Shown here piece after piece: positions 1 to 48,143 of a DNA stretch of 48,143 nucleotides (within the stretch, counting starts at the first letter, position 1; the number at the start of each line of letters is the position of its first letter). A program made the translations under genes and the position numbers. Source of the DNA: Opitutales bacterium (GTDB lineage Bacteria; Verrucomicrobiota; Verrucomicrobiia; Opitutales; UBA2995); the NCBI GenBank assembly GCA_022824405.1, contig JAJDZZ010000088.1, forward strand, positions 1-48,143. The letters run 5' to 3'. A model generated the notes under the pieces. That model saw only the letters and a program-made list of their open reading frames with translations, did not search any database and was not told where the DNA came from.

Positions 1-16
1 GGTTTTTTGGCTGACA

Positions 17-90
17 ACGACGAACGGCAGAGCAGGGATGCTCTTGCCCTACCACGACGAACGGCAGAGCAGGGATGCTCTTGCCCTACC
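17..90. repeat. Two tandem 37-bp repeats (family D, reverse orientation)
   Basis: Positions 17-53 and 54-90 are identical 37-bp direct repeats. Each holds a perfect 6-bp inverted repeat, AGAGCA/TGCTCT, around GGGA and ends in GCCCTACC. Near-identical inverted material lies at 16760-16797, and related copies with other stems are at 106-135 and 16713-16741. It is not CRISPR-like because there is no spacer between units. Confidence 0.85.
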
Positions 91-105
91 ACGCTTGAAT
101 TTATT

Positions 106-135
106 GGTAGGGGGACTGCGTCTTCGCAACGCCGC
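106..135 (+). repeat. Family D repeat, divergent stem
   Basis: It starts GGTAGGG like the other family D copies and ends CGCCGC, but the central stem is TGCG/CGCA around TCTT instead of AGAGCA/TGCTCT around TCCT. Shell and loop are conserved while the stem sequence is replaced. Confidence 0.55.
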
Positions 136-416
136 TTTTGAATCTTTATCATTCATATAGGTAAGAACTCCCATTTTTTGAGGACTTAAGAACAGCGTTC
201 CGAAAAAATACCCGCCGACCGTGGGTATTCAAAAGTCATCGCAACCAGCTCGGCGCAGGTAGACGCCGGATACGAATCCTCAATGTCTCTCCGTTCCTTT
301 CGATCACGATCACGATCAAGATCACGATTATTCAGCCTTCTTCCTTCTTCCCATTTTCAGCCTTCATCCTTCAGCCTTTTCTTGACCCTTTCTGCCCCGA
401 GGATAGGGTTGTCCCC
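136..416. other. Non-coding spacer with simple-sequence tracts
   Basis: No convincing gene is present. A GATCAC-based short tandem tract lies at 301-327, and a TTCAGCCTT/CATCCTT tract at 331-380. Related words recur at 27375-27392, 27629-27650 and 42788-42804, so these tracts appear to be dispersed intergenic sequence. The mogA ribosome-binding region (GAGGA near 399) lies at the right end. Confidence 0.5.
207..229 (-). terminator. Possible minus-strand terminator hairpin
   Basis: AATACCC (207-213) pairs with GGGTATT (223-229) across a 9-nt loop. Read on the minus strand, the stem runs directly into a T tract (A's at 203-208 on plus). The stem is short and no minus-strand gene is visible upstream of it, so this is tentative. 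Confidence 0.25.
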
Positions 417-944
417 GTGGTAAAAATTGGGGTTGTCAACGTTTCCGACCGGGCCAGCAGGGGGGTTTATGAAGACATTCCCGGCCGGGAGGCGGTCCGT
501 TTGCTGAGGGAGTATCTGGTTACGGAATTTGAGCCGGTTTATCGGGTCATACCCGATGAACAGGACCAGATCGAGGATACCTTGAAGGAGATGGTGGACG
601 AGGAAGGGTGTTGCCTCATCGTCACCACGGGTGGCACGGGTCCGGCCCCTCGGGATGTCACGCCGGAAGCGACCGAGGCCGTGTGCGAAAAAATGTTGCC
701 GGGATTTGGTGAAGCCATGCGGAACGAATCGCTCAAAATAGTGCCCACGGCCATTCTGTCCCGCCAGACTGCCGGCACCCGGGGCAGTTGTCTCATCGTC
801 AATATGCCGGGGAAGCCCAAAGCAATCGGGGAATGTCTGGAAGTCATATTTCCGGCCATTCCCTATTGCATCGACCTGGTGGGGGGACCGCGTCTGGAGG
901 GAAACCCGGAGGTAATTTCAGTGTTCCGTCCCAAAACGGGATGA
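417..944 (+). CDS. mogA: Molybdopterin adenylyltransferase MogA
   Basis: The product is 175 residues of the MogA/MoaB fold. In molybdenum cofactor synthesis MogA adenylylates molybdopterin before metal insertion, in the cytoplasm. Visible signatures are the N-terminal VVNVSDRASRG strand, the nucleotide/MPT-binding motif TTGGTGPAPRDVTPEAT near residues 72-88, PTAILSRQTAG near 112 and NMPGKPKAI near 129. The length is close to E. coli MogA, and the MPGFGEAM-like segment favours MogA over MoaB. The start is a GTG at 417, the only plausible in-frame start before the first conserved strand, with a GAGGA about 13 bases upstream. No other Moco gene is in view, so it appears isolated from its pathway. 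Confidence 0.9.
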   Translation: MVKIGVVNVSDRASRGVYEDIPGREAVRLLREYLVTEFEPVYRVIPDEQDQIEDTLKEMVDEEGCCLIVTTGGTGPAPRDVTPEATEAVCEKMLPGFGEAMRNESLKIVPTAILSRQTAGTRGSCLIVNMPGKPKAIGECLEVIFPAIPYCIDLVGGPRLEGNPEVISVFRPKTG

Positions 945-1086
945 CTTTCAGGAACAATTGTTCCAAATTTAGACTCGAAGTATCAATGGTCATGAGGAAA
1001 CGTTTACCTGATGTTCCACACTGTTGAAATTTCCATTCCACCTCAGGGGAGATTGCTTTTTTTCTGCCGTGAGGGCCGCTTTCACC

Positions 1087-2079
1087 ATGAGTAAGTCGAA
1101 CGAAACCGAGATTCTGAGCCATATACAGAACGCCCGCGACCGCATTAAGGGCGAGATTGAAAAAGTCGTCATTGGCCAGGAAACCATCATTGAACAGTTG
1201 ATTGTGGGGCTCATGGCGCGTGGCCATGCCCTGCTAACCGGGGTGCCCGGGCTGGGGAAGACCTTGTTGGTGAAATCCATCGCCCGCACCTTCAGCCTCT
1301 CCTTCAAGCGGATTCAATTCACCCCCGACCTCATGCCGGCCGATATTCTCGGAACCGAGGTGGTGGAGGAGGAGAAAGCGACGGGAAAACGCCTCTTTCG
1401 TTTCGTCCAAGGGCCGGTCTTTGCCAATATCGTTTTGGCCGACGAGATCAACCGGACTCCACCGAAGACCCAGGCGGCTCTGCTCGAAGCCATGGAGGAA
1501 AGGCAGGTAACCGCGGCCGGACAAACCTTTGCCCTGGAGCCGCCGTTTTTTGTTTTGGCTACCCAGAATCCCATCGAGTTGGAGGGCACCTACCCTTTGC
1601 CCGAAGCCCAACTGGACCGGTTTCTCTTGAATCTGGTCATGGACTATCTGCCCGAGAGCGATGAAATTCGCATGGTGACGGAGACCACCGCGGTGCAGGA
1701 CCGGCAACCCGAGAAGGTCTTCAGCCCGGAGGAAATTCTGGAAATTCAGAAATGGGTGCGCCAGGTCCCCGTTTCCCAGCACGTGGTCCGTTACGCGGTG
1801 CGCCTGGTCGCGGCCACCAGGCCATCCAACCAGGTTGCCCCGCCCTTTATCAAGGATCAGGTCAAATGGGGCGCGGGCTCGCGGGCTTCCCAGGCTTTGA
1901 TTCTCGCGGGCAAGGCGCGGGCCTTGCTGCACGGCCGTTACACGGTTGCGGTGGAAGATGTGCGAGCCCTCGCCGAAGCCGTTTTGCGTCACCGCATCAT
2001 TCCCACTTTCCACGCCGAGGCAGAAGGTATCACGCCGGACTTTGTCATAAACCAGCTTCTCAACACCATTCAGGATTAG
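1087..2079 (+). CDS. MoxR-family AAA+ ATPase
   Basis: The product is a 330-residue MoxR-type AAA+ ATPase, a family thought to act as chaperone for von Willebrand A (VWA) partner proteins. It has Walker A GVPGLGKT at about 52-59, Walker B IVLADE at 115-120, the MoxR-typical NRTPPKTQAALLEAMEE helix after it, and sensor region ATQNP at 158-162. The frame is open back to a TTG at 1024, but the ATG at 1087 gives the family's usual length and is preceded by GAGGG. It is the first gene of a seven-gene operon and is separated from the DUF58 gene by only 4 bases, the classic MoxR-DUF58 pairing. Confidence 0.95.
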   Translation: MSKSNETEILSHIQNARDRIKGEIEKVVIGQETIIEQLIVGLMARGHALLTGVPGLGKTLLVKSIARTFSLSFKRIQFTPDLMPADILGTEVVEEEKATGKRLFRFVQGPVFANIVLADEINRTPPKTQAALLEAMEERQVTAAGQTFALEPPFFVLATQNPIELEGTYPLPEAQLDRFLLNLVMDYLPESDEIRMVTETTAVQDRQPEKVFSPEEILEIQKWVRQVPVSQHVVRYAVRLVAATRPSNQVAPPFIKDQVKWGAGSRASQALILAGKARALLHGRYTVAVEDVRALAEAVLRHRIIPTFHAEAEGITPDFVINQLLNTIQD

Positions 2080-2083
2080 CCCC

Positions 2084-2986
2084 ATGGCTACAGCCTATCA
2101 GGAGTTGCTCGATCCGGATTATCTCAGCCGGATCGACAACTATCTCCTCATGGCCAAGGGGGCGGTGGAAGGATTCTTGTCCGGCATGCACCGAAGCGTT
2201 TTCCACGGTTTCGGCACCGAGTTCCTGCAGTACCGCAATTACGTGCCCGGAGAGGACCTGAAATACCTCGATTGGAAAGTTTACGCCAAACGCGACCAAC
2301 TCGTCACCAAGGTCTTCCAGGAGGAGACTTCCATGAACGTATACTTCGTGGTCGATGCCAGCGCTTCGCACGATTACCAGGGCGAGCGGGCCGCCTGCAG
2401 CAAGCTTCGCTACGCCTGCATGATTGCGGCCAGCCTGGCCTACCTGGCCAGTCGACAGGGCGACAACATCGCTCTGTTCGCCTACCAGGACTCCATTGTG
2501 GAGGCCATTGAGCCCGGCCATCGCAGTGGGCAACTGCTGCGGTTCCTTCAGGCTCTGGCCCGCCTCCGGCCGGCTGGCGGAGCCGATCACGATGGGCTGC
2601 TGCAATCCATAACCCACCACATGCGCAACCGAGGGTTGGTCATCTACCTTTCCGACATGCTGGAAGCGGAGAAGAGTCTGCCCAGGCAATTGCGCGCCTT
2701 GCGGTTTCGACATTGCGATTGTCTGGCCATCCAGGTTCTCGACCCGGATGAGCGGGATCTGCCTCACGCCTATCCGGTCCGTTACGTGGATAGTGAAACC
2801 GAGGCCGACGTCACGACCTTCGCCGACACCATTCGCACTCAATATCGAGCCTCCATGGACGCCTATCAAGGTACCCTGAAAAGCGCCTTTCGCCATGCTC
2901 AGGTCGAATATTTGTCTTTGCTGACGACCGATCATTTAGGCCATGCCCTGGGCAAATACCTGAACAAGCGGGAAGCCATCGCCTGA
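2084..2986 (+). CDS. DUF58 domain protein with VWA-type MIDAS
   Basis: This 300-residue DUF58 protein is the usual partner encoded directly after MoxR. The DUF58 hallmark YRNYVPGEDLKYLDW lies at about 50-64, followed by KVYAKRDQL and the metal-ion-dependent adhesion motif DASAS at 91-95, so the VWA-like fold is probably metal-binding. No signal peptide or membrane segment is obvious, so it is probably cytoplasmic. It lies 4 bases after moxR and 1 base before the BatA-like gene, implying strong co-translation. The molecular role is not established in the family; MoxR-driven assembly of a metal-dependent complex is inference. Confidence 0.93.
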   Translation: MATAYQELLDPDYLSRIDNYLLMAKGAVEGFLSGMHRSVFHGFGTEFLQYRNYVPGEDLKYLDWKVYAKRDQLVTKVFQEETSMNVYFVVDASASHDYQGERAACSKLRYACMIAASLAYLASRQGDNIALFAYQDSIVEAIEPGHRSGQLLRFLQALARLRPAGGADHDGLLQSITHHMRNRGLVIYLSDMLEAEKSLPRQLRALRFRHCDCLAIQVLDPDERDLPHAYPVRYVDSETEADVTTFADTIRTQYRASMDAYQGTLKSAFRHAQVEYLSLLTTDHLGHALGKYLNKREAIA

Positions 2987-2987
2987 A

Positions 2988-4961
2988 ATGCTGACCTTTG
3001 CCAACAGTCTGTTTCTTTTTGCCCTGGCCGGGTTGGCCGTCCCGGTGATATTGCACCTGATCAACCGCGAGTTGGCGGTCGATCTCAAGTTCCCTTCCGT
3101 TCGGTTCATCGGCAAAGCGCGGCTGCCCCGCCGCGAAAAAAGGAGGTTGCGCGACCTCCTGTTACTGCTTTTGCGGTTGGCGCTTTTCGCGGCGGTGGTT
3201 TTGGCCTTCGCCCAACCGATTTGGATATCCCCGCAAGCTTCCCTGGCAGAAGACAGGCAATTGCGGCAAACCGTCTACGTGGTCGATGCCTCATCCAGCA
3301 TGGCCGGGGATAACGCCTGGACAGATGCGGTTTCCGCGGTTGAGGCGGAGGTATCGGGCCGGGCCGACGAACAAGCGGGCTTGGTTGTTTTTGCCGACAG
3401 GATCCTGGTTCAGGTGGAACCGTCAGACCTTACCGCGGCCGTGGGGGAGGGCCTGAGTCGGGTTGAACCGACCTACGCGGCGGGATCTCCCGCTCTCGCC
3501 CTGGAAAATGCGGTTCGGCTCTTTCATCCCGATGCCGAACGCCGATTGGTGGTGGTGTCCGACTTTCAGGAAACGGATTGGCAAACGGATTTGCCGGGCA
3601 TTCCCAGAGGCGTTGAATTGGTCCTGTTACCGGTCTCGGAAAGCCCCGGTCCCAATACGGGCATCGTGAGGGTGAATGTTCTTCCCATCGGCAACAACCT
3701 GGCCCGGATAATGGTTTCGCTTCGAAATTACGGCGACCGGAAGGTGGAAACCCGGGTTTCCCTGGCGGGACCGGGAATTGCGCAGGAGAAAACCTCCGGT
3801 TTGGAAGGGGGACAGCTATCCACGGTTTCTTTCGAGGTGGATGCGAGCGAAAGCAGGCCCATGCGGGTGTCTTTGCCCGATGACGGTTATGAGCGGGATA
3901 ACGCCTGGCATTTCTGGGTATCCCCTCCGCCGATCATTCGCGTATTGGCTTTCCTGCCCCACCTGGATGAGCCGGAGGCGATTCAGGGGTTTTATTTTTT
4001 GCAAACCGCTTTGGAGGTGGAATCGGAAACTGACTGGATACGGTTTGACGTCACCGCGGTGGACCGCGGATTTTTCCAGGAATCGATGCTCGAAACAGCC
4101 GAGGTAATGGTATTTCCCGCCACGGGGGCCTATTTCAAGGATGAACAGTGGGACTACCTGCGATCTTTCTTGGAAGAGGGCGGGACCGCCCTCATGATGC
4201 CGGGGGTATCTTTTCCCAAATTCTATCGCAATTTACAAACTCGCGGGTTCATGCAATCGAGGTTTATCGGATTGGCCGGCAACACCAATGAGCGGCATGA
4301 ACCCTCTCATTTCGGGCAAATCAGCCCCAATAGTGGATTGGCCGATGTATTTGCCCGGGAAGCCGCCAAAGATCTCTATCTGGTCAATGTCTACCGGTAT
4401 GTTCGTTTACACTTCCTCGGGGAGGAAACCAAACTTCTCTCTTTCGAAAATGGAGATCCCGCCCTTCTCTCCCTGCCGGTGGGAAAGGGAAACCTCTATG
4501 TTTCGACCTTTGCCTTCGATCCGAGCTGGACTGATCTGCCCTTGCGCAATTCCTTTCTCCCCCTGGTTCGGGAGTTGATGGAGGAGGGGTTCGACCTGGA
4601 CCGGCAACGCAATCGGCTCTACGTGGAAGAAGCTGCCCCTTTACTGGCCGAGGAGATGGATCGACCGGGAACCCTGGAGGTGGAAGAAAAGCTCTGGGAG
4701 ATCAATGTCAATCCGTCCGAATCCACCCTCGCCCGAGTTGATACCGGTCAATGGCTGCCTTCGGTCCTGACCGGGGAACCGATTCAGGTGGCCCAGGCAT
4801 CCGTTCCAGCTCCTTGGGGCGCGACCGGAGGAAAGGACAAACACCTCTGGCCCTGGTTCCTGATGTTTGCCCTCGCCGCCCTGTTTGTGGAATCGTTATG
4901 GGTGGGGTTGGCCGATCCCGTTAAATCACTCCGGCCGGAAAAGGTCGTAAAAAATGGCTAA
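2988..4961 (+). CDS. BatA-like membrane protein with VWA domain
   Basis: The 657-residue protein begins with the BatA N-terminal module. This comprises a membrane helix at about 8-25, the motif HLINRELAVDLKFPSVRFI, a basic RRREKRR-type stretch and a second helix at about 57-77. A VWA domain follows with MIDAS motif DASSS at 100-104. A glutamine-amidotransferase-like segment (FPATGAYFKDEQWDYLRSF) lies in the second half and a final membrane helix at about 620-641. Bat proteins were named for Bacteroides aerotolerance, and in PVC bacteria this operon's role is unknown. The last 8 bases overlap the next gene. Confidence 0.9.
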   Translation: MLTFANSLFLFALAGLAVPVILHLINRELAVDLKFPSVRFIGKARLPRREKRRLRDLLLLLLRLALFAAVVLAFAQPIWISPQASLAEDRQLRQTVYVVDASSSMAGDNAWTDAVSAVEAEVSGRADEQAGLVVFADRILVQVEPSDLTAAVGEGLSRVEPTYAAGSPALALENAVRLFHPDAERRLVVVSDFQETDWQTDLPGIPRGVELVLLPVSESPGPNTGIVRVNVLPIGNNLARIMVSLRNYGDRKVETRVSLAGPGIAQEKTSGLEGGQLSTVSFEVDASESRPMRVSLPDDGYERDNAWHFWVSPPPIIRVLAFLPHLDEPEAIQGFYFLQTALEVESETDWIRFDVTAVDRGFFQESMLETAEVMVFPATGAYFKDEQWDYLRSFLEEGGTALMMPGVSFPKFYRNLQTRGFMQSRFIGLAGNTNERHEPSHFGQISPNSGLADVFAREAAKDLYLVNVYRYVRLHFLGEETKLLSFENGDPALLSLPVGKGNLYVSTFAFDPSWTDLPLRNSFLPLVRELMEEGFDLDRQRNRLYVEEAAPLLAEEMDRPGTLEVEEKLWEINVNPSESTLARVDTGQWLPSVLTGEPIQVAQASVPAPWGATGGKDKHLWPWFLMFALAALFVESLWVGLADPVKSLRPEKVVKNG

Positions 4962-7900
4962 TTTCATAACTCGCTTTCGCCCCCTGGCCTATCGTCTGCT
5001 GCTCTCCAAGCTGACGCTTTGGGTTGGTTTGTGCCTTATTGGGGCCGGGGTGGCCCTCTCTCTCATCGAAGCCTTCGACAACCTCCTTGTCCTCCGGGAA
5101 ACCACCGCTTTTTTCCTCTATGGCTCGGCCCTTCTCGCCGCCGGGATAATGGTTTTGGTGGGGTTTTTCCGGTTGGTCAAACATAAGGCCACACTGGCGG
5201 ATTTGGCAAACCAGGTGGAGAAAAAGCACCCCGAACTCATGGACGGCCTCAATGCCGCCGTCGAGGTCACCTGCATCCCCGAGTCCAAGCGTTCCCTCCT
5301 CGAACGGTTGCTCCTCGAGGAGGTGTCCAAGTCGACCGAGAAGATCGATTTTGAAAAGGTCGTCATACCGCGTTACCTCGATTTTTACGGGACCGCCATA
5401 TTGTGGCTCGGCGCTCTAGCCTTGCTCGTCTGGACCCAGTTTTTCGATGCGTCCAAAAAATTCCGCTATGCCTTGGGCGATTGGATGGGAGGCGAATTTA
5501 CCGGTTTTTATTTAACGCCGGAACCTTTGGAAGTGGCCCGAATGGAGGATTTTACCGTGGGCGTCATTCCCCGGCGCTGGGACAATCAGTTGACTATCGA
5601 ATTCCTGGAAGACGGTAACCTGGTTCGCTATCCCATGAATCCGGTCGGGGAGAACGGTTCCGAATTCCAATTTTACGACGTGGAGGATGATTTCCGGTTT
5701 CGGGTTAAGTCGCGTGCCCTCACTTCCCCCTGGTATACGGTCCTGGCCTACGACCCGCCCGAAATTGACCGTTTCGACCTGCATATTTTTCCGCCCGGCT
5801 ACTCGGGCTACCAACCCGAAACACGGTCCCAATTGGAGGACCTGGAGATTCTGCAAGGGACCCGGCTCGCATTCGAAATCCACGGCCGCAACCTGGCTGA
5901 ACTCGCGGTGGAATTCGACGAGGAACCGCTGACCCTGCAAAAGGACGATGCGGGGGTTTTCGCCTTCGAGGTTCGACCGGAGGAATCGAGTTCCCTTCGA
6001 TTTGTCATGCACAACGTCACCGGCCACCGGGCCCACACAGCAACGGTGCAATTAAAGGTATGGCCCGACGAAAAACCAGTGGTGGAATGGGTCGATCCGG
6101 GAAAGGACATCACGGTGAGCCCAGAGGACGTCATTCCACTGGAACTGTTTGTGGCGGATGATTTTGGATTGGAAGCGGTCATCCTCAATCTTTCCATTTC
6201 CGGGACCCGCCAGAAATCGATTGCCCTGCATCGGGGCGATGGACAGCGGCAACCGGGGGCTATCGAAATGAACCTCTATGAATCCCTCGATTTGTATGGA
6301 CTCGAAATCATGGATGGGGACGTCATATCCTACTCCGCCACCGCCATGGACAACAAGGCGCCCGAACCCAATATAATTCGTTCGGAAGTGTTTTTTATCG
6401 AGGTTCGGGTCAACAAGGAGCCCATCGAGCTGGAAGGCATGGACCTCGAAGGTGAAGCCGAGAGGGTGGATGTGCGGGCTCTGGTCATCGAGTTGAAACG
6501 CATCATTCGCGACACCTATGCGGCCATGGGTTTGCCCTTGGAGGACAGGATTTTCGCCAATCAGGAAATCGGCGCCGATCTGGCTGCCCTTAGAAGCGTC
6601 ATCGAAACGGTTATGGTCGGAGCCGCCCCCTTGCTTACCCAACAGAATCAGGACCATTTGATGGAATTCCTCATCCGGGCCCGGGATGCCATGGAGACGG
6701 CGGAAACCATGATCAATAACAATGCCACAGCCCTGGCTATTGCCCCCGAGGAGCAGGCATTGGCGGAACTCGTTTCCTTCGAGGCGGAGTTGAGCCGCAA
6801 CCAGACCACCAGTTCCCAGCCCCAAGATGCTTCGGAGGAAGATTCCGAGGACCGGAATCCCCCCCCGCCTTCTTCCGAGGACCAAAATCAGCCCCAGGGA
6901 GCACAACCCAATTTTGCCGAGTTGCCGAAATTGCTCGATGAAATCCATGCCCTGGCGGACCGCCAAGGCGAGTTGAACGAGGCCATCGACCGCGCCGCTC
7001 GCCGCCGGGCTCCCCCCGGCGATCTGAATGCGCTGGCCGATGAGCAAACCCGGTTGGCCGCGGATGCCGTCGAAATGCGCGATAAAATGGAATCCATGAT
7101 GCCGGGGGATCAATCGGCCCGCGCCGTTGATGGCGCCTCCGAAGAAATGGGATTGGGTGCGGGTCAATTGAAAGAGGAGCGACCCGGATTGGCCCGGGGA
7201 AGCGGGGAGCGGGCCAAGGAATTGCTTATGGGTGCTGCCACCTTGCTGGAGCAGACCATAAACCAGGTGGCGGCGCAGATGATGGAGAACCTGGCCGACC
7301 GGGGACACCAGTTGGCCGCCCGTCAGCAACAGGCCGCGGGCCAGAGCGGAAGGGCCGCCCAAAGGGAACTCAATGACGCGGAGGAAGACGCCCTGAAGGG
7401 ACAGCAACAAGCCATTAACCGGGACTACGAAGCCTGGCAGGAAACATTGGATCAGGTTGCCAACCAGCTCCGCGAGCAATTTCCCGAGGCCTCCTCGGAG
7501 CTGGATTCCCTTTCCGAACGGGCCGAGGATGAGAACGTCGAAGGCCAGATGTCGCGGGCTGAAAACGCCCTCCACTATGAGCGCTTCGGTCGGGCCGAGC
7601 CCATCCAGGAGGAATTGGCCGAGGTTCTGGAGGATTTGGCCCAGGGAATCGAAGGGGTGGCGGGTGAAATGCCCCAGTTGGCCGATGCGGCGCTAAGAGA
7701 AGCCTTGGAGGACATTCAACGGGCCCGGGAAGATCTTCAGGCCATGCGGGAGGGTGCCGAAAACCCGGAAAACAGGGGCAATTTGCGCGCTATGAGGGGT
7801 GAGATCAGCGGCCTGCTCTCGGACCTGGCTTCCCGTATGGAGGATGGCGCTCTGGAGGAGTTGTCCGGGGAACTCCACGATTTGGAGGGGGACCCGTCCT

Positions 7901-8094
7901 GGTCCGGAGCGGTTCGCGCGACGGACGCCATATTAGGCAAGGCGGGGCAGATTGTGCTCGAACACCTGCGGTCTTCCATCCGGGAACTGCAATTGGAAAT
8001 GCTCCGGCAGTCCAGCGACCCGCCCGAGCAATACCGGGCCCAAGTCGAAAAATATTTTGAGCGATTGGCTGAGGAGGGTAGTGGCAATTCCTGA
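4954..8094 (+). CDS. Large DUF4175-like membrane protein with coiled-coil C-terminus
   Basis: The 1046-residue protein has two N-terminal membrane helices (about 18-38 and 48-70) followed by a segment that resembles DUF4175 (LADLANQVEKKHPELMDGLNAAVE). The middle contains beta-rich repeats. A Pro/Ser/Gln linker near residue 630 leads into a long region rich in Glu, Gln, Ala and Arg that should form coiled coil through most of residues 650-1040. It starts inside the end of the BatA-like gene (8-base overlap). No catalytic motif is visible, and a scaffold role in the complex handled by MoxR is inference. A 507-codon antisense frame inside it is a composition shadow. Confidence 0.85.
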   Translation: MANFITRFRPLAYRLLLSKLTLWVGLCLIGAGVALSLIEAFDNLLVLRETTAFFLYGSALLAAGIMVLVGFFRLVKHKATLADLANQVEKKHPELMDGLNAAVEVTCIPESKRSLLERLLLEEVSKSTEKIDFEKVVIPRYLDFYGTAILWLGALALLVWTQFFDASKKFRYALGDWMGGEFTGFYLTPEPLEVARMEDFTVGVIPRRWDNQLTIEFLEDGNLVRYPMNPVGENGSEFQFYDVEDDFRFRVKSRALTSPWYTVLAYDPPEIDRFDLHIFPPGYSGYQPETRSQLEDLEILQGTRLAFEIHGRNLAELAVEFDEEPLTLQKDDAGVFAFEVRPEESSSLRFVMHNVTGHRAHTATVQLKVWPDEKPVVEWVDPGKDITVSPEDVIPLELFVADDFGLEAVILNLSISGTRQKSIALHRGDGQRQPGAIEMNLYESLDLYGLEIMDGDVISYSATAMDNKAPEPNIIRSEVFFIEVRVNKEPIELEGMDLEGEAERVDVRALVIELKRIIRDTYAAMGLPLEDRIFANQEIGADLAALRSVIETVMVGAAPLLTQQNQDHLMEFLIRARDAMETAETMINNNATALAIAPEEQALAELVSFEAELSRNQTTSSQPQDASEEDSEDRNPPPPSSEDQNQPQGAQPNFAELPKLLDEIHALADRQGELNEAIDRAARRRAPPGDLNALADEQTRLAADAVEMRDKMESMMPGDQSARAVDGASEEMGLGAGQLKEERPGLARGSGERAKELLMGAATLLEQTINQVAAQMMENLADRGHQLAARQQQAAGQSGRAAQRELNDAEEDALKGQQQAINRDYEAWQETLDQVANQLREQFPEASSELDSLSERAEDENVEGQMSRAENALHYERFGRAEPIQEELAEVLEDLAQGIEGVAGEMPQLADAALREALEDIQRAREDLQAMREGAENPENRGNLRAMRGEISGLLSDLASRMEDGALEELSGELHDLEGDPSWSGAVRATDAILGKAGQIVLEHLRSSIRELQLEMLRQSSDPPEQYRAQVEKYFERLAEEGSGNS

Positions 8095-8109
8095 CCGGGA
8101 GAAAAGGGT

Positions 8110-10284
8110 ATGCATTTCGACCTTACATTTTCCTGGGCTTGGATTGGGCTGGCTGCTGCGGTGGCTTCCCTAGGGCTGGGTTGGAGTCTGCACCGGTTGC
8201 GGGGATGGATTCCCATGAAACATTTCATCCCGCTCGGATTGCTGCGGGGGTCGGCCCTGCTCTTCCTGATTCTGGCCTTGCTGAACCCTTACACCGTGCG
8301 AAAGGAGCCCGACCCCAACGCCTTCGAATTGGTCGTCCTGGCCGATTCGTCCGGGAGTATGGAAACCCCGGACACCCGGGGTTACGAAACCAGGGCCCAG
8401 GCAGTGGAGGAAATGATTCGATTTGGGGATGAAACGAATTTGTTTACCGGCCCATTGGGGACCTACCCCGTCAATCCCCTGCTTTTTGACGAAGAAGCGG
8501 TTCCCTGGCGCCCCGGCGGATCCTACCGGGCGGCGGGCATGAGCGCCCCGGGAGAAACCCTGGCCACCCTGTTGAAACGGGACAATTTGAACGCAAATTC
8601 GCTCGGAGGGGTGGTGCTTATTTCGGATGGCAATGAGAACAGCGGAATCCAACTCATTCAATCCGCCAAACAATTCCGCAATGCCGGGATTCCCATTTCA
8701 GTTATTGGGGTGGGGGAGGACACACCTCCCGGGGACGTGGAGGTCCGCTTTTCCCATTCGCAACTCGAGGCCGTGGTGGGGGATGCGGTGACCCTCTCCG
8801 GCCAGGTGACAAACCAGTTCAATGCCCCAAAGTCCGTCACGGTGCAACTTTACCGGGGCGGCCGGTTCCTGGAAGAAAGGGAAATCAACCTGGGCCCGGG
8901 GGAGACAAAGGGGATGGAATTTCGAGATGAAGCGGAATTCGCCGGCGTGCAGACCTACCGGATGCGGGTGGGATCTCTGGCCGAAGACACCAACCCCGCT
9001 TCAGACGTGGATTTTGCCACCCTGGTTATACGAAATCCCGAGGAGTATGAGATCCTTTATCTCGGTTCCCAGTTGCACTGGGAGTTTCGATTCCTCAAGC
9101 AGGCATTGCGGGAAGACTCCCGGTTCAAGTTGGACAGTCTTATCAGAACGGGTCCTCGGTCCTACCTTCAGCGCCTCACGACGGAGGAGGGAATTGCCCC
9201 CTTGTCGGAAATCCCTCAGGAAGCTTCCTTTTATAACCGCTACGAAGCTGTCATTTTGGATACGCGCCTCGTCCCTCTCTTGTCCGGGCAAGTGGTGCAG
9301 GCCTTGCGCAATATGGTTACCCGGCGCGGGGCGGGAATGTTGGGGGTGGGTCCCCTGAATGATTTGCCGGAGAGCCTGGCTTCCATGTTGCCCATAAAGG
9401 CGGTGGAAGCGATCGTTTACCGGGACAAGCGGTTTCTGGAACTGGAGGTCGACCCCGTATTCGCCAGTGGAAGGGGTGGTGTTTTATTTCAGAATCCCAG
9501 GCCCTATTTGCCGGAAAACACCCCGGTCTACCTGGGCGCCGATAAAAGTCGGGGTGGGCGCACTTCGGCTCGAACCCTGGGTAAGGAACATCCCATTTTG
9601 GCGGTTCAGGCCTATGGAGCCGGCAGCACGGCCTACCTGGGGACCGAAAATACCTGGCGTTGGCACATGGAGTCGGAAAGGGGCCAGGCTCAACACGCCC
9701 GGTTTTGGCAACACCTGCTTTTCTGGTTGGCCAGCGGTGGCAAGGAACGCATGGAAATGCCGTTGCAGGGTTCGGTGCAATCGCTGGAATCCGCGGTGGA
9801 TTTGGACCTGAAGGTGCGCGCCCAGGATTTCGGCCCCGAATCGGAAGCCCGCGTTACGGCCCGGGTGGAACAACCTTCGGGAGAATCCGCCGAGATCCTG
9901 CTCAACCCATCCCTGACCCTGCCCGGGATTTACCAGGGGGGTTTTACTCCCGAGCTTTCCGGTGAATATCAGGTGCGTTACGCCGTAGAATACGAGGACG
10001 GCGAACTGCTCGAAAACGATGCTTTCTTCGCCGTTTCACCGACCGGACCCGAATTGGCCGATACGGAATTCCGGGAACCTTTGCTGCGCGACGTGGCCAG
10101 GTTGACCGGGGGATCCTATACGAGTTACCGCGACTGGAAGAAACTCGGCGAGGTCCCCGTGGCGGATCACATTCCCGTGGTGGTCCACCGCTTTTATTGG
10201 GCCCAGGGATGGCCCTATTTCCTGGGGTTGGCGCTGTTGATATTGAGTGAATGGTACCGGAGGCGCATGTTGGGGCTGAAATGA
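8110..10284 (+). CDS. VWA-domain membrane protein with amidotransferase-like region
   Basis: This 724-residue protein has N-terminal helices at about 8-28 and 40-60, then a VWA domain with intact MIDAS motif DSSGS at 79-83 and GGVVLISDGNENSG as the second metal-site strand. An Ig-like region comes next, then a segment resembling class I glutamine amidotransferases of the kind fused to VWA proteins in planctomycetes, and a C-terminal helix (WPYFLGLALLILSEWY, about 700-716). It is the third consecutive MIDAS protein in the operon. A purine-rich AAAAGGG precedes the ATG. Its stop overlaps the next start as ATGA. Confidence 0.85.
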   Translation: MHFDLTFSWAWIGLAAAVASLGLGWSLHRLRGWIPMKHFIPLGLLRGSALLFLILALLNPYTVRKEPDPNAFELVVLADSSGSMETPDTRGYETRAQAVEEMIRFGDETNLFTGPLGTYPVNPLLFDEEAVPWRPGGSYRAAGMSAPGETLATLLKRDNLNANSLGGVVLISDGNENSGIQLIQSAKQFRNAGIPISVIGVGEDTPPGDVEVRFSHSQLEAVVGDAVTLSGQVTNQFNAPKSVTVQLYRGGRFLEEREINLGPGETKGMEFRDEAEFAGVQTYRMRVGSLAEDTNPASDVDFATLVIRNPEEYEILYLGSQLHWEFRFLKQALREDSRFKLDSLIRTGPRSYLQRLTTEEGIAPLSEIPQEASFYNRYEAVILDTRLVPLLSGQVVQALRNMVTRRGAGMLGVGPLNDLPESLASMLPIKAVEAIVYRDKRFLELEVDPVFASGRGGVLFQNPRPYLPENTPVYLGADKSRGGRTSARTLGKEHPILAVQAYGAGSTAYLGTENTWRWHMESERGQAQHARFWQHLLFWLASGGKERMEMPLQGSVQSLESAVDLDLKVRAQDFGPESEARVTARVEQPSGESAEILLNPSLTLPGIYQGGFTPELSGEYQVRYAVEYEDGELLENDAFFAVSPTGPELADTEFREPLLRDVARLTGGSYTSYRDWKKLGEVPVADHIPVVVHRFYWAQGWPYFLGLALLILSEWYRRRMLGLK

Positions 10285-11801
10285 GAAAGTTGAAATCCAT
10301 GCCAGACCTTATTTTACGCGTGGGGAGTTTTGCTCTCCTCTGGGGTTTTGCTTCGGTTGCCCAGGAACCGGGCGAGCCGTCCCCGGAAGGCGGTCCTCTG
10401 ACCCATGAAGAGACGATCTGGAGGGTCTTGCAGGACCTCGAATCGGACAATGTCGATACCCGTGTGGGATCCATCATGTTGTTGGGGAAGTACCGGGCTC
10501 CGGAGGCGTTGTCGGGGGTAGTTTCCGGTTTGTTCGACGACCACGTCAGGGTGCGGCGAGCCGCATTGGTCTCTTTGATTGAAATGCAATCCTCCATGCC
10601 CCCGTCCGCAGTTGAGCCGATTCTACTGTTGTTATATGACGAGGACCCGGAGATCCGCCGCATGGTATCTTCCAGCCTGGGTATGTTGGTCAATTTATGG
10701 AACACCTATTTCCAGAGCAATGAACAGGTCCTGACCCGGCAAATGTTCCCTCTGGCCATTCGGCAAGGGTTTATCCAGGCATTCCTCGATGAGGAAGTGG
10801 TGGTGCGCCGCAATATGTTGAGCGATTACTTCTTCCTCGGCATCCAACTCCCCGAGTCGACCCTGCTGACGCTTTTGGCCGATGAGGATGATCTGGTCAG
10901 GCTGGAAGCCTTGCGATTGGCCGGGCGTTTGTCGCGTATTGACGCCATCCTGCAAATGGCATCCCTGCTGGTGGAAGATCCCGTTCAAAGTATCCGGTTG
11001 CTCTTTGCCAACCTTTTGGGCAGCCATAACGTATCCGGAGGCATCGAATGGCTGGAGCTACTGCTTGAAGACCGGGACGATGAGGTGGTCAAGGAGGCGG
11101 AATTGTCCCTGTTCCGGATTCTTCCCCATGTCCGGGAGGCCCTGCGCCTGACCGAGCACCTCATGACCGGGGCCTTCAACCAACAACAGGGCTTGGTCTT
11201 TATCCAGTCCCTGTCCCTGCTCAAGGAACAAGGCCGGCCCTTTCTCGAATCCATCCTCGAGTCGGGAAACCCCACCTACCGTTTGGAGGCCCTGAGGCTT
11301 TTTTTGGCTCACGCGGATATACAGGTCGACGCCGCAAAGTTGGCCGATTTGGCCAATGACCGGTCCGAGAGGGTGCGGTTGTACCTGGCCGGTTATCTGA
11401 TGACCAACCGCAAGAAAGTCCCCGTCTCCTTGATTGAGGACCTGACCTTCGCCCGTCATGATAAAATGCGCGAAACCGCCATGGTCCTGACCCGTGAACT
11501 CCCACAGAACCAAGCCGAAACGCTGTTGTTGGATTTTCTTATCGATGAGACCCCCCGGTTACGCGCACAGGCCCTGGATGAATTGAAACTGAGGCAGTAC
11601 GGCGATATTCGAAAAATCCTGCACCTTTCCCTGAAGGATCCGGACGGTTTGGTGCAGCGCCGGTCCGTAGTGCTCCTGATAGGGCTGAACGATCCGGAGG
11701 AACTGAATTATTTGATATCCGTCATGGAAGAAGATCCGAAAAGTCAACTTGCCCATTACATAAAAGACCAGATGCTGAGGCGTTTGGGAGTACAGCTCTA
11801 A
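10281..11801 (+). CDS. Exported HEAT-like repeat protein
   Basis: The 506-residue protein starts at the ATG that overlaps the previous stop (ATGA). The open frame extends 10 codons further upstream, but this start gives a clean signal peptide, MRKLKSMPDLILRVGSFALL and onward, ending near FASVAQ. The rest is repeated pairs of amphipathic helices of the HEAT/PBS-lyase type, for example DNVDTRVGSIMLLGKYRAPE and DEDPEIRRMVSSSLGMLV, which normally build protein-binding solenoids. No enzymatic motif is seen. Its place in the MoxR operon suggests a periplasmic adaptor for the membrane VWA proteins, which is inference. Confidence 0.75.
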   Translation: MRKLKSMPDLILRVGSFALLWGFASVAQEPGEPSPEGGPLTHEETIWRVLQDLESDNVDTRVGSIMLLGKYRAPEALSGVVSGLFDDHVRVRRAALVSLIEMQSSMPPSAVEPILLLLYDEDPEIRRMVSSSLGMLVNLWNTYFQSNEQVLTRQMFPLAIRQGFIQAFLDEEVVVRRNMLSDYFFLGIQLPESTLLTLLADEDDLVRLEALRLAGRLSRIDAILQMASLLVEDPVQSIRLLFANLLGSHNVSGGIEWLELLLEDRDDEVVKEAELSLFRILPHVREALRLTEHLMTGAFNQQQGLVFIQSLSLLKEQGRPFLESILESGNPTYRLEALRLFLAHADIQVDAAKLADLANDRSERVRLYLAGYLMTNRKKVPVSLIEDLTFARHDKMRETAMVLTRELPQNQAETLLLDFLIDETPRLRAQALDELKLRQYGDIRKILHLSLKDPDGLVQRRSVVLLIGLNDPEELNYLISVMEEDPKSQLAHYIKDQMLRRLGVQL

Positions 11802-11803
11802 GG

Positions 11804-12817
11804 ATGAATCGTTTTGCCATAATCGCCTTGCTCATGTTGGTGTCGATACCGGTGCTACCGCTGTGGGGAATAGTGAAAGTGGGGGAGGAAGCGGACCCGC
11901 CCAGGCTTCCCCCCAAGGAGGTTCCCTACCTCAAGGTCGTTCAACTGGTTCAGGGGGACGTCATGCGGCGCCAATACCCCGATGCCCTGCCCAGCCTGCT
12001 GGAAGAGATTCGCCATCGGACGACATTGAATCTGGACCCGTTTCCATTGTATATCGATTCCTTCGAGGATGAGGTCATTTTCAAGCATCCGCTCATCTAT
12101 GTTAACTTTGCCGATCGGGTGGATTGGACCCTTACCCCGGGGGAAATCAAGAACTTGCGGCGTTTTATCGAGCGTGGAGGTTTTCTGTTTCTGGATGCCG
12201 GGATAAATGCTTCCTTTCTCAGGGGGAACCTTCGATACGGGCAGATGCACAGCTTTGCCGATTGGGAGGTTTCCCCCCTCATCGAAGACGCCTTCCGGGA
12301 TGTGTTTCCGGAAAACCGATTCGAACCTTTGCCCCGCAGTAATCCGTTTTTCAAATCCTTTTATGCCGGTCTGCCGGACCCCACCCCGTTGCCCGAAGCC
12401 ATCCGCACCTTTATCGTCAACGAAAAATGGCCTCAGGGCACCTATTCTTCCATGGTCCTCAAACACGGGGACCGGGTCGCCGTCATGGCCATGCCGATTA
12501 TGGCCATGGGATGGGGGAAAAGTGAATTTGGCCAATGGAGCACCCGCATCGGTTTCCGCGTGCGTGAGGGGGCAGAAGGATTGTCGGATCGTTTGAGCGA
12601 GGCGGCCTATGGAGGGGAAAAATACGAAACCACCCGCGAGGACGGGCGCAGCGACACGATTTATTGTGAGATCCCCGGCACTCCCGCCTGGGTGGAGGAG
12701 CCCTCGGGGGATTGGCGGGTCTTTCGCTATTATCACAGCCGGGAAATCAGCGATTATGCCCACACTTTCTATACCCGTCTCGGGGTGAACCTGTTCGTCT
12801 ATATTTTCAGCCAGTAG
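11804..12817 (+). CDS. DUF4159 domain protein
   Basis: The 337-residue protein has an N-terminal signal sequence (MNRFAIIALLMLVSIPVLPL) followed by a DUF4159 domain. The recognisable core is HPLIYVNFADRVDWT, then EIKNLRRFIERGGFLFLDAG, which resembles the amidotransferase-like fold of this family. DUF4159 proteins commonly close MoxR-Bat operons in planctomycetes and verrucomicrobia; their biochemical role is unknown. The ATG at 11804 lies 2 bases after the HEAT gene's stop, with AAGG between. It is the last gene of the operon and converges on trkH with only 34 bases between the two stops and no clear terminator hairpin. Confidence 0.87.
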   Translation: MNRFAIIALLMLVSIPVLPLWGIVKVGEEADPPRLPPKEVPYLKVVQLVQGDVMRRQYPDALPSLLEEIRHRTTLNLDPFPLYIDSFEDEVIFKHPLIYVNFADRVDWTLTPGEIKNLRRFIERGGFLFLDAGINASFLRGNLRYGQMHSFADWEVSPLIEDAFRDVFPENRFEPLPRSNPFFKSFYAGLPDPTPLPEAIRTFIVNEKWPQGTYSSMVLKHGDRVAVMAMPIMAMGWGKSEFGQWSTRIGFRVREGAEGLSDRLSEAAYGGEKYETTREDGRSDTIYCEIPGTPAWVEEPSGDWRVFRYYHSREISDYAHTFYTRLGVNLFVYIFSQ

Positions 12818-12851
12818 CGCCCGTCGATCCGCTCGACCAAGGCTAATCGGC

Positions 12852-14324
12852 TCAGAACCTTCGCCAGAAGGCTGGGGTGAAAAGCGCCAGAATGGCAAAC
12901 AGTTCCAGGCGGCCCATGATCATCAGCACGGAGAGAAAATACTTGGAGATGTCGCGCAGGAAGGCGTAATTCTCCGTCGGTCCGAATTCTCCGAAGGCCG
13001 GGCCGATATTGAATACGCACGCCACCACGGCGGAGAAACACCCCTCAAAGCTGATGGCCGGTTCGAATATGGCCAGAATGGGCATGCAAAACAGTAATAA
13101 CCAGCCATTGAGCACGATATAGGTGACCACTCGTTCCCTGGATTCATTGTCAAGGACCCGGCCGTTCATGTGAATGGGTCGAATTACGTGGTCGCTGTAG
13201 GAACGACCCACCATGCGCAGGGCAGATTTTACTCCGACCAGAATGCGTCCCACTTTGAGCCCGCAGGCGGTGGACCCGGAACATCCGCCGACCGCCATGA
13301 GCCCGAGGAGAAGGACGTGGGCCATGAGGTTCCAGCTCCCGAAGTCCCGGGTCGAATAACCGGTTGTGGTCATGAGGGACGTGACCTGGAACAGACTGGA
13401 ACGAATGGCGTTATGCCAATTGGAGTACCCTTCATGGCTGATCAGAACATAGGTGACCAAACCGGCCGCCAGGAGAAGGATGGCGTAGTAGGTTTTCACC
13501 TCGGAGTTCAGCCTCACGCTGTGCCAGTTTTTGTTGAATACCAGCAACATCCACAGAAAGCTGGTTCCTCCCAAGGCCATGAATACGATGGCCGACCATT
13601 CCAGAAGGGGGCTCCCGAAGCCGGCAATGCTGGAGGACCTGGTACTGAATCCACCCGTGGCGATAGTGGTGAAAGTGTGGTTCAGAGCCTCGAAAAAGTT
13701 CATTCCCCCCAGATAGTATACCGTGGCGCAAAGGGAGCTCAAACCCAGGTAGAGGAGCAACAACCGCTTCACTCCGGTCTGAATCCGGGCAAAATCCAGT
13801 TCCTCGGCCGTTCCGGAGTATTCTCTGGTGAAGAGGATTTTTCCTCCGGCGCCGAGGAAACCCAGTATGGCCACGAAAAATACCACTACTCCCATGCCGC
13901 CAATCCACTGACTCAGAGACCTCCAGAACAACAAGCTGTGGGGATGGGATTCCAGGTTATCCAAAACGGTGGCCCCGGTTGTGGTCAGGCCGGAGGTAGA
14001 CTCGAAAATCGCGTCGGCCAGATTGCACGAATCCAGTATTATCCAATAGGGCAATGCTCCCACTAGAATCGCCGCAATCCAACCCAGGCCGATAACGGCG
14101 GTGGCTTCTTTTTTGAAAAAAGTCTTATCCTTGCCCCTGCCGAGGTAGAGAAACAGGCTGCCCAGAAGCATGGCGGCCGCAATGCAATAGGCGAAGCCGG
14201 CTACGGCGTTGGTTTCGTTACCGGCATCCCGGTAAATATATGCCACCCCCATGCAAATCGCGAAAGCCAGGCATAAGATGAATTGGATCGCGCTGAGCAA
14301 TCGAAAGATAATGGAGTAATTCAC
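12852..14324 (-). CDS. trkH: Trk potassium uptake membrane subunit TrkH
   Basis: The 490-residue polytopic membrane protein is the ion-conducting subunit of Trk-type K+ uptake. The four pore/selectivity loops are visible: TTTGATVLDN, TTIATGGFSTRSSS, TTTGYSTRDFG and GGCSGSTACGLKVGRI, along with the TrkH motif LSQWIGGMGVVVFFVAILGF. Length matches the family. The start is GTG at 14324. It follows trkA on the same strand with a 24-base gap, so the two form an operon encoding channel plus gating ring. Confidence 0.95.
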   Translation of the reverse strand: MNYSIIFRLLSAIQFILCLAFAICMGVAYIYRDAGNETNAVAGFAYCIAAAMLLGSLFLYLGRGKDKTFFKKEATAVIGLGWIAAILVGALPYWIILDSCNLADAIFESTSGLTTTGATVLDNLESHPHSLLFWRSLSQWIGGMGVVVFFVAILGFLGAGGKILFTREYSGTAEELDFARIQTGVKRLLLLYLGLSSLCATVYYLGGMNFFEALNHTFTTIATGGFSTRSSSIAGFGSPLLEWSAIVFMALGGTSFLWMLLVFNKNWHSVRLNSEVKTYYAILLLAAGLVTYVLISHEGYSNWHNAIRSSLFQVTSLMTTTGYSTRDFGSWNLMAHVLLLGLMAVGGCSGSTACGLKVGRILVGVKSALRMVGRSYSDHVIRPIHMNGRVLDNESRERVVTYIVLNGWLLLFCMPILAIFEPAISFEGCFSAVVACVFNIGPAFGEFGPTENYAFLRDISKYFLSVLMIMGRLELFAILALFTPAFWRRF

Positions 14325-14348
14325 CGTTCGTAGAAAAAGATGGCTTTC

Positions 14349-15716
14349 TCAGGATTTCCCTTCGGTCAGCAGGGAGATGACCTCTTCGCGGTGTTCGTCG
14401 GCCAAGACGGCCACGATGCGGTCATCCGCAATGATGACGTCGCCCGCGCCGGGCACCTTGGCGTAGAATTTGTGCATCAGGGCCACGATTATGGTATTGC
14501 CCGGAAGGCGCAGATCCTTGATCGGTTTTCCCACACAGGAGCTTTCCGGATGAACCCGGAGTTCAACGATTTTTCCCTTCCCTCCCGGAGCGGGAGCCAG
14601 TTCGACCCAAGGCGTATCGTTCACCGTCCGCAACACTTCGTTGGCTGTGGCCAAGCGTGGGGAAACGGCAAGTTCGATACCCAGCACCAGGCGAAACTTG
14701 TTGATGATTTCCGAGTAGTCCGAACGGTTGATATTCAGCAAGAGGCGCTTGGTTCCCATTTGGGCGGTTTGCAGGCAAGCCATGACGTTGTCCTCGTCCG
14801 CTTTGGTAGCCGCCACAAAATAATCAGCCCGACCGACGCGCTCCTCTTCCAGCACCCGCAATGAGGTGGCGTCGCCGTGAACGACCGTTATATGGGGGAA
14901 TTGTTCGGCCAGATTCTGGCATATTTTCCGGTTGGGTTCGATCAGACGAATGTGAAACCGTGGATTGGAGAGCATGCGCATCAGGGCAATATTGGTTTCA
15001 CTGCCGCCATAGAGGGCCACAAAAACGGTCCTGGGCTTGAGCTTGGGAGAGAATTTTCCCTTGATTTCGGAAAGGGACTGCGGGTCCCCGAAGACGGTTA
15101 ACCGGTCGCCTTCCTCGATCACCGTTTCAGCCCCTGGAACGAGAGAGGATCCGTTCCGCCGGATCAATCCGATCCGCACGCCGGTTTTCTCCCCCAGCCT
15201 CAACTGCTTCAGGTTGCGTCCGATGGCCTTGGCCTTGGCCGTTACCTCAATCTGTTGCACCTCGATCTTTCCCCTGGCAAAATGTTCTACCGCCACCCGT
15301 CCGGGGTTGCGTATGACCTTGGCCAATTCCACGGCGGCCAAGGCCTCGGGATTTACCAGCAGGTCGATGCCGAAATTCAGCTGGTAATTGAAAACCTTGT
15401 TATCGATGTAGGTCTCCTCGTGAATGCGGGCAATGGTGGTTTCGGCTCCCATTTTTTTTGCGATGGAGCCGGAGACCAGGTTCACCTGGTCGTCACTGGT
15501 CATCGCCAGCAAGTATTTGCAATCCCCTGCTTTGGCCCGATGCAGGATGGTAGCCGAACTGCCATTTCCCCGCAGGACCCGGACATTTTGTTCCTCGTGG
15601 ATTTTGGCCGCCATTCGGTCGTCATGTTCGATGACGGTTACATCGTGGCCGGAATTGCTCAGAACTTCCGACAGATGGCCCCCCACCTCCCCGGCGCCTA
15701 TAATCACTATTTTCAC
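14349..15716 (-). CDS. trkA: Trk system NAD-binding regulatory subunit TrkA
   Basis: The 455-residue cytosolic protein has the duplicated RCK architecture of TrkA. RCK-N 1 carries the Rossmann motif GAGEVGGHL at residues 7-15 and acidic IEHDD after strand 2. The first TrkA-C domain is in the 130-220 range, with a second RCK-N (VFVALYGGSETNIALM) and TrkA-C afterwards. It forms the nucleotide-sensing ring that gates TrkH. In the second RCK-N the glycine motif is degenerate (YGGSETN), so the first domain probably carries ligand binding. The GTG start at 15716 is the only start before the Rossmann strand. A 394-base repeat-bearing spacer lies upstream. Confidence 0.95.
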   Translation of the reverse strand: MKIVIIGAGEVGGHLSEVLSNSGHDVTVIEHDDRMAAKIHEEQNVRVLRGNGSSATILHRAKAGDCKYLLAMTSDDQVNLVSGSIAKKMGAETTIARIHEETYIDNKVFNYQLNFGIDLLVNPEALAAVELAKVIRNPGRVAVEHFARGKIEVQQIEVTAKAKAIGRNLKQLRLGEKTGVRIGLIRRNGSSLVPGAETVIEEGDRLTVFGDPQSLSEIKGKFSPKLKPRTVFVALYGGSETNIALMRMLSNPRFHIRLIEPNRKICQNLAEQFPHITVVHGDATSLRVLEEERVGRADYFVAATKADEDNVMACLQTAQMGTKRLLLNINRSDYSEIINKFRLVLGIELAVSPRLATANEVLRTVNDTPWVELAPAPGGKGKIVELRVHPESSCVGKPIKDLRLPGNTIIVALMHKFYAKVPGAGDVIIADDRIVAVLADEHREEVISLLTEGKS

Positions 15717-15950
15717 AGGTCTTTAGGGTATATTGGAGCAGAGCGGTTGCAGTAAAATCCGACTCCGCAACGATATGAGAGGGAAGAATAAACAGCCTTT
15801 TGCCCGGGATGGAAAGCCAGATTTTCCGACTAGGCCCCTTCTTCCCCAAGCGTCCAAACATCCGCCATGGGTTCAGTCCTGGATTTTCAACATGGGGACA
15901 TGTCAAAAATCAAGGACCCGACCCCGACCGGCATCCAAACGCTTCTCACC

Positions 15951-15990
15951 AATTCCTCATTCCCAAATTGGCGCGCCTTAGCGCGCCTCA
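15951..15990 (-). repeat. Family A hairpin repeat
   Basis: On the minus strand it reads GGCGCGC-TAAG-GCGCGCC followed by a tail of 7-bp units close to AATTAGG/AATGAGG. The palindromic core is 15970-15987. It belongs to the same family as 16031-16066, 16614-16646, 27449-27500, 27690-27737, 35251-35290 and 42858-42903. Confidence 0.75.
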
Positions 15991-16030
15991 TATCCTGTCC
16001 ATCCTGTTCATCCATATTCAATTTCTCCCC

Positions 16031-16066
16031 AATTCCTAATTCCTAATTGGCGCCCATGGGCGCCTT
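16031..16066 (-). repeat. Family A hairpin repeat, GCGCCC stem
   Basis: The core GGCGCCC-AT-GGGCGCC (16049-16064) carries the same AATTAGG tail. The stem differs from the neighbouring copy at 15951-15990, with both arms changed together. Confidence 0.75.
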
Positions 16067-16110
16067 TCCGTCTTGACCCCGTTCCACTGCCCTTCATTGA
16101 ATCCTTTCCC

Positions 16111-16608
16111 ATGGCAGAAACAGCTACCCCCAAAGTTGGCATCGTAATGGGCAGTATATCGGACTGGCCCGTGTTCCGGCGTTCCGCTCAGGTTTTGGAT
16201 GGCCTGGGCGTTCCCTATGAAAAACGGGTATTGAGCGCGCACCGCACCCCAAAACAGTTGGAGAGTTGGATCGGCCAATGCGAAAAAAAGGGCGTGCAGG
16301 TATTCATAGCGGCGGCTGGCGGGGCGGCTCACCTGGCGGGGGTGGTTGCCTCCATGACCCTGCTGCCGGTTCTGGCCGTTCCCATGGAATCCAATCTGAG
16401 CGGCCTGGATTCGTTACTGGCCATGGTCCAGATGCCGGGCGGAATTCCGGTGCCGACCATGGGGATCGGAAAAGCCGGGTCCACCAACGCGGGATTGGCC
16501 GCGGCTGCGATATTGGCTTTGCAGGACCCGGAGATAAAGGAAGCCCTGATCCAGTTCCGGAAAAATCAGGCGGAGAAAGTTTTGGCCTCTGAATTTCCGG
16601 AAGATTAA
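16111..16608 (+). CDS. purE: N5-carboxyaminoimidazole ribonucleotide mutase PurE
   Basis: The 165-residue PurE converts N5-CAIR to CAIR in purine synthesis. The signature GSISDWPVFRRSAQVL lies at residues 14-29, followed by the catalytic SAHRTP (His44). AAAGGAAHLAGVVAS and MPGGIPVPTMGIGKAGSTNAG complete the active site. Length and residues fit class I PurE, which works with PurK; no purK is in this window. The ATG start is preceded by a pyrimidine-rich leader with no good Shine-Dalgarno. A family A-like repeat begins 5 bases after the stop. Confidence 0.97.
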   Translation: MAETATPKVGIVMGSISDWPVFRRSAQVLDGLGVPYEKRVLSAHRTPKQLESWIGQCEKKGVQVFIAAAGGAAHLAGVVASMTLLPVLAVPMESNLSGLDSLLAMVQMPGGIPVPTMGIGKAGSTNAGLAAAAILALQDPEIKEALIQFRKNQAEKVLASEFPED

Positions 16609-16613
16609 CTCCG

Positions 16614-16646
16614 GAGGCACTGCGTGCCAACGAGGCATTAGGAATT
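16614..16646 (+). repeat. Family A-like repeat with GGCAC stem
   Basis: The core GGCAC-TGC-GTGCC (16616-16628) is followed by AACGAGGCATTAGGAATT. The tail matches family A but the stem is unlike the GC-only stems of the other copies. It lies immediately after the purE stop. Confidence 0.5.
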
Positions 16647-16650
16647 TAAA

Positions 16651-16690
16651 CACCACAGAGATCGCAGAGAACACAGAGAAATTTTTTTGT
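16651..16690 (+). repeat. Family B dispersed repeat (ACCACAGAG type)
   Basis: The sequence is built from CACAGAG-like words ending in a T run. A reverse-orientation copy lies at 26691-26728, with partial copies near 27351, 35235 and 42806-42832. Confidence 0.6.
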
Positions 16691-16712
16691 GCTTTTTGCG
16701 GTTCCCTCTTCT

Positions 16713-16741
16713 CGGCGCGGCAAGGATGCCGTCGCCCTACC
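16713..16741 (-). repeat. Family D repeat with CGGCA stem
   Basis: On the minus strand it starts GGTAGGGCGA, then has the stem CGGCA-TCCT-TGCCG and ends CGCCG. The loop TCCT and the shell match the 16760 copy, but the stem sequence is different and still pairs. Confidence 0.65.
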
Positions 16742-16759
16742 CACGTTAGCAAGGCCCCA

Positions 16760-16797
16760 GGTAGGGCAAGAGCATCCTTGCTCTGCCGCTTCGTTCG
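16760..16797 (+). repeat. Family D repeat with AGAGCA stem
   Basis: GGTAGGGCA is followed by the stem AGAGCA-TCCT-TGCTCT and then GCCGCTTCG. It is almost the exact reverse complement of the tandem units at 17-90, about 16.7 kb away. Confidence 0.75.
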
Positions 16798-16875
16798 GCG
16801 GAAGTCCTACCATCTATTCAAGCCTGGGTAGGTTTCCGCCCCGGGCACCATGCTAATTTTGCGAGACATGCGCCT

Positions 16876-19398
16876 TTAAAATCGTCTCACCACGGTAAAT
16901 TCTCCGTGGCGCGGCAACCGGGGAACGATTGAGCCATTTCCATATGCGGCATTGTTTACATCCCAGTTCTTCTCATCCCCGACATTGAAAATGGACAGCT
17001 TGACCATCCATGCCTCGTTTTCCCAAAAAAGGCTGAAATCCACCTCGGTTTGAAAGGGAAGCTCGGCCGTATTGGCAATGAGCTGGTAGTCGTCGCCTCC
17101 CGAAAGATTTGGAACCCTGATGGGGAACCCCTCGTAGCCTGAAATCATATTACCGTAGCCGAGGAAGCTGGCCACCAGACCGAAACCGTTGTCGAATCGG
17201 TAGCGAAACAGGGCGTTGGCCAGATGTTTGGGGACACCGGGCGATCGTATCAATTCCCCGGCCGGTGCGCCTTGAAACAGCGGACTTATGTACAAGCCGC
17301 CCGTTTCAGCCAAGGCACGATCGATGGTGTAGGGACTGGCGTAGAAACCGCCGGTTCGCACCTGGTCGATATAACTGTAGCTTAAGGTGGCGTAAATGCG
17401 GCGATCCGGTTGGTAATTGAACTCGATTTCAAAGGCATCGACCAATACGTCATCTATGGTGCCGTCCAGATTGAGCTCGGTGTAGGAACGATCCACGTAG
17501 GCGGCGCCAATGAAGAGACTGTCCTCCAACAAGGAAAATTTGGCCCCAAATTCCAGTAGTCTGCTTTCTCGGTCTTCCCCCCAGGAAGGGACGTCGGGAC
17601 GCCCTCCAATTTCCGCGATGTAAGTTTCGCTGTAGTTCCAAGTGGCGTAGAGCGAGGTATTGTCGTTCAGCCTGACCACAGGGCTGAGATTATAATTGGC
17701 CAGATCCAGGTCTTCACTGACCTGGAATCCGCGTTCCTGCCGATCGTCGTCGATTTCCCCGTCTCCATCGTAATCGAAACTCCCGTTGCTTCCCAAGGTC
17801 GGATGCTTCACCTTGCCCTCGATCCTGTCCACGGTGTATCCGAACAACAAACTGAAGTTCTGGTGGAGTTCCAAATCCGCTTGAAAAAAGGGTCCGACGG
17901 TCAACATGGCGCTGTCTCCGCCGGTCAAGGTTGGGATGGGGGCGAATTCATCATTGCCGATATACCAATGTTGGAGAATTCCGCTGGGTGATTTCCCGAA
18001 GACATAGGGAGTTCCAACACTGGAAAAGGCCTGATCGGGGACGCGGTAGAGATCGGGGTCGCGGGTCAAGTCCCAGAAGTTGACGGGTTCGTTGAAGAAG
18101 TGGTTGACCGACCAGATGGCGTCGTAACGCAGCCGCAATCCAACGTTGATTTCATACGGGAACTGGCCCATGAGGTTGCCCTTACCGTGAATTTCCGTCC
18201 GGTTTTCCAGCAGGTAGTTATCCTTCAGGTATTCCGAATAGTGATAGGAACTGAAGGTTTCACGGTCCTTATAGCCGAATTGGGTTTTGTTGACGATGGA
18301 GAGGTTCCCCGGCAAATCCCAGAACTGGTCGACCCCTCCATAGATGGCTTTTCCGCTCGAATCGTCCCCCGGGGCGGCCAGTTTCCAACGCCGGTCGACC
18401 GGTACGGTATGGGAGGCAACCGGAATGATGCTGGCAAATCCGCCTCCGCCGAACTGGCTGGCGAAATCGGTCACCGGATCCCCGCACCAGAACCCGCATC
18501 CGTTTCCCAGAGTGGCCACGTAGGCGGCGTATTCCTCATCGGTTTGTCCGTTGGGGATGTAGCGTCCATGATCGATCAAGTCCTGGGTGACACGGTTGAT
18601 ACCCCAGTTTTCCGTGTAATCGGCCTTGAAGAACTCGACGTTTGTTTCGATCCGGTAGGAGGAGTTGGGCCGATAGGTATAGGCAAAATAGAGGGCGTGT
18701 GATCTATGATACCACAAGTTCCAGTAACCGTCCCAGTCCTTCCCCTCATAGGAAACTCGCCAGGCCGAGGTTTCATCGATGGGCGCCCCGTAATCGAGGT
18801 TCCAGGTGTATTGGTCGTATTGGCAAATGTGGAAGCTCACCTGCCCGTTGGGGCCGTCGAAAAACGGTTTTTTGGTAATGAGGTCGGCATAGCCTCCCAA
18901 ATAGTTGGTGGTTCCGTAGACCACCCCGGCCGGGCCCTTGACGATGTTGACCGATTCAACCGCGTTGAAATTGATGGGCAAACCGTTGCCATTGACGGAT
19001 CCCCCCCGACGCATGCCGTTGACGAACAAATCCGCTTCCTGCCCTCGCAAATTCGGGGTGGCGGGGGCGCCGAAATTGGTCTTGGTGTAGGAACTGGAGG
19101 TCAACCTGGAAAAATCGCGCACGTCCTTGATGGCGATTGCATCCAATTGCGCTCGGGAGATGATGGTAACGTTCCGGGGGGTCTCCAAAATGCTTCGATC
19201 CGTGCCGTATACCGAATTAAACGGCCGGGAGGTCGGCATGATGTTTTCCTCGATGGGGATTTCTTCAATGGCAAGCTCGGGCAGGTCGAAGATTTGCAGG
19301 TTTTCATCGTCCTGCTGCCCTCCCAGAGGGGACAGGGAGAGGTGGGACATTCCCAGGATAAGAACCATGCCCCGTTTCCAATTCGTCCGGGTCTTCAT
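16876..19398 (-). CDS. TonB-dependent outer-membrane receptor, siderophore-type
   Basis: This 840-residue protein has an N-terminal export signal (MVLILGMSHLSLSPLGG) and a TonB-box-like acidic segment. The plug domain spans about 60-175 (TPRNVTIISRAQLDAIAI, PNLRGQEADLFVNGMRRGG, VNIVKGPAGVVYG). The rest is a 22-strand-type barrel ending in ...TVVRRF, with the terminal Phe needed for outer-membrane assembly. The plug most resembles siderophore/ferric receptors, but substrate cannot be read from sequence. No STN signalling domain is present, unlike the receptor at 30055. AGGAG sits directly against the ATG, which is unusually close. It lies 79 bases downstream of cmk, with a palindrome at 19415-19428 between them. 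Confidence 0.9.
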   Translation of the reverse strand: MKTRTNWKRGMVLILGMSHLSLSPLGGQQDDENLQIFDLPELAIEEIPIEENIMPTSRPFNSVYGTDRSILETPRNVTIISRAQLDAIAIKDVRDFSRLTSSSYTKTNFGAPATPNLRGQEADLFVNGMRRGGSVNGNGLPINFNAVESVNIVKGPAGVVYGTTNYLGGYADLITKKPFFDGPNGQVSFHICQYDQYTWNLDYGAPIDETSAWRVSYEGKDWDGYWNLWYHRSHALYFAYTYRPNSSYRIETNVEFFKADYTENWGINRVTQDLIDHGRYIPNGQTDEEYAAYVATLGNGCGFWCGDPVTDFASQFGGGGFASIIPVASHTVPVDRRWKLAAPGDDSSGKAIYGGVDQFWDLPGNLSIVNKTQFGYKDRETFSSYHYSEYLKDNYLLENRTEIHGKGNLMGQFPYEINVGLRLRYDAIWSVNHFFNEPVNFWDLTRDPDLYRVPDQAFSSVGTPYVFGKSPSGILQHWYIGNDEFAPIPTLTGGDSAMLTVGPFFQADLELHQNFSLLFGYTVDRIEGKVKHPTLGSNGSFDYDGDGEIDDDRQERGFQVSEDLDLANYNLSPVVRLNDNTSLYATWNYSETYIAEIGGRPDVPSWGEDRESRLLEFGAKFSLLEDSLFIGAAYVDRSYTELNLDGTIDDVLVDAFEIEFNYQPDRRIYATLSYSYIDQVRTGGFYASPYTIDRALAETGGLYISPLFQGAPAGELIRSPGVPKHLANALFRYRFDNGFGLVASFLGYGNMISGYEGFPIRVPNLSGGDDYQLIANTAELPFQTEVDFSLFWENEAWMVKLSIFNVGDEKNWDVNNAAYGNGSIVPRLPRHGEFTVVRRF

Positions 19399-19414
19399 CT
19401 CCTATCGGGTTGAA

Positions 19415-19428
19415 CCTTCATTTGAAGG
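19415..19428. promoter_or_regulatory. Perfect 14-bp palindrome upstream of TonB receptor
   Basis: CCTTCATTTGAAGG has 6-bp arms, flanked on plus by a run of G's. It lies between cmk and the TonB receptor, about 17 bases upstream of the receptor start. It could be a repressor operator; it is not a Fur-box consensus that I recognise. Confidence 0.3.
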
Positions 19429-19477
19429 GGGGGGAAAGGGTGTCCGGCAGCAAAACGGGGGCCATTTAAGAAGGAGA

Positions 19478-20143
19478 TCATTTTATCCCAGCCAGGATGA
19501 AATCGGTTAATTCTTTCGCTACCTCCGGCAACGTCAAGTGGGTCGTATCGACTTCAATGGCTCCTTCCGAAAGGAACAGAGGGGCGTTTTCTCGCCTTTT
19601 GTCCAGGCGGTCGCGTTTGCCAATGCTGTCGATCTGCCCCTCCCCCTGGCGGCGCCTGGTTCTTTCTTCTTCGTCGGCGACCAGAAAAAACCGGAAATCG
19701 GCATCGGGAAAGATGACGGTTCCCACGTCCCTTCCTTCCATTATCAACCCTTTAAAGGAATGTTGCCGGGCCAATTTCTTATAGTCTTTCTGATGAGGCA
19801 GGAGAAACTTGCGAACTCCTGGAATGGCGGCGATATGTGAAACCGCCTCGTTTACCGTTTGGGATCTGATTTCCTTCCCCGGAATGGGGTCACCCAGGGT
19901 GATATGGGCTTCGTTCCCTTCGATTTTCACGCCGACCTTCAGGCTCTTCAGGAATGCTTCTATTTTTTCTAACCGATCGAGAGGAATCCCTTCCTGAAGA
20001 ATGGCCCAAGTGAGCGATCGGTAGTGGGCCCCGGAATTTACATAAAGCAACCCGAGCCGGTCGCTCAGAATTTTCGAGGTGGAGGATTTGCCTGTGGCGG
20101 CCCCGCCATCCATCGCCACGACTATAAAATTCTTCCCCATCAT
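19478..20143 (-). CDS. cmk: Cytidylate kinase
   Basis: This 221-residue (d)CMP kinase has the P-loop GGAATGKS at about 13-20, YVNSGAHYRSLTWA as the CMP-binding start, MEGRDVGTVIFPDADFRFFL in the middle and the lid arginines EERTRRRQGEG. The frame is open 40 codons further upstream inside aroA, but the ATG at 20143 overlaps the aroA stop as ATGA and gives the usual family length (a second ATG follows at once). In tyrA-aroA-cmk it is translationally coupled to aroA. YVNSGAHYRSLT replaces the commoner DTGAMYR, with SG for TG. Confidence 0.95.
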   Translation of the reverse strand: MMGKNFIVVAMDGGAATGKSSTSKILSDRLGLLYVNSGAHYRSLTWAILQEGIPLDRLEKIEAFLKSLKVGVKIEGNEAHITLGDPIPGKEIRSQTVNEAVSHIAAIPGVRKFLLPHQKDYKKLARQHSFKGLIMEGRDVGTVIFPDADFRFFLVADEEERTRRRQGEGQIDSIGKRDRLDKRRENAPLFLSEGAIEVDTTHLTLPEVAKELTDFILAGIK

Positions 20144-21492
20144 TCGGAACGGTTGTTGCGGAGATCTTCCAGAACCTTGAAGAACCGAGGAAAGGTTTTG
20201 GCGCAGCAGGCGGGGTTCCGGATTTTCATCCAGGGCGAGCCGTCCGCATACAAATTGAAACACCCCAGGATGGCCAGGCTCATGGCCATGCGGTGGTCTC
20301 CGTGGGGATCCACTTCGGAGGGGACAATTAATCCGGGATGGACGCGGAGGTAATCCTCCCCCGAATCGACCTGCTGCCCCAGCTTGGACAGCTCCTTTTC
20401 CATGGCGGCGACGCGGTCCGTTTCCTGGTGGCGGGTATGGGCGATACCTTGGATGTGGGTCCTTCCTTTCAGCAGGGGCGTGATAGCGGCCAAGGTGGGA
20501 AACGTATCCGATATGGCCCAGAAATTTTTGCTGATCCCCCTGCCGGGCAATTTTCCACAGGGAAGGGAGGCCCTGGTGCCGATTGTGCCATGGGTGACTT
20601 TCAATCCTGTTTCGCGCAACACCTCCGTGTAGGCGTAATCCCCCTGCAGGACCTCCGGGTGGAGTCCCTTTACAGTGATGCTTCCACCCACCACGAGGGG
20701 GAGCGTCAAAAAGTAGGAAGCGGCCGAGGCATCGGGTTCCACGGCCACGGTAGGCGGAATTGAATAACGCTTCCCTGCCTTTACTCTTAACAGGACCCGG
20801 TCATTTCCCAGCGGCTCCATCGTTTGAGTAGGTTGCCCGAATCGATACATCAAACGCTGGGTCATCGCCACAAAGGGCTTTTTTTCCGCCCCTCCGGAAA
20901 CTTCGATTTCCAGATCCTCCTCGGCCAGAGGAGCTACCATGAGCAAGGCCGATAGCAATTGGGAACTGGCCGAGGTCTCCACAAAAATGCGTCCGCCTCT
21001 CAGGCCCGATGGACCAAGGGTGACAGGCAGAAACCCTCGGCCCGATTCCACCTTGCAGCCTTGTTGAAGCAAAGCATCCAATAAGCCCTTCATGGGCCTC
21101 TTGCGCATTTGCGGGGTGCCGTCGACCTTGAATTCACCGCCTTTGCGCGTCGCGCAAAGAGCCGTGATGAAGCGAGCCGTTGTTCCGGAAAGGCCCACGG
21201 ACAGGTCTGCCCGTCCGGACTTGAGGAAGCCTCCGGCACCCCGGACCCGCATGGTTCTTTCGCCTTCATTGGTTTCCACCGCAATTCCCAATTGGCGCAG
21301 ACATTGAACCATGAGGCGCGAATCTTCGCTGAATAACGCCCCGGTCAATGTTACCGACCGGTCGGACAAAGCCGCCAGGATGAGCAACCGGTTGGTAATA
21401 CTCTTGGAACCGGGAACCTCCACACTTCCCCTTACCGGAGTAGTAAACGGATGAATGGGCAGGGATTCGGGGTAATTGCGGTGGTGAGGCAT
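20140..21492 (-). CDS. aroA: 3-phosphoshikimate 1-carboxyvinyltransferase (EPSP synthase)
   Basis: The 450-residue AroA joins phosphoenolpyruvate to shikimate-3-phosphate in the shikimate pathway. Visible elements are PGSKSITNRLL near residue 28 (Lys30 for PEP/S3P binding), GLSGTTARFITALCATRKG, the GTPQMRKRPMKGLLDAL segment with its conserved Arg, EPDASAASYFLTLPL and HGDHRMAMSLAILG near the C-terminus. The frame is open to 21564, but the ATG at 21492 lies 4 bases after the tyrA stop and gives normal length. Its stop overlaps cmk. Confidence 0.97.
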   Translation of the reverse strand: MPHHRNYPESLPIHPFTTPVRGSVEVPGSKSITNRLLILAALSDRSVTLTGALFSEDSRLMVQCLRQLGIAVETNEGERTMRVRGAGGFLKSGRADLSVGLSGTTARFITALCATRKGGEFKVDGTPQMRKRPMKGLLDALLQQGCKVESGRGFLPVTLGPSGLRGGRIFVETSASSQLLSALLMVAPLAEEDLEIEVSGGAEKKPFVAMTQRLMYRFGQPTQTMEPLGNDRVLLRVKAGKRYSIPPTVAVEPDASAASYFLTLPLVVGGSITVKGLHPEVLQGDYAYTEVLRETGLKVTHGTIGTRASLPCGKLPGRGISKNFWAISDTFPTLAAITPLLKGRTHIQGIAHTRHQETDRVAAMEKELSKLGQQVDSGEDYLRVHPGLIVPSEVDPHGDHRMAMSLAILGCFNLYADGSPWMKIRNPACCAKTFPRFFKVLEDLRNNRSE

Positions 21493-21496
21493 GTAT

Positions 21497-22384
21497 TCAA
21501 TGGGAAAGGCCGTCCCGGAACGCTTTTCCTTTGTCCAGGAATTGGACCATCTCCTCCATGTCACCCTCCATTAAAACCCCCTCAAAACGCTGCAGTTCGG
21601 TCTGATAATGGGAAAGCGCCCGCCTTATTTCCACCAGATTGGTCTCAATGATCGATTTCCATATGGCGGAATCCCCAGCCGCTATGCGGGTGGTGTCTTT
21701 CAGGCCCGAACTGGAAAGGCTGGCCCAATGGGAATCCTTTTTGCTGAGGAACGTACAAATGCTGGTCGCCAGAAGATGGGGCAGGTGGCTTATGTGGGCA
21801 ACGATTTTATCGTGTTCTTCCGGGGAGGTTACCGTGGTTACAGCGCCCAATGCCTGCCAGAACTGCGTTATTTTTTCCACCGCCCCATGGTCCGACTTTT
21901 CCGTGGGGGTAATGAAACAGGGATGATTCCGGAATAAATCGCCTTGTGCGTGTTTCATCCCCGTTTTCTCTGAACCCGCCATGGGATGAGATCCGACAAA
22001 GATGCCGCGGGTATCTCCCGTTGCGTCGGCCTCATGGCATATCCGGCTCTTGGTACTGCCGGCATCGGTGACGATGGCTCCCGGTTTGAGAGAGGGCAGA
22101 ATGGCGCGGTAAAGCGGGATTATATTCTCGACCGGGGGACAAAGGACGACCAGGTCGCAGCTTTCCACCGCTTCCTGCGGTGTGGCATAAACGGCGTCGC
22201 ACCAATTTTGTCGAACTGCCTCGGCTCGGGTAGATGAGCGGCGCGACCAGACGAATACCTTTTTTGCCGCCCCGCGTGCCTTGCAAGCCATGCCCACGGA
22301 AGCGCCGATCAATCCCGCAGCGAGAATACACACGCTGGGAAGGGGCGAGAAATCGCTTGAATCTGAAGAATTGTTTTCCCTCAC
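21497..22384 (-). CDS. tyrA: Prephenate dehydrogenase
   Basis: The 295-residue NAD(P)-dependent TyrA acts in tyrosine synthesis. Motifs are the Rossmann start AAGLIGAS (22-29), LVVLCPPVENI, the TDAGSTKS strand, the catalytic-site VGSHPMAGSEKTG, and HISHLPHLLATS in the helical domain. The first glycine of the dinucleotide loop (GxGLIGxS) is Ala here. No ACT domain is attached, so it is unlikely to be feedback-regulated through one. It is the first gene of tyrA-aroA-cmk and is divergent from the FGE-fold gene, with an 89-base shared promoter region. Confidence 0.94.
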   Translation of the reverse strand: MRENNSSDSSDFSPLPSVCILAAGLIGASVGMACKARGAAKKVFVWSRRSSTRAEAVRQNWCDAVYATPQEAVESCDLVVLCPPVENIIPLYRAILPSLKPGAIVTDAGSTKSRICHEADATGDTRGIFVGSHPMAGSEKTGMKHAQGDLFRNHPCFITPTEKSDHGAVEKITQFWQALGAVTTVTSPEEHDKIVAHISHLPHLLATSICTFLSKKDSHWASLSSSGLKDTTRIAAGDSAIWKSIIETNLVEIRRALSHYQTELQRFEGVLMEGDMEEMVQFLDKGKAFRDGLSH

Positions 22385-22473
22385 TGAATGGGGTGCAAAG
22401 TTTGGTAAAGGTTTAAATTAGACGGCAGGTGATCAAATAAAAAAGGTTCTGGCTACGTGGTTGAGGGAAGGTT

Positions 22474-24189
22474 TTGCTCAAAACGCTTTTCCATAGAATG
22501 CGCTATAAACCCATGTCCCTTTCCCTTCTCAGCCCGATCGGGTTGTTCGGGGTAGCGGTCCTGATGGGAGGGCTGTTCCTCGGTTGGAGAATTTATTTCT
22601 GGAATGAGGATCCGGAGGCGCGTCCCGGCGGCCGGACCGGGGAGGTGGCTGAGCGCGAGATTATAAAATGGATGGAGTCGGGGGCTCGGGCCGAACGGGC
22701 CTTTGAACGGGCTTGGCTGAGGGCTCCGGAAGATCCCGAGACCTATGGGGAGCTTGAAAGGGCCATTGCCATTCAGGCCGAGTTGAGAGCCCTGGACCCG
22801 GAGAACTCCTTTGGATCCGTCAGCCGCCACGAAAAATTGGTCGATCGACTCGAAACAACCCAGGGCAAAACCATGCGCAGGCGGGTGCAAACCCTGGCCG
22901 CCGAGGCATCCCGGTTGGCCCAGGAAGGTCTGTCCGCTCGCGCCATGGTGTTTTTGGAAGTGGCTCTGGCCGCGCAGGTGTGGATCAACAAGCGCCTTCA
23001 GGATTCCGAATGGGCGGATATCGGTGAGGTATCCCGCCTTCGTCAGAGGTTGAGTGACCTGAAATCCGAGAAATCCGCCGCCGCGATCGATTTGTTGGTG
23101 GCGGAAGGCGAGGCGGCCTTTGCCGGAACCCGTTGGAATAATGCCGAGGAATATTGGAGTAAGGCCCTGGCTCTCCAGGAATCTTTCAACTTTAATTCCC
23201 CCCAAAGCCGGCAAGCCCGATGGCGCCTGGTGCAGGAACTAAAGGACCGCCTCCAACGCGTCGAAGCGGCCCGATTGAACGAACAGATTGAAAGCCTTTT
23301 GCATGTGGCCCAAGGGGAAAAGTCTGTCGATGCCCTCGAGCGAGCCCTCGACTTGCAGGAATCGGTCAATGAGCAATTCCCCTCCAGCGAATTCAACCGG
23401 CCCGATCGCCTGGAAGATTTGCGCAACCGTTTATGGGCGGGTCAAAGTTCTGCTCTGGCCGCTTCCATTTCCCAACAGATGGGGATTCTGAATGAGTACC
23501 TTCGAGCCGGGCGATGGGAGAAGGTTGGCAGTTTGCTGGGGCGTATCGACCGGTCGGTACAGTCGTTTCTGGGGAGTTTCCCCTCTTCTTTGCTGCCGGA
23601 TGCATCCCTGCCACGGCAAATCGAGTGGCTCATCGAACGAGAGGCGGAAATTCCCGCTCTGGTGGAGGAAGTGGAGAAAAGATTGGTCCTTCATCCCCGC
23701 ATTCCGGGGCTGAGAGTGCTGGGCAGCGAGGTGGATCAGGCCCTTTATTCCCGGATCATGGGGAATAATCCGAGCCGCTGGATAGGAGATGAATTGCCCG
23801 TCGATTCCGTATCCATCGATCATGCCAAAATATTTTGCCGCCACCTCGGTTGGATGATGGGCCGAACCGTGCAACTTCCCCATTTGCAATGGCTGGCCAT
23901 CCCGGAGCTGCAACCTGGTTGGAAAGATGATCTATGGTTGTCCCATTCCACCCGATTTCGAAGCCATCAGGTGGGAAGTTCGAGGTTTGTCGGAGGTTTT
24001 TTCGATTTATTCGGAAACCTCGAGGAATGGGTCCTGCATCCCGATGGAAAGGATAGGGCTTGGTTGTTTGGCGGCAACGGGTCCGATAGGTTCGAAACCG
24101 TTATCCGGCGACCCGTCCGATGGGTCGCTCCCCACTACAGGTCGCGATGGATTGGTTTTCGCTTTTGCGTTTTGTCCCCCGATTCCTAA
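22474..24189 (+). CDS. Membrane-anchored coiled-coil protein with degenerate FGE/SUMF1 domain
   Basis: The product is 571 residues from TTG at 22474 (SD-like GAGGG six bases upstream) or 563 residues from ATG at 22498. A single membrane helix at about 19-42 is followed by about 370 residues of Glu/Arg/Ala-rich helical repeats. The C-terminal 130 residues resemble the sulfatase-modifying-factor fold: VSIDHAKIFCRHLGWMMGRTVQLPHLQWL, GGFFDLFGNLEEWV and RSRWIGFRFCVL. The paired active-site cysteines of true formylglycine-generating enzymes are not in place, so it is more likely a binding or structural domain than the maturase for the sulfatase at 33640. Confidence 0.65.
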   Translation: MLKTLFHRMRYKPMSLSLLSPIGLFGVAVLMGGLFLGWRIYFWNEDPEARPGGRTGEVAEREIIKWMESGARAERAFERAWLRAPEDPETYGELERAIAIQAELRALDPENSFGSVSRHEKLVDRLETTQGKTMRRRVQTLAAEASRLAQEGLSARAMVFLEVALAAQVWINKRLQDSEWADIGEVSRLRQRLSDLKSEKSAAAIDLLVAEGEAAFAGTRWNNAEEYWSKALALQESFNFNSPQSRQARWRLVQELKDRLQRVEAARLNEQIESLLHVAQGEKSVDALERALDLQESVNEQFPSSEFNRPDRLEDLRNRLWAGQSSALAASISQQMGILNEYLRAGRWEKVGSLLGRIDRSVQSFLGSFPSSLLPDASLPRQIEWLIEREAEIPALVEEVEKRLVLHPRIPGLRVLGSEVDQALYSRIMGNNPSRWIGDELPVDSVSIDHAKIFCRHLGWMMGRTVQLPHLQWLAIPELQPGWKDDLWLSHSTRFRSHQVGSSRFVGGFFDLFGNLEEWVLHPDGKDRAWLFGGNGSDRFETVIRRPVRWVAPHYRSRWIGFRFCVLSPDS

Positions 24190-24203
24190 ATAAATGACCC
24201 CTG

Positions 24204-24341
24204 ATGATTGAAAATCCCGAAAAAGTCCCGGAAGAGGTCCGGAAAAAGGCGGAGAGGACGATTTGGCTCATCTACATCCTCATGTTCATAATGATCGCCC
24301 TGCCGGGCATCCTGTATTTTATCCTCCATCGTTCCCAATAA
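24204..24341 (+). CDS. Small single-pass membrane protein, 45 residues
   Basis: An ATG at 24204 opens 45 codons ending TAA. The N-terminal half is highly charged (MIENPEKVPEEVRKKAER). The C-terminal half is one hydrophobic helix (WLIYILMFIMIALPGILYF) with a central Pro-Gly and a short basic tail. The charge/hydrophobic layout is unlikely in random sequence, but no good Shine-Dalgarno is visible. It lies 14 bases after the FGE-fold gene and 67 before the FMN reductase, so it is probably co-transcribed with both. No function is assignable. Confidence 0.5.
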   Translation: MIENPEKVPEEVRKKAERTIWLIYILMFIMIALPGILYFILHRSQ

Positions 24342-24408
24342 TTTTCCCGCCCCTCTACCCCAAAGTTTTTTTGTCGAAAAATCCGATGTCCCCTCTTTTC
24401 CTCGGATC

Positions 24409-24912
24409 ATGCCAAAATTTGTCTTTTTCTGCGCCACAAACAGAACCAATCTGAAACTGGCCAAGCTCCTCATGGGATTGGCCGAAGAAACCGGCGCGGA
24501 AACGGAAATCGTCCAGTTGGAAGATCTGGACATCCCCCTTTTCACACCGACTGTCCAGAAAGCCGGGGTTCCCGAGGAAGCCGGAATTCTGAATCGGAAA
24601 CTATTGGAATCCGACGCGCTGATTTTGCTGGCGCCGGAATACAATGGCAGCATCCCCCCCGTCGTAACCAATGCCATTGCCTGGATGAGCGTATCCGGTT
24701 CGGATTTTCGCGCCGCCTTCAATGGGAGGTTCGCCGTGGTGGGCAGCAGCAGCGCCGGAACCGGATTCAAAGTGATCGAAGCCATGCGGTCGCAACTGAA
24801 TCATTTGGGGATGATCGTTCTGGCCCGCGCCTTTCTGAGAAATTCCTATAAGAATCAAGACCCCGATTCGGCCCGCGCCATCTTCAGGCAACTGGTCGCC
24901 TTGACCTCCTAG
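24409..24912 (+). CDS. NADPH-dependent FMN reductase family protein
   Basis: This 167-residue flavodoxin-fold protein of the NADPH-dependent FMN/quinone reductase family has the FMN phosphate-binding start CATNRTNLKLAKLLM, the signature APEYNGSIPPVVTNAIAWMS near residue 80 and the strand FAVVGSSSAGTG. Such enzymes reduce quinones, azo dyes or metal ions with FMN as cofactor; the natural substrate is not readable. The initiating ATG follows a TTTTCCTCGGATC leader with no strong RBS. It converges with the dehydrogenase at 24931 across a short hairpin. Confidence 0.88.
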   Translation: MPKFVFFCATNRTNLKLAKLLMGLAEETGAETEIVQLEDLDIPLFTPTVQKAGVPEEAGILNRKLLESDALILLAPEYNGSIPPVVTNAIAWMSVSGSDFRAAFNGRFAVVGSSSAGTGFKVIEAMRSQLNHLGMIVLARAFLRNSYKNQDPDSARAIFRQLVALTS

Positions 24913-24917
24913 ACCGC

Positions 24918-24931
24918 ACCCCCGTCGGGGT
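24918..24931. terminator. Possible bidirectional terminator hairpin
   Basis: ACCCC-CGTC-GGGGT sits between two convergent genes and overlaps the last base of the dehydrogenase stop. The stem is 5 bp and GC-rich, but neither side has a strong T tract. Confidence 0.35.
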
Positions 24932-25917
24932 CAGTCCTTTGAAACATCCGTATTTACCAAATTGGGATAAGGCTGCCCCTTTAAAAAAGCCTCTATATTA
25001 TCCGCTACCATCATTCCCATCCGGGTCCTCGTTCCAATGGTCGCACTGCCCAAGTGCGGGGTGAGCACGACATTTTCCAACTCCATAAGCCCGGCCTCCA
25101 CCTCCGGCTCATTTTCGAAGACGTCCAGTCCCGCCCCGGCGATTTTTCCCTCCCGCAAGGCATCGACCAGAGCCTTTTCATCCACCACCGGTCCGCGGGT
25201 GGTATTGATCAGGTAGGCGGACGGTTTCATCAATTCCAGTTCCCGACTTGAAATCAAATGCGTCGTCTCCGCCGTAAGGGCGACGTGGAGGGAAAGGTAA
25301 TCGGCTTCCCGGATCAGATCGTCCCTTTCGAAGAATTCGATTCCCAGGTCCTTCTCCTGCTCCGGGCTGAGCCGGGTGCGGTTCCAGTAAATGACGCGCA
25401 TGGTAAATCCTTTGGCCCGCCGTACCATGGCTTTCCCGATATTTCCCATTCCGATTATTCCCAAGGTTGAACCGGCCATATCCCCTCCCAGGAGTTGCAA
25501 CGGACCCCAACACTTCCATTCTCCGGCCCGGATCATGCGTTCGCCTTCGCCGATTCTGCGGGCTGCATTCATGAGCAGGGCCCAGGCAATGTCTGCCGTG
25601 GCATCGGCCAGCACCCCGGGAGTATTGGTCAGGGCGATGCCCAACCGGGTGGCGGTTTCAACGGCGATGTTGTTGTAGCCCACCCCAAAATTGGCAATCA
25701 GCTTTAGCTTGGGGGCCGATTCCAGGACTTCCGCGTCGATATCGTCCGGACCGCTCGGAACGAGGATAACGACATCCCTTAGCGCCTCGATCAATTCCTC
25801 CCGGGTAGCAGTGCGGTCATTAGGATTTATATGCACCTGACAGAGGGACCGTAGGCGCTCCAGCACCATTGGAACCATTGTTCGGGTAAGGTAAGCTTTG
25901 GGCAATAAATCCTTCAT
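24931..25917 (-). CDS. D-isomer-specific 2-hydroxyacid dehydrogenase
   Basis: This 328-residue enzyme is of the glyoxylate/hydroxypyruvate reductase type. The NAD(P)-binding motif GMGNIG is at 156-161, and the catalytic residues are Arg241 in NTTRGPVVDE, Glu270 in ENEPEV and His288 in PHLGS. The substrate-loop NFGVGYNNI lies at about 76-84. The dinucleotide strand is followed by YWNRTRL, with Arg after the beta-strand, which favours NADPH. The exact acid substrate (glyoxylate, hydroxypyruvate or other) is not determined. The start ATG is the only one before the conserved first strand. Confidence 0.92.
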   Translation of the reverse strand: MKDLLPKAYLTRTMVPMVLERLRSLCQVHINPNDRTATREELIEALRDVVILVPSGPDDIDAEVLESAPKLKLIANFGVGYNNIAVETATRLGIALTNTPGVLADATADIAWALLMNAARRIGEGERMIRAGEWKCWGPLQLLGGDMAGSTLGIIGMGNIGKAMVRRAKGFTMRVIYWNRTRLSPEQEKDLGIEFFERDDLIREADYLSLHVALTAETTHLISSRELELMKPSAYLINTTRGPVVDEKALVDALREGKIAGAGLDVFENEPEVEAGLMELENVVLTPHLGSATIGTRTRMGMMVADNIEAFLKGQPYPNLVNTDVSKD

Positions 25918-26021
25918 GCCATGGCCGGGAGAGGGTCTTTAAACTCACCCGGAGAAAGGAGATTCCCAAGAAAAAAACGATAATGCGGCATCTCAGAAAC
26001 GCTTCCCCTCCCCCATGGCGG

Positions 26022-26552
26022 CTAACTTTTTAACCCCAGTTTTTCCAACTTGGGCCGTATGACAAAGGCGCAGTAAGGCTGGCTCGGGTTACGGAGGTAA
26101 TAATCCCGATGATAAGCCTCGGCCGGGAAAAACGCCTGTATGGGCACAATTTCAGTGACGATCCCGCCCCCGAATCGGGCCTGGGCCATGTCGCGGGATT
26201 TCAGGGCGGCATCGCGTTGGGCATGGTCGTGGTATAAAAGGATACTGCGGTATTGGGTCCCCACATCGTTGCCCTGACGGTTCAGGGTGGTTGGATCGTG
26301 TGCCTGCCAGAATAAGTTCAGCAGGTCTTCATAAGAAATCAGTTCCGGATCATAGGTAATTTGGATCACCTCGGCATGCCCGGTCCGGCCTTGGCAAACA
26401 CTCTGATAGTCGGGATCGGGATCGTGCCCTCCGGCGTATCCGGAGACCACCTTCTTCACCCCGGGCTGTTGCTGGTAAACAACCTCCAAACACCAGAAAC
26501 ATCCGCCGCCGACCGTGGCGGTCTCCCATTTTGAGTTTTCTTTCTCAATCAT
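26022..26552 (-). CDS. msrA: Peptide-methionine (S)-S-oxide reductase MsrA
   Basis: The 176-residue MsrA repairs oxidised methionine. The catalytic motif GGGCFWCLE has Cys18 as nucleophile, and the downstream signature GVKKVVSGYAGGHDPDPDY is present, as are HAEVIQITYDPELISYEDLL and the FWQAHDPTTLNRQGNDVGTQYRS block. A late Cys (PSQPYCAFV) may act in resolving. No MsrB fusion is present. It has no signal peptide. Upstream (26553-26731) is a stack of three dispersed repeats rather than an obvious promoter. Confidence 0.97.
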   Translation of the reverse strand: MIEKENSKWETATVGGGCFWCLEVVYQQQPGVKKVVSGYAGGHDPDPDYQSVCQGRTGHAEVIQITYDPELISYEDLLNLFWQAHDPTTLNRQGNDVGTQYRSILLYHDHAQRDAALKSRDMAQARFGGGIVTEIVPIQAFFPAEAYHRDYYLRNPSQPYCAFVIRPKLEKLGLKS

Positions 26553-26585
26553 ATCGAAACGCTCTTGTTACTCTCCCTCATTTTT

Positions 26586-26650
26586 GCTCGCGAAGCGATC
26601 CTGTTCCGGCGAAGCGGGATCGAGCAACTGAAAGGAGCGTTGTTAAATTA
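26586..26650 (+). repeat. Family E dispersed repeat, copy 1
   Basis: A 65-bp sequence beginning GCTCGCGAAGCGATCCTG and ending GTTGTTAAATTA. An inverted copy lies at 43636-43699, with most bases conserved. In both places it abuts a family C repeat. Related words occur at 33473-33580. Confidence 0.75.
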
Positions 26651-26651
26651 A

Positions 26652-26685
26652 TCATCCGTGTCTATCCGTGAAATCCGTGGTTTTC
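26652..26685 (-). repeat. Family C dispersed repeat (CCACGGAT type), copy 1
   Basis: On the minus strand it begins AACCACGGATTTCACGGAT. Similar sequences are at 42682-42712, 43603-43633 and, in part, 36180-36193. It lies directly after the family E copy. Confidence 0.65.
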
Positions 26686-26690
26686 CTTCT

Positions 26691-26728
26691 CCTCCCCCTC
26701 TGTGCTCTCTGTGTTCTCTGTGGTTAAT
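26691..26728 (-). repeat. Family B dispersed repeat (CTCTGTGGTT type)
   Basis: CTGTGCTCTCTGTGTTCTCT and GTGGTTAA form the reverse complement of the 16651-16690 copy in pattern. It ends 4 bases before the thpR stop codon. Confidence 0.65.
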
Positions 26729-26731
26729 CCC

Positions 26732-27283
26732 TCACACTGCCAAATCATAGCTTTCCAGGCACCGATAGAGCGGACCGCGGGAGCCGAGTTCGCTCGAATA
26801 GATTCCAAATTGGTTCACCCGAAAAGGAGCTGTTTCCAGAGGCCCACACTTCTTCATCAAGTGTCGTATGGCAGCCGGGGGAACCCCTTTGCACCGGGCC
26901 AGGGTGAGGTGGGGACGAAATACCCGGCGGTCCGGTTCAATCCCGCATCCGTATAGGAGGTCGTTCACCCGTTTGTGCAATTGAAACAAATGGGGATGAG
27001 CGCTCCCCAGTCCGGCCCATAGCACTGCCGGATTGCCCCGCGGAGGAAAAACTCCCAGACCCGATACTCCCAGGAGAAAACGTCGAACCCGGATGGCGCG
27101 GAGGGATTCGCGTAACGGGTCGACCTGTTCCGGATCGGTTGCCCCGATGAACTTGAGGGTGAGGTGGATGTTGGTCGCCCTGACCCAATTCAAGCCGGGC
27201 ATTTCCCTTTCCAGTTCCGCCAATCGTTGCCGCACGAATTCCGGAACCGGAATCGCTACAAACAACCGAACCGAATCGCCCAT
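26732..27283 (-). CDS. thpR: RNA 2',3'-cyclic phosphodiesterase (LigT/ThpR family)
   Basis: This 183-residue member of the 2H phosphoesterase superfamily carries both catalytic HxT motifs: HLTLKF with His40/Thr42 and HLTLAR with His125/Thr127. The N-terminus VRLFVAIPVPEFVRQRL matches the ThpR start. The family opens RNA 2',3'-cyclic phosphates, although the physiological role is uncertain. The ATG at 27283 is well placed. The gene is bracketed on both sides by dispersed repeats, so no operon partner is apparent. Confidence 0.93.
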   Translation of the reverse strand: MGDSVRLFVAIPVPEFVRQRLAELEREMPGLNWVRATNIHLTLKFIGATDPEQVDPLRESLRAIRVRRFLLGVSGLGVFPPRGNPAVLWAGLGSAHPHLFQLHKRVNDLLYGCGIEPDRRVFRPHLTLARCKGVPPAAIRHLMKKCGPLETAPFRVNQFGIYSSELGSRGPLYRCLESYDLAV

Positions 27284-27398
27284 GCCCGCATTCCAGAGGC
27301 GCAGCCGGGAAGGTCAAATTTTTAGCGGTTTCCGTGGCGTCTTTTGAATAAACCACAGAGGCGCGCCTCTCCCTTTTCATCCTTCATCCTTTTCCTCT

Positions 27399-27613
27399 CC
27401 CCAGCATCTTATTGATCACCTATTACAACACTGTAGGAGCGGGAGAAAGGCGCCGAGGGCGCCAATGAGGAATTAGGAATGAAGAATGAAGAATTTTCGG
27501 TTTGGGAGTTGGCGGGTGAGGTGGAGTGAATCTTAGGAAGAACGCGAGTTTCCTGGGATCGGGGGAGTACCCTCTCCTACAGTTTCGTAATTGATTATCA
27601 ATAGATGCTGGGG
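27399..27613. mobile_element. MITE-like element with ~45-bp imperfect terminal inverted repeats
   Basis: The left arm (27399-27445) and right arm (27570-27613, inverted) both begin CCCCAGCATCT and end in ACTGTAGGAG-GGG, with about 85 percent identity by eye. Between the arms are a family A repeat and about 70 bases of unique sequence. No ORF of note lies inside, and no clear target duplication is seen. It could be a non-autonomous transposon or a long structured RNA. Confidence 0.5.
27449..27500 (+). repeat. Family A repeat inside the inverted-repeat element
   Basis: GGCGCC-GAG-GGCGCC (27449-27463) is followed by a tail of AATGAGG/AATTAGG/AATGAAG units. The core stem is shorter than in the GGCGCGC copies. 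Confidence 0.7.
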
Positions 27614-27689
27614 AATGACCCCCATCCGATATTTTCGATCACGATTGATCTTCAGCAGTATAGCACCTCCAACCTTCAGCTTCCCCCCA

Positions 27690-27737
27690 TTCCTAATTCC
27701 TCATTCCTAATTCCTAATTGGCGCGCCTCAGCGCGCC
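27690..27737 (-). repeat. Family A repeat overlapping the arsC 3' end
   Basis: On the minus strand the core GGCGCGC-TGAG-GCGCGCC (27720-27737) leads into a four-unit AATTAGG/AATGAGG tail. The core encodes the last residues of arsC, and the TAG of the first tail unit is the gene's stop codon. Confidence 0.85.
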
Positions 27738-28172
27738 TCTTCTCCTTTCCCGGTAACCGGCAACATAGGCCTCGAAGACCAGCCTCATCCGGTCGCGAAT
27801 CGAGCGAAATTGTCGCAGGACCTCCTCCTCCGAGCCCGTCGCTTTGGCAGGGTCTTCGAAGGCCCAATGATAACGGTTTACCTGTCCCGGAAACACCGGA
27901 CAATCCTTGGCCGCATGGTCGCAAACCGTTATTACGGTGTCGATCCCTGCCCCCAGAAACTCATCCAGGCGCTTGGAAACGTGTCCCGAAATGTCTATGC
28001 CAATCTCCTCCATCACCTGAATGCCTTTCGGGTGCACATATCCAGTGGGTTTGCTCCCGGCGCTGAAGACCACGAACAGGTCGTCGGCCACTTCTCTCAA
28101 AATGCCTTCGGCCATGTGACTGCGACAGGAATTGCCCGTGCAAAGCACCAATACTTTCGATCGTCTACCCAT
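27714..28172 (-). CDS. arsC: Thioredoxin-type arsenate reductase / low-MW phosphatase family
   Basis: This 152-residue protein is of the LMW protein tyrosine phosphatase fold. The P-loop CTGNSCRS gives Cys11, and a second cysteine pair Cys84 and Cys91 ([10 protein letters not shown]) matches the relay of thioredoxin-coupled ArsC, which argues for arsenate reductase rather than a plain phosphatase. The ATG at 28172 ([11 protein letters not shown]) is preferred over the one at 28199, which adds nine unconserved residues. The C-terminal RRGALRRAN and the TAG stop are encoded by a family A repeat, so the native C-terminus has been replaced or extended. No arsR, arsB or acr3 gene lies nearby. Confidence 0.9.
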
Positions 28173-28346
28173 TCCGTTAACAAGCGGTGTCCTGTTCAAC
28201 CTGTAAAAGGGGATGGGAAGGGGTCAAACTGGAATCGCGCTTTTTCCGTTTTTGCTATTCCACTTTCGACCGAGGGTCGGTAAATTTGGCATTGTTAAGC
28301 AATTTATTAGGAAATAGTTGCAGGTTATTTTTGACTTCCGTTCACG

Positions 28347-28901
28347 ATGTCGCCCGAGGATAGAGAACTTTCCAACTGGTACGGCAAAAACCTGGAACCG
28401 CACGAATCCATTCTGCGGGCTTGGTTGCAGGACAGGTTTTCTTTGGGCAATGCCGTCGACGATATCGTCCAGGAAGCGTTCCTACGCGCAATAAAGGCCA
28501 GAGACCGGGGGGTTTTGTACGCTCCCAAGGCCTTCCTGTTCAAGGTTTCGCGGAACCTGGCGGTCGATTACCTGCGGAAAAAATCAAAATTTTTGGACGA
28601 ACCTATAGCGCACTTGGAGGAATCGAACGTTATACAGTTGAGTGAGTCAGTTCCGGAGATGGTCTCGCGCAATCAGGAATTTGAAATTCTGAAAGCGGCG
28701 ATCCAATCCCTTCCGGAAAGATGCCGGGAGATTTTTACCATGCGGAGGATATACGGAATACAACAAAAGGAGATCGCCGAAACATTGGGTCTTTCCCGCA
28801 ATACGGTTTCGGCTCAATTGACCATCGGGCTGCGCAAGTGTTCGGAATTCTTTGAGAAATTCGAGGAGGATGGAATGAGTAGGAATGTCGGACGGAAATA
28901 A
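28347..28901 (+). CDS. ECF sigma factor, FecI-like
   Basis: This 184-residue extracytoplasmic-function sigma factor has region 2 at about 20-90 (VDDIVQEAFLRAIKARDR, FLFKVSRNLAVDYLRKK). Region 4 lies at about 115-165, with the helix-turn-helix GIQQKEIAETLGLSRNTVSAQL. It overlaps the FecR-like gene by 17 bases and precedes a TonB receptor with an STN domain, so it should be the output of a ligand-sensing cell-surface signalling chain and most likely directs transcription of the receptor. The ATG follows a weak leader with no strong Shine-Dalgarno. A 147-base AT-rich spacer precedes it and presumably holds its promoter. Confidence 0.93.
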   Translation: MSPEDRELSNWYGKNLEPHESILRAWLQDRFSLGNAVDDIVQEAFLRAIKARDRGVLYAPKAFLFKVSRNLAVDYLRKKSKFLDEPIAHLEESNVIQLSESVPEMVSRNQEFEILKAAIQSLPERCREIFTMRRIYGIQQKEIAETLGLSRNTVSAQLTIGLRKCSEFFEKFEEDGMSRNVGRK

Positions 28902-29928
28902 AATCAGAAGAGCTGAAGGGCGAATCGACAAGGAGGCGGCTGAATGGTTGGTCAGACGTGACCGTGGATTGTCTGAACGCGAAGCTCGTGAATTGAAAGA
29001 TTGGTTGGACCGGGATGCGCGGCATCGCATGCGGTTTGGGATTCACGAGCAAACATGGGAGCGATTTTCCACGTTAGAGGAAATAGAAGAGGTTGAGGAA
29101 TTTGAAGCGCAACCGGTAAGGGTTGGTCAAAGGGGATCGAAGCCGGATTTTAAAAAACTTTCCCGGGCCATACTCAGCCTGGCAGCCGTTTTGCTTCTGG
29201 GCCTGGTGATTTGGGTTGGAATAGGTCTGATAGACGGAGCGGAACGGGTAGAATACGAAGGCCGGTATGTGGTGGACGCTTATGAGACGCGGATTCTTTC
29301 CGATGGAACCATTCTTGAGCTGAATGAGGGCGCACGCGCCAAGGTCCGGTTGACGGATTCCTTTCGGCGGGTTTGGATGCACCAGGGTGAAGCGCATTTC
29401 CACGTGGCCAAAGATGAAATGCGTCCTTTTGTAGTATATGCGGGAGGCACGGAAGTAAGGGCCGTCGGAACTGCTTTCAACGTCAGGGTCGATCGGGAAG
29501 GGGTTTACGTGATTGTGGCGGAGGGGCGCATCCATTTCAGCAATAGAGCATCTGAGGATGAGCCCGGAGATACCGCACTGTCGTTTTCCGAACAATTAGA
29601 CGCCGGGCAAGCCTCTTCCTTAAGGCTGGGCGCCTCGAATGCGGTCCCATTCGTCGAGACACACACCTACGACGAACTCGCTCGGTTACTGGCCTGGAAA
29701 CCGGAGACCTTGGAATTCAGCGACGCCCCTCTGGGGGATGTCGTAACCGCCTTTAACAAACGAAATACGATTCAGATTGTCCTCGCCGCCGAGGAACTGG
29801 AAACGATGCCCATCGAGGCGACATTCAGATCCGATAATGTCCTGGCCTTTACGCGCCTGTTGGAGCTCACCTTCGATTTGAAGGCGGAGCGTGTCGCCCA
29901 GGATGAGATTGTATTGAGAATGCCTTAA
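28885..29928 (+). CDS. FecR-family anti-sigma factor
   Basis: The 347-residue inner-membrane anti-sigma regulator has three parts. A cytoplasmic N-terminal DUF4880-like segment (EAAEWLVRRDRGLSEREARELKDWLDRD, about 18-45) binds the sigma factor. One membrane helix lies at about 95-116. The periplasmic FecR beta domain (ETRILSDGTILELNEGARAKV, AVGTAFNVRVDREGVYVIVAEG) spans about 130-225, and a C-terminal STN-like segment (DAPLGDVVTAFNKRNTIQIVL) sits at about 280-345. It starts within the sigma gene, and the STN receptor follows 126 bases later. Confidence 0.92.
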   Translation: MSDGNKIRRAEGRIDKEAAEWLVRRDRGLSEREARELKDWLDRDARHRMRFGIHEQTWERFSTLEEIEEVEEFEAQPVRVGQRGSKPDFKKLSRAILSLAAVLLLGLVIWVGIGLIDGAERVEYEGRYVVDAYETRILSDGTILELNEGARAKVRLTDSFRRVWMHQGEAHFHVAKDEMRPFVVYAGGTEVRAVGTAFNVRVDREGVYVIVAEGRIHFSNRASEDEPGDTALSFSEQLDAGQASSLRLGASNAVPFVETHTYDELARLLAWKPETLEFSDAPLGDVVTAFNKRNTIQIVLAAEELETMPIEATFRSDNVLAFTRLLELTFDLKAERVAQDEIVLRMP

Positions 29929-29962
29929 ACGCTATTGGTCAGAGGGGGCCATTTCGAAAAAC

Positions 29963-29999
29963 CGCTAAAAAAATAAAGGTTTTCCATGGGCTTTTAGCG
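29963..29999 (+). promoter_or_regulatory. Hairpin between fecR-like gene and TonB receptor
   Basis: CGCTAAAA (29963-29970) pairs perfectly with TTTTAGCG (29992-29999) across a 21-nt loop. It lies in the 126-base gap before the receptor. It could be an operator, a processing site or a weak attenuator that sets receptor level apart from the regulators. Confidence 0.4.
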
Positions 30000-30054
30000 A
30001 AATGCTTGGATTCAAACGTTATAGGGGGCACGACCGTTGCTCCTATGCTGATAA

Positions 30055-33000
30055 ATGATACATTCTGTTCGGTGTATCCCCGGATTTCGGGGCCTTGGCA
30101 GGATCTGTCATCGGTTAGTGTTTTTAGCGATGTGTCACTACTTCGTCGCCCTTGCCTATGCCGAGGAAAGCAAACAGGCCTTCGATATTCCCCAAGGTCT
30201 GGCCATCGACAGTATCAAGCAAGTCGCCCATCAAAGCGGAGTGGATATCGTGTTCGATCCGCGAGTGGCCCGCACCGTCGAAACACCGGCAATTTTTGGA
30301 ACTTATTCGCCTCGCCTGGCGCTCGAATTGCTCCTGGCAGGCACCCCGCTGGTCGTGATCCAGGATGAGGAAACGGCCGCTTTCGCGGTACGACGTGAAA
30401 GCGACTCGACGCCAAATCCGGACGATCGGGGAGAATTAACGCTCAAACCAATAACCGACAATCAAACCGAAACTAACATGATCAAGACTACAATTCAGGA
30501 CTCAGGGTTCAAACCTGACAATTCAAGGCTCCGAATTTCCAGGACCAACAATTGGTTAAAGGCTCTGGCCGCAGTGTTAACCCTTGGAATAGCAGGCGGA
30601 CAGGCTCAGGAAGCGGATGAAGACGATATTTTCGTCCTTTCTCCTTTTGAGGTATCTGTCGAGGGCGACCAGGGTTACGAAGCCCAGAACACCTTGTCGG
30701 GAACCCGACTGAACACCCCCTTCAGAGATTTGGGACTTACCGTGACGGCCTTGACGGAAGAATTTTGGGAGGACACCGCGTTCTCCAGTGTAAACGAAAT
30801 GCTGATCTTCACCCCGGGTGCGGAAAGATCGGATACCCAGCAGGGGGATGGTAATGCTCGCGACCAATACTGGGGGGACAACACCAGGTTTCGGGGCATT
30901 CAAATCGAGAACATCGTTCGCAACCAGTTCCGCACCAACATTCCCTCGGACACTTTTAACGCCACCCGTTTCGAGTTCTCCCGCGGGCCCAATTCCGTGC
31001 TATTCGGGGTTACGCGTGATACGGCGGGTTTTATCAATCGAACCACTCAGGATGCTGTATTCTATGATTCGAATCTCTACCGGAACCGGATCGACGAATG
31101 GGGTTCCTGGCGGCACGAACTGAATGTAAACCGCGTGTTGGTCGACGATAAGCTCGCCATCAGGGGCGCGTTTCTGTTGGAGGACAAGGAAACCTGGATC
31201 AGACCCGGGTTTCAGGACCAGGAAAGATCCTACCTGGCCATCCAATACCGGCCGATCGAGAAGCTTAGCATAAAGTTCCGTGCCGAGGACTTCGATTGGG
31301 TGCGGGCAGCGGTAAACCGTTCCATCGCCAGAGACGAAGTTACCCCGTGGATCGACGCGGGAAGGCCCGGCCTATCGGTCAGTTCCTCCGAATCGGTCCC
31401 CAATAGCACCTACTTTTCCAATTCGCTTGCCCGTTTCTCCGGGGCGAATCAGTGGGCCATGATTCAAGGTACGGATGGCTCGGTCAGGATGATGAACATG
31501 AGAAACTTTGCCAGAGGCGCCCGCAACACCTTGATTACCGGCCAACCCGCCGCGTTGCCGGTTGATTTTCTGCCGCTCGATTTCGACCACGCCGGCGCCT
31601 CCGGTATTCAGATGTTTGGAGGCCACAACGCCCAAGGAACCATTCATTTCGAGGTCAACGAGAAGATTCACCTCGAGTACGCTGCTAATACCGAGTCCTT
31701 GGATTACGAATTCATCGCCGGGAATAACTCTCGCTTATACGTCGATGCGAACACCACGTTGTCCGACGGGGTAACTCCCAACCCGGAATTCGGAAATTAT
31801 TATGCGCAATCTCAGCTGAGTTTCTTCCTGGACCAGCAGCGGTATCTGCGGGCCCAACGCCTGGCCGGATCGTTATCCCATGATTTTGAAGAAAACGACA
31901 TGGGGTGGCTGGGGAAACACGACTTCGTTCTAATGGCGGAACGGAATGTGGACGAGTTTTATTGGGACCGGCGGCGTTTGGTCAATCAGACGCCCCAACC
32001 GGGAGCTCGCCCGATCAATCCAGCCGCGAATAATCCCGATAACTGGGCGCGGATCATTACTTATATCGATCCCGATACAGGCAGTTGGTCGGGCCCCACC
32101 GATTCGCGCGACTTCCAACGGCGGCTCAATGAAATCCCGGGCAACGATTTTCAGTGGATGAATCAACCGAATAACAATACGGTCAACCGCACCGAGATCG
32201 AATCCTTCCTCTTCGTCTGGCAGAGCCGCTGGTGGAACGATAGAATCGTGGGAACTCTGGGTTGGCGCGAGGACGAGATAACCCAGTACGACAAGAGGGA
32301 CCAGGGGAATACCCCGGGTTACGTCCACGTCCCGAGAATCTCGGCTCGCGAGCAAGGTTATGCTTTTAATCCGGACCTTTCCGGTATCACACCGGACACG
32401 ATCAATCGAGGGATAACCTTCCATGCCCTGGAAAATGTGGGGAATTTGGACTCCTTTTCGTTTTTCTATAATTTTTCGGATTCGTTCGCCGTTCAGAATT
32501 TCGGCGTCCTTCTGGATGGGACCCAGCCACCTCCCAGAACGGGCGATAGCGAAAACATCGGCATTCGTTTTCAGGCATTCGATCGTAAAATCGCCGGCTC
32601 CTTCACCATTTTCGACGTGACGGCGAAAAATGCGACTTTCCGGGACAACACCATCAACAATCCCATGGGCGATCTCTTCGACGTGATCGGAAGAGATGAT
32701 TTGGATGACTTCAATAGAAGCGATACGCGGGATTTGACCTCCGATGGCTGGGAGTTCCAGGTGACGGCAAATTTTACCCAAAATTGGCGCGTCATGTTTG
32801 GATTCGATCACTATAAGACATTCGACTCGAACGTCGCTCCTTTGACGCAAAGACTGATCGAGGAAAATCGCTCGGCCTGGCTGGCAAACCCGCAGGCTCC
32901 TCTTCCCGACAATGAAAACAGAACCGCGCAGGAGGCCTACGATGATATGATCATCGCTTTGGATCTCCTCCTCGCCCAAGCGGGTGGTTTCAAAAACAAT

Positions 33001-33396
33001 GAGCGGAGGTACAAATCGACCTTGCTGACCAATTACAGGTTCACCGAGGGCAGTCTCAAAGGCTTTGCCTTGGGGGGCAACGTAGTTTGGCGCGACAAGA
33101 ATGCCGTAGGATTCCCCTTCAAGAACGACCCGGAACTCGGTCTTATTCCGGATGTGAACAATCCCTTTATTGAATCCGATATTCTCAACATGAGTCTCCA
33201 CGCTTCCTATTCGAAGAAACTGTTCAAGGATAAGATAGACTGGAAGATCCAGTTGAACCTGAGAAATCTTGGCGACGAAGACCCCTTTGTAACCCGGCGC
33301 ACCGCCCACGCAGACAACCCGACGATGGGAATACCCGACAGAATCAGCCGGGGCAACCCGCAAGAGTGGGTGCTCACCAACACCTTCAAGTGGTAA
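30055..33396 (+). CDS. TonB-dependent transducer with STN signalling domain
   Basis: The 1113-residue receptor has an N-terminal export signal (LVFLAMCHYFVALAYAEE). An STN/secretin-TonB signalling domain follows at about 45-115 (FDIPQGLAIDSIKQVAHQSG and the segment after it), as in FecA-type transducers. Residues 142-185 form a second signal-peptide-like segment (NNWLKALAAVLTLGIAGGQA). An Opitutae-type plug comes next, starting near 192 (FVLSPFEVSVEGDQGYEAQN). The barrel is long and ends EWVLTNTFKW. The start ATG at 30055 is the only one ahead of the signal, and an alternative ATG at 30478 would give a receptor without STN. The FecI/FecR pair upstream makes signalling the expected role. The substrate is unknown; a carbohydrate or siderophore is possible. 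Confidence 0.88.
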   Translation: MIHSVRCIPGFRGLGRICHRLVFLAMCHYFVALAYAEESKQAFDIPQGLAIDSIKQVAHQSGVDIVFDPRVARTVETPAIFGTYSPRLALELLLAGTPLVVIQDEETAAFAVRRESDSTPNPDDRGELTLKPITDNQTETNMIKTTIQDSGFKPDNSRLRISRTNNWLKALAAVLTLGIAGGQAQEADEDDIFVLSPFEVSVEGDQGYEAQNTLSGTRLNTPFRDLGLTVTALTEEFWEDTAFSSVNEMLIFTPGAERSDTQQGDGNARDQYWGDNTRFRGIQIENIVRNQFRTNIPSDTFNATRFEFSRGPNSVLFGVTRDTAGFINRTTQDAVFYDSNLYRNRIDEWGSWRHELNVNRVLVDDKLAIRGAFLLEDKETWIRPGFQDQERSYLAIQYRPIEKLSIKFRAEDFDWVRAAVNRSIARDEVTPWIDAGRPGLSVSSSESVPNSTYFSNSLARFSGANQWAMIQGTDGSVRMMNMRNFARGARNTLITGQPAALPVDFLPLDFDHAGASGIQMFGGHNAQGTIHFEVNEKIHLEYAANTESLDYEFIAGNNSRLYVDANTTLSDGVTPNPEFGNYYAQSQLSFFLDQQRYLRAQRLAGSLSHDFEENDMGWLGKHDFVLMAERNVDEFYWDRRRLVNQTPQPGARPINPAANNPDNWARIITYIDPDTGSWSGPTDSRDFQRRLNEIPGNDFQWMNQPNNNTVNRTEIESFLFVWQSRWWNDRIVGTLGWREDEITQYDKRDQGNTPGYVHVPRISAREQGYAFNPDLSGITPDTINRGITFHALENVGNLDSFSFFYNFSDSFAVQNFGVLLDGTQPPPRTGDSENIGIRFQAFDRKIAGSFTIFDVTAKNATFRDNTINNPMGDLFDVIGRDDLDDFNRSDTRDLTSDGWEFQVTANFTQNWRVMFGFDHYKTFDSNVAPLTQRLIEENRSAWLANPQAPLPDNENRTAQEAYDDMIIALDLLLAQAGGFKNNERRYKSTLLTNYRFTEGSLKGFALGGNVVWRDKNAVGFPFKNDPELGLIPDVNNPFIESDILNMSLHASYSKKLFKDKIDWKIQLNLRNLGDEDPFVTRRTAHADNPTMGIPDRISRGNPQEWVLTNTFKW

Positions 33397-33492
33397 TCGA
33401 TTGCGGCAAAAGGGTCAATCGCGGATGGAGCACGGCTATTTAGTAATAAAACGTTTCGTTTGATCCTGCTTCACCTGAAGACTACGGCAGGG

Positions 33493-33529
33493 CCTGTCCT
33501 GCTTCGCCCAAGGGCTCCGGCAGGACAGG
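33493..33529. terminator. Strong hairpin between convergent receptor and sulfatase genes
   Basis: CCTGTCCTGC (33493-33502) pairs perfectly with GCAGGACAGG (33520-33529) across a 17-nt loop. It lies in the 243-base gap between the TonB receptor and the sulfatase. No T tract follows, so a structural repeat is as likely as a terminator. The surrounding words resemble family E. Confidence 0.4.
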
Positions 33530-33608
33530 TCCGGCTTCGCCGTATCGGGTTCGCTTCACGAAGAGGAATTTTGTCGTAAGGCGCTGACGGGGAAGAAGGC
33601 GCACAGGA

Positions 33609-33626
33609 GCGGAGGAATGCCTCCGC
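33609..33626. terminator. Second hairpin downstream of sulfatase
   Basis: GCGGAGG-AATG-CCTCCGC is a perfect 7-bp stem, 14 bases from the sulfatase stop on its downstream side. It has no T tract and is a possible terminator for the minus-strand unit. Confidence 0.4.
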
Positions 33627-33639
33627 CGGGGGTGAAAGT

Positions 33640-35295
33640 TCAAGGGGAGGCTTCGACGGGATGGGTGCGTTGGCTCCAGGCGGCGTGCTTTTTGGCCAGT
33701 TCATCCACTTTTTGGGGCAGGGCGTTGGAAAGATCATACAGTTCGGTGCCGTCTTCGGGTAACTCGTAGAGTTCCCAGGGCTTTTTGTTTTCCGAAACCA
33801 GTTTCCAGCCGTCTACCCGCGCCGCCTTGCCCTTGCTATGAGCCCAGTAAAGCTCCCTTTGGGGCTGCCACTTTTTCGTATGGCCTTGCAGCAGAGGTAG
33901 AAACGATCTCCCCTCGAAAGCCAGTTTACCGGCCGGGGCGCTGGGGTCGGCTCCGACGGCCTCCAACAGGGTCGGCATCAGATCCATGACGTGCACTACT
34001 TGCCGGGACAGGCCACCGACCAGACTGGAGGCCAATCCCTGGGGCCAGTAAATGATGAGAGGTGAACGGGTGCCGCCCTCGTGGTCGTGTTGCTTGTAGA
34101 GCCGAAAGGGAGTGTTGGATACATTGGCCCAGCCATAGCCGTAGGATTGCCAGGTGGACTGAGCGCCCGGCATGATGTGGGGGAGGTTGCCCGGGGTGAC
34201 GGGCGTTTTTTTGCCGTCGGTAGTGAAGGGTTTGGTCCAGGAACCGGTGCGTTTAGGCGGGTACTCGACGTGGCAGCCCCCGTTGTCGTGTTGGTAGATG
34301 AACAGGGTATTCTCCAATGTTCCCGTCTCTTCGAGGTGTTGCATGATACGGCCGATGTTGCGGTCCATACAGGTGATCTGTGCCGCGTAGACTTCCATGC
34401 GCCGCTCTTGCCATGCCTTGTGTTCTTCGTCTTCCCAGGCAGGTACTTTGGGATTTCGGGGTGAGAGCTTCCAATCGGGATCGACTACCCCAAGTTTTTT
34501 CATGCGGTCGTGGCGCTGCCGACGGAGTTTATCCCACCCCATGGAAAAACGGCCCTTGTAGCGCTCGATATCGCCGGGTTTGGCGTGCAGGGGCCAGTGG
34601 GCCGCATTGTAAGCCACGTAGAGAAAGAAGGGCCGGGCGGAGGATGCGGGGTCGGCGGCGTGCTCTTTGAGGAATTGAAGGGAATAATCGGTGATGGCCT
34701 CGGTGTAGTAGTAATCGGGATTGCCTTGCCATTCATGCTCCATGTTCCGCCCGTTGAGGTTCAAATCGGCCGGAGCGAAGAAATCGGAGGTTCCCCAATA
34801 GGTGCTGTAGGATTTGTCGAACCCGCGCCGGTGCGGAGCGCTGGGGCCATCGGGCTTTTTCGGATCGGACAAATGCCATTTCCCCGCCATGTAGGATTTG
34901 TATCCTGTTTTTCCCAAGGCCTCGGGGAGGAGGATGATGCCGGGGCGAAACCCTTGCGTGGAGGAACCGCCCAACATGGCGGTTTTGGGATAAAGGCTGG
35001 TGAGCAGACTGGCCCGGGTGGGCCAACACATGTTGTTGACGTAATAATTGGTGAAACGGACTCCGGCCCGGGCCAGCTTGTCCAGGTTGGGGGTTTCGAT
35101 TTCGCCGCCGTAGCATCCCAGGTCGGAGTAGCCCATGTCGTCCGCCATGACCAGGACGATGTTGGGCTGGGTTAAGGCCGATGAGAGGAAAAACGGGAAA
35201 CCGCAGAGCCCAATCAGGCAGATCATCAAGTACTTAACCACAGATGGGAAGGCGCGCTGAGGCGCGCCAATTAGGAATGGGGAATGGGGTTTCAT
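33640..35295 (-). CDS. Cys-type sulfatase
   Basis: The product is a type I sulfatase of about 551 residues with the formylglycine signature CWPTRASLLTS (Cys90 from this start). It also has the metal-site start VLVMADDMGYSDLGCYGG, GKWHLSDP and HDNGG as the later Asp-Asn pair. Such enzymes remove sulfate esters from carbohydrates after export. A hydrophobic export segment (MICLIGLCGFPFFLSSALTQ) precedes the catalytic domain. Two starts compete: ATG at 35295, which overlaps the epimerase stop as ATGA but makes residues 2-16 come from a family A repeat, and ATG at 35226, directly at the hydrophobic segment. The frame is also open to 35340. No dedicated formylglycine-generating enzyme with intact cysteines lies in the window. 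Confidence 0.9.
   Translation of the reverse strand: MKPHSPFLIGAPQRAFPSVVKYLMICLIGLCGFPFFLSSALTQPNIVLVMADDMGYSDLGCYGGEIETPNLDKLARAGVRFTNYYVNNMCWPTRASLLTSLYPKTAMLGGSSTQGFRPGIILLPEALGKTGYKSYMAGKWHLSDPKKPDGPSAPHRRGFDKSYSTYWGTSDFFAPADLNLNGRNMEHEWQGNPDYYYTEAITDYSLQFLKEHAADPASSARPFFLYVAYNAAHWPLHAKPGDIERYKGRFSMGWDKLRRQRHDRMKKLGVVDPDWKLSPRNPKVPAWEDEEHKAWQERRMEVYAAQITCMDRNIGRIMQHLEETGTLENTLFIYQHDNGGCHVEYPPKRTGSWTKPFTTDGKKTPVTPGNLPHIMPGAQSTWQSYGYGWANVSNTPFRLYKQHDHEGGTRSPLIIYWPQGLASSLVGGLSRQVVHVMDLMPTLLEAVGADPSAPAGKLAFEGRSFLPLLQGHTKKWQPQRELYWAHSKGKAARVDGWKLVSENKKPWELYELPEDGTELYDLSNALPQKVDELAKKHAAWSQRTHPVEASP
35251..35290 (+). repeat. Family A repeat at the sulfatase start
   Basis: GGCGCGC-TGAG-GCGCGCC (35251-35268) is followed by AATTAGG and AATGGGG units. 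It lies between the epimerase stop and the sulfatase export signal. If the sulfatase begins at 35295, this repeat is translated as part of its N-terminus. Confidence 0.85.
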
Positions 35296-36113
35296 GAAAC
35301 AGCTGCGAAGGTCTTTTGCAAATAGGCCAGACTTTCGCAAGCGATGGTCTCCGGATCGGGTGAATAGTCGAAGACTTCTACGGAGACGTACCCACGGTAA
35401 TTGATTTCCTCGAGCGCGGCCGCGATGGGTTCGAACTTCACTTTGCCGAAGCCGGGACCGCGTTTATTGGGATCGTTGGCGTGAAAATGGACGAGATGTC
35501 CGGCGCTCTCCCTGATAATTTGCGGGATCGGTTTTTCTTCGGCGCTCATGGCTTTGACGTCCAGGTGCAGGCGAATTGCGGGATGATCGACCTTCTCGAT
35601 TAACCGGATAGTTTCCTCGGCCGTGTTGAGGAAATTGGTTTCGGACGGTCCAAGGGGCTCCATGGCGACCGTAACCCCCACGGCGGAACCCACTTCACCC
35701 ACCTGACGCAATACCTCTGCGGCGCGATTGACGGCAAGGTCGTAGTCCCAGTGATCTTCCAGGTCGCGCTGCTTCGGGCTTCCCCATACCATTATTTTTC
35801 CACCCATGGCGGCACACAAGCGGGCCAGGTGCTTGGCGAAGTCGGCGGTTTCGGACCTGACGGCGTCATCCGTTGTGGTGAGGTGAAGGCCATCGGGTTT
35901 TACCAGCAACCAATGGAGTCCAACCACTTCCAATCCGGTTTCGGTTGCGATTCTGCCGATGCGTCCGGCCTCCCTTTCGGTCAGATTTCGTGGATCGTCA
36001 GCCAGGGTGAAGGGGGTGATTTCCACCCCGTCGTATCCGGTCGAGGCCATGTGCCGGCAGGCTTTCTCAAAGGACCATCCCCGGTAGGTTTCGTTGCAGA
36101 GGGCAAATTTCAT
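35292..36113 (-). CDS. Sugar phosphate isomerase/epimerase family (TIM barrel)
   Basis: This 273-residue protein of the xylose-isomerase-like TIM barrel family (AP endonuclease 2 clan) has N-terminal MKFALCNETYRGWSFEKAC, then GYDGVEIT, VVGLHWLL, VAMEPLGPSETNFLNT with the metal-binding Glu, RLHLDVKAM with His/Asp, HFHANDPNKRGPG and VSVEVFDYSPDPE with the last metal ligand Glu. These positions fit a divalent-metal epimerase or isomerase acting on a sugar derivative. ATG at 36113 is preferred over the TTG at 36125. Its stop overlaps the ATG at 35295 of the sulfatase, so the two are probably cotranslated. Confidence 0.88.
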   Translation of the reverse strand: MKFALCNETYRGWSFEKACRHMASTGYDGVEITPFTLADDPRNLTEREAGRIGRIATETGLEVVGLHWLLVKPDGLHLTTTDDAVRSETADFAKHLARLCAAMGGKIMVWGSPKQRDLEDHWDYDLAVNRAAEVLRQVGEVGSAVGVTVAMEPLGPSETNFLNTAEETIRLIEKVDHPAIRLHLDVKAMSAEEKPIPQIIRESAGHLVHFHANDPNKRGPGFGKVKFEPIAAALEEINYRGYVSVEVFDYSPDPETIACESLAYLQKTFAAVS

Positions 36114-36268
36114 AATTTGAAACAAGAATCAATTTCTCATCCCGGTAATTTGTGCGCGCCAGGGGTCAACCCTGCCGATAACCACGGATTTCATGGTTGG
36201 GCGAGATAGTAAAGGCGAGCAGGTCAACAATTCGTCCTACTCAAAATCGATGTATCCCTGTATAAATC

Positions 36269-36568
36269 CTAGGCCGCGTCGGGATCGACGCAATTGGGCC
36301 CCAGCAGAGGATCCTGTGAGATGGCAATTACCGGATAATTTTCCGCTTCCGCGTTCAAATCGATCCATTCCTCATATTCATCCGGCAATTCATCTTCAGC
36401 GTAAATGGCTTCCACCGGGCACTCATCGACGCAGGCGTTGCAATCGATGCAGGTATCCGGGTTGATATAAAGCCGGTCCGGCGTTTCGTGGAAAGCTTCC
36501 ACCGGGCAAACGTCCACGCAGCTGGTGTACTTACAATCGATACATAAACCTGTTACTATATAGGCCAT
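36269..36568 (-). CDS. fdxA: 7Fe-type ferredoxin (FdxA-like)
   Basis: The 99-residue ferredoxin has two iron-sulfur motifs. Cysteines are at 9, 12, 17, 21, 40, 43, 46 and 50, matching the spacing of Azotobacter FdI plus one residue, which implies one 3Fe-4S and one 4Fe-4S centre. The C-terminal extension is acidic. It probably serves as a low-potential electron carrier. The ATG at 36568 has a good Shine-Dalgarno (AGGAGA about 5 bases upstream), better than the upstream ATG at 36610. It is not clearly coupled to the epimerase; the gap between them contains a partial family C repeat near 36180. Confidence 0.92.
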   Translation of the reverse strand: MAYIVTGLCIDCKYTSCVDVCPVEAFHETPDRLYINPDTCIDCNACVDECPVEAIYAEDELPDEYEEWIDLNAEAENYPVIAISQDPLLGPNCVDPDAA

Positions 36569-36841
36569 AACATCTCCTTGTTTCCTGAAAGAGAATTCAA
36601 CCGAACGCAAATATCAACGAGAAAAGAAAAAAAAGAAGGCATAAATCTTCCCGCGACTTTCCCCCTGCCTGGAGAAAGGTTACCGAGCCCAGTCGGCGCC
36701 GGCCAAGACATCGCCGCTTGGCGGCTGAATGGCAGGCAGCGCCAACAGAATAGCGGCTGCCCCGATAAGCCTCAACCGGCAAAGGGAGGAAGAACAGGCT
36801 TGAGAAATGATGAAAAATATACCGTATTTTTACCTTTAAAG

Positions 36842-37633
36842 ATGATGACCGCATATTTCTACATATTTTCTCGATTTACCGGCCGCCTTTTGTTGGCCGG
36901 AACGCTGGCCCTATTCCTTTTCATCGGCTCGGGTCTCCGAGCCCAAGACGGTTTCGATTCGCTCTTCAACGGTAAGGACCTGGATGGCTGGGAAGGAAAT
37001 ACCGAGCTTTGGGAAGTAAGGGACGGAATCATCGTGGGATCGACCGAAGGTCATACCATCGAAAACAACACCTTCCTCATCCACCGGGATTCCAAGCCCG
37101 CCAATTTCCATTTGAAGGTGAAACTCAAGTTGATGGGGAACAATAATTCGGGGATCATGTACCGGGCCCAGGATATCGAGGGCATCTCCCATGCGCTCTC
37201 CGGCCCGCAAATGGACGTTCATCCCAAGCTCGAATACCAGGGCATGTATTACAGCGAAAAAACCGGCCGTGGCATCATAGCCCAACGCGGTCAGAAAGTT
37301 ACCGTATCGAAACAAGTGAATGCCAAGGGCAGGACTACTCCCAAGGTCACCGGCCAACTGGGCCAGGAACCCAATTTCGATTTGTCCGAATGGAATGAAT
37401 ACGAGGTTATTGCGGTCAACAAACGTCATATCCACCTCATCAACGGGGTAGTGACCGTCGACGTCGTAGACCGCGATCCGTCCACTGCTGCATCCGGCGC
37501 CATTGGCATACAATTGCACCAGGGTCCGCCCATGGCCGTTGAGGTAAAAGACATCGCGCTTAAACACCTGCGAGGTGCGGAAGCACGTGAAACCATCGGA
37601 GCTGCTCTCGCCCAGCCGTCAAAAAAAAAATAA
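36842..37633 (+). CDS. DUF1080 (3-keto-disaccharide hydrolase-type) exported protein
   Basis: The 263-residue DUF1080 protein belongs to a laminin-G-like fold family now linked to cleavage of 3-keto-glycosides. Its export signal spans about 1-34 (RLLLAGTLALFLFIGSGLRA, cleavage before QDG). Conserved motifs are SLFNGKDLDGWEG, GIIVGSTEGHTIENNTFL and NNNSGIMYRAQ, with later QLHQGPPMAVEVKDIALKHL. The start is ATG at 36842 (a second ATG follows). The ORF is open to 36578 but the upstream part is unconserved. Its last codons lie in a run of ten A's (37621-37630) and the following haem-protein frame overlaps by 59 bases. See the slippage finding. Confidence 0.9.
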   Translation: MMTAYFYIFSRFTGRLLLAGTLALFLFIGSGLRAQDGFDSLFNGKDLDGWEGNTELWEVRDGIIVGSTEGHTIENNTFLIHRDSKPANFHLKVKLKLMGNNNSGIMYRAQDIEGISHALSGPQMDVHPKLEYQGMYYSEKTGRGIIAQRGQKVTVSKQVNAKGRTTPKVTGQLGQEPNFDLSEWNEYEVIAVNKRHIHLINGVVTVDVVDRDPSTAASGAIGIQLHQGPPMAVEVKDIALKHLRGAEARETIGAALAQPSKKK

Positions 37634-40136
37634 CGGGCTCCCCGAAGGACTGGCGGTCAACGAAAACCGGGCCACACCGGTCGACAAGATAACCGTTCCG
37701 GAAGGGTTCCAGGTCGAACTCCTCTACTCCGTGCCCGGAGATACTCAAGGCTCCTGGGTGAATCTCGGGCTCGACGGCAAAAATCGCCTTATTGCCAGCG
37801 ACCAATTCGGTCCGCTTTACCGCTTTCCGGCCCCAGCCCCGGGCAAACCACTCGATCCTGCTGACATCGAGGAAATTCCCGCCAAAATCAGAGCGGTTAA
37901 CGGTATGCTTTGGGCCTTCGATTCGCTCTACGTTGGCGTTAACGATTACGAGGATAGCAGTAAGTCGGGTCTCTACCGCCTGACCGATTCCAATGGGGAC
38001 GATCAGCTCGACCGCGTGCAACTGCTTCGGCACATTTCTGCCCGGGGGGATCACGGAGTCCACGCCGTCAAACTCGCTCCCGACGGCAAATCCATATTCC
38101 TCATCTGCGGCAACAATGCGGAACCTGTCCTCGCCGATGTTTACCGCATTTCCAACAATTGGGGCGAAGACCACCTCCTTCCCCGTATGCCGGATGGTCG
38201 CGGACACAACCGCCACCGTTTAGCTCCCGGGGGGATCATTTACAAAGTCTCTCCGGACGGAAACCATTGGGAAGTCTACTCTTCGGGCTACCGCAATATC
38301 TTCGATGCCGACTTCAATGCCGACGGTGAACTCTTCACCTATGACGCGGACATGGAGTACGATTTCAACACCCCTTGGTACCGCCCCACCCGGGTGAATC
38401 ACGTAGTCAGCGGATCCGACTACGGTTGGCGAAACGGAACGGGAAAATGGGCCGATTGGTACGCGGACAGCCTCCCGGCGTCTGTCGATATCGGTCCGGG
38501 ATCGCCAACTGGGATTTCCTTCGGCTACGGGGCCAAATTCCCGGCCAAATACCAGAAAGCCCTATTTATCCAGGATTGGAGCTGGGGAAAACTTTACGCG
38601 GTCCACTTGGAGCCAAAGGGCTCCAGCTACACGGGAGAAAAGGAAAATTTCCTTTCGGGGGTTCCCCTGCCCTTGACCGACTTGGTCATCCATCTGGACG
38701 ACGGAGCCATGTATTTCACCATTGGCGGTCGCCGGGTACAATCCGGGCTCTATCGCGTTACCTATACGGGTGACGAGGACACCTCTCCGGTGTTTGCCGG
38801 AACGGATGGACAAAGAGCCCGCGCTTTGCGAAGAAGCCTGGAAAGCTATCATGGAAGGATGGGGAACGAGGCCATTCCTCTCGCTTGGGATCATTTGGAT
38901 CATGACGATCCCTTCATCCGCAACGCCGCCCGCGCCGCCCTGGAAAGCCAGCCGCCAAGCAAGTGGAGCGACAGGGCATTTCGCGAAAAACGTCACGGCC
39001 ACAAGATTCAGTCCTTGTTGGCCCTCACCCGGGTTTGGGGAACCGATCCTTTCCATCGCGAGGAATCCGACCCGCCGGTAAACCCCGCGCAACGCGATCG
39101 AATCCTAACGGCGCTGGCGGAGATCGACTATGGAACCCTCTCCGAACGCAACCGCCAAGCCCTCGTGCGCACCTATCACGTGGCCCTGAACCGGTTCGGA
39201 CGTCCCGAGGACGATCTGGTCAGCAAGATCGTCAACCAACTCGATCCCCATTTTCCAGCCCGGACCCAGGAATCGAACCGCCTGCTTTGCGAGGCCCTGG
39301 TTTACCTGCAGGCACCCAGCGCGGCCCGAAAAACTATCGGTCTGTTGAATGCCGCCATCACCCAGGAAGAGCAGATGGAGTATGCCCGTTCACTGCGCAT
39401 GTTGAGGAATGGTTGGGACAAGGCTCTGCGCACCGAGTATTTCGAGTGGTTTCTCAAAGCGGCCAACTATCGCGGAGGCGCCAGTTTTATCCAATTCATG
39501 ACCCGCATCCGGGCCGACGCAGTAGCCACGCTTTCCGAAAGGGAAAAAATCGACTTGGCAGAAATTCTCACGCGAAAGCCCGAAGCAAAATCGCCCCTGG
39601 AAGCCGCCACGGCCACATTGGCGGGTCGAACCACCTCGACCAATTGGACGGTGGATGCTCTCTCCGGGGTGAGCGACCGCATGAGGGGAAGGGACTTCGA
39701 GCGGGGCCGTAAAATGTTTGCGGCAACCGCCTGCTTCTCCTGTCACCGCTTCAACAACGAAGGCGGCGCTAACGGACCTGACCTGACCTCGTCCGGCCAC
39801 CGTTATGCACCCCGAGACTTGCTCGATCAAATTATTAACCCCAGCAAAGAAATCAACGAACAGTTTGTTCCCGTGCAGGTGACCGAACTCGATGGTCGAA
39901 CACATCATGGAATCATAGTAAACCTGAGCAGGGACACGATCCGGATCAATACCGACTTGGCCAATCCCGACCAGAGAATCGGGTTGGACCGCAAACAGAT
40001 AAAGAGCATCAGCCCGTCTCCGGTTTCACCCATGCCTCCAGGTCTTTTGAACCTTCTGGAAAAAGAGGAGATTTTCGACTTGGTGGCTTATATTCTGAGC
40101 GGGGGCAACCCCGAGGATGAGCGTTTCAAGGATTAG
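37575..40136 (+). CDS. PVC-type haem-binding protein (propeller dehydrogenase plus cytochrome c)
   Basis: The 853-codon frame has a beta-propeller dehydrogenase-like N-terminal half (KITVPEGFQVELLYSVPGD, MLWAFDSLYVGVNDYE, VSGSDYGWRNGTG). Helical repeats follow, and then the Pirellula/Verrucomicrobium-type haem domain with CFSCH (Cys720, Cys723, His724) and GPDLTSSG. Haem c attachment requires export, yet no signal peptide is present; the only start before the conserved part is a GTG at 37575 inside the DUF1080 gene. The reading frame is +1 relative to DUF1080 and joins it at the A10 tract. This suggests one fused exported protein made by slippage, or a frameshift/assembly error. The stop overlaps the convergent esterase stop. 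Confidence 0.85.
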   Translation: MRKHVKPSELLSPSRQKKNNGLPEGLAVNENRATPVDKITVPEGFQVELLYSVPGDTQGSWVNLGLDGKNRLIASDQFGPLYRFPAPAPGKPLDPADIEEIPAKIRAVNGMLWAFDSLYVGVNDYEDSSKSGLYRLTDSNGDDQLDRVQLLRHISARGDHGVHAVKLAPDGKSIFLICGNNAEPVLADVYRISNNWGEDHLLPRMPDGRGHNRHRLAPGGIIYKVSPDGNHWEVYSSGYRNIFDADFNADGELFTYDADMEYDFNTPWYRPTRVNHVVSGSDYGWRNGTGKWADWYADSLPASVDIGPGSPTGISFGYGAKFPAKYQKALFIQDWSWGKLYAVHLEPKGSSYTGEKENFLSGVPLPLTDLVIHLDDGAMYFTIGGRRVQSGLYRVTYTGDEDTSPVFAGTDGQRARALRRSLESYHGRMGNEAIPLAWDHLDHDDPFIRNAARAALESQPPSKWSDRAFREKRHGHKIQSLLALTRVWGTDPFHREESDPPVNPAQRDRILTALAEIDYGTLSERNRQALVRTYHVALNRFGRPEDDLVSKIVNQLDPHFPARTQESNRLLCEALVYLQAPSAARKTIGLLNAAITQEEQMEYARSLRMLRNGWDKALRTEYFEWFLKAANYRGGASFIQFMTRIRADAVATLSEREKIDLAEILTRKPEAKSPLEAATATLAGRTTSTNWTVDALSGVSDRMRGRDFERGRKMFAATACFSCHRFNNEGGANGPDLTSSGHRYAPRDLLDQIINPSKEINEQFVPVQVTELDGRTHHGIIVNLSRDTIRINTDLANPDQRIGLDRKQIKSISPSPVSPMPPGLLNLLEKEEIFDLVAYILSGGNPEDERFKD
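37621..37630 (+). promoter_or_regulatory. A10 tract, candidate slippage site
   Basis: Ten consecutive A's end the DUF1080 frame (followed by TAA) and pass into the +1 frame of the haem protein. Loss of one A, or gain of two, fuses the ORFs in-frame. Confidence 0.5.
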
Positions 40137-42622
40137 CGCTCATCCGCCGACCAGACAATGGATCCGTTGGCGATGGACCAATCGTTGCCGAAGTATCCAG
40201 CCGCTTTTACTCCCTCTATTCCCCTCTCATAGGTTTCTGGGGTGAGGATGAGCAAATCCGGGTAACCTGTCCCGGCGCTGAAATAACGGTTGGGATCCAC
40301 CGTCCTCATTCCGGCAAGGCCCGTTCCCGCGACGACCCCCACCGAGGCCACGGCACTGTCCTTGCGGGGCCGGACCATATAGATGCCGAACCCGCTGCCC
40401 TTCAAGGTGCGTTGGCCGACCTGCAGTTGCCCGCGGCTGATTTGAACGGGACTCTCCTCCAGAAGCAGCGGCCAAGCTTGGTTGGTAGAGGCATTGCCGT
40501 AGATAATGACGGAGCGATCCTTGGTGTCTCGCAAAGTGAATTCGCTATCGGGAATGACGTCCATGGCGCCATTGCCCCGGTAGTAGAAGGTTTCGGCATC
40601 GAAACGGGCTTTGTTGTAAGACCAGGTAGTTTCCTCCTCGCTTCCGTTAGTGGAGTAGACGAACAACATGCCATGCCGGAAGGCATCCTTGAATCCTCCG
40701 TAACGCTTTGGATTCTTTTCCCGGGAATCGGTTGGTTTATCGATCAGGGTCCAAATCTCTCCCCGCTTTTCCAACCACACTTCACTGGTCCCCGGCCAAG
40801 GCAGATTTTCCAGAGACTGGCCGTCCACTTCCAACGTCAATCGGGTCAGGTTACGGCAGTGTTCCAAATCGACTTTAAAAATTTTCAGGTTCTCCGTATC
40901 GATCTCGATTTTGCGCTCCGCGATGTCCTCCTCGAACCGTCTCTGCCGACGGGACCGGATGGTCTGTTTGGCTACAACTCCACAAAATTCGAACGATTCC
41001 TCCTGCTGATAGAGGGTGATGTAGCGACAGGTGGCCGAGACTCCGGGGCTGGCCGATCTGAATTCGAGGACGTCGAGATCCCGGATATCCTTCAAGGAAC
41101 GAGTCCTGAAGAAATCAAAAGTCCGTTGGTGGTCCACCCCGTACCAATGCCCGCCTCCCGGCTCTTCGTGGTAGGCGAAATCCGGATGAAAAGTTCCCAG
41201 GAGTTCGCGCATATACCGGGCTTCGCTCACTGGAACCGTTTGGTCGATCTCCCCGTGTTCGATAAATACCCCATGCTGCAGGTAATTCCTGGCTAATTCC
41301 AAGGTGCGGCTGGGATTGGCCGCGCGTTGCAGCATGATTTCCAAGGGGGAGGGTTCGGTCGGTTCGGTTGACCTGCCATAGGAGAAGAAGGAGCGCCAAC
41401 CGGCCATGGGCGCGATAGCGGCCCAGCGGTCGGGATAAGTGGCGCCGAGATGCCAGGCCCCATGACCTCCCATGGAGTGCCCGGTCAGGTAGGTGCGGAC
41501 CGGATCGGTTCCGTAGGCTTTTTCCACATGGGCCAGGACTTCCATGGCGTCCAGACGACCCCAATCTTCCCAACTGAAGCCGAACTCGCGTCGGTTGGTG
41601 GGGGCGATAACGTGTCCCCAGTCCTTGTTCTGGTAGGCGCCGGCTTGGCCGATGGCTTTCACATTGGCCCCGTGCACGGAAAGAAAGAGAGCCGGTTTCC
41701 GGCCGGTCTCGGCGCCACCCTGCCTGACGCCGTAATATTGGAGACTGCCGTCGATGTCCGAAATGAAAGTGCGCCGGTATTGCTTGGTCGGTTCCTTTAC
41801 TTCAAGTTCCAGAACAATCCGGTCCAAAAGCCTGTCTTCCTGGTACAGACTGACTTCCATGGCCTGTTTTCCCGGGCTGTTGGCTCCGTCGTAGAGCCGG
41901 AAGGGAATCTTCCGAGTCGTCATGGGCGGGACGGTTTCACGCACCCGGGTGTTGGCCGTTTTACCGGCCACGTTCGATACGATCCTCAATTCGCGAAGGG
42001 TTTGTTTGCCGGCGTTGACCACGCGAACGGCTCCCCGCTTCTCATCGATTTCATGGGTCAGAAGATCGGGCAGGGTGGGATCGAGAGCCGTGAGATAGAC
42101 GGCCTTGTCCGGTTTCGCAATACCGACCCCCTTATTTCGGCCCCGGGAAACCCTGTACCAAAACTCGTTTCTTCCCTTCTTCAGGTCGATTGGCAGCAAC
42201 ATCCAGCCCCGTCCGTAGACGTCCCCGCCTCTCGGAACCCCATTCACAAATATTTCGGAGTTCCCGTTGCACTGGAGAATGACCGTTTCTTCTTTCTTTG
42301 CATCGAGGGTCAGGTATATCCAGCCGCCAAAGGTCCTTTCCAATTGAAACACCCCACCTTCGTCCATCTCGATCCGTTTCCAACTGACTTCTTCTCCTCG
42401 GAAATTCGTTCCGGCCCATTCCCCTTCCACCGGCGCTGAGAGATCCCCCATCACATATTTGTGGAAAACCGGATCTTCGGAGATGGCGGAACGGCCAAAA
42501 CCCCTGCTGCCGGTGGAACCGGAATAGAGCACGTCCTCGAATACGTATGGTTCTTCGCCGCAGAGTAACGGGCCGAATAACGGAACCAGCAAAAAAAGTT
42601 GTATCCAATAGCGGTGGCTCAC
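40133..42622 (-). CDS. Exported prolyl-oligopeptidase-like serine esterase
   Basis: This 829-residue exported protein has a signal peptide (IQLFLLVPLFGPLLCGEE), a beta-rich N-terminal part with an ILQCNGNSEIFVNGVPRGG jelly-roll element, and an alpha/beta-hydrolase domain. The nucleophile motif is GHSMGGHGAW (Ser383), with a later GEIDQTVPVSEA (acid) and GGGHWYGVD (His). Homologues in carbohydrate-rich PVC loci are annotated as prolyl oligopeptidase family or acetyl/feruloyl esterases; the substrate cannot be decided. It lies next to an exported haem protein, a DUF1080 protein and an SGNH hydrolase. It converges with the haem-protein gene, and the two stop codons overlap by 4 bases. Confidence 0.85.
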   Translation of the reverse strand: MSHRYWIQLFLLVPLFGPLLCGEEPYVFEDVLYSGSTGSRGFGRSAISEDPVFHKYVMGDLSAPVEGEWAGTNFRGEEVSWKRIEMDEGGVFQLERTFGGWIYLTLDAKKEETVILQCNGNSEIFVNGVPRGGDVYGRGWMLLPIDLKKGRNEFWYRVSRGRNKGVGIAKPDKAVYLTALDPTLPDLLTHEIDEKRGAVRVVNAGKQTLRELRIVSNVAGKTANTRVRETVPPMTTRKIPFRLYDGANSPGKQAMEVSLYQEDRLLDRIVLELEVKEPTKQYRRTFISDIDGSLQYYGVRQGGAETGRKPALFLSVHGANVKAIGQAGAYQNKDWGHVIAPTNRREFGFSWEDWGRLDAMEVLAHVEKAYGTDPVRTYLTGHSMGGHGAWHLGATYPDRWAAIAPMAGWRSFFSYGRSTEPTEPSPLEIMLQRAANPSRTLELARNYLQHGVFIEHGEIDQTVPVSEARYMRELLGTFHPDFAYHEEPGGGHWYGVDHQRTFDFFRTRSLKDIRDLDVLEFRSASPGVSATCRYITLYQQEESFEFCGVVAKQTIRSRRQRRFEEDIAERKIEIDTENLKIFKVDLEHCRNLTRLTLEVDGQSLENLPWPGTSEVWLEKRGEIWTLIDKPTDSREKNPKRYGGFKDAFRHGMLFVYSTNGSEEETTWSYNKARFDAETFYYRGNGAMDVIPDSEFTLRDTKDRSVIIYGNASTNQAWPLLLEESPVQISRGQLQVGQRTLKGSGFGIYMVRPRKDSAVASVGVVAGTGLAGMRTVDPNRYFSAGTGYPDLLILTPETYERGIEGVKAAGYFGNDWSIANGSIVWSADER

Positions 42623-42681
42623 GTGAGCATTTAAACTGAATTAGCCCTGAAAATACAAGCTTCGTATCCAAGAAGAGGATC

Positions 42682-42712
42682 AACCACGGATTACACGGAT
42701 GAGCACGGATTT
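42682..42712 (+). repeat. Family C dispersed repeat, copy 2
   Basis: AACCACGGATTACACGGATG begins the element, and the same words occur at 43603-43633. It is followed by further short words and a family A copy before the SGNH gene end. Confidence 0.6.
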
Positions 42713-42857
42713 CCGGCCTTATCGAGAGTCAATTCCTCCTTGGCACGCCTCTTCCCCCTCTTTGCGCCCTTTGCGAGAATCCATTCGTTCAGCCTTCAGC
42801 CTTTTTTATCTCTGAGTCCTCTATGGTTAACCTTTCTTTCTCAGCATCTCAAATTTA

Positions 42858-42903
42858 ATTCCTCATTCCTCATTCCACATTCCTAATTGGCGCCTTGGCG
42901 CCT
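42858..42903 (-). repeat. Family A repeat overlapping the SGNH hydrolase 3' end
   Basis: On the minus strand GGCGCC-AA-GGCGCC (core 42889-42902) leads into AATTAGG and AATGAGG-like units. The core supplies the last codons of the SGNH hydrolase gene and the tail supplies its TAG stop. Confidence 0.85.
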
Positions 42904-43593
42904 CAGGGCCTTCCGAATGTGTTCGGCCACGATTCCGGCCAGCTCGAGATTGGCAGACGGCCGGAAGTGCACGTTGTTCGGTAGAAGCAGTGCTTCCATT
43001 CGCGGCAGGACGAAGCCGTGAAGGTCGTTTATGATGATGCCGTTCTCCTCCATGATTTTCACGGCCACCCCATTATACTTGGCCGGCTGATCCGCTCTGC
43101 GAAGCGGACCTCCAGGTTTGTCCGGATAGGGAGTGGTGGTGGCGAAAATGAGCTCGGCCCCACTGGCCTTCAACTTGCGGACGATGACTTTGAGATTGGC
43201 TTCGTATTGCCTGATATCCGATTGTTGCGGATGGGCCGGGTCGGTACTGTTGCGACCCGTTTCCGGATGCACGTGCTTCAGGTCGTGCAAACCGAAGTTG
43301 AAATGGATGAGGTCGAAATCGCCCAAAGCCAGCCACTCATCAATCATTTGCACGCCCTTCCTGGTCCCCTCGCAATTGATCCACCCTCCCCCATCGTTGA
43401 GAGGCCGCCGTATGTCTACCTCCCCCCGGAGCATGCCCTGCAAGACGGGAGTATACCCCAGGGAAATGGAATCGCCGATGATCAGGACCTGGGGAAGGTC
43501 TTCTTTATCATCCTTTGCCTGGAGCAGGTTAAGGCCCAGGAAGAAAAAGAGCGCCAAGAGACAACGCACCAGTAATTCAAGTTTTGTTTTCAT
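42883..43593 (-). CDS. Exported SGNH/GDSL hydrolase
   Basis: This 236-residue exported SGNH hydrolase has a signal peptide (LLVRCLLALFFFLGLNLLQA), block I GDSISLGY with Ser42, block III FGLHD (His in place of the Asn of GxND) and a late NNVHF, where the usual DxxH is NxxH. The catalytic Asp is therefore replaced by Asn. Family members deacetylate sugars such as rhamnogalacturonan or xylan, which fits the sulfatase/esterase neighbourhood. ATG at 43593 is preferred over the TTG-type start at 43608. The C-terminus LRRQGAN and the TAG stop are encoded by a family A repeat. Confidence 0.87.
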   Translation of the reverse strand: MKTKLELLVRCLLALFFFLGLNLLQAKDDKEDLPQVLIIGDSISLGYTPVLQGMLRGEVDIRRPLNDGGGWINCEGTRKGVQMIDEWLALGDFDLIHFNFGLHDLKHVHPETGRNSTDPAHPQQSDIRQYEANLKVIVRKLKASGAELIFATTTPYPDKPGGPLRRADQPAKYNGVAVKIMEENGIIINDLHGFVLPRMEALLLPNNVHFRPSANLELAGIVAEHIRKALRRQGAN

Positions 43594-43602
43594 AATTTTA
43601 AG

Positions 43603-43633
43603 AACCACGGATTACACGGATGAGCACAGATCA
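43603..43633 (+). repeat. Family C dispersed repeat, copy 3
   Basis: It is the same as the 42682 copy and directly abuts the family E copy at 43636-43699. The E-then-C order at 26586-26685 is the mirror image. Confidence 0.65.
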
Positions 43634-43635
43634 GG

Positions 43636-43699
43636 AATTTAACAACGCTTCCTTTGGTCGCTTGATCCGGCTTCGCCGGAACAGGATCGCTTCGCGAGC
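43636..43699 (-). repeat. Family E dispersed repeat, copy 2 (inverted)
   Basis: On the minus strand it begins GCTCGCGAAGCGATCCTG and ends GCGTTGTTAAATT, matching 26586-26650. The two copies lie about 17 kb apart in opposite orientation. Confidence 0.75.
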
Positions 43700-43857
43700 A
43701 GGATTTTTTAAATAATTTCCTGTTGCCGTCCTGTCACGCGGTAGACCTTCAAGGCGAAGGAGAAGGCATCCAGCAGCAAAGCGGCGATGTTTTAGGATTA
43801 CCAAGGATGGAAGAATTAGAAATGGACTCTCACCAAGATTCCCAATTCCCAAGTCGT

Positions 43858-44115
43858 TCATACAGTCCTGCGTTGGCGGATACGGGCCACAGCCTCCTCC
43901 ACTACAAGTTCATCCTCTTCTTCAAGCTTAGGGAGAGCATAGCCAGTTCTTAGCAATTTCCTGACCCTGGCAGCAGTCAGGGGCCTGCGCTTGCGCATGA
44001 CTATCAGGCCATTGCTGCAGCCGACTTCCAACTTATCCCCGGGCCTAATCCGGGCCATTTCCCGAATCGCAGCCGGAATAACCGTCTGTCCTTTGCTCGA
44101 CACTGTTGTAAGCAT
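43858..44115 (-). CDS. AbrB/MazE-type antitoxin (SpoVT-AbrB domain)
   Basis: The 85-residue protein has an N-terminal SpoVT-AbrB swapped-hairpin DNA-binding domain (TTVSSKGQTVIPAAIREMAR, PGDKLEVGCSNGLIVM) and a C-terminal segment expected to bind a toxin (EEEDELVVEEAVARIRQRR). No recognisable toxin follows. The 76-codon frame at 43631-43861 starts at ATGA on the antitoxin stop, but its protein contains no PIN or MazF signature and lies over repeats. The toxin has probably been lost or replaced. It lies 68 bases upstream of the regulator's 3' end. Confidence 0.85.
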   Translation of the reverse strand: MLTTVSSKGQTVIPAAIREMARIRPGDKLEVGCSNGLIVMRKRRPLTAARVRKLLRTGYALPKLEEEDELVVEEAVARIRQRRTV

Positions 44116-44183
44116 AATGTAAAATCAGTCTTACTTAATAAGGGGTCAAGGGGAAGGTTAAATCCAGCTAGCCGGACGTCTGA

Positions 44184-47100
44184 CTAGACTGATTGATCCA
44201 GCAGGCTGGGTTCCTCGACTGCACGTTTCCCTTCCTTCAGATGGCGGTACTCGGAAGGGGTTACCCCAAACTCCTCTTTAAAGATTTTCCCGAAATGGCT
44301 CAAGCCCTCAATGCCCACTTGTTCCATGGCTTGGCTTACATTGTAGTTTCCCGATTTAAGCAACTGTGCGGCCCGTTTCAGACGCATGGAACGGATAAAT
44401 TTATAGGGTGCTTCGCCCACCGTGGCTTTCATCTTACGGTAAAGCGAAGCTCGGGCCACACCCATTTTTCGCGAAAAGGTATCCACGTCGAAATCCTCGT
44501 CACGCATGTGCCTCTGCACGATAGCGATGGCCTTGCGCAGGAATTGTTCGTCCAAGGGAGTAACCGTGATTTCCTCCGGCTGTATGATAATCTGTCGAGT
44601 AAATCGCTCACGTAGCAGGCGGCGCGATTCGAGCAGGCTGTGGATGCGGGCTTTGAGCAGCTCGATATTGACCGGCTTGGAGAAGTAATCGTCCGCGCCA
44701 TGTTCAATTCCCTTGATGCGAAACTCGTCCGACCGTCGCGCCGTCAGCATCAGGATCGGGATATGACTCGTCTCTTTATCCGTCCTCAGAAGTGAGCACA
44801 TTTTCAGGCCGTCCATAACCGGCATCATCAAATCGGCCAGAATCAGATCGGGATGAAATTCTTTCGCCGCATCAAAGCCTTCCCGACCATTTTCAGCAGT
44901 CAGAATCTTGTATTGCTCCGATAATTCCGTTTCCAGAAATTCGCGGATGTCGGCATTGTCATCCACGACGAGCACACTGGTTGGAACTGCCTCAACCGCG
45001 TTATCATCCATGGCGTCCGAAATTTCATCCTCATCCGGTTCGAGCGGCTTGGCCACGAAGCTGGAAACCGGTTCAGACGAGGAATCTCCCTCCACCAGGG
45101 GAAGGTATACGGTAAAACGCGTCCCGGGATGACGGTCCTTCCACGTATCGATGGGACTCTCCACATCGATCGCACCGCCCCACAAATTCACCAGTTCAAA
45201 GGTATAGGCCAAACCGATGCCGGAGCCCACGTAATCCTTTTGGTGATCCTTTTCCCGGTAGAAGGGTTTGAAAATCATTTCCTGGCGTTCGGGTGCAATC
45301 CCGATGCCGCTGTCCTCGACGACCAGCCGTAGCCATGGGCTTCCTTCATTTCCGGCATTAAAGGCTTCTTTCAGGAAACTTCCTCGGGGACCCTTTTCTT
45401 CTATGTCGATCCTGACCGCCAATTCACCTGATTGAGGCGTGTATTTGATGGCATTGGAAATCAGGTTGGTGACGATGTGCTGAAGTTTGTCCGGATCAAA
45501 GCAGCAGATCCGGTGCTCGGAGCGCGTGTTAAGCTGGAATTGCTGCGCCTTCCTTTCCCACAGGTTGGTGTGGGCGTAAATCACATCCTTCAGGAACAGG
45601 ATCAAATCGGACCGCACCGGTTCGTATTTAAGCTTGCCCAGCTCCACCTTGCGGAATTCCAACAGTTGGTTAACCAGAGCCAACATTCGGCGGGCATTGC
45701 GATAGACCATGTCCAGACTGCCCTTCAATGGGTCGGCCGATTTCTTTTTCATCATGCTTTCCAGGGGGCCGATAATGGCCGAAAGCGGTGTCCGCAGCTC
45801 GTGGGAAATGTTGGTAAAGAAATCGATTTTAAATTCCTCGATGGCGATGAGGTGCTTCACCCGCATTCTCTCCAGAAGCAGGGCAATGCCAACGATGGCG
45901 CCGAAGCCCACCAGCATCAGCAGGATAAACCAGGGTTGCTTCCATAGAAATGGAGTGACCGAAAAGGCGAAAACAGCAGGCGTCGGATCGACATTCCAAT
46001 CCAAATCGCGCGCCCGAACTTCAAACACGTAGTCTCCCGATTCCAAAGACTCCAACAGAACTTGGGATTCCATTTGGTATGACGACCAGGGCCCCTGATT
46101 AATCCTGTAAGAGTAATGCAGGTTTGAAGGGGAAGTGTCTGACCAAACGTCCATCCCGGACCAACTGATCAAGGCATTTCCTGATTCAATAATCGATGGT
46201 TCACCGTGTACGATATCAGTATCCGGCGCCTGATTGCCCGCCGAGTACCTGATCGTCATGAACGGCTCGTCCCTGAATACCTCGAATGGAGATGAGTTCT
46301 TGTGCCATACATCACTTGCGATATTGATCCAGAGTGAGCCATCCTTCGAACTCACCAGCCTGCATTTGTTACGCACGAATTGCAGTTCCGGTAGCCGGGC
46401 ATGGGTAAACCAGGTTTTCCCATCAAAGCGACTCAGGCCTTCATTGGTAGCCACCCAGACATCCGCACTCTCTTTCAAAGCGAGCATCGCTGCCGGCTTA
46501 TCGCCTCGAATGTTCGAAGGGAGTGTATGCCACTTCCACTTGCCATCCACCCATTGGGATACGCCCGTACGCCAAGCCAGAACCCAAAGGTTTCCGGCTT
46601 TGTCGACGGACAGGTTATCGACCCAGTTGCCGACGAATTCTTCTCCTACCGGTTCAGCCCGCTGTGGTCCTTCCTTTACGAGCAAAGTCGATGCGTTACA
46701 CATCCACAATTTCTGGTCGAGCGTTTGTGCAATCTGGTGAATTCCCTTGGGAACCGTTGGAGGGTAGTCATAGGAGAATTCAACCTTTCCCTCCTCTACC
46801 CAGTATTTGAGCAAGCCACCATTGTAGTCATCGCTATTCGGCTCCGGAAAATCGGAACCAAAATACAGAACCTTATCCGTCCCTTCGTGCACCGCATGGT
46901 AGGCAATGGTGGGAGCAAATTCTTCATGAACGTTTCTCGACCAGAATCCATCCCCGTACCAGCAAACAGCGGCCAATCCATTGTGACTGCCACTTGCCCA
47001 AATCAAGCCGTCTTCGGTAACAACCATTCGGATGGGCCGATCGATTACGCCATCGGAATCATCATATGCTATCCAACTATCGTCTCTGGGATCGAAGCGG

Positions 47101-47963
47101 ACGATCTGTTTGTTTTGTGAAATAAACCAGTCTCTTCCTTCTCCATCCTGGCATTGGAAATTCAGTTCATTGAAGGAAATCCACTTGGTAGACGAGACAT
47201 CGAAGCGGTAGGTCTTATCCGTATACCCACCTAATATCAACGTGTCCTCATCAAATGGATACATAAAGGAAAACCAGGTGGCAAATTCTCCCATGTCGTG
47301 AAAAATCCATTCATTATTCCGGTACTCGGCTATCAAGGTCTGGGTAACTACCCACAAGGTTCCATCCTTGCGCTCAAGGATATAGCGTTGAACAGTCGGA
47401 CCAAAACCCGACCAGCTTCCAAGCACATCCGTCACCGTATTGCCTTCAACCTGTCGCAAGGCATGAAGATCGCTGTTGGCCGAGATCCAGATCCGACCCC
47501 CGCTACCTTCGGTAAACTCAACGATGAAATCCGTGGACTTCACAGCGCGCGTCACTATTCGAAATGGATCTCCTTGAGGGAGCCCTGTCTCGCTATCCAA
47601 ATCGATCCGGAGGATTTCACGACGTGTAATCTCACTCAGCCAAAGCCGGTTGGACCGGTCGATCATCAAGGATGAAAAGGAATTGGATTCCAGTTCCACC
47701 TTCGTGGCTCGATTTCCCTCGACCCGGAATAATCCGCTGCGGGAGGCAATCCAGATGCTGCCATCAGCGGCCTCGGCAATACGACTGCTGGATGAATAGC
47801 TGTACAGTTCATTTTCAATTTCAAACAGGCGCGTCCACTCACCATCCTTCAGACAAGCTCCGAATTGCTTGGTCACGCAATAGACGATCCCATTGCCGGC
47901 GACGTATATGGCGGTGGTATTATGTTCTTCCCAGCCGGCGTCCTTATACAGGTACGGGGTCAC
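44184..47963 (-). CDS. Hybrid two-component system regulator (HTCS), 5' end truncated by IS
   Basis: This frame of 1259 codons reads in order as follows: beta-propeller sensor repeats (ReG_prop type, residues about 1-560), Y_Y_Y domain (about 580-660), membrane helix at about 669-690, histidine kinase with NISHELRTP (His721) and N/G boxes (NAIKYTPQSG, VEDSGIGIAP, GSGIGLAY), receiver with Asp1044 in ILADLMMPVMDG, and AraC-type helix-turn-helix at about 1150-1245. Such HTCSs sense oligosaccharides and regulate glycan genes. The listed GTG start is only the first in-frame start. Homologous sequence (GGIVAYDGYAVTPY) continues upstream to 48003, where the coding sequence stops at an insertion-element end. 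The signal peptide and first propeller blades are therefore missing. Confidence 0.88.
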   Translation of the reverse strand: MTPYLYKDAGWEEHNTTAIYVAGNGIVYCVTKQFGACLKDGEWTRLFEIENELYSYSSSSRIAEAADGSIWIASRSGLFRVEGNRATKVELESNSFSSLMIDRSNRLWLSEITRREILRIDLDSETGLPQGDPFRIVTRAVKSTDFIVEFTEGSGGRIWISANSDLHALRQVEGNTVTDVLGSWSGFGPTVQRYILERKDGTLWVVTQTLIAEYRNNEWIFHDMGEFATWFSFMYPFDEDTLILGGYTDKTYRFDVSSTKWISFNELNFQCQDGEGRDWFISQNKQIVRFDPRDDSWIAYDDSDGVIDRPIRMVVTEDGLIWASGSHNGLAAVCWYGDGFWSRNVHEEFAPTIAYHAVHEGTDKVLYFGSDFPEPNSDDYNGGLLKYWVEEGKVEFSYDYPPTVPKGIHQIAQTLDQKLWMCNASTLLVKEGPQRAEPVGEEFVGNWVDNLSVDKAGNLWVLAWRTGVSQWVDGKWKWHTLPSNIRGDKPAAMLALKESADVWVATNEGLSRFDGKTWFTHARLPELQFVRNKCRLVSSKDGSLWINIASDVWHKNSSPFEVFRDEPFMTIRYSAGNQAPDTDIVHGEPSIIESGNALISWSGMDVWSDTSPSNLHYSYRINQGPWSSYQMESQVLLESLESGDYVFEVRARDLDWNVDPTPAVFAFSVTPFLWKQPWFILLMLVGFGAIVGIALLLERMRVKHLIAIEEFKIDFFTNISHELRTPLSAIIGPLESMMKKKSADPLKGSLDMVYRNARRMLALVNQLLEFRKVELGKLKYEPVRSDLILFLKDVIYAHTNLWERKAQQFQLNTRSEHRICCFDPDKLQHIVTNLISNAIKYTPQSGELAVRIDIEEKGPRGSFLKEAFNAGNEGSPWLRLVVEDSGIGIAPERQEMIFKPFYREKDHQKDYVGSGIGLAYTFELVNLWGGAIDVESPIDTWKDRHPGTRFTVYLPLVEGDSSSEPVSSFVAKPLEPDEDEISDAMDDNAVEAVPTSVLVVDDNADIREFLETELSEQYKILTAENGREGFDAAKEFHPDLILADLMMPVMDGLKMCSLLRTDKETSHIPILMLTARRSDEFRIKGIEHGADDYFSKPVNIELLKARIHSLLESRRLLRERFTRQIIIQPEEITVTPLDEQFLRKAIAIVQRHMRDEDFDVDTFSRKMGVARASLYRKMKATVGEAPYKFIRSMRLKRAAQLLKSGNYNVSQAMEQVGIEGLSHFGKIFKEEFGVTPSEYRHLKEGKRAVEEPSLLDQSV

Positions 47964-48003
47964 CGCATAGCCATCGTAGGCGACAATCCCCCCATGGACG
48001 GCC

Positions 48004-48143
48004 TGTCAATGGCGGTTTAAAATTGACCCAGTACGGGCGGTTTAAAATTGACCCACCCTTAGGCAGAGAGATCACGGTTGTTGATAGGTTGATTGAGTTA
48101 GGTTGTTGATGTTTGTGGTGATGCCTGCCAGGCGCTTTTCTTT
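48004..48143. mobile_element. IS21-family-like element end (partial)
   Basis: The element begins TGTCAATGGCGGTTTAAAAT and carries two copies of a 20-bp terminal repeat (48011-48030 and 48036-48055, 25 bases apart; it starts GGCGGTTTAAAATTGACC). Multiple terminal repeats of this kind are characteristic of IS21-family ends. The insertion point directly follows regulator coding sequence. The istA/istB genes would lie beyond the window; no ORF is identified here. Confidence 0.6.

Follow-up and report, generated by a model that had tools for sequence, protein, structure and literature searches.

The window, by which we mean the whole 48,143 nt stretch that was analysed, lies on contig JAJDZZ010000088.1 of an Opitutales bacterium (Verrucomicrobiota; assembly GCA_022824405.1, here genome G000), and all of the features described in it are on the plus strand. 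An ORF for a DUF1080 protein (3-keto-disaccharide hydrolase, PF06439) at 36842..37633 encodes 263 aa, the predicted short product of the locus. Its N-terminus resembles a Sec-type signal peptide, MMTAYFYIFSRFTGRLLLAGTLALFLFIGSGLRA (36842..36943, based on sequence and hydropathy), followed by Q, and the PF06439 domain spans 36950..37564 with a strong Pfam match (7e-33, 114.7 bits against a cut-off of 26.8). The 3' end of this frame reads CAG CCG TCA AAA AAA AAA TAA, the stop TAA at 37631-37633 directly following a run of ten A's at 37621..37630, which is the candidate slippage tract.

The second gene is in the +1 frame relative to the DUF1080 ORF and encodes a PVC-type haem protein. Called mechanically, it is an 853-codon ORF from a GTG at 37575 (37575..40136), and as used in a fusion it would cover 37629..40136, with a propeller-like dehydrogenase region, a middle region and cytochrome c. 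The N-terminal region is related to TIGR02604 but divergent (37956..38714), scoring 69.9 bits and below the NCBIfam cut-off of 122.2. Toward the other end there is a TIGR02603 putative haem-binding domain (39693..40094; 1.4e-26, 93.1 bits against a cut-off of 68.15, NCBIfam) with a CFSCH haem-attachment site at 39732..39746, and Pfam also gives a cytochrome c match in this ORF. Hydropathy of the ORF start gave no signal peptide. A cytochrome with a CxxCH site requires export for cytochrome c maturation. Since the haem protein must be exported and has no signal of its own, the DUF1080 signal peptide must serve.

The two frames are joined if the transcript has one A less (A9) or two more (A12), the predicted junction then reading SKKNNGLPEGLAVNENR or SKKKNNGLPEGLAVNENR, respectively, in a product of about 1097 residues; other tract lengths lead to a stop 0 or 20 codons past the run. 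The original prediction, that the two ORFs meet at an A10 tract in just this relation, with a signal peptide on the first and none on the second, was borne out at each point. In local RNA folds around the tract, which were made without shuffled controls, no shared hairpin could be called as a stimulator. Nearby genes, among them those for a sulfatase, a ferredoxin, a TIM-barrel isomerase-like protein and an esterase-like protein, are consistent with carbohydrate use.

The tract and its frame in relatives

Relatives were sought by scanning 84,980 species genomes and, for the genus, family and order, by going through whole genomes. The family comprises eight genomes, G000 to G007, of which G001 is the genus mate of G000 and G002 to G007 make up the sister genus; G003 is a single contig of 4.8 Mb and all of the others are fragmented. 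In all of the closest relatives (66-76% identity) DUF1080 directly precedes the haem protein, and six of the eight family genomes, as independent assemblies, have an A10 or A11 at the same linker. The frame relation differs among these six. Three need to lose one A (or gain two) to join the frames, with junctions that read TC-A10-TAAC in the window, GT-A10-GATTGA in G001 and AG-A11-TGAT in G007. One, G002, needs to gain one A (or lose two) at TT-A10-CTGAAG, and two, G003 (CG-A10-TGAT) and G004 (AC-A10-GAAG), are already in frame. The other two frames stop 0-20 codons after the run in all six. G005 and G006 are without the tract, and their DUF1080 and haem parts are fused in frame.

Outside of the family, at least 26 fusions lack a long A run, and every one of them is in a single frame; these come from the f13 genomes (L135-L138), from 17 more distant genomes of the order (in L190-L214) and, for several, from the species scan. 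No A run of eight or more was found in fused homologues outside the family. Four of the six tract-bearing genomes thus have a frame break. Among fused homologues lacking an A run of eight or more, of which there are at least 28, no break occurs, and a hypergeometric calculation by hand gives about 3e-4 for this association when relatives are counted as independent, uncorrected for relatedness. Homologues with both domains in one frame, which the original prediction had suggested looking for, therefore exist in the outgroups and in G005 and G006, and the arrangement that would have spoken against it, genes always separate and a haem protein with its own signal peptide, was not seen within the clade. 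Given that the outgroups are fused, that the tract is recurrent and that the shift goes both ways, the homologues favour slippage or at least a maintained slippery tract.

Other genomes of the order (f2) have a haem protein with its own short N-terminal extension and without a fused DUF1080. In some of them (L143, L154) a separate DUF1080 gene is located directly upstream of a haem protein having its own N-terminal extension, which is possibly the unfused state. In the haem-protein tree the eight family members form one group (100/99), in which G005 pairs with G006 and G003 with G007. The simplest history of the tract would be one gain at the family base and one loss, on a tree that does not settle the deepest forks of the family.

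Purifying selection acts on the haem frame: downstream of the tract, the out-of-frame pair G000 and G001 gives a dN/dS of about 0.09, and the pair G003 and G007 one of about 0.01. Synonymous sites are saturated between the two genera, the tract is nonetheless retained, and its conservation among orthologues is beyond neutral expectation. We also considered an independent start of the haem protein, and rejected it because there is no usable start before the conserved NENRATP motif. The haem frame of the window contains no start codon between the tract and this motif, nor do those of G001 and G007 contain an ATG, GTG or TTG there. In G001 the haem frame has a TAA that overlaps the beginning of the tract, and there is no ATG, GTG or TTG until a point 113 bases from where the run begins, already within the conserved domain; the G007 haem frame is closed likewise. 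The GTG at 37575, upstream of the A run, is unsupported as a start since relatives do not have it. A second haem paralogue of G001 seemed to be split as well, and the break proved to be a masked stretch of N.

A pattern search served to count the runs of A in the genomes. Finding a single A10 in 48 kb is in itself unremarkable (shuffled windows give 0.39), and the comparison of the A10 count with shuffles in the window was dropped as evidence because it is not significant. Runs of at least ten A's number two in G000 (3.39 Mb), one in G001, which is the tract described here, two in G003 and two in G007. The only other A10 of G000 (L111, G000:C8:8755-8764) sits between short ORFs and looks intergenic. 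Of the 12 runs of nine or more A or T in G000, five are kept in G001, the DUF1080-haem tract and four other cases. Such retention between genus mates is not rare, so the case rests on the wider family and not on the genus alone; that the tract is retained within the genus is by itself weak evidence. The excess over chance is in the conservation at the DUF1080-haem junction and not in the count of A10 runs. An in-frame A9 inside a gene at L116 (G000:C35) is also present in the genus mate (L232, G001:C341). By its sequence this gene resembles a threonylcarbamoyl-AMP synthase, and slippage at its in-frame A9 would lower the amount of full-length product.

dnaX as an internal control

Among the family genomes, only one other gene, dnaX, has a recurrent A10 that is out of frame. 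Every genome of the sister genus (6/8 of the family; loci L235-L240, in G003, G007, G006, G004, G005 and G002) has a dnaX that is cut at an A10, or at an A11 in G006, and whose tau part lies in a different frame; the shift needed goes both ways among the six. Across the order, 25 of the 26 genomes examined (L251-L276) have a run of A9 to A13 at the gamma/tau junction, 13 of them out of frame and 12 in frame when classed by the distance to the next stop. Tau is required for replication, as shown in E. coli. It follows that slippage must be productive in the order, and from these sequences dnaX looks to be slippage-dependent across it.

In the window's own genus there is no long A tract in dnaX (no run of seven or more in G000, L241; A8 in G001, L242), and the gene is one continuous frame in both genomes, from which perhaps only tau would be made. 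The control is therefore drawn from the sister genus and the order rather than from G000 itself, and with the dnaX tract lost, the DUF1080-haem gene is the putative slippage site that remains in this genus.

Explanations for the shifted frames

We propose that the tract is a site of programmed transcriptional slippage (realignment), at which RNA polymerase would stutter on the A10 and give mRNAs with varying numbers of A's. Transcripts of the templated length (or with three more A's) would run into the TAA after the tract and yield the exported DUF1080 protein alone, and those with one A less or two more would continue into the haem frame and yield an exported fusion of about 1097 residues, in which DUF1080 is followed by a dehydrogenase-like region of PVC type and by cytochrome c, and in which the haem half would borrow the DUF1080 signal peptide. 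As every slipping population would hold all of the frames, the templated length could drift freely, and relatives would come to be in three frame states. Antonov and colleagues regard both shift directions among orthologues as a sign of transcriptional realignment rather than ribosomal frameshifting (PMC3711429), and since the direction varies among the orthologues here, it points to transcriptional slippage and not to a ribosomal shift of one direction. Taken with the homologues, the purifying selection and dnaX, this supports slippage among the three readings offered by the original prediction, and from the sequence comparisons we consider RNA polymerase slippage at the A10 very probably the mechanism that makes the fusion. 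We infer that the tract would slip in vivo, that a certain ratio of products would result, and that both products would be useful. Whether the short DUF1080 product is also selected for is evenly balanced in our judgment; G005 and G006 are plainly fused without a tract, so the short product is not universally needed.

The same mechanism would also operate if slippage were only tolerated, with a tract that arose by accident in a lysine-rich linker, a fusion that is rescued and a short product that is useless, much as is described for Blochmannia and Buchnera. Lysine-rich linkers do occur in some outgroups (L018, L019), only the fusion is conserved outside the family, and G005 and G006 manage without the tract, for which reason we hold this to be quite possible, if on the doubtful side. 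It sits less well with a tract kept across lineages whose synonymous sites are saturated, in genomes where runs of ten or more A's are otherwise almost absent, and with the stops that follow shortly after the run in the other two frames of 6/6 genomes.

Phase variation would place the slippage in DNA replication, such that cells with A9 have the fusion on, cells with A10 or A11 make DUF1080 alone, and the species are snapshots. The mixture of in-frame and out-of-frame lengths among species, each represented by one genome, would fit this, as would the export of the gene product and the difference of a single A between the in-frame A10 of G003 and the out-of-frame A11 of G007. However, essential dnaX has the same mixture (6/6 sister-genus genomes and 13/25 tract-bearing order genomes out of frame), and an off state cannot account for an essential gene that is out of frame, which leaves dnaX unexplained. 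G000 and G001 both have an out-of-frame tract of exactly ten A's, four of the five genomes checked have a full-length match to MutS, and slippage by RNA polymerase is to be expected on a tract of this kind anyway. We therefore think phase variation unlikely.

Translation offers two further routes, a ribosomal shift at the tract, given that Lys-AAA runs are prone to it, and reinitiation past the DUF1080 stop, given that the two ORFs overlap in the window; with a needed direction that is not constant among orthologues, a G001 haem frame without a start codon before the conserved motif, and a haem protein that would lack a signal peptide if started separately, both seem very improbable. The other readings first offered, that the assembly is wrong here or that a single genome has recently suffered an inactivating frameshift, can be set aside almost entirely. 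Homopolymers are error-prone, and of the family genomes only one is unfragmented, but the tract is in six of the eight, four different species are out of frame at the same site in independent assemblies, other A10 runs within G002 genes (tyrS, a sulfatase) are in frame, and dN/dS after the tract is low.

Relation to known systems

PVC-type TIGR02604/TIGR02603 proteins fused to DUF1080 match the window gene in domain order and in sequence, with 66-76% identity to fused relatives, but those outside the family are in one frame and without an A run of eight or more. Relatives of solved structure, found by sequence, cover the cytochrome end and the DUF1080 fold only. In Buchnera and Blochmannia, frameshifted genes are reportedly maintained through slippage at A runs; these are AT-rich endosymbionts in which A runs are common, whereas here runs of ten or more are nearly absent.

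A close comparison is with dnaX of Thermus thermophilus, where slippage occurs at an A9 (PMC1088944, PMC5009743) and there are near stops in the other two frames after the tract (PMC5009743), and with the two-ORF A10 dnaX class described in a survey (PMC3711429). Like these, the window gene has a run of A9-A10 at a domain junction, near stops, and a short and a long product. Unlike Thermus dnaX, it would make an exported enzyme-cytochrome fusion by slippage predicted from sequence, and slippage would be needed for the long form, versus the short form in Thermus. In Citrobacter rodentium tssM1, loss of one A from an A11 joins the frames, and slippage gives 20-25% full-length product (PMC4256274). 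This gene and Yersinia tssM3 also have the run before a stop, and both product forms are needed there (PMC4256274), but they encode a part of type VI secretion in few species, and family-wide conservation is not shown for tssM.

As to function, the DUF1080 member BT2157 hydrolyses 3-keto-disaccharides, and for another, CCNA_01705, which adjoins a periplasmic 3-dehydrogenase, the same hydrolysis was proposed from genetics (PMC9007349). By its domains, the fusion of a hydrolase with a dehydrogenase-like and cytochrome part would join periplasmic glycoside oxidation and cleavage, and coupling 3-keto-glycoside hydrolysis to periplasmic oxidation is its likely role, going only by the domain names. 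Automated annotation cuts what would be one exported redox enzyme in two and labels the haem half as lacking a signal.

We found no mention of slippage for a DUF1080-haem gene in the literature searched. Slippage is well supported as the reading of this locus, which would be a new example, conserved family-wide, of a known form of recoding. Apart from dnaX, insertion elements and secretion systems, few conserved cellular genes depend on slippage. The DUF1080-haem tract can be traced across a family in three frame states, with dnaX as a control alongside, in genomes nearly devoid of such runs. We suggest tentatively, with slightly more doubt than belief, that slippage in the Opitutales may be a standing and heritable device for making two proteins from a gene, which would serve dnaX throughout and would have been recruited again, in one family, for a secreted hydrolase with an optional dehydrogenase-cytochrome extension, the two forms being made in a set ratio and both needed. 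The family offers a natural series in which to ask whether slippage is selected for or merely tolerated.
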